Source: a virus. From it: a stretch of DNA of 24,132 bases. The position numbers and the translations under genes are program-made. The notes under the pieces were generated by a model. The model was not told the origin of the DNA. It worked only from the letters and a program-made list of their open reading frames with translations, and searched no databases. The stretch covers positions 1 to 24,132 of the IMG/VR virus record IMGVR_UViG_3300017628_000002. One strand, 5' to 3'. Shown here in pieces: positions 1 through 24,132 of the stretch; position 1 is the stretch's first letter, and the number at the start of each line of letters is the position of its first letter.

Positions 1-1470
1 CAGCGGCCAGCGGCCGCCCCCGCGTCCGCAGGCCCTGCGTCTGCGCCCACCGCTCCGACGCCGCCCCCGGCGGGAGCTTCACAGGAGAGTGAGATGACCA
101 CACCCAACGAGGGCGGCGGGACCGCCAGCGATGCCGTCGCCAAGGCGCGAAAGGCCGGCGCGAAGTACGCGGCGGACGTTGCGCAAGCCGCCGCAAAGGC
201 GGTCGAGGCCGGCCTGCCGCAGGCGGAGGCCGACAAGATGGTGGCCGCTGCGCTCGAGGACGACGCCCAGGACCTCATCGCGTTCCAGGCGAAGCTGTTC
301 GAGGCCGTGGCGGCCGCCGCCAAGGCGTCCGAGCCGGCGCCCAGCCAGACACCGAGCGCTCAAGTGACGGTCGATGCGCGCGACAAGTTCGTGAACGGGA
401 TCGCCCAGGCGGTGCTTGCCACGATCGGGATCGGCCAGCGCGACCCCGGCAACGAGTTCAACGGCGCGACGCTGTCGCGCATCGCCGAGCACTGCCTTGT
501 GCGCGCCGGCGTGCGTCCCGGGATGAGCAAGAGCGCCATCGCCGCCCAGATCTTCAACAGCCACACGCGGACTGATTTCCCGCTCGTGCTCGAGAACATC
601 GCGTCCAAGTCGCTGCTCAAGGGCTATGACGAGGCTCCGGAGATCTTCGACCGGTTCACGCGGCGCGGCTCCCTGCCGGACTACAAGGAGGCGGCACGGA
701 TCGACATGTCGGTGTTCGCCAACCTCGACCGGGTCGAGGAGGGCGCGGAGTACACCTACGCCACGCTCGGCGAGCGCGGCGCCCGGGTGCAGCTCGCGAA
801 GTACGGACGCATGATCCAGATCACCGAAGAAATGGTGATCAACGACGATCAGAACGCCTTCGCCAGCATCCCGCGGAAGATGGGCTCGGCCTCGCGTCGC
901 ACGATCGGCAACCTCGTGTTCGCGATCCTGACCGGCAACCCGACGTTCAACGGCGCTGCCCTGTTCCACTCGACCAGGCAGAACCTCCTGACCGGCGCCG
1001 GCTCGGCGCTGGCTGATGCGGGTCTGACGGCTGCGTGGACCGCATTCACCACGAGGACCGATGCGCAAACCGCCGGCGGCTCGGTCGCCGAGGCGGTGCT
1101 GAACATCGAGCCGAAGTATCTGCTGGTGCCGCGGGCCCTCGATACGCAGGCTCGGCGTCTGATGTCTGCGGAGTCGGTCAACAACAGCGCCGGCGCGCTG
1201 TCCGGCACGCCGAACACGTGGCGCAATCGGTTCGAGGTCATGTCCGACGCGCGGCTCGACCGCGCCGGCGGCGGCGCGACCCGATGGTTCTTCCTGGGCG
1301 ACCCGGACATCTACGACACGATCGAGGTGTCGTATCTCGACGGCAACGCGAACCCGACCCTGACCCGGGTCGAGCTCTACAAGACCGACTCGATCGACTT
1401 CAAGGTGAAGCAGATCGCCGGCGTCGCCCCGCTCGATTTCGCTGCGATGCAGCGGAACGAAGGCGCATAA
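1..1470 (+). CDS. Phage major capsid protein (Mu gpT-like), probably C-terminal part of a protease-capsid fusion; 5' end outside window
   Basis: Forms the icosahedral head shell. The reading frame is open from base 1, so the visible 489 residues probably belong to a longer polypeptide. The first 30 residues are an Ala/Pro-rich linker of the kind that joins a ClpP-like prohead protease to a Mu gpT-like capsid domain in fused phage proteins. The capsid part follows, with motifs such as FNGATLSRIAEHCL, YTYATLGERGARVQLAKYGR and ALFHSTRQNL, which I recognise as typical of Mu-like major head subunits. An internal ATG at 94 has a good Shine-Dalgarno (AGGAG, 83-87) six bases upstream, so a separate 458-residue capsid product could also be made. 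Ala-rich residues 10-90 after that ATG look helical, like a delta domain or scaffold that is removed on maturation. Capsid identity is firm; the fusion is inferred because the protease lies off-window. Confidence 0.85.
   Translation, partial: QRPAAAPASAGPASAPTAPTPPPAGASQESEMTTPNEGGGTASDAVAKARKAGAKYAADVAQAAAKAVEAGLPQAEADKMVAAALEDDAQDLIAFQAKLFEAVAAAAKASEPAPSQTPSAQVTVDARDKFVNGIAQAVLATIGIGQRDPGNEFNGATLSRIAEHCLVRAGVRPGMSKSAIAAQIFNSHTRTDFPLVLENIASKSLLKGYDEAPEIFDRFTRRGSLPDYKEAARIDMSVFANLDRVEEGAEYTYATLGERGARVQLAKYGRMIQITEEMVINDDQNAFASIPRKMGSASRRTIGNLVFAILTGNPTFNGAALFHSTRQNLLTGAGSALADAGLTAAWTAFTTRTDAQTAGGSVAEAVLNIEPKYLLVPRALDTQARRLMSAESVNNSAGALSGTPNTWRNRFEVMSDARLDRAGGGATRWFFLGDPDIYDTIEVSYLDGNANPTLTRVELYKTDSIDFKVKQIAGVAPLDFAAMQRNEGA
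83..96 (+). promoter_or_regulatory. Internal ribosome binding site and ATG within the protease-capsid frame
   Basis: AGGAG at 83-87 sits six bases before an in-frame ATG at 94. It lies exactly between the Ala/Pro linker and the capsid domain, so it could let the capsid protein be made in excess over the fused product. It is also possible that the true capsid gene simply starts here and the upstream frame is open by chance because of the high GC. Confidence 0.5.
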
Positions 1471-1495
1471 CGCGCCATCCCACCCTACCCGATCT

Positions 1496-1528
1496 GCAAA
1501 GGGGCCGCGCATGACGCGGCCCCTTTGC
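1496..1528 (+). terminator. Strong hairpin between capsid and decoration genes (terminator or mRNA-stabilising stem)
   Basis: A perfect 14-bp inverted repeat (arms 1496-1509 and 1515-1528) encloses the 5-nt loop CATGA, 25 bases after the capsid stop codon. The 3' arm ends CCCCTTTGC, so there is only a short T run inside the stem. It may act as a partial terminator or 3'-end stabiliser that raises capsid mRNA relative to the tail genes. Confidence 0.6.
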
Positions 1529-1556
1529 GTTCCGGCATCACCTCAAGGAGGGCCAG

Positions 1557-1904
1557 ATGGCCAAGAACAAAATCGCGGACGGCGCCACGTTCACGCTGCC
1601 CGCTCCGGCCGGCGGCTGTGTCGCGGGCCGGATCTACATCTTCGGCGACCTGTTCGGCGTCGCAAAGTCGAACGCCGCTGTGGGTCAGCCCTGCGTGTTC
1701 GAGCGTCACGGCGTCTGGGAGTTTCCCAAGGCGGTGCACGCGACCGATCAGGCGTGGACGAACGGCGGGAAGCTGTACTGGGACGCGACCAACAACGTCC
1801 TGACGGTCACAGCCGCCGGCAACACCCTTGTGGCGAATGCCGCAGCCGCCGTGGGCTCCACGGTCGCTGTCGGCCGCGCTGTCCTCCGGCCTGTGGCGGG
1901 CTGA
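1557..1904 (+). CDS. DUF2190-type capsid decoration/cement protein
   Basis: 115 residues, small and beta-rich, directly after the capsid gene, which is the usual place for head decoration (cement) proteins of siphoviruses. The pattern fits DUF2190: an early IADGATFTLPAP segment, then GGCVAGRIYIFGDLFGVA, a central VFERHGVWEFPKA strand pair, and a C-terminal KLYWDATNNVLTVTAAGN followed by VGRAVL. The ATG is preceded by a strong Shine-Dalgarno (AAGGAGGG, 1545-1552). No catalytic motif is present; some database entries call this family RecA-like, which is not supported by anything seen here. It probably binds the outer capsid surface and stabilises the filled head. Confidence 0.8.
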   Translation: MAKNKIADGATFTLPAPAGGCVAGRIYIFGDLFGVAKSNAAVGQPCVFERHGVWEFPKAVHATDQAWTNGGKLYWDATNNVLTVTAAGNTLVANAAAAVGSTVAVGRAVLRPVAG

Positions 1905-1905
1905 T

Positions 1906-2226
1906 ATGGCGCGTCGCCCCGCCGCCGGCGCGAAGCCGGCCATCGATGTCGGGCCGCAAGAGCCGGCCGTCACCGCGGAGGCTGCGGCGCTCGCTGCAGC
2001 CTCTCTTCCCTCGCCCGGAGCCGATCCGGAGCCGCCGATCGACGCCGGATCGCAAGAGCCGACCGAGCTCGACGACGCCGAGGATCTGCTCGTGCAGGTG
2101 ATCGCGGTCGCCTACCCCGGGCTCTCGCCCGGCGTGGTCGCACACATGACGCCCGCTCAGGCGGAGATCGAGATCGCCCGCGGAACCGTCCGCCCCGTCC
2201 CCCGCCCGGACGACGATGCGGGCTGA
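1906..2226 (+). CDS. Hypothetical phage protein, acidic and Pro/Ala-rich, in head-tail junction position
   Basis: 106 residues. The ATG lies one base after the decoration-protein stop (TGATATG). The first 50 residues are low-complexity Ala/Pro/Glu sequence with two similar segments (AIDVGPQEPAV and PIDAGSQEPTE), probably disordered. Residues 55-95 look folded, with DDAEDLLVQVIAVAYPGLSPGVVAHMTPAQAEIEIARG. The HMTPAQAE segment resembles small proteins found between capsid and head-tail connector genes of other prophages, but I cannot name the family. It overlaps the next gene by 11 bases, and its codon use matches the operon, so I take it as a real gene of unknown role in head completion. Confidence 0.6.
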   Translation: MARRPAAGAKPAIDVGPQEPAVTAEAAALAAASLPSPGADPEPPIDAGSQEPTELDDAEDLLVQVIAVAYPGLSPGVVAHMTPAQAEIEIARGTVRPVPRPDDDAG

Positions 2227-2530
2227 TCTCGCCGCCGAGGTGATCGACGGATTGTTCGATCACCTGGCCGACACGGCGGTCCTGACCCTGCCTGGCGGGG
2301 TCGGGGCCTCCGTGGAGCTTCTTGTCGAGGCTCCAGACGCCACCCTCAATCTCGGAGCGGGCGACATCAACGCACCCTCGATGACCGTCAGGCTTCGCGT
2401 CGCCGATGTCATCGGAACGCCGGCCGGCGCCCGGATCGACTGGGATGGCGCGTCGTGGATCGTGCACTCGGCTGCTCGGCTTGATCCTTTGCGTCGCCTG
2501 TGGACCTGCCAGCTGAGGCCGCGTCGATGA
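2216..2530 (+). CDS. Probable head-tail joining protein (lambda gpFII position)
   Basis: 104 residues, starting inside the end of the preceding gene and ending in an ATGA overlap with the next. The first 20 residues (DLAAEVIDGLFDHLADTAVL) form an amphipathic helix; the rest is a compact beta-rich domain ending in IDWDGASWIVHSAARLDPLRRLWTCQLRP. That final pattern, a strand with W..I, a short loop and a second strand with L, is what I expect of the small beta-barrel head-tail joining or attachment proteins of siphoviruses. The assignment rests mainly on position between head decoration and tail terminator and on size, so the specific family is inferred. Confidence 0.6.
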   Translation: MRADLAAEVIDGLFDHLADTAVLTLPGGVGASVELLVEAPDATLNLGAGDINAPSMTVRLRVADVIGTPAGARIDWDGASWIVHSAARLDPLRRLWTCQLRPRR

Positions 2531-3000
2531 ACAAGGTCGCCGCAGCCCTCAACGCAGCCTGGGCGCTGGTGCAGACCGTGGCGGCCGCCCAGGGCGCGGA
2601 GGCGGTGCGCAACCGGCTCGCCGCCATCGACGCGGCGGAGGCGACGGATCTGCAGCCGGGCTCGGATCATCCGTATCGGCTCGTGATCGAGTTCGTGGAT
2701 GCGCCTCCGACAACGGTTGGCGTCACTCTGGGGCCGACCAGCTATGATCTGCTCGTGCAACCCACCGTCGCGGTCATCGTGATCGGCGATCCGAGCGACG
2801 CGGTGACCCTGACGTCCCAGTTCGCTGACGCGCTCGAAACCGCGCTCAACGCTGATCGAACCCTCGGCGGCGCGGTCGGCTGGGCCGAGATCGCGGACAA
2901 CCCGGACGACGCCGAGGCTTACGAGCAGGGCGCACAAGGGTTCGCGGATCTGCTCAGCCTCGCCCTCAGCATCCCCGATGCGCGCTCGGCGCGCGGATAG
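2527..3000 (+). CDS. Probable tail terminator / tail completion protein (lambda gpU-like position)
   Basis: 157 residues, start chosen at the ATG of the ATGA overlap with the previous gene; an in-frame GTG at 2500 is less likely. The N-terminal helix (MNKVAAALNAAWALVQTVAAA) is followed by alternating strands and helices, including YRLVIEFVDAPPTTVGVTLGP and TVAVIVIGDPSDAVTLTSQFADALETALNADRTLGGAVGWAEI. The sequence layout strand-VIVIGDPSD-long helix-LGG-strand is typical of phage tail terminator proteins, which cap the tail tube and bind the head connector. Position between head-tail joining and tail tube genes agrees. Confidence 0.6.
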   Translation: MNKVAAALNAAWALVQTVAAAQGAEAVRNRLAAIDAAEATDLQPGSDHPYRLVIEFVDAPPTTVGVTLGPTSYDLLVQPTVAVIVIGDPSDAVTLTSQFADALETALNADRTLGGAVGWAEIADNPDDAEAYEQGAQGFADLLSLALSIPDARSARG

Positions 3001-3012
3001 GAGTTTCCTGCC

Positions 3013-3282
3013 ATGCCGAAATCACCGCCTGCCCCGGAGCCGAAGGGCCCGGTGTCGGAGCCCCGCGCCATCGACTGGCGCGACTGCCACGTCGTCACTC
3101 ACCCCGGATACGGCCTACGGCTGGGTCTGGTGCTCCTGCCGAAGGAGCCGCCGCCGGAGCTCACGCGCGTCGAGACCGATGCCGAAGGTGCGCCGGTGAC
3201 CGTCGAGATCCTGCGCGCGGCAACGGCGCAAGACTGGGCCGTCGCCGGCGGCCGCTACACCGACCTCTCACAGAAGGACTGA
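3013..3282 (+). CDS. Hypothetical small protein before the tail tube gene
   Basis: 89 residues. AGGAG (2999-3003), overlapping the previous stop, precedes the ATG by about nine bases, and the next gene begins four bases after its stop. The N-terminus is Pro-rich (KSPPAPEPKGPVSEP), then a compact domain containing DWRDCHVVTHPGYGLRLGLVLLPKE and VTVEILRAATAQDWAVAGGRY. The end may form a short beta-alpha unit. No family recognised; tight spacing and matching codon use argue that it is a genuine tail-region gene. Confidence 0.6.
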   Translation: MPKSPPAPEPKGPVSEPRAIDWRDCHVVTHPGYGLRLGLVLLPKEPPPELTRVETDAEGAPVTVEILRAATAQDWAVAGGRYTDLSQKD

Positions 3283-3286
3283 TCCG

Positions 3287-4249
3287 ATGGCGCCCGTTTA
3301 CGGCCAGCAGGCTCGCCAGCTTCTGGCGTTCCAGACCGACTTCACGTCGGCGTTCAACGCCACGGCCATGCGGCCGTTCCGGTTCATCTCGGACAGCACG
3401 TCCGTGGCGGCGGCATGGGAGCCCGATCCCGTCATCGGCGGCGCGCTCCAGAACGACTTCGACACGCCGACACTTCAGCAGAACATGGACATGGTGGAGG
3501 GTCAGCTGATCGTGCCGGTGTGCGCCCGGCAGATCGGTGATCTCCTGCGCCTGCTGCTTGGAAATCCGACGAAGTCGGGGACGACCACGATCACGCACAC
3601 GTTCCTGTCCGGCAAAGACAACGCCGCGATGAGGTTCGGGAGCCTCGAGCGGCGCATCACGGCGACCCGTCACCGACGCATCAGCGGCTACGCGCTGCGC
3701 TCGATGCAGATGAGCTTCGAGAAGGGCAACGGCAACCAACAGGTGACGTTCGGCACCGCCGGCCGCTCGGAGGCGGAGGTCGCCACAGCGGCGACCACCC
3801 CGGCTGCTGAACGGACCTACACGCCGTTGCTGCGCCGATCCGCCAACTTCCTGATCAACGCGGCGGCCGCAGCCGGCGTTCAGAGCGGGGAGTTCACCTA
3901 CACAAACGGCCTTGCGCCGATCCAGTATCTCGACGGCGGCAATCTGGTCTCCGCCATGGAGCTCGACGGCGACGGAACGCTCAGCGGGTCGCTGACGGTC
4001 CGCGACGACTCGACCGCATTCCATCTCCTCGCAGACGGCGGCGCGGTCCAGGCACTGCAGTTCTCAGTCGCCCAGGGCGGCAACCTGCAGCTCGTTTGCT
4101 CGATGCAGGCGCGGTTCGCAAAGACCGGCGTGCCGATCGCAGGCCGCGGCGGCCAGTCGACGCAGTTCTCGTTCACCGGACAGGCGACGGCTTCGCAGCC
4201 GATGCTGACGGTGCAGGTGGTCAACGATATCGCGGACTATGTGGTATGA
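3287..4249 (+). CDS. Phage major tail tube protein
   Basis: 320 residues. Forms the stacked rings of the non-contractile tail tube. The protein begins with an AFQTDFTSAFNATAMRPFRFISDS region and a WEPDPVIGGALQNDFDTPTLQQNMDMVEGQLIVPV segment, then RQIGDLLRLLLGNPTKSGTTTITHTFLSG, a pattern I associate with siphovirus tail tube proteins that recognise a D.P....D..G...VPV beta-sandwich entrance. The second half (FTYTNGLAPIQYLDGG, DGDGTLSGSLTVRDDS) looks like a second tube-like beta fold, so the protein may carry two beta-sandwich units. It lies immediately before the assembly-chaperone frames and tape measure, the canonical location, and overlaps the next gene by ATGA. Confidence 0.8.
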   Translation: MAPVYGQQARQLLAFQTDFTSAFNATAMRPFRFISDSTSVAAAWEPDPVIGGALQNDFDTPTLQQNMDMVEGQLIVPVCARQIGDLLRLLLGNPTKSGTTTITHTFLSGKDNAAMRFGSLERRITATRHRRISGYALRSMQMSFEKGNGNQQVTFGTAGRSEAEVATAATTPAAERTYTPLLRRSANFLINAAAAAGVQSGEFTYTNGLAPIQYLDGGNLVSAMELDGDGTLSGSLTVRDDSTAFHLLADGGAVQALQFSVAQGGNLQLVCSMQARFAKTGVPIAGRGGQSTQFSFTGQATASQPMLTVQVVNDIADYVV

Positions 4250-4776
4250 GGCTGCGTCTGGCCCCGTGCCCCGAGCCGCGCGCGATCGGTCTCGGCAATG
4301 GCGTCGAGATCATGTGCCGGCCGTGCAGCTCGGTCGACATCGCTGCGGCCAACGCCAAGGCTGCGCGCGTGGTCGCCTCGGTCCTCGCTGCCCTCGATGC
4401 TGCGGAGGACTGGGGCGTCGCCTTGCTGGATCTCGAGATCGACCCTGATCGCGCGGCCGGGCTGGGACGCACGGCCATGGCGGTCGAGCTGGCCGCCATG
4501 CTCGGTCAGTCCTGGAACGTCACGGCGCCTCTGGACCGCGAAGCCTTACGGCAGGTGATGATCTGCGGCGGGGCTTCGGAGATCTTCCTCGACGGGGCGT
4601 TGCGCCACACACCGTTCACGCTGGAGCCCGACGAGGGAAACGTCTCCGGCGCCGCGCCAGATGGCGATGGGGGCGCGGCGCCCTTCGATGCTCAGGATGC
4701 CGAGCCGAAGGACGGCTCTGCCGACCGATCGGACCCGACGACGTCGACGACGACGTCGGCTGCCCCGAGCCTCTGA
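4246..4776 (+). CDS. Tail assembly chaperone G-type protein (unshifted product)
   Basis: 176 residues between tail tube and tape measure, the fixed place of lambda G-type chaperones that hold the tape measure protein before tube polymerisation. The start is an ATGA overlap with the tube gene. Residues 20-130 are a mainly helical folded domain (AAANAKAARVVASVLAALDAAEDWG, AAMLGQSWNVTAPLDREALRQVMICGG). Residues 131-176 are low-complexity, acidic then Thr/Ser-rich (DPTTSTTTSAAPSL), probably disordered. The canonical slippery heptamer GGGAAAC at 4635-4641 lies in the right phase at codons 131-132, so a minority of ribosomes may shift by -1 into the following open frame, giving a G-T fusion. Sequence family not recognised; function is from position and frameshift arrangement. 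Confidence 0.65.
   Translation: MRLRLAPCPEPRAIGLGNGVEIMCRPCSSVDIAAANAKAARVVASVLAALDAAEDWGVALLDLEIDPDRAAGLGRTAMAVELAAMLGQSWNVTAPLDREALRQVMICGGASEIFLDGALRHTPFTLEPDEGNVSGAAPDGDGGAAPFDAQDAEPKDGSADRSDPTTSTTTSAAPSL
4635..4641 (+). promoter_or_regulatory. Candidate programmed -1 ribosomal frameshift site (G GGA AAC)
   Basis: GGGAAAC reads as G-GGA-AAC in the frame of the upstream chaperone gene, the exact X XXY YYZ form needed for a tandem -1 slip. After the slip the frame stays open to the stop at 5049-5051. The downstream frame has no ATG, GTG or TTG before 4845. Against it, the first 25 or so shifted codons are Arg-, Trp- and Cys-rich and look less protein-like than the unshifted frame. Confidence 0.55.
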
Positions 4777-4844
4777 GCCGGCCACAGACGGCGGCGGGCG
4801 CGCTCGCCTGGCGTCTCGTCGATCGTCCGGGGCTGTGGCATCGG

Positions 4845-5051
4845 ATGGGCGACCAAGGCGCCTTGCTAGGGCTCGATCGCGCAGGGGCCGCCAGTCTTTT
4901 CCCCGAGGATGCCGACGCAACAGAGCGTCTTGCCCTGACCGTCTGCCTCGACGCGATCGAGGCCGGCGCACTCGAGGGCGACGCCGAACGTCTGGACGAC
5001 CTGCAGCGCGAGATGCGGGCACGCGAAGCGCAGGGGGCGATGCGTGGTTGA
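4845..5051 (+). CDS. Tail assembly chaperone T-type segment, probably made as a -1 frameshift extension
   Basis: The frame is open from 4641 to 5051, but the first start codon in it is this ATG at 4845, which has no recognisable Shine-Dalgarno. The frame upstream of the ATG already looks coding (for example TAAGALAWRLVDRPGLWHRM from about 4788), so the real product probably begins by frameshift from the preceding gene and adds about 136 residues. The visible end, TERLALTVCLDAIEAGALEGDAERLDDLQREMRA, is helical and acidic, suitable for binding the long helical tape measure. Size and position match gpT-like domains. If no frameshift occurs, a 68-residue free protein from 4845 is the alternative. 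Confidence 0.6.
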   Translation: MGDQGALLGLDRAGAASLFPEDADATERLALTVCLDAIEAGALEGDAERLDDLQREMRAREAQGAMRG

Positions 5052-5760
5052 CGCGAAGGTCTTCGTCGAGGACGGCGCAGCCATCGCGGTGCGGGTCGCG
5101 GCCAGCCAGCACCCTGAGATCATGGACCGGGTGGCGCGCCGCGCAGCCATGAGCGCGCGCAACGCCGTCATCGCCCAGATCCGACGCGTGTTCGCGCAAG
5201 GTCGCCGCCGCTCGGGTGGGCGCTTCGAAAAAGCGGTTCCGAAGATCCGTCGCAATCCGGTGGACTTCGGCGACGGCGCCTTCGGCTACGAGGTTCTGCA
5301 CAAGGCAGACTACCGCCTGCGCCGCCGACAGGCGTTTGATCTGTTCTGGTTGTTCTCCGGCACGCCACGCACGGTGACCAGCGCGCGCGGCAAGTTCCTG
5401 ACCATCCCGATCGGTGCGCCGTCTACGCCGGAATCGGTCGTGCCCTCGCGTCGCTGGGGTCGCGCCGCTTCGATCGCCTGGCCCGAGGATCTGGAAAAGC
5501 GCGGCTGGAAGTTCTGGGTGCTGTCGCCGGCACGGTCCGGCAAGCGACATCCGATCCTGATGGGCGTTCCGCCCGGCCAGAAGAAATCCAGCAGCCGGCC
5601 GATGTATCTGCTCGTGCGTCAGGTGCGCATCAACAAGCGCCTCGACCTCGCAGGCATCGCCCGGCGCACCGACGCCCGCATCCCCGCCATGATCAGCGCC
5701 GAGCTCAAGCGCGCAGAGCGCATGGAGGGGCGCACCCGCTTGCGCAGAGGCCGCCGATGA
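5044..5760 (+). CDS. Hypothetical tail-region protein, possibly DUF6441 family
   Basis: 238 residues starting with GTG and overlapping the previous frame by 8 bases; a purine-rich AGGGGGCGA precedes the start. The protein is strongly basic, especially at residues 50-75 (QIRRVFAQGRRRSGGRFEKA) and at the C-terminus (RTRLRRGRR). Central motifs include LHKADYRLRRRQAFDLFWLFSGTPRTVTSARGKFLTIPIG and, later, RPMYLLVRQVRINKRLDL, a strand pattern seen in proteins placed between assembly chaperones and tape measure in alphaproteobacterial prophages. I suspect the DUF6441 family from that pattern, but this is from memory. Its stop overlaps the tape measure start by ATGA. A structural role in the tail initiator is possible; no catalytic residues are seen. 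Confidence 0.6.
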   Translation: MVDAKVFVEDGAAIAVRVAASQHPEIMDRVARRAAMSARNAVIAQIRRVFAQGRRRSGGRFEKAVPKIRRNPVDFGDGAFGYEVLHKADYRLRRRQAFDLFWLFSGTPRTVTSARGKFLTIPIGAPSTPESVVPSRRWGRAASIAWPEDLEKRGWKFWVLSPARSGKRHPILMGVPPGQKKSSSRPMYLLVRQVRINKRLDLAGIARRTDARIPAMISAELKRAERMEGRTRLRRGRR

Positions 5761-8700
5761 CCGTGCACAAGACCTCGATCCGCTACGAGACCGAAGGCGT
5801 CTCGAAGAGCACCGGCGAGGTCATCCAGCTCACCAACGCGATGGACCGCCTTGAGAAGAAGGGGCCGGCGCTGGGTGCAGGCGCCCGGTCCGGAGCGCAG
5901 GGCGTCAATGCGCTCGACCAGGCGCTCGGCGGCCTCGGCCTCAGGCTGAACCAGACTGGCGCCCAGATCGATCCCCTGAACCGTCGGACGATGTCGATGA
6001 CCCGGGCGCAAGGCGCAGCGGCCGCCAGCGCCGGCGCGCTGGCCATCGCCATGGGCGTCTCGGGTGCAGCGGCCGGCGCCTATGGCCTCACGCTGGTGGC
6101 GCTGGCGGATCGCTATGCCGCCTTGCAGGGGCGCATAAGGATCTATTCGGCGTCTGCGGCCGAGGCGGCTCGAACCGAGGCGGCGCTGTTCGCTGCGGCC
6201 CGGGAGACCCGTCAGGCCGTCGAGCCGATGGTCGCGCTCTACAGCCGGCTGCAGCCTGCGATGGCCGACATGGGTCGGAGCCAGCAAGAGACGCTCGCGT
6301 TCACGACGCTGGTCTCCAAGGCCCTCGCGACCCAAGGGGCGACCACCCAGGAAACCCAAGCGGCCACGGTCCAGCTGGCGCAGGCGCTGGCCAGCGGCGT
6401 GGTGCGCGGCGACGAGTTCCGATCCTTGATGGAGGCGGCTCCCGGCCTGATGCGCAACGTCGCGCTGGGGATGGGCGTCGGCGTGGGCGCATTGCGGGGC
6501 CTTGCCGAAGAGGGCGAGCTGACTGCCGATGTCGTGATCGCTGCGATCGAGCGGATGTCCGGCAAGATCGAGGGCGACTTCGCCAAGGCGCCGAAGACTG
6601 TCGGCCAGGCCTGGCAGGTCCTGCAGGACGCGATCATGCGGGTCGTCGGCATGGAAGCGCAGGCTACCGGCGCCCAGAGCGCTATAGCCGATGCTCTGCT
6701 CGCGGTGGCGGACGCGGCCGACGAGGTCACGGCCGCGGTGAAGCTCGCGGTGCAAGCGGCCATGGTCCTCGGCACGGGTGCGTTGGCTGCGGGCGCTGTG
6801 CGCCTCGTGGGCCACCTGCGCGCGGTCGGCCAAGCTGCGGCTGACGCGGCTGCGAAGGCCCGCGCTCTGGAGCAGATGCGGATGCAGGGCGCCGTGGCCG
6901 GCAACGCCATTGCAGCCAGCGCTGATGGCGCGGCTGCGCTGAACGCCGCCCGGATCGCCGAGGCCAACACGCGCGCCCTGCAAGAGCAGGATCGGGCGAT
7001 GAAGGATCTGATCAAGAACAGCACCACCTACATCATGCAGACGCAGCAGGTCTCCCGTGAGGCAGCGCGAGAGCAGGTCGTGGCCTTCGCAGAACAGAAC
7101 CGTGAAGGCCTGCTAGCCGCACGTGCCGTACAGGCGTTCAGTCAGGAGATCGCCGGGGCTTCTCGCCAGAACACGTACCTCGCGATGGCGCAGCGCGCCG
7201 CCACCTCGGCCATGAACCTGTTTCGCGGCGCAGCTGGCTTCGTTGTCTCGCTTATGGGCGGCCCGTGGGGCGTGGCGTTCGCAGCCGCCGCCGCCGCTGT
7301 CATGGCCTTCGCCTGGTGGACCGACAAGGCGCGTCATGCGCAGGACGGCTTCGCCGGTGCGCTTGCTGACACCGAGCAGATGGTGAAGGCCTATGAGAGG
7401 GCCGTCCTGCAGGCCAACAAGGCGACCGGCGAAGCGCGGGAGGCGGCCCTGAAGAACGCCGCTGCGCAACGCGAAGAGGCGTTAGCCTATTACCACAAGG
7501 CTCAGGCAGCTGTTGCAGCCGCGCGTGTGCAGGCGGCGGAATTCTCCGCCCGTGCAGCGATGCCCGACGTCAGCAGCGGCCGTCTGGACGCAGGCGCTGC
7601 TCTGACGTTCGGCGTTCAGGGCGCGCGGGCAACGAACCTCGAAAATCAGGTCGCCAACGCGGAAGGCAAGCTGCGGGCAGCCGAGCAGGCGCTCGAGCAG
7701 ATGGGCGCTTTGATCACCCGCATGGGCAAGGGGCGGACGGTCGTGTCCTTCGGATCTGCCTTGGACGAGCCGCGCCAGACGGGCGGGCCTCCTGCTGCGT
7801 CCGACGCCAAGACGGCCGCCGGCGGCAACGGCGCCGCAGAGAAAGCGCGGCGGGAGGCAGAGCAGCTTGCAGAGCGGGTTGCCGACGCCCGCCGACGGAT
7901 CGCAGCGGAAGGCCTCCAGCTCGAACGGCAGGAGATCGAGGCGTCGCTGCGTGACCAGGAGGACGCACAACGCCGTCACCTGGCCCGCTTCGAGCGGATG
8001 TCGCGGGACGGCAATCAGGCGGCCGCCCAGGCCAGCGTGGAGGCCTATGAGCGTGCAGGCGTGGAGATTGGTGCGATCCGCAGCCGTCTGCATCAGATCG
8101 CGCTTGCGCAGCTTCAGGCGGAGACAGAGGCGGAGAAGGTCGAACTGCAGGATCGTCTCAAGGGCGCAGCCGATCTGGCCGGCCTGCTTGAACAGCTCGA
8201 GGCGCAGCAACTCGCCAAGCGGAGCGCGCTGAACCGCGAATACAACACCGTCACCGTCCAGGAGGCTTCCGATATGGCCAAGGCCATGCAGAGGGCCCAG
8301 GAAGAGGCGCTGGCGCGTTTCCGCGAAGAGAACCGGCGGATGTATGAGGCCGGCGAGGGGATAGCCCGAGCGCTGCGCGATGGCGTTCTCAATGGCGGCA
8401 ACTGGGAGAGCGTCGGCCAGGCCGTCGGCAGAACGATCCTCGAGGCGCTCTATGACGCCCTGATCGGTGATCCGCTGACCAAGATGATCCGCGGAGCAAT
8501 CGACAATCTCATGCAGCCGTCCGACGGCGGTCGCAGCGGCGGCGGGATCCTGTCGGGGCTGATGTCCGTGCTCGGTTTCTTCGGCGGTGGCGGAGCCGGC
8601 CCCGGAGGCGTATCGGGGTCTGCCAGCACGAATGCGCGCAACGTCTCAGGCTCGGTGTCGTTCCCTGCCAGGCCTCAGATCGCTGGTTCGCGAGCCGGAG

Positions 8701-9014
8701 GCGGCGACGTGCGCGCCGGCCTGTTCTACCGGGTGAATGAGACCGAGCAGGAGTTCTTCGCGCCGCGCCGCGACGGCGCGATCTGGACGCCGCGCCAGCT
8801 CGGCGCACTGGCGGGGCGCTCGTCCGGATCCGCCGGTACGACGGTCAACATCCACAACCACACCGGCGCTGAAGCTCAGGTTCGCCGGCGGCGCGGCCCG
8901 GGTGGGCTGGAAGAGATCGATGTCATGCTGCGTGAGCGTGTCGAGGGCATGGCCCGGTCCGGCGACCTCGCGCGCTCCATGGGCATCCCGCAACCCGTTC
9001 CGGTGCAAGGATGA
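5757..9014 (+). CDS. Tail tape measure protein
   Basis: 1085 residues, the second longest gene in the window. It sets the length of the tail and is threaded inside the tube. Residues 80-310 carry the tape measure N-terminal domain, with the signature GDEFRSLMEAAPGLMRNVALGMGVGVGALRGLAEEGELTADVV. Residues 380-480 and 680-870 are long charged helices (for example AEKARREAEQLAERVADARRR) consistent with coiled coil. A hydrophobic stretch around residues 491-521 (FVVSLMGGPWGVAFAAAAA) is the usual segment that inserts into the host inner membrane during DNA entry. The C-terminus has Gly-rich linkers and a TVNIHNHTGAEAQVRR motif common at tape measure ends. At roughly 1.5 angstrom per residue this would suggest a tail of about 160 nm, a family-based estimate. 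Confidence 0.93.
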   Translation: MTVHKTSIRYETEGVSKSTGEVIQLTNAMDRLEKKGPALGAGARSGAQGVNALDQALGGLGLRLNQTGAQIDPLNRRTMSMTRAQGAAAASAGALAIAMGVSGAAAGAYGLTLVALADRYAALQGRIRIYSASAAEAARTEAALFAAARETRQAVEPMVALYSRLQPAMADMGRSQQETLAFTTLVSKALATQGATTQETQAATVQLAQALASGVVRGDEFRSLMEAAPGLMRNVALGMGVGVGALRGLAEEGELTADVVIAAIERMSGKIEGDFAKAPKTVGQAWQVLQDAIMRVVGMEAQATGAQSAIADALLAVADAADEVTAAVKLAVQAAMVLGTGALAAGAVRLVGHLRAVGQAAADAAAKARALEQMRMQGAVAGNAIAASADGAAALNAARIAEANTRALQEQDRAMKDLIKNSTTYIMQTQQVSREAAREQVVAFAEQNREGLLAARAVQAFSQEIAGASRQNTYLAMAQRAATSAMNLFRGAAGFVVSLMGGPWGVAFAAAAAAVMAFAWWTDKARHAQDGFAGALADTEQMVKAYERAVLQANKATGEAREAALKNAAAQREEALAYYHKAQAAVAAARVQAAEFSARAAMPDVSSGRLDAGAALTFGVQGARATNLENQVANAEGKLRAAEQALEQMGALITRMGKGRTVVSFGSALDEPRQTGGPPAASDAKTAAGGNGAAEKARREAEQLAERVADARRRIAAEGLQLERQEIEASLRDQEDAQRRHLARFERMSRDGNQAAAQASVEAYERAGVEIGAIRSRLHQIALAQLQAETEAEKVELQDRLKGAADLAGLLEQLEAQQLAKRSALNREYNTVTVQEASDMAKAMQRAQEEALARFREENRRMYEAGEGIARALRDGVLNGGNWESVGQAVGRTILEALYDALIGDPLTKMIRGAIDNLMQPSDGGRSGGGILSGLMSVLGFFGGGGAGPGGVSGSASTNARNVSGSVSFPARPQIAGSRAGGGDVRAGLFYRVNETEQEFFAPRRDGAIWTPRQLGALAGRSSGSAGTTVNIHNHTGAEAQVRRRRGPGGLEEIDVMLRERVEGMARSGDLARSMGIPQPVPVQG

Positions 9015-9370
9015 GCGTCGCTTGGCCAGCGGGCGTTCCCGCTCTCATCGTGCGCTCGGCCTATTCGGCCGAGCCCCCGGATCTGACGGACGGCGAGCAG
9101 ACGCAGTCCGGTCTGGACAAGATCCGGCAGGTGCGAACCGCCGCTCCCGAGCCGATCACCGGGCAATGGCGCTGGACCGCGGCGCAGAAGGCCACGTTCG
9201 ATACGTGGTGGCGCACGACCGCGCGCGGCGGCGCTGAGGAAATCGACTATCCGGATCCCGGCTCCGCCAACGCCCTGCGCCGGGCGATCATCGTTCCGGG
9301 GTCGCTGCGATTCACCATGCGCACCAATGGGTCTTGGGTCGTCGACTTCCAGATGAGGATCTGGCGATGA
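9011..9370 (+). CDS. Minor tail protein (distal tail position)
   Basis: 119 residues, with ATGA overlaps at both ends. The sequence is Trp-rich in its second half (QWRWTAAQKATFDTWWRTTARGGAEEIDYPDP, then GSLRFTMRTNGSWVVDFQMRIW). The WT..Q...F..WW motif followed by a strand ending in W.V.F....W is recurrent in small distal tail proteins of siphoviruses just after the tape measure, in the slot of lambda gpM. It probably forms part of the tail tip ring. Position and pattern support a structural role, but I cannot give a firm family name. Confidence 0.65.
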   Translation: MSVAWPAGVPALIVRSAYSAEPPDLTDGEQTQSGLDKIRQVRTAAPEPITGQWRWTAAQKATFDTWWRTTARGGAEEIDYPDPGSANALRRAIIVPGSLRFTMRTNGSWVVDFQMRIWR

Positions 9371-9849
9371 CGACCCGCGCGCAAATCGAGGCCGCTCTGG
9401 CGCGCACGGGCGGCCCCGTCCCGCTCTGGCGCCTCACGATACCGCACCCTGCACAGCCGGACCCGGCGTTCCCGACACCGCAGCGCTTCGTGAAGGACGG
9501 CGCCGCCCTGACAGTCGGCGGCAATGTGTTCCAGCCGCTCGACATGGAGATCGTTCGCAGCCCGCCCGGGCAGGCCACCGGCCGGTTCACCGTCAGCATC
9601 GATACGGCGGGGTATCCGGCCCTGCGTCATGCTGCCCAGGCTGCGCGGACGCTTTCGGCGCTCCTCGAGGGGGCTTGGAGCACCGATCCCGCAAACCCGT
9701 TCTTCGTCTCTCCACCGATGCAAGCGACCGCCGCATCGTTCGCTGACGGCCGCATCTCACTGACAGGCACGGCGCGCCCGTCGCGCCAGCAAGCCGCCCA
9801 GAACAAGCTCTTCGTCCCCGCTCAATGGCCGGGCCTGTTCAGCAGGTAG
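9367..9849 (+). CDS. Minor tail protein (DUF1833-like, lambda gpL position)
   Basis: 160 residues, starting at the ATG of an ATGA overlap. After a short helical start (TTRAQIEAALARTG) the protein is beta-rich: VPLWRLTIPHP, RFVKDGAALTVGGNVFQPLDMEIVRSPPG, TGRFTVSIDTAGY. The progression from a substrate-like strand, through F.P..FEI..P, to a central ..F.VSID resembles DUF1833-type minor tail proteins, which lie between the gpM-like protein and the NlpC/P60 peptidase. Its end overlaps the peptidase gene by 25 bases. Likely a hub component at the tail tip; family name tentative. Confidence 0.6.
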   Translation: MTTRAQIEAALARTGGPVPLWRLTIPHPAQPDPAFPTPQRFVKDGAALTVGGNVFQPLDMEIVRSPPGQATGRFTVSIDTAGYPALRHAAQAARTLSALLEGAWSTDPANPFFVSPPMQATAASFADGRISLTGTARPSRQQAAQNKLFVPAQWPGLFSR

Positions 9850-10253
9850 ACCCGGCGGCCAGGCTGGGCCCGATCCTGCCAACGGTCCTGAGCGTCCCCT
9901 ACCGATCGCGCGGGCTCGACTTCAGCGGTTGGGATTGCTGGGGCTGCGCCCGCTGGGGGCTGCAGGATCTGGCGGACCTTGCACCGCCCGACGAGCCGAC
10001 GCCGCCGCCGGACGCAGACGGCGGGTCCATCGCCCGCGCGTTCGCTCGCCGCCAGCGGGTCTGGCAGCCGGTGGAGCCCGGCCCCGGCACGCTGGTGCTG
10101 TTCGGACCGCGCGGCGTCCCGGTCCACTGCGGCTTTCTCGTCAGCGCGCAGATCTGTCTGCACGCCGGCGCCCGGACCGGAACGGTCCTGACCTCGATCG
10201 ACCACCCCTACCTGCCGCCGCTGATCGGCGCGTGGCTGCCCCCGGACACCTGA
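9825..10253 (+). CDS. NlpC/P60-like tail tip peptidase (lambda gpK position)
   Basis: 142 residues. Predicted to cut peptidoglycan stem peptides at the tail tip during DNA injection. The motif GWDCWGCARWGLQ gives the nucleophile Cys38; PGPGTLVLFG (residues 85-94) matches the PGDLVLF element, and VHCGFLV supplies the expected catalytic His101, with His113 a possible third polar residue. The catalytic layout is complete. It starts inside the previous gene, 25 bases before its stop, and ends seven bases before the J-like gene, the same order (L-K-J) as in lambda. The length is on the short side for the family because the lambda gpK N-terminal Mov34-type domain is absent. Confidence 0.8.
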   Translation: MAGPVQQVDPAARLGPILPTVLSVPYRSRGLDFSGWDCWGCARWGLQDLADLAPPDEPTPPPDADGGSIARAFARRQRVWQPVEPGPGTLVLFGPRGVPVHCGFLVSAQICLHAGARTGTVLTSIDHPYLPPLIGAWLPPDT

Positions 10254-10259
10254 GACCCA

Positions 10260-13200
10260 ATGGCAAGATTGCTGATCTATCCCAACCCGCTGGCGGCGCC
10301 GGTGCGGCGGCGAACCCGCGCGCGCGCCGTCAAGGGCGGGGTCGTGACAGCGGTCGCGCACGCGCCTGAGCTGCTGGCGCCCGACGTCCTCATCGTCGCT
10401 CGCCTGAACGGGAGCGAGCTCTGTGCGGACGCATGGGACAGCACCCCGCTCAAGCCGGGCGATGTGCTCGAGGTGTTTGCCCGGCCGCAGGACTTCATCA
10501 CGGCCGCCACGACAGCATGGACTGTCATCAAGGGGCTGTTCTCGGCGAAGACCTTTCTGTCTTCGGCCTGGAAGATCACTCAGTTCGCCATGGCCGCCTA
10601 TTCGGTGGTCTCGCTGTTCCGGCAAGCGCCGCGTGCTCCCGGCCAGGAGGAGCGACTCTACCAGCTGACGGGCGGCTCCAATCAGGCGTTGCCGCGCGAG
10701 CGCCTGCCGATCGTGTTCGGCGAGACGCGGATGACGCCCCCGCGCGCCGCGGAGGATTTCCTCGAGTTCGTTGGCGACAACGTCTTCCTCAATGTGGCGC
10801 TGAACTGGGGGCAGAAGGACGTCGACCTCTCGGCCATCAAGATCGGTGAGACGCCGCTCGAGCAGTTTGGCGCCGACGTCGAGGTTCAGCATCATCTCAA
10901 GGCCGGCGATCCCGCACTGACCATGTGGCCGGGCGACGTCAATGACCAGTCGGTCGCCGTCGAGCTCACCGCTCCGAACGTCTGGGTCGCGCGCACCACC
11001 TCGCCCGCCACCGACCGGATCGTGCTGATCTTCGGCTTCCGGCAGGGCCTGGTCTCCATCGACAGCAAGCAGGGCCGCAACTCGATGCCGCGCGAGGTGC
11101 GGTACCGGTATCGGCCTGTCGGTTCGACAGATCCCTCGGACTGGGTGGCGGTGACTCCGACCATGCCGGCTGCAGATGCAGCCGCGCGGACGTTCCTCGG
11201 TATCGACGACCGGCTGGAAGCGGGAATCGACCTCGGAGCCTGGGCGGATGTCATCGCCGGCGGCGCCGCACCGGGTTCCGGATCGATGGTGTTCTCGGCG
11301 TCGTCAGCGCAGCCGATCACCCGGACCATCGAGCTCGCGGTGCCGCGCGGGCAATATGTGGTCGAGGTCATGGTCCCGCAGGCAGCGACGACAGCTGCCC
11401 GCGACGTGAACCGCGTCTGGTGGGAAGGGCTCCGGTCGATCACGTCGGAGAGCCCGTTCCGCGAGCCGACTGCAGCGATCTCGCTCTTCAGGATCAAGGC
11501 GACCGACCGCCTGTCCGGATCCGCACCGCCCATCTCTGGTATCGTGCAGCGACGCGCGCGCACGCGAACGGCCGCAGGCGTCTGGAGCGCCGGCATCACG
11601 GGGCCGAGCCGCAACCTTGCCGATACGCTCCTCTGGCTGCTGCAGGGGCCGCATCTTTTCCGGCCGACTCCTGACGCCGAGATCAGCTTCGCGGACCTCG
11701 AGCAGGTCTGGCAGTGGTCGCAATCCCAGGGCTTCCGGGCAGATGGGATCTACCAGGGTGAGGAGGGCCTCGAGGAGCTGGTGGAGCGCGTGGCGGCAAC
11801 GGCGCGCGTTAAGGTCTACCGCACGAGTGCGGGCAGCTGGGGTTTCTCGATCGACCGGGTTCGGTCTCTGGCCACGACCCAGAGCCAGCTGATGAACGCT
11901 GCGACCTTGCACGCGCTGAGCGTGAACGTCGTCTACCCGCCGAAGGTGCACGCCCTGCGAGCGACCTTCCCGGACCGGGCCAAGGACTATGTCGAAGAGG
12001 AAATCACGGTCTATGCCGACGGGTACTCGGCCGCCAACGCTACGGTGATCGAGCGCGCGGACACGTCCTACATCGTCGACGCGGCCCATCTCACCAGCTA
12101 TCTCTCGACGCAGCTGCGGCTGATGGATCAGCGGCGCCGCACGATCGTCTGCGAAGACGCGTGGGACCACCTCGTCTGCGACATCAACGATCTGGCCTTC
12201 GTCTCGCACCCGGAGCTGGGCGACGGCCTCGTGGGTGCGGAGATCCTCGCCGTCGGGTTGATTGGTGGAGCGATCGACAACCTGACGCTGTCGCATCCTG
12301 CCCCCGAAGGCGCGAGCCTCGCCATGCAATGGCGGCGGATCGAGGATGTCGGCCCGGGTGATGCTCGGGTGCGCTCTGACAGCGTGGCGCCGATCGGAGC
12401 GCTGACCCCTGATCGTCGGGTGATCTACTTCTCCCCGCGCCTCGCGACGGCGACGGGCCCGGCGGTCGGAACGACGGTGAGCATCGGACCGGCGACGGCT
12501 GTGACCGCGCCGATGGTCATCCAGAGCATAGAGCCGATCGACGAGCATCGCGCCCGGATCACCTTGATGGACTATGCCGAGGCGGCGTTGTCCGGCTCGG
12601 CAGGCGGTGCGGTGCTGGCGGGGACCGTCCGGGAGAGTGACGCGGTCGCAGCGTGCATCAGCCCCGTGATCCGACGGCTGCGCCGCGCCGTGAGCGTCGG
12701 CTTCAGCTTGTCGGCCGGCAAGCCCGTCTACGAGATCCGCGTCGGTTGGCGCCGGGCTGGTTCGACCGACGCCTGGACGTGGCAGGCGCCGCTCGGCCCG
12801 GAAGCGCGCGGCGTCACGTTCGTCTGGGACCGCGACGAGAACCCGCGCGATCTGATCATCCAGTCCATGGGGTTGGACGGTACGCCGTCGACGCCCCTGC
12901 TGGTCCTGAACCAAACGCCGACCGGCGTGCTCGACCCGCCGACGTCCTTCACGGCGAACGCTGCGGTGATCGTCTCGCCGGGGAACGCACGGGTCCCTGT
13001 TATCCAGATCGCCTGCGCGCCGATCGAAGATCTCGACGTGGACGCGGTCGGAGTCGAGATCGCAGTCTACGCGGGCGCGGTGCTCGGGCCGTGGCGCGGC
13101 GTGAAGGACCTGTCGCCGCGCAACCCGACCGGGGACATCACCGAGGTTCGACCCGGCGGCACGCACCGCGTGCGTGTCCAGACGCGTTCAGCCGCGCTTG

Positions 13201-16200
13201 GTCTGGCGTCCAGCTGGGTCGAGTCGGCCGACATAACGGTGGCGGATCTCGGCGCCTCGAAGCTCGGCGACATCGCGCCAACCGACATCCTGCCGATGTC
13301 GTTCGACATCGACGGGACGCTTCGCCAGTACACGGCGCTGGCGCTGGCGTTTGCAGATGCGGCCAAGAACGCCCTCTGGAACAATGTCGGTGGACGGCCG
13401 CTCAACCTGGCCGCGCTGGACCTGACAGCAAGCCAGACGCTGACGACGCTCAACCTTGCGGTGAGCTCGCCCAGCCCGAACCTGTTCGCGGAGCCGTCAG
13501 GCCGAGGCAACGCAGGTGCGGCATCGTCGGTCGGCTGGACTGGTGCAACCGGCCTGACAATGGTGACGCTGGGGCCTGCCGGCGGACCCTACTACCAGCG
13601 CATCTTCCTGAGCGCCGTCAATCTGTTCGTCCCGGATCAGACCCATGTCTTCCGGACCACGACCGGCGGCGCAGGGGCCTACACGCTGTCTTGGCATGCC
13701 TGGCGCTCGAGCGGCCTCGACGCCCGTGTGCGCCTCGTCGCCCGCGACGGCGCGGGAGCTTCTCTGGGCGCTACCGCGTGGACCACGCTGCGCATCGGGG
13801 CAGGGTCGGACACCGGCGTGGCGCGCCAGGCGCTGACCTATGCCAACACGCCGGCCGGCACGATGGCGCTGGATCTGGAGTTGAGCCTCCCGACCCAGAC
13901 GCTCAACGGAAGCCACGAGCTCGGGATCCGGCAGATCAAGCTCGAGCGTGGCGCGACCGCGACCGCCTATAGCGAAGAGGCCCGGGCGCTCAACGTGGCG
14001 GCACGGGTCGAGGACGTGGCCACGGCGGCCATGAATGACACCACGGCCGTGTCCCAGCGGGTCACCAACCTCCTCAGCGATCTGCAGGGCACGGCGTCAA
14101 ACCTGCACCCCAACCCGCTGCTCAGCACCGCATCGGGCCAGAGTGCAGCGGGTTTCGCGGTCCGGTCGACGCCCGGAGCGAACCCGGGCGCCGTGACCGT
14201 GACGCGTGTCGGCGTCGTGGGAGCCTATGCGATCGAGGCCACCTGGGCGGCCGCGCTCACGACCGACAACCGACCGATCATCTTCGGCGGCGTCTGCGCA
14301 CTGCCAGCAGGCGCGATCGTCGCCGGTCAGCGTTACGCCCTCGGCATCGGCCTTCTCGGTCTCACCGGCACGGCCGCCGGCGTCTGGGTGCAGGGGCTCT
14401 GGCTGAACTCTTCGGGCGTGCAGGTCGGCAGCTTCATCCTTGATGCGATCGGAACGACGCCGACGTCGACGACCACTGTCGGCTCCACGACCTTCGTGTC
14501 CGGCGTAGCTCCGGCGGGCGCGGTCGACATCGCGTTCGAAGTGGTGGCCTTCAAAACCGCGCAGAGCGCCACAGGGGCTGGCAGCGTCAGGGTTGCATGG
14601 CCGATCGTGTCGCCAATCGATGCCGCCAGCCAGCGGCCTCCCCAGTGGGCAACAGGGGCAGCCACGCGCGCGGCCGCGGACGTTCTCAGGGTCGATCAGT
14701 CGCTTGCGCAGCTGCGCGGATCCTCCGCCCTGACGATGACGCAGGTCCAGGCGAAGTTCACGCCCAATCCGAACCTCTGGCCGGATCCGAGCGGCGATGG
14801 TTCCGGCGCGGCGATCTCCGCCACGGGCTGGCTCGACGGCACGGGTGCGGTCAACGGGAACGTGCAGGCCTATGGCGGCCGGGTGATCCTGCGCCAGTAT
14901 CCCAGCGGCGCCACGATCGCCGCCGCGCAGTTCAGTTCGCGGCGGATCAGCGTACCGCCCAACACCGAACTCACGCTCTCTCTCACTGCCGGCCGCGGCA
15001 ACTTCAACGCGTCGTGGCAAATCTACGCGCTCGATGCGTCCAACAACATTGTGCTGACCGGGCCCGCCGCCCAGACGTTCCCGAACGTGGTCGGCGGCGG
15101 CCGACAGTCCGCGACGATCACGACGCCAGCAAACGCGACCCAGATCCAGCTGTCTGTGATCATCCCGATCCAGACGACGACCGGCTACAGCGACTGGTGG
15201 ATCCGTCAGATCAAGCTGGAAGTCGGCGGGATCGATACAGGCTACTCCGAAGAGGGTCGTACCGGCGCGCTCGAGAGCCGGGTCACGTCGGCTGAGGCCG
15301 TGAACACCTCCCAGGGCGCAGCGATCGCGGGCACGCAGCAGGCGCTCACTGCGGCGCGGGACGCGTTCAACCTGCTGTTCAACGGCTCGTTCGTCGTCAC
15401 CGAGCCGGTGTCCGCTGGCGCGAACGACCTCGCCGGAGTGGCGGCCGGCACCCGCGTTGTGGGCTGGTGGCGTTCAGGCGGTTGGTTCGCCACTTCGGAC
15501 GGCGGCGGTCACCGGGCCATGCTGTTCGAGGCCCCGAACAATTTCTACGAGCTCGTCAGCCCCTGGGCTCCGGCCGAACTTGGCGGTCCCTACAGCGCCA
15601 GCGCCGAAGTCACGAGCCTTCTCTACGGTTCGACCCTCGCACAGCTGCGGATCGACTGGGGTGACGCCGCCGGCAACGTCGTCAGCTCAGGCACGTTCGC
15701 GGACCTCAATGTCGCCCAGAACGGCAGCTGGCAGACCATCGGCATCCCCAATGGTGTCCTCACCAGCCCGAACCGACCTGCCGGCGCGACACAGGTCCGC
15801 GTGACGTTACGGGTTACCGTATCGGGCAGCTCGGCCGGCCGGTACGTTCTCGCGCGCAGGTTCATGATCACCTATGGGGCCGCGCTGCAGCCCTGGAACA
15901 ACCAGGCGGACATCCGCCGGTCCGCGACGGCCGCTGTCGATTCAGAGAAGCTCGTGGCGGACGTCAACCAGGCGCTGGTTGCAGCGGGAGCCTCGGTGGC
16001 GACCCGACAGACCGCGTTCAAGGACAGCTTCGGCGCAAGCGCGATTACGTCCGAGATCCTGACAGCCTACGGCGCGACGGTTCAGAGCATCAAAACCGCG
16101 ATCGAGACCGACCGGATATCGATCTCCGACGCCAAGACTATCGTCAGTGTGCTGTCAGGGACGAGCGCCTCAACGCGCGCCACCGCCCTCCAGACGATGG

Positions 16201-17039
16201 AGCAGCGCGCCGCGAGCTACCAGACGTTCGTGACGGCGCTGAGCGGGGACGGCTTTGGGTCCACCGTGGAAACAAAGGCTGAGGCGCTCGTCACAGCACA
16301 GCAGCGCGCCGCGAGCTACAACACGTTCATCGGGGAGCTGAAGGGCGCGAGTGTCCAGACGAAGGCCCAGGCGATTCAGACTGCAGTCGACCGGTCCGCA
16401 GCCTATCTGGTCGCGGTCGAAGGGTCGGGCGGAACCGTCACCTTCACCATGAAGTCGGACAAGACTGGCACCCGCGCCAGCCTTGAGGCGGATGAAGTCG
16501 CGCTCTTCGGTTCAGGGGCCAAGCTCACGGTTTCGAACGGTCGCGCTTTCGTGGATGGTGCATTGTCTGCACAGGCTGGCGGCGCGCGCGTGACGCTGGT
16601 CGGAGAGAGCGGCGCCGCTATCTGGATCGGGCCTGCGTCGGTGCCAGTCGGCCAAGAGACGTCCAGCAACGCGATCCTTTACGTCGACGGTACTCAGGCA
16701 TTGACCTCTGGTCAGCCGATTGCCTCCGCCGCCGACAACCCGTCGCTCAGCCTGTCGGACACGGTGACGCTCAAGACCGTCTTCGGCGGCTCTGGGGCCA
16801 TTCAGTCCGACGTCGTGACCGCTACCCCGCAGGGAGGCACCGGCTGGACATTCAGCTGGACGTTCGAAGCCGGTGATAGCGGGGCCACCATCACGAGTCC
16901 GTCCTCACAGGCCACCCAGTTTTCCTACAGCTTCTCAGGCAACGGCGAGCGTTCCGGCCTGTTCAGATGCACCGCGACCAACTCGGCTGGAAAAAGCGCG
17001 GCCCAGCTCGTCCAATTCGTCGCGACAAGGGAGCCGTGA
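10260..17039 (+). CDS. Host specificity / central tail tip protein (lambda J or TipJ type)
   Basis: 2259 residues. Forms the central tail spike that contacts the receptor. Residues 1-80 resemble the small gpI-like domain (PLKPGDVLEVFARPQD); residues 85-125 are hydrophobic; residues 145-700 are the conserved J core, including FGETRMTPPRAAEDFLEFVGDN, ADTLLWLLQGPHLFRP and LVCDINDLAFVSHPELG. A fibronectin-III-like region follows near 895-990. From 1070 on there are two related beta-sandwich modules, beginning PNLFAEPSG (about 1072) and PNLWPDPSG (about 1502), each ending in RQIKLE followed by YSEE; two further unique domains near 1282 and 1702; helical repeats near 1975-2060; and an Ig/PKD-like C-terminal domain (about 2165-2255). 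The C-terminal modules probably determine host range through carbohydrate binding. Confidence 0.9.
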   Translation: MARLLIYPNPLAAPVRRRTRARAVKGGVVTAVAHAPELLAPDVLIVARLNGSELCADAWDSTPLKPGDVLEVFARPQDFITAATTAWTVIKGLFSAKTFLSSAWKITQFAMAAYSVVSLFRQAPRAPGQEERLYQLTGGSNQALPRERLPIVFGETRMTPPRAAEDFLEFVGDNVFLNVALNWGQKDVDLSAIKIGETPLEQFGADVEVQHHLKAGDPALTMWPGDVNDQSVAVELTAPNVWVARTTSPATDRIVLIFGFRQGLVSIDSKQGRNSMPREVRYRYRPVGSTDPSDWVAVTPTMPAADAAARTFLGIDDRLEAGIDLGAWADVIAGGAAPGSGSMVFSASSAQPITRTIELAVPRGQYVVEVMVPQAATTAARDVNRVWWEGLRSITSESPFREPTAAISLFRIKATDRLSGSAPPISGIVQRRARTRTAAGVWSAGITGPSRNLADTLLWLLQGPHLFRPTPDAEISFADLEQVWQWSQSQGFRADGIYQGEEGLEELVERVAATARVKVYRTSAGSWGFSIDRVRSLATTQSQLMNAATLHALSVNVVYPPKVHALRATFPDRAKDYVEEEITVYADGYSAANATVIERADTSYIVDAAHLTSYLSTQLRLMDQRRRTIVCEDAWDHLVCDINDLAFVSHPELGDGLVGAEILAVGLIGGAIDNLTLSHPAPEGASLAMQWRRIEDVGPGDARVRSDSVAPIGALTPDRRVIYFSPRLATATGPAVGTTVSIGPATAVTAPMVIQSIEPIDEHRARITLMDYAEAALSGSAGGAVLAGTVRESDAVAACISPVIRRLRRAVSVGFSLSAGKPVYEIRVGWRRAGSTDAWTWQAPLGPEARGVTFVWDRDENPRDLIIQSMGLDGTPSTPLLVLNQTPTGVLDPPTSFTANAAVIVSPGNARVPVIQIACAPIEDLDVDAVGVEIAVYAGAVLGPWRGVKDLSPRNPTGDITEVRPGGTHRVRVQTRSAALGLASSWVESADITVADLGASKLGDIAPTDILPMSFDIDGTLRQYTALALAFADAAKNALWNNVGGRPLNLAALDLTASQTLTTLNLAVSSPSPNLFAEPSGRGNAGAASSVGWTGATGLTMVTLGPAGGPYYQRIFLSAVNLFVPDQTHVFRTTTGGAGAYTLSWHAWRSSGLDARVRLVARDGAGASLGATAWTTLRIGAGSDTGVARQALTYANTPAGTMALDLELSLPTQTLNGSHELGIRQIKLERGATATAYSEEARALNVAARVEDVATAAMNDTTAVSQRVTNLLSDLQGTASNLHPNPLLSTASGQSAAGFAVRSTPGANPGAVTVTRVGVVGAYAIEATWAAALTTDNRPIIFGGVCALPAGAIVAGQRYALGIGLLGLTGTAAGVWVQGLWLNSSGVQVGSFILDAIGTTPTSTTTVGSTTFVSGVAPAGAVDIAFEVVAFKTAQSATGAGSVRVAWPIVSPIDAASQRPPQWATGAATRAAADVLRVDQSLAQLRGSSALTMTQVQAKFTPNPNLWPDPSGDGSGAAISATGWLDGTGAVNGNVQAYGGRVILRQYPSGATIAAAQFSSRRISVPPNTELTLSLTAGRGNFNASWQIYALDASNNIVLTGPAAQTFPNVVGGGRQSATITTPANATQIQLSVIIPIQTTTGYSDWWIRQIKLEVGGIDTGYSEEGRTGALESRVTSAEAVNTSQGAAIAGTQQALTAARDAFNLLFNGSFVVTEPVSAGANDLAGVAAGTRVVGWWRSGGWFATSDGGGHRAMLFEAPNNFYELVSPWAPAELGGPYSASAEVTSLLYGSTLAQLRIDWGDAAGNVVSSGTFADLNVAQNGSWQTIGIPNGVLTSPNRPAGATQVRVTLRVTVSGSSAGRYVLARRFMITYGAALQPWNNQADIRRSATAAVDSEKLVADVNQALVAAGASVATRQTAFKDSFGASAITSEILTAYGATVQSIKTAIETDRISISDAKTIVSVLSGTSASTRATALQTMEQRAASYQTFVTALSGDGFGSTVETKAEALVTAQQRAASYNTFIGELKGASVQTKAQAIQTAVDRSAAYLVAVEGSGGTVTFTMKSDKTGTRASLEADEVALFGSGAKLTVSNGRAFVDGALSAQAGGARVTLVGESGAAIWIGPASVPVGQETSSNAILYVDGTQALTSGQPIASAADNPSLSLSDTVTLKTVFGGSGAIQSDVVTATPQGGTGWTFSWTFEAGDSGATITSPSSQATQFSYSFSGNGERSGLFRCTATNSAGKSAAQLVQFVATREP
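16202..16319 (+). repeat. Tandem helical repeat within the tail tip gene
   Basis: The 19-base string GCAGCGCGCCGCGAGCTAC occurs at 16202-16220 and again at 16301-16319, a period of 99 bases (33 codons). In protein it gives QRAASYQTFVTALSG and QRAASYNTFIGELKG, with a more diverged third copy from about 16386 (DRSAAYLVAVEGSGG). Each unit is preceded by a related ALQT/ALVT/AIQT helix, so three about 33-residue units precede the C-terminal beta domains. Confidence 0.75.
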
Positions 17040-17308
17040 TGCCAGACGACATCGACTTCACACTGATGCCGCCGGCGCAGACGCTCGTCGTCCTCGCGGA
17101 CGCCGCCGACTGGCTGGCGCGGCAATGGCGCAATGCACGGGCGACCATCCCGCCCGAGGTCGCCCTCGGCCGTCTCGATCGCCCCGGCGCCGACTGGGCG
17201 TGGAAGGCAGGCGAGGAGACGTTGCCACAGCTAGCGCGCATCACCCGCGGCATGGTCAGCATGCCGGTGATCGAGCCGCCCGTTGTGCCGCCGCCCGAGA
17301 CCGAATGA
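17039..17308 (+). CDS. Hypothetical small phage protein downstream of the tail tip gene
   Basis: 89 residues; the ATG overlaps the tail tip stop as TGATG and its own stop is overlapped by the next gene (ATGA). The protein has a helical N-terminal half (AQTLVVLADAADWLARQWRNARATI), a charged middle (DRPGADWAWKAGEETLPQLARI) and a Pro/Val-rich tail (PVIEPPVVPPPETE). No known family recognised. Given its place between the spike and DUF1353 genes it may be a spike-associated factor or an assembly chaperone, which is a guess from position only. Confidence 0.65.
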   Translation: MPDDIDFTLMPPAQTLVVLADAADWLARQWRNARATIPPEVALGRLDRPGADWAWKAGEETLPQLARITRGMVSMPVIEPPVVPPPETE

Positions 17309-17676
17309 TGCATGTCACCTTCGAAACCGATCTGGTCGTGCGATGGGCCGGCCCGGACGGCAAAGGGGAGGGCGAGGACGTCCTCGCCTCACCGCTCGTC
17401 GCACGTGTAATCATAGATCACACCCCTTCGGAGCTTATCGAGATCCCCGCCGGCTTTCGCAGCGACGGCGGGTCGATCCCATGGGGAGCACGGCTGCTGA
17501 TCGATCCGACGCATACCCGGCGCGCTTTCGTCCTTCACGACTGGGCTTATGCCGAGGGGCGCGATGATCATGCCGAGCTCTTCGACGCGGCACTGCGAGC
17601 CGATCGCTGCAGGCCATGGCTGCGCTGGCTCATGACGGTCGCTGTCCGCCTGCGTGGTGCTCTTCGAGAAGGATGA
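17305..17676 (+). CDS. DUF1353 family phage protein
   Basis: 123 residues with an ATGA overlap to the previous gene; a second ATG directly follows at 17308. The features of DUF1353 are clear: an early strand segment, then IEIPAGFRSDGGSIPWGARLLID, followed by RRAFVLHDWAYAEG with an HDW motif and DDHAELFDAALRADRCRPWLRWLM. Members of this family are small phage proteins near tail or lysis genes; the F.SDGGSIP and HD motifs suggest a possible metal-dependent hydrolase-like site, but no function is established to my knowledge. It ends just before a short spacer leading to the lysis genes. Confidence 0.85.
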   Translation: MMHVTFETDLVVRWAGPDGKGEGEDVLASPLVARVIIDHTPSELIEIPAGFRSDGGSIPWGARLLIDPTHTRRAFVLHDWAYAEGRDDHAELFDAALRADRCRPWLRWLMTVAVRLRGALREG

Positions 17677-17681
17677 GAGCG

Positions 17682-17783
17682 ATGTCGAGTTCTGATGCTC
17701 GCAGTCCTGCGAAGGCGACAAAGCGTGCCGCTGTGGCGGCGCACGTCGCTGCGAACGTCCTGCTATGTGGAGGCGCGAAATGA
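17682..17783 (+). CDS. Possible 33-residue small protein, translationally coupled to the next gene
   Basis: A short frame fills the apparent gap between DUF1353 and the first membrane protein. It starts at ATG 17682 with AAGGA (17669-17673) eight bases upstream and ends in an ATGA overlap with the next start. The product begins MSSSDARSPAKATKRAAVAAH and ends LLCGGAK: a polar, basic N-terminus and a short hydrophobic C-terminus. The good ribosome site and exact overlap are what one would expect of a real small gene in this operon, but it may instead serve only as a leader for coupling. Nothing identifies a function. Confidence 0.4.
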   Translation: MSSSDARSPAKATKRAAVAAHVAANVLLCGGAK

Positions 17784-18157
17784 ACCCGGTGTTGCTGATC
17801 GGCTTGATCTCGGTTGCCGTTGCGGCGCTTGCTGCATGGGCGGTCGTGTCCCGCCCTGACCGCTGGGCAGGGGCAGCTGACTATCTAGCCGCCCTTCGCG
17901 AGATCGCGGCCGCCATCGTGTCTCGCCGCAGGGCGTCGGCTCGCGCACTGGCGCGGTTGCGCTTCTGCTCGACAGCGTGCCTCGCCTGTTCCTCGGCGAT
18001 GTGTGCGCTCGCCTCCTTCGCCATGCTCATCGGCTGGGGAGCGGCAACCCAGGCCTACTTCGCTGCACTCGGATGGCACCTTGCGGTGTCGGGAGCCTTC
18101 GCGCTGGCGCAGCTCCTCGGCCCCGATCTCGCTTCGGAGGCTGATCGTCATGCCTGA
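17780..18157 (+). CDS. Small membrane protein, holin candidate
   Basis: 125 residues; GGAGG just upstream supports the ATG at 17780. Three hydrophobic segments are visible: residues 4-23 (VLLIGLISVAVAALAAWAVV), 63-86 (Cys-rich, containing CLACSSAMCALASFAMLIGW) and 92-114 (AYFAALGWHLAVSGAFALAQ). A basic stretch between the first two (SRRRASARALARLR) would sit in the cytoplasm. Small multi-span proteins just before the endolysin are usually holins or antiholins, which open the inner membrane at lysis. It overlaps the following membrane protein by eight bases, and the two may form a holin/antiholin pair. No holin family was recognised by sequence. Confidence 0.6.
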   Translation: MNPVLLIGLISVAVAALAAWAVVSRPDRWAGAADYLAALREIAAAIVSRRRASARALARLRFCSTACLACSSAMCALASFAMLIGWGAATQAYFAALGWHLAVSGAFALAQLLGPDLASEADRHA

Positions 18158-18536
18158 TGCGTTCGCGCTGCTGGCGTCGGAGTATGGCGGCGCGCTTCTC
18201 TTTGGATTGGCCGGCTTCGGCGTTCGCTGGTCGGGCCTTGCCTTGCCCAATGGCGGGCGCGAGCCCCCGAACGCGCGTGCAGCGGCGATCGCGCTTTTTC
18301 GGCTCTGGGTAGAGGCCACGGCATTCAGCCTTGCCTTTGCCGCCGCTGCGTTCGCGGCCGCCGCCTGGCTGCCAGGGATCGATTCCGCCTCGGCCGTCGG
18401 CGTAGCGGCGTTCATCGGCGCCGCCCTCAGCGGCGGGTTGACGGTGCTGGTGACCCGTCCGGTCCCGGCACTGCAGCGGGTCGTCGATTGGGCTGCGAAA
18501 CTCATGGGCGCTTGGCGCGGTGGAGGGCAAACATGA
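18150..18536 (+). CDS. Small membrane protein directly before the endolysin, holin candidate
   Basis: 128 residues. The start at 18150 is preferred over longer frames because GGAGG (18137-18141) lies eight bases upstream and it gives an eight-base overlap. Two clear membrane segments lie at residues 52-74 (LWVEATAFSLAFAAAAFAAA) and 80-101 (ASAVGVAAFIGAALSGGLTV), with a weaker one at 12-27. The C-terminus is amphipathic (ALQRVVDWAAKLMGAWRGG). Its stop is overlapped by the endolysin start (ATGA), so the two are made together. This is the best holin candidate by position; topology would be two or three spans. Confidence 0.65.
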   Translation: MPDAFALLASEYGGALLFGLAGFGVRWSGLALPNGGREPPNARAAAIALFRLWVEATAFSLAFAAAAFAAAAWLPGIDSASAVGVAAFIGAALSGGLTVLVTRPVPALQRVVDWAAKLMGAWRGGGQT

Positions 18537-19150
18537 TCACGACAGAAACTCTGCGGCGGCTCGCGCCTTCGGCTCGGCCGACGGGTGAAGCCCACGCCGT
18601 CGCGCTGGAGGCCGCACGCCGGCAAAGCACCATCACCACGCCCCGCCGGCTGGCGGCCTTCCTCGGCCAGATATTCGTGGAGACGGGCGGGTTCCGGACG
18701 CTGGTCGAGAACTTGAACTACACCCGGCCTGAACGGCTTGATTCGCTCTTCGTCCACGTGCGCGGGCTCGAGGATGCGCGCGCACTGATCCGGCGCGGGC
18801 CGGAGGCGATCGCCAACCGGGTCTACGCGAACCGGCTGGGCAACGGCGACGAGGCCAGCGGCGACGGCTGGCGGTTCCGCGGCTCGGGCCACAAGCAGCT
18901 CACCGGCCGCGCAAACTACCGGGAAATCGGCAGGCTCATTGGGATGGACCTCGAGGGCCGGCCGGAGCTGGCGCGTGAGATCGGGCCTTCGGCGCTGATC
19001 GCAGTGAAGTTCTGGGACGCTCGGCGGTGTTCGGCCGACGCCGATGTAGGCGACATCGAAGAGGTCACCCGCAAGATCAACGGCCCGGCCCGGCTAGGCC
19101 TGGCCGAGCGCCGCGCCGCCACGGTGAAGGCGCTGGGGATCTGGCGGTGA
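18533..19150 (+). CDS. Endolysin, glycoside hydrolase family 19 (chitinase-like muramidase)
   Basis: 205 residues. Cleaves the glycan strands of peptidoglycan at the end of the lytic cycle. The ATG is preceded by GGAGG and overlaps the previous stop. Typical GH19 lysozyme motifs are present: FLGQIFVETGGFRTLVENLNYT, with probable catalytic Glu50 and Glu59, then RVYANRLGNGDEASGDGWRFRGSGHKQLTGRANY, and a C-terminal ARKINGPARLGLAERR-like segment (TRKINGPARLGLAERRAAT). Length matches single-domain phage enzymes of this family. No signal peptide is visible, so release depends on the holin. The stop is overlapped by the spanin start (GTGA). Confidence 0.93.
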   Translation: MITTETLRRLAPSARPTGEAHAVALEAARRQSTITTPRRLAAFLGQIFVETGGFRTLVENLNYTRPERLDSLFVHVRGLEDARALIRRGPEAIANRVYANRLGNGDEASGDGWRFRGSGHKQLTGRANYREIGRLIGMDLEGRPELAREIGPSALIAVKFWDARRCSADADVGDIEEVTRKINGPARLGLAERRAATVKALGIWR

Positions 19151-19599
19151 TCCCGCTGCCCTTCAATCTGTGGCGGCCGGCCGCGCTCGGCCTCGGAGGT
19201 CTCGCGCTTGCCGCCACCCTGGTCGCCGGCTGGCAGTCGCTGGGCACCATCCCCGATCTTCGCAAGCGGAACCGTGAGGCCGGGGCCGCCCTGATCGCCG
19301 CCGGCGACGCGCTCAAGACCGCAGCTATCGAGATCCGCGAGCGCGGCCGCTTGATCGCGGAAAGCGAGAACCGCCGCTCGGCCGAGTTTCGCACGGCTAT
19401 CGACGGCGTGGTCGCGGCCCGAGCGCGCTGCGATCGCACGGCGGCGTGGCGTGACGGGTTCGAGGCAGGCCTCATCGAAGGAGCCACACGTGAAAGCACT
19501 GATGCTGGCCGCAGCGGCGGCGATTGCCTGCACGGGCTGCGCGACGCGCTCGGTCAGCGAGACGAGGCCGAGCCTGACGCCGATCCGCCTGCCCCCTGA
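19147..19599 (+). CDS. Inner-membrane spanin subunit (Rz-like)
   Basis: 150 residues starting at GTG within a GTGA overlap with the endolysin. An N-terminal membrane anchor (residues 11-29, PAALGLGGLALAATLVAGW) is followed by a long charged helical region (DLRKRNREAGAALIAAGDALKTAAIEIRERGRLIAESENRRSAEF) that would span the periplasm as coiled coil. With the downstream lipoprotein, the pair would fuse inner and outer membranes as the final lysis step in Gram-negative hosts. The outer subunit gene begins inside this one in the +1 frame, the classical Rz/Rz1 arrangement. Spanins are too diverse for a family name; the call rests on architecture and neighbours. Confidence 0.75.
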   Translation: MIPLPFNLWRPAALGLGGLALAATLVAGWQSLGTIPDLRKRNREAGAALIAAGDALKTAAIEIRERGRLIAESENRRSAEFRTAIDGVVAARARCDRTAAWRDGFEAGLIEGATRESTDAGRSGGDCLHGLRDALGQRDEAEPDADPPAP

Positions 19600-19771
19600 G
19601 GTATGCGCCCCGATCGAGAAGGAACCCGTCGCGCCTGCCGATGCGCGGCTCAACAAGGCTGCACGCCAGTTCATGGCGGCACGATACGGGCCATGGGGCC
19701 GAGAGGGCTGGGCGTTGGTCGCACGCGCCCAGGCTGTCGGGTGCGGCGCCGAGAAAATGACGCCCCGCTGA
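19490..19771 (+). CDS. Outer-membrane spanin lipoprotein (Rz1-like), overlapping the Rz-like gene
   Basis: 93 residues starting at GTG 19490, with AAGGAG (19478-19483) six bases upstream. The first 20 residues form a lipoprotein signal: VKALMLAAAAAIACTGC, with cleavage expected before one of the two cysteines, more probably the second (CTGC). The mature part is Pro-rich early on (SLTPIRLPPEVCAPIEKEPVAP), typical of Rz1. It lies in the +1 frame relative to the inner subunit, starting 110 bases before that stop and running 172 bases past it. The start 13 codons earlier in this frame would hide the signal peptide and is not chosen. Confidence 0.75.
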   Translation: MKALMLAAAAAIACTGCATRSVSETRPSLTPIRLPPEVCAPIEKEPVAPADARLNKAARQFMAARYGPWGREGWALVARAQAVGCGAEKMTPR

Positions 19772-19896
19772 GGCGGGGGTCCAGGGCGCGCCAACGCCCT
19801 GAACCGCAGGAAGCACCCTGCACGTCCGCCGGGCGCGCGCCCGGCATCCATCCCGCCGCCTGAGCCCAGGCGAGGGGAAGGTGAAGGAACAATCCA

Positions 19897-20700
19897 ATGA
19901 ATGCGAGTCATGACGCGCGGGTTCGCCCGCTCGCCCCTTGGCTTGGCGGCAAGCGCAAGCTCGCCCGCCGTATCGTGAGCATCATCGAAAGCCGCCCGCA
20001 CCACACTTACGCCGAACCTTTTGTAGGCATGGGCGGCGTGTTTCTGCGGCGGAACACCGTTGCCCGCGCCGAGGTGATCAACGACGCGAGCACCGACGTC
20101 GTGAACCTCTTCCGGGTCGTCCAGCGCCATCATCTTGCGCTGACAGACTACCTCCGCTGGAGCCTGACCAGTCGAGCGGAGTTCGAACGTCAAATGGCCC
20201 AGCCGCCAGATCTGCTCACCGACATCGAGCGGGCAGCGCGGTTCCTCTATCTGCAAAAGCTGGCGTTCGGCGGAAAGGTTGCGGGCCGCAGCTTCGGGGT
20301 AGACCGCAGATCTGCTGCGGGCTTCAACATCCTGACGCTGGCGCCGCTGCTTCAGGACGTCCACGAGCGCCTTGCGGGGGTGACCCTCGAGCGTCTGCCT
20401 TATGGCGATTTCATCCGTCGCTACGATGCGCCGGCGACGCTGTTCTACGTCGACCCGCCGTACTGGGGTTGCGAGAAGGACTACGGGCCTGGGCTCTTCT
20501 CGCCGGCAGATCATGAGCGCCTGGCCGAGAAGCTGCGATCAGCGGCCGGAGACTGGATCCTGTCGATCAACGACGTGCCCCAGATCCGGGCGCTCTACTG
20601 TGGCTGGGCATGCCTCGAGGAGGTGGAGCTGACCTATTCGATCTCGGATGGCTCGCCGACGAAGGCCCGCGAGCTGATCGTAACCCCCGACTGGCGTTGA
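19897..20700 (+). CDS. DNA adenine methylase (Dam-type, D12 class N6-adenine methyltransferase)
   Basis: 267 residues. Transfers a methyl group from S-adenosylmethionine to adenine N6 in DNA. The N-terminal PLAPWLGGKRKLARRI matches the PF..W.GGK element, YAEPFVGMGGVFL (from about residue 38) is the SAM-binding motif, and DPPYWG (from Asp186) is the catalytic DPPY. Length is normal for the class. AAGGA at 19884-19888 supports the ATG, 125 bases downstream of the spanins. No partner nuclease is visible, so it is an orphan enzyme that could protect phage DNA from host restriction or alter regulation. Target sequence cannot be read from here; GATC is common in the family. It converges with the possible 62-residue minus-strand gene 20 bases away. 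Confidence 0.93.
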   Translation: MNASHDARVRPLAPWLGGKRKLARRIVSIIESRPHHTYAEPFVGMGGVFLRRNTVARAEVINDASTDVVNLFRVVQRHHLALTDYLRWSLTSRAEFERQMAQPPDLLTDIERAARFLYLQKLAFGGKVAGRSFGVDRRSAAGFNILTLAPLLQDVHERLAGVTLERLPYGDFIRRYDAPATLFYVDPPYWGCEKDYGPGLFSPADHERLAEKLRSAAGDWILSINDVPQIRALYCGWACLEEVELTYSISDGSPTKARELIVTPDWR

Positions 20701-20720
20701 TCGCGTGCGCCACAGCGCCA

Positions 20721-20909
20721 CTACCAATCCAACGTGGTGTCCGTGGTGTCGATCGAGCCCTGATCATCGGGCTCCGCAAGCGCTTGTACACGCGCCAAAG
20801 CCCTGAGGGCATCAAGAACCACATCCGTCGCAGCCGGTGTGGTTTCGTATACTTGAACTCGACTGACGAGGTAGGTGACTGCAGTAAGCAATTGCGGATG
20901 CCATTGCAC
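20721..20909 (-). CDS. Possible small protein downstream of luxI
   Basis: 62 residues from a GTG at 20909 with AGAGG about eight bases upstream. The composition is protein-like: QWHPQLLTAVTYLVSRVQVY, then a helix (ATDVVLDALRALARVQALAEPDD) and an acidic/Thr end. It follows luxI in the same orientation, 136 bases later and beyond a hairpin, and ends 20 bases from the convergent methylase stop. Genes at this place in lux operons are sometimes modulators, but no family is recognised and chance coding is quite possible. Confidence 0.35.
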   Translation of the reverse strand: MQWHPQLLTAVTYLVSRVQVYETTPAATDVVLDALRALARVQALAEPDDQGSIDTTDTTLDW

Positions 20910-20988
20910 GGCTTTGCCTCTATCGGCGGGTGCTCACAGCGACGACTGTAGCTTCGACGCGCCCATTGACTGATTTTGGTGTCGCCTC

Positions 20989-21022
20989 CCCGCCGCGCTG
21001 TAGTACAACGAAGCGCGGCGGG
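20989..21022. terminator. GC-rich hairpin downstream of luxI, possible terminator
   Basis: Eleven-base arms at 20989-20999 (CCCGCCGCGCT) and 21012-21022 pair perfectly around a 12-nt loop. On the plus strand the stem is followed by AATCTCTTT, a weak T-rich tail; on the minus strand there is no T run. It lies 24 bases past the luxI stop and could end or attenuate luxI transcription, or block read-through from the phage side. Confidence 0.4.
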
Positions 21023-21045
21023 AATCTCTTTGACCAGCACTTTGG

Positions 21046-21714
21046 CTATGCGGCTATTGCGGCAGTGGTCGACGCCCGCTGCATATGGGTTAAGTCGCTC
21101 TCGCAGTGGCACTCGACGATGTAGGGGGACGTTCGGCCTGCCTTCGAGCGCAAGGCTTCCAGCTGCCCTGGCCACAATTCGTTCAACAGTGCCACCGCCA
21201 TGCCTTCCGCATAGGGCTGAGGCGGCCCAAGCGGGCGATTGCGCCAGCCGATGGAAAGCGCGAAGGGGACCATCCGCGCCTCAAGAAGGCCAGTTATGCC
21301 AGTGATCCCCCGAGAGATCGCGAATTCTACGATCGCGATATTCAGGGCGAGGTTCACGGCCAAGTTGGTTTCGCGAGAGCGCGTGCGGCCCGGTGGCGCA
21401 TGCCTTGTCCACTCCCATATATCTGGGCCGACCGGAACAGGTTCCGAACAGTACTGTGGAAACAAATCCCGCAACATGTGCCGTCGCCAGCTCGGGATCA
21501 TGCGGCCCGAACCGAGAAGCTCGCCGTCGTTGTCCAACGCAAGCAGGTATGTTGCATCGAGGCCGTCAAACTCGTCGACATCGAGACCATCGGGGCTTTC
21601 GAGCGCGCGCCAACCTAACTGGCCAACGAACAGCTCGTGGCGATGTCGGTGCATCGCTTCAAGCTCGTGCAGATAGAGTGTGCGGTTGTGCTGAGAGACG
21701 ATGTGAACGCGCAT
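21046..21714 (-). CDS. luxI: LuxI-family acyl-homoserine-lactone synthase
   Basis: 222 residues, full length. Makes an N-acyl-homoserine lactone signal from S-adenosylmethionine and an acyl donor. All nine residues usually invariant in LuxI enzymes are present: Arg25, Phe29, Trp35, Asp47, Asp50, Arg71, Phe85, Glu101 and Arg104. The pattern LGWRALESPDGLDVDEFDGLDATYLL is reminiscent of the RpaI/BjaI/BraI group of alphaproteobacteria, some of which use CoA-linked aryl or branched acyl groups; the signal here is unknown. A perfect Shine-Dalgarno (AAGGAGGT on the minus strand, 21722-21729) precedes the ATG. It lies 71 bases downstream of luxR on the same strand. Base composition is lower in GC than the phage genes. 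Confidence 0.95.
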   Translation of the reverse strand: MRVHIVSQHNRTLYLHELEAMHRHRHELFVGQLGWRALESPDGLDVDEFDGLDATYLLALDNDGELLGSGRMIPSWRRHMLRDLFPQYCSEPVPVGPDIWEWTRHAPPGRTRSRETNLAVNLALNIAIVEFAISRGITGITGLLEARMVPFALSIGWRNRPLGPPQPYAEGMAVALLNELWPGQLEALRSKAGRTSPYIVECHCESDLTHMQRASTTAAIAA

Positions 21715-21720
21715 GGGATC

Positions 21721-21752
21721 GACCTCCTTGTTCGGGCATTCGGCCCGAGGTC
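21721..21752 (-). promoter_or_regulatory. luxI leader hairpin that can pair the Shine-Dalgarno
   Basis: In the minus-strand mRNA, GACCTC (21752-21747) can pair with GAGGTC (21726-21721), which contains part of the luxI Shine-Dalgarno. Just inside, GGGC and GCCC pair around the loop CGAAT. Alternatively the inner arms extend to TCGGGC/GCCCGA. The same inverted repeat could instead be a DNA binding site for LuxR. Seen only as sequence; no energy calculation was done. Confidence 0.4.
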
Positions 21753-21785
21753 GTTCGCATCGCCAATTCCCCAGAAATGGGGGGG

Positions 21786-22523
21786 TCAGAGTGAGATGAG
21801 ACCTAGCGCCAGCGCTTCGATGACAGCCTGGGTGCGCGTGTGGACCCCAAGGCGCCTTTTTGCTGCGTTCATGTGATCAATCACGGTCGCTTGCGAAAGC
21901 GATAGTATCTCGCTGATTTCCCAGTCCGTTTTGCCGTAGCGCGCCCATTGAAGGCACTCGCGTTGGCGAGGTGAAAGCAACGGCCGTCGTTTCGGTGGAG
22001 CCGTTGCGTCACGAGTCAGTAGCTCTCCTTGAGCCCCAAAGTACAGGCACAGGAGATGAGCCGCTGCACGCTCGTCTGCCGAGAGGTCGAGTGTTTGCTC
22101 CGAACCCAATGAAACGCCCCACATCGATCCATCTAAGTGATGTATCGGAACGACGAATCCATCGCGAATACCAAAGTCCGCCGCTTGGTTCATGACACGT
22201 CGGGCCTCTGAATTATCAAAGTGCACCTCCGACCAGATGAAAGGACTTAGTTGTTCCATTGCGCGATCTACCATCGGATCGCGCGCGGCCAGTCCGTGCT
22301 CTGCATAGTGACGGGCCCAAGAGGGTTTGACTTCTCCCAAGAACGTTTGGCCAGAACGAATTCCTCCCGCCTGTACCCCCTCAGCAAGACAGAAGTAAGG
22401 GAAGCCCAGTTCGGCGAATGCAGTGCGATAGAGCGCAAGCAAATCGTCCGCGGCAGCCACATGCTTGCTGGCTTCAATGACCGCGATCGCCTTAGCGGCG
22501 GCGGTCATGCTACGGATACTCAT
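21786..22523 (-). CDS. luxR: LuxR-family quorum-sensing transcriptional regulator
   Basis: 245 residues from ATG 22523; a TTG directly before it is a possible but less likely start. Binds an acyl-homoserine lactone and controls transcription. The N-terminal domain has the ligand-pocket residues at canonical spacing: Trp69, Tyr73, Asp82 and Trp97 (equivalent to TraR Trp57, Tyr61, Asp70, Trp85), so it should sense a lactone. The C-terminal domain is a LuxR helix-turn-helix, LLSPRQRECLQWARYGKTDW followed by EISEILSLSQATVIDHMNAAKRRL. At the usually conserved Glu of the HTH (TraR Glu178) there is Gln, which is also common in rhizobial-type members. It is upstream of and probably co-transcribed with luxI. 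Confidence 0.94.
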   Translation of the reverse strand: MSIRSMTAAAKAIAVIEASKHVAAADDLLALYRTAFAELGFPYFCLAEGVQAGGIRSGQTFLGEVKPSWARHYAEHGLAARDPMVDRAMEQLSPFIWSEVHFDNSEARRVMNQAADFGIRDGFVVPIHHLDGSMWGVSLGSEQTLDLSADERAAAHLLCLYFGAQGELLTRDATAPPKRRPLLSPRQRECLQWARYGKTDWEISEILSLSQATVIDHMNAAKRRLGVHTRTQAVIEALALGLISL

Positions 22524-22742
22524 CAATCAGCCCCAGACGTCCCAGCCGACCTTAGGCCGCGCCCTGTTGGGTGCAATGAGCTGTTCGGATGTCACACCGA
22601 AACATCTCGCCGATGTGAGAGGTGGTTTGCGGTTGCCCACATGCTATTCAAACGCTGTGCGTATCGCGGGCAGCGTGGCAAGTGGGATGGGACTCATCAC
22701 AGGACTACGGCGGACGACCACCCGGGTTTTGGGGCTGGGTGC
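22524..22742 (-). promoter_or_regulatory. Upstream region of luxR with nested GATGT/ACATC repeats
   Basis: 219 bases separate luxR from the ribbon-helix-helix gene upstream, so luxR probably has its own promoter. GATGT (22588-22592), ACATC (22602-22606) and GATGT (22612-22616) form two overlapping inverted repeats with 9- and 5-base spacers; an imperfect TGTTCGG/CCGAAACA pair overlaps them. This could be an operator. I found no convincing sigma-70 hexamers and no good lux-box consensus. Confidence 0.3.
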
Positions 22743-22955
22743 TCATCGCCTGTCTTCTGTTGGCCCTGACCGCACTCTTGGCGGCTGCCCAAGGTCATCG
22801 TGCTCCATGGCCGACAGATACGCCCGCGCCGCCAGCCGCAGGAACGTCTGTCGATCCCAGCCGAGCTTCGAATTGAGTGAGTCCATGCCCTCGGCCAAAG
22901 CCGAAGGAAATTGGATCGTGATCTCGATGGTGTCGCCGTTAGCTGTGTCACTCAT
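22743..22955 (-). CDS. Ribbon-helix-helix (CopG/Arc-like) small DNA-binding protein
   Basis: 70 residues with an ATGA overlap to the preceding zinc-ribbon gene. Residues 9-16 (TIEITIQF) form the expected beta strand, followed by PSALAEGMDSLNSKLGWDRQTFLRLAARAYLSAME, two helices with a GWDRQTF turn, as in CopG/Arc proteins. The last 20 residues are polar and probably disordered. Such proteins usually repress their own operon or act as antitoxins; no toxin partner is recognisable here. It is the last gene of a three-gene overlapped set upstream of luxR and could feed into its control. Confidence 0.65.
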   Translation of the reverse strand: MSDTANGDTIEITIQFPSALAEGMDSLNSKLGWDRQTFLRLAARAYLSAMEHDDLGQPPRVRSGPTEDRR

Positions 22956-23173
22956 GCAGACAATCTGGGCGCGGTCTCAAGCTGCGTCCAGTCAGGCCGG
23001 CTATCGGCGCCTCGTTCACCGCATGCGCCGCAGCGGGCACGCTCTCCCAAAAAAGGCACTGCTGCGTCGTCTGGCAGCTGATCTACGCAGACCAGGCTGC
23101 GCCGACCGCATCGCCGGCAGGTCAGGTCTATGCGCCTGACACCGAGCGATCGCATGTTCTCCAAGGTCATCAT
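22952..23173 (-). CDS. Small zinc-ribbon protein
   Basis: 73 residues. Two CxxC pairs, Cys19-Cys22 (TCRRCG) and Cys48-Cys51 (RCGACG), fit a structural zinc ribbon. The flanking sequence, LENMRSLGVRRIDLTC at the start and ADSRPDWTQ after the second pair, resembles a hypothetical family I recall as common in Rhizobiales, often on genomic islands. Two adjacent ATG codons are possible starts; the first gives an ATGA overlap with the upstream gene. No Shine-Dalgarno is evident, so translation is probably coupled. Function unknown; a nucleic-acid or protein binding role is plausible. Confidence 0.7.
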   Translation of the reverse strand: MMTLENMRSLGVRRIDLTCRRCGRRSLVCVDQLPDDAAVPFLGERARCGACGERGADSRPDWTQLETAPRLSA

Positions 23174-23490
23174 CGGCGGCGACGATAGCGCCGCAGCCGA
23201 GGTTGGCCAGTCGGAGCGACCTGCAACCGTCCCACCATCCGACGCAGCGCGTCGAGAGCCGCGATCGCAAGGCGACGGGCGACCATGGCGCGGTTGAGGC
23301 GATAGGCAGCGATTGCGGTCTGTCCCTCACGATTGGCGCTGCGTGCTTGCCCGACCCATTGCCGCGCCATGCGCTTGTGCGCACGCGCTGTGAGCGCCAA
23401 GTCACCAGGCAGGACGAACTCCGCAGGCATCATGGGGTTGACCCATAGCGGAGACAGATCCGGGATCGCAGGCAGGTGGTCGCGGCGCAT
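23170..23490 (-). CDS. Hypothetical basic protein, first gene of the minus-strand cluster
   Basis: 106 residues. The ATG at 23490 is preceded on the minus strand by GAGGAG about eight bases away. After a Pro-rich start (HLPAIPDLSPLWVNPMMPAEFVLPGD) the rest is helical and very basic: LTARAHKRMARQWVGQARSANREGQ, then AYRLNRAMVARRLAIAALDALRRMVGRL, ending PRLRRYRRRR. It may bind nucleic acid. Genes like this accompany the zinc-ribbon protein in alphaproteobacterial accessory regions as I remember them, but no family name is available. Overlaps the next gene by ATGA. Confidence 0.55.
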   Translation of the reverse strand: MRRDHLPAIPDLSPLWVNPMMPAEFVLPGDLALTARAHKRMARQWVGQARSANREGQTAIAAYRLNRAMVARRLAIAALDALRRMVGRLQVAPTGQPRLRRYRRRR

Positions 23491-23916
23491 CGGGAGGGCT
23501 CCTCGAAAAGATGTCCCGATGCTGGCAGTGGGCGAGATGCAAGTAAACCAGCCGCCGGCCGATGCATAGAGAAAGCATCATCATGCCTCCGGCCCCCGAT
23601 CATTGGGGCATGACCACCCCATTGGGTCCTTCTGCACTGCACTATTACACGGAGGTCGCGCCCGCGCCGTCTTTCAAGTTGAGCGCTCAGAAATCATGTA
23701 AGAATTTCCGCTTCGGGAGCCCCAAAACGGCCCGCCGGAATTGTCACAAAGCGACGCTGAGCGACGCGATCTCTCGGAAAGGGCATGAATTTTCGCGCCA
23801 TCGAGCGGATCAGCGCCGCGCATCAGCATTTACCTGTGGAAAAGCAGCTGCGCGGAACCGGTTCGCACGCTATGGCGGTAGGGATGCGTCGTGTGCGGGC
23901 CCCCGCACCCAGGATG

Positions 23917-23950
23917 AAGCGCCCGCAGGCCCCGGCCTGCGGGCGTTTTT
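23917..23950 (+). terminator. Rho-independent terminator
   Basis: The stem CGCCCGCAGGC (23920-23930) pairs perfectly with GCCTGCGGGCG (23935-23945) around the loop CCCG and is followed by TTTTT (23946-23950). Weaker A-T/G-T pairs extend it at the base. It points along the plus strand, but no gene is recognised upstream in that direction, which implies an unannotated transcript. Confidence 0.8.
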
Positions 23951-23979
23951 CATCCACCGGAAAGTGGTCATGCGCCATT

Positions 23980-23994
23980 GCAGTGCAGCACTGC
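23980..23994. promoter_or_regulatory. Perfect palindrome upstream of the right-edge gene, operator candidate
   Basis: GCAGTGC and GCACTGC are 7-base inverted arms around a single A, 59 bases before the ATG at 24054 and just after the terminator. The place fits a repressor or activator site for the right-edge gene. Confidence 0.4.
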
Positions 23995-24053
23995 GACCAT
24001 TCGGCCGGTCCAAATCGATCCGACTTGCGTAGAATGTGACCCGGGAGCCACTT

Positions 24054-24132
24054 ATGCGCATCAGCCGCCCTGTCCTCATCGCCGGCGTCGTTCTGTGCGC
24101 CGTGGTCGGCTATTTCGTCGTGCGCGGCGTGA
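24054..24132 (+). CDS. N-terminal fragment of a membrane or exported protein, cut by window end
   Basis: Only 26 codons are visible. GGGAG precedes the ATG by about seven bases. The sequence starts MRISRP and continues as a single hydrophobic stretch (VLIAGVVLCAVVGYFVVRGV), a signal anchor or signal peptide. The family cannot be named from this. S26-type signal peptidases of conjugative elements (TraF) and many envelope proteins begin this way. Confidence 0.55.
   Translation, partial: MRISRPVLIAGVVLCAVVGYFVVRGV

Follow-up and report, generated by a model that had tools for sequence, protein, structure and literature searches.

Does a complete luxI/luxR quorum-sensing pair that lies beside a phage late operon belong to the phage, to its bacterial host or to a conjugative element or plasmid? 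The pair was found in the IMG/VR virus record IMGVR_UViG_3300017628_000002, all 24,132 bases of which were analysed and are called the window here. Its first letters fall just before the capsid gene, and it contains neither an integrase nor the left phage end. The plus strand is a phage late operon, running from the capsid through to a Dam methylase:

94..1470, plus strand: major capsid protein / head protease (PF25209, 3e-47; phrog_133, 1.7e-91)
5757..9014, plus strand: tail tape-measure protein (PF20155, 8.1e-52)
10260..17039, plus strand: large tail protein, 2259 aa (phrog_469, 3.1e-25)
18488..19150, plus strand: phage endolysin (phrog_181, 2.3e-63)
19897..20700, plus strand: Dam-type (D12) adenine methylase, final gene of the late operon (PF02086, 6.5e-22; phrog_56, 7.6e-75)

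Single-sequence scans of IMG/VR with the tape-measure and capsid proteins of the window returned no relatives. On the minus strand, luxR and then luxI follow in tandem, 71 bases apart and convergent with the late operon:

20989..21022, no strand: 11-bp inverted repeat CCCGCCGCGCT / AGCGCGGCGGG in the dam-luxI gap, read directly
21046..21714, minus strand: luxI-type acyl-homoserine-lactone synthase, intact, 222 aa (Pfam Autoind_synth PF00765, 3e-20; 57% to Hyphomonadaceae L002)
21786..22523, minus strand: luxR-type receptor/regulator, intact, 245 aa, directly upstream of luxI (Autoind_bind PF03472, 1.3e-26; GerE PF00196, 2.6e-14)

The earlier note had placed the pair 346 bases beyond the last late gene; the adjacency held and the exact figure did not, as 345 bases lie between the dam stop at 20700 and the end of luxI at 21046. 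The inverted repeat in this gap is, from its sequence, a possible shared terminator of the two converging units.

LuxI scored 73 bits against PF00765 (cut-off 24), and all eight canonical residues (R25, F29, W35, D47, D50, R71, E101 and R104) were kept and were invariant in an alignment of 12 sequences (A1). With its domain over the cut-off and the canonical catalytic and core residues in place, 21046-21714 is by sequence a LuxI synthase gene, and lactone synthesis is predicted. LuxR was full length and over the family cut-offs, and combined an autoinducer-binding domain with a GerE helix-turn-helix, as expected of a quorum-sensing receptor. The ligand-pocket residues W69, Y73, D82, P83 and W97 were present together with the conserved glycines (alignment A2). 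Q187 aligned with position E178 of TraR, and glutamine was also found here in all seven relatives aligned. The domains over their cut-offs, the invariant LuxI residues and the pocket residues of LuxR bear out the description in the earlier note of an intact pair with its key residues. Its statements that the pair adjoins the phage late operon and converges on it (luxI and luxR minus, dam plus) hold as well.

A short palindromic element precedes luxI:

21769..21785, no strand: lux-box-like CCCC-N-GGGG dyad, 71 bases ahead of the luxI ATG, common to relatives

The CCCC-N-GGGG dyad was found 68-77 bases before luxI in seven of eight lux pairs, namely the window and six of seven bacterial relatives; for each lux pair the chance level was 0.5-5% of shuffles. 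Comparison of these loci makes the dyad a predicted lux box, likely implying self-induction of luxI. The two genes have the properties of a cognate pair, in that luxI adjoins luxR (71 bases apart) and the shared dyad is a putative LuxR site.

LuxI matches at 1e-20 or better were present in 82 of 398 Caulobacterales genomes, the best of them 48-57% identical, and the closest LuxI found (57%) was that of a Hyphomonadaceae genome (L002). In the best Caulobacterales loci luxR lies directly upstream of luxI, and in several a phyH gene (phytanoyl-CoA dioxygenase) comes next, its identity confirmed by Pfam in two of them. In a maximum-likelihood tree, the LuxI of the window paired with the Hyphomonadaceae gene (support 99/93) and next with that of genome G278 (98/83). 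It was contained in a nine-member LuxI clade (99/95), and no separate phage lineage was seen. Judged from this phylogeny, the lux pair of the window is bacterial, of the ordinary chromosomal Caulobacterales kind.

Some related pairs lie near mobility genes. In genome G231 (L060, 8291-16254) a related lux pair (49%) adjoins VirB4 and VirB8 genes and is likely a transfer-control pair. In G278 (L059, 3053-7919) a tyrosine integrase gene is located about 2 kb away from the sister lux locus, which includes phyH; this may be an island bearing a quorum-sensing pair. The pair on the Phenylobacterium zucineum HLK1 plasmid belongs to the same broad LuxI clade as that of the window and shares its luxR-luxI tandem and dyad; it differs in being 43% identical in LuxI and in adjoining type IV secretion genes, of which the window has none.

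The HLK1 and G231 pairs, with their secretion genes, and the nearby integrase of the G278 sister locus are what would be expected if the lux pair of the window were part of an integrative/conjugative element or plasmid adjoining the phage and controlled transfer as in TraI/TraR. The zinc-ribbon gene beyond luxR, which has relatives on Methylocystis plasmids, fits such an origin too. However, the window, which ends 1.6 kb past luxR, yielded no gene for transfer, replication or a relaxase, and the lux neighbours in the closest relative, L002, are ABC transporter, PhyH-like and P450-like genes, not transfer genes (by eye from translations). A transfer-control origin is considered very unlikely.

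The pair could also be prophage cargo (a moron) between dam and the right attachment site, excising with the phage, in which case the lysogen would make and read the lactone. A phage-carried pair should be present in related phages, and this was not the case: LuxI was found in none of 50 dam-type virus records, some of which are fragments. No other IMG/VR record with this LuxI was found with clade-level patterns, a single LuxI sequence or a LuxI alignment. In the phage collection, four records bore LuxI (OQ572407.1, CAKLQH020000009.1, CAKLQF020000013.1 and MT835580.1; L154-L156). Pseudomonas phage Y5 was set aside as a LuxI phage on account of adjoining RhlB-like and RhlR-like genes, resembling by eye the P. 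aeruginosa rhl locus, and Acinetobacter MD-2021a on account of acyl-CoA and non-ribosomal peptide genes around LuxI. One Acinetobacter record was examined and held chromosomal metabolism genes, and its twin has the same LuxI match. MT835580 was rejected for its lack of evident phage genes. In three of the four records LuxI sits in a recognisable bacterial locus, and the fourth is without evident phage genes; the phage-filed LuxI records look like bacterial DNA. These findings argue against cargo, as does the nesting of LuxI within Caulobacterales with no phage LuxI lineage of its own. Lying next to a phage operon does not by itself make a gene part of the phage, and the LuxI-bearing records of the phage collection point the same way.

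IMG/VR contains 51 relatives of the Dam methylase. A prophage in the Caulobacterales genome G118 encodes a capsid protein 32% and a methylase 54% identical to those of the window. On contig 25 of this genome (L165, L085) it is a cleanly delimited prophage, about 44 kb long, that has the integrase on one side and finishes with the Dam methylase on the other. It is the one related prophage whose attachment site was mapped: a 48-base direct repeat, corresponding to the 3' part of a tRNA-Gly gene, occurs next to the integrase and again, at the opposite end, 213 bases past dam. In prophage record G408 the integrase is at the left end and dam is 51 bases from the right end, and in G443 a host gene, that of a DNA ligase, is represented by its C-terminal part about 630 bases past dam. 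From these three layouts, dam is therefore often the last phage gene, and the mapped G118 site, only 213 bases beyond it, counts against the cargo explanation. Two related records suggest that there is room for cargo: in L122 and L148, repeats lie 1.0 and 2.4 kb past dam with genes between, and may be attachment sites, so cargo in that place is possible.

The attachment repeat of the window cannot be paired, because the left end and the integrase are absent from it. A search for tRNA remnants, in which the G118 attachment fragment was detected as a tRNA-like 3' end (positive control), found no tRNA fragment in the dam-luxI gap or in the flank beyond luxR. Direct repeats within the right flank included nothing att-like.

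Beyond luxR, the flank contains the following reading frames:

22743..22955, minus strand: small ORF, 70 aa, first of the flank (no Pfam or PHROG match)
22952..23173, minus strand: small four-cysteine zinc-ribbon protein of 73 aa (48% to a Methylocystis plasmid)
23170..23490, minus strand: small ORF, 106 aa (no relatives found)
starting at 24055: reading frame of only 26 codons, no name assigned

None of the three small ORFs matched a phage family. Relatives of the zinc-ribbon gene lie mostly among ordinary chromosomal genes (ten alphaproteobacterial genomes, judged by eye), and the gene was dropped as a phage marker on these grounds, despite a weak, distant relative inside phage L107. Nothing was found when viral contigs were scanned with an approximate, consensus-like zinc-ribbon query. 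The gene does not decide between host and phage. Small zinc-ribbon genes also directly follow the phage Dam methylase in L122 (49-372 past dam) and L114 (60-809 past dam), where they are encoded on the opposite strand.

The phage genes had GC3 values of 0.78-0.90, against 0.57-0.71 for luxI, luxR and the three small ORFs. This drop sets a compositional border between dam and luxI, and it fits an attachment site there and inserted cargo alike. When the right-flank DNA was compared with the 398 Caulobacterales genomes, all matches were short (23-51 bases), and translation of the ones at the right end gave unrelated proteins. No host genome was found with the same right-hand genes as the window. 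Cargo is compatible with the strand of the lux genes, opposite to the late operon, and with their lower GC3, as morons often are, and with the minus-strand zinc-ribbon genes after dam in L122 and L114. Set against the LuxI searches, the tree and the G118 site, these features leave it unlikely.

The lux pair is probably a host quorum-sensing locus just beyond the right attachment site of the prophage. This reading is preferred because of the Caulobacterales ancestry of the pair, the shared dyad, the phage ends in G118, G408 and G443, the absence of LuxI from the 50 virus records, the GC3 drop and the chromosomal relatives of the zinc-ribbon gene. Counted against it are the lack of an att pair, of a tRNA fragment between dam and luxI and of a matching host genome, the possible attachment sites 1.0 and 2.4 kb past dam, and the zinc-ribbon relative in L107. 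The window would then comprise the right part of a prophage and about 3 kb of alphaproteobacterial host DNA, the host probably being a member of Caulobacterales, with the attachment site most likely in the 345-base gap that separates dam from luxI. Past this site, the host luxR and then luxI, behind its lux box, would be transcribed towards the prophage. By analogy with established LuxR/LuxI systems, LuxI would make an acyl-homoserine lactone and LuxR would bind it; LuxR with its lactone would activate luxI through the lux box, forming a self-inducing loop, and would have host targets elsewhere.

Host DNA beside an attachment site had been named in the earlier note as an alternative, and it fits best with the lux phylogeny, the G118 attachment site 213 bases past dam and the 0 of 50 dam-type records. 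The same three results speak against the proposal that a lysogen makes and reads its own phage-encoded signal. Of the note as a whole, the intact pair and its place beside the late operon stand, and the favoured phage-owned reading is not supported. It is doubtful that the record represents a Caulobacterales temperate phage in which a complete LuxI/LuxR pair of host origin lies between late operon and attachment site, from which lysogens would gain a self-made, self-read signal. If phage-borne, the pair would provide the full Gram-negative equivalent of phage signalling circuits, and host and phage could share one signal. As it stands, the locus calls for caution, as metagenome virus records can carry host flanks.

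Among known systems, the pair resembles the chromosomal luxR-luxI(-phyH) loci of Caulobacterales and Sphingomonadaceae (e.g. novR/novI, PMC3704786), with the same luxR-upstream tandem, 48-57% identity to the best Caulobacterales LuxI and a shared dyad. The luxR-luxI-phyH arrangement has been described for sphingomonads (PMC3704786); the window differs in having no phyH downstream of luxI, where a prophage end takes its place. The LuxR of Aeromonas phage phiARM81ld (PMC6456758) likewise comes from a virus record and has an autoinducer-binding domain, but is only about 27% identical to that of the window. In addition, phiARM81ld is a characterised phage on which no synthase is named in that paper, whereas phage carriage of the window pair is putative. 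A phage LuxR with an upstream adjacent LuxI was reported in 2019 in the putative Myoviridae MH622937, a phage that the authors call unverified (PMC6456758). Synthase and receptor lie side by side in a phage-like record both there and in the window, a likeness drawn by description only. The idea of a phage-borne LuxR-LuxI pair is therefore not new, having been proposed earlier in an unverified phage-like record (PMC6456758).

A second CCCC-N-GGGG was observed at 23593-23608 of the window, about 100 bases upstream of the 23170-23490 ORF. This dyad is at chance level, six CCCC-N-GGGG being listed in the window; it could place the small ORFs under LuxR.
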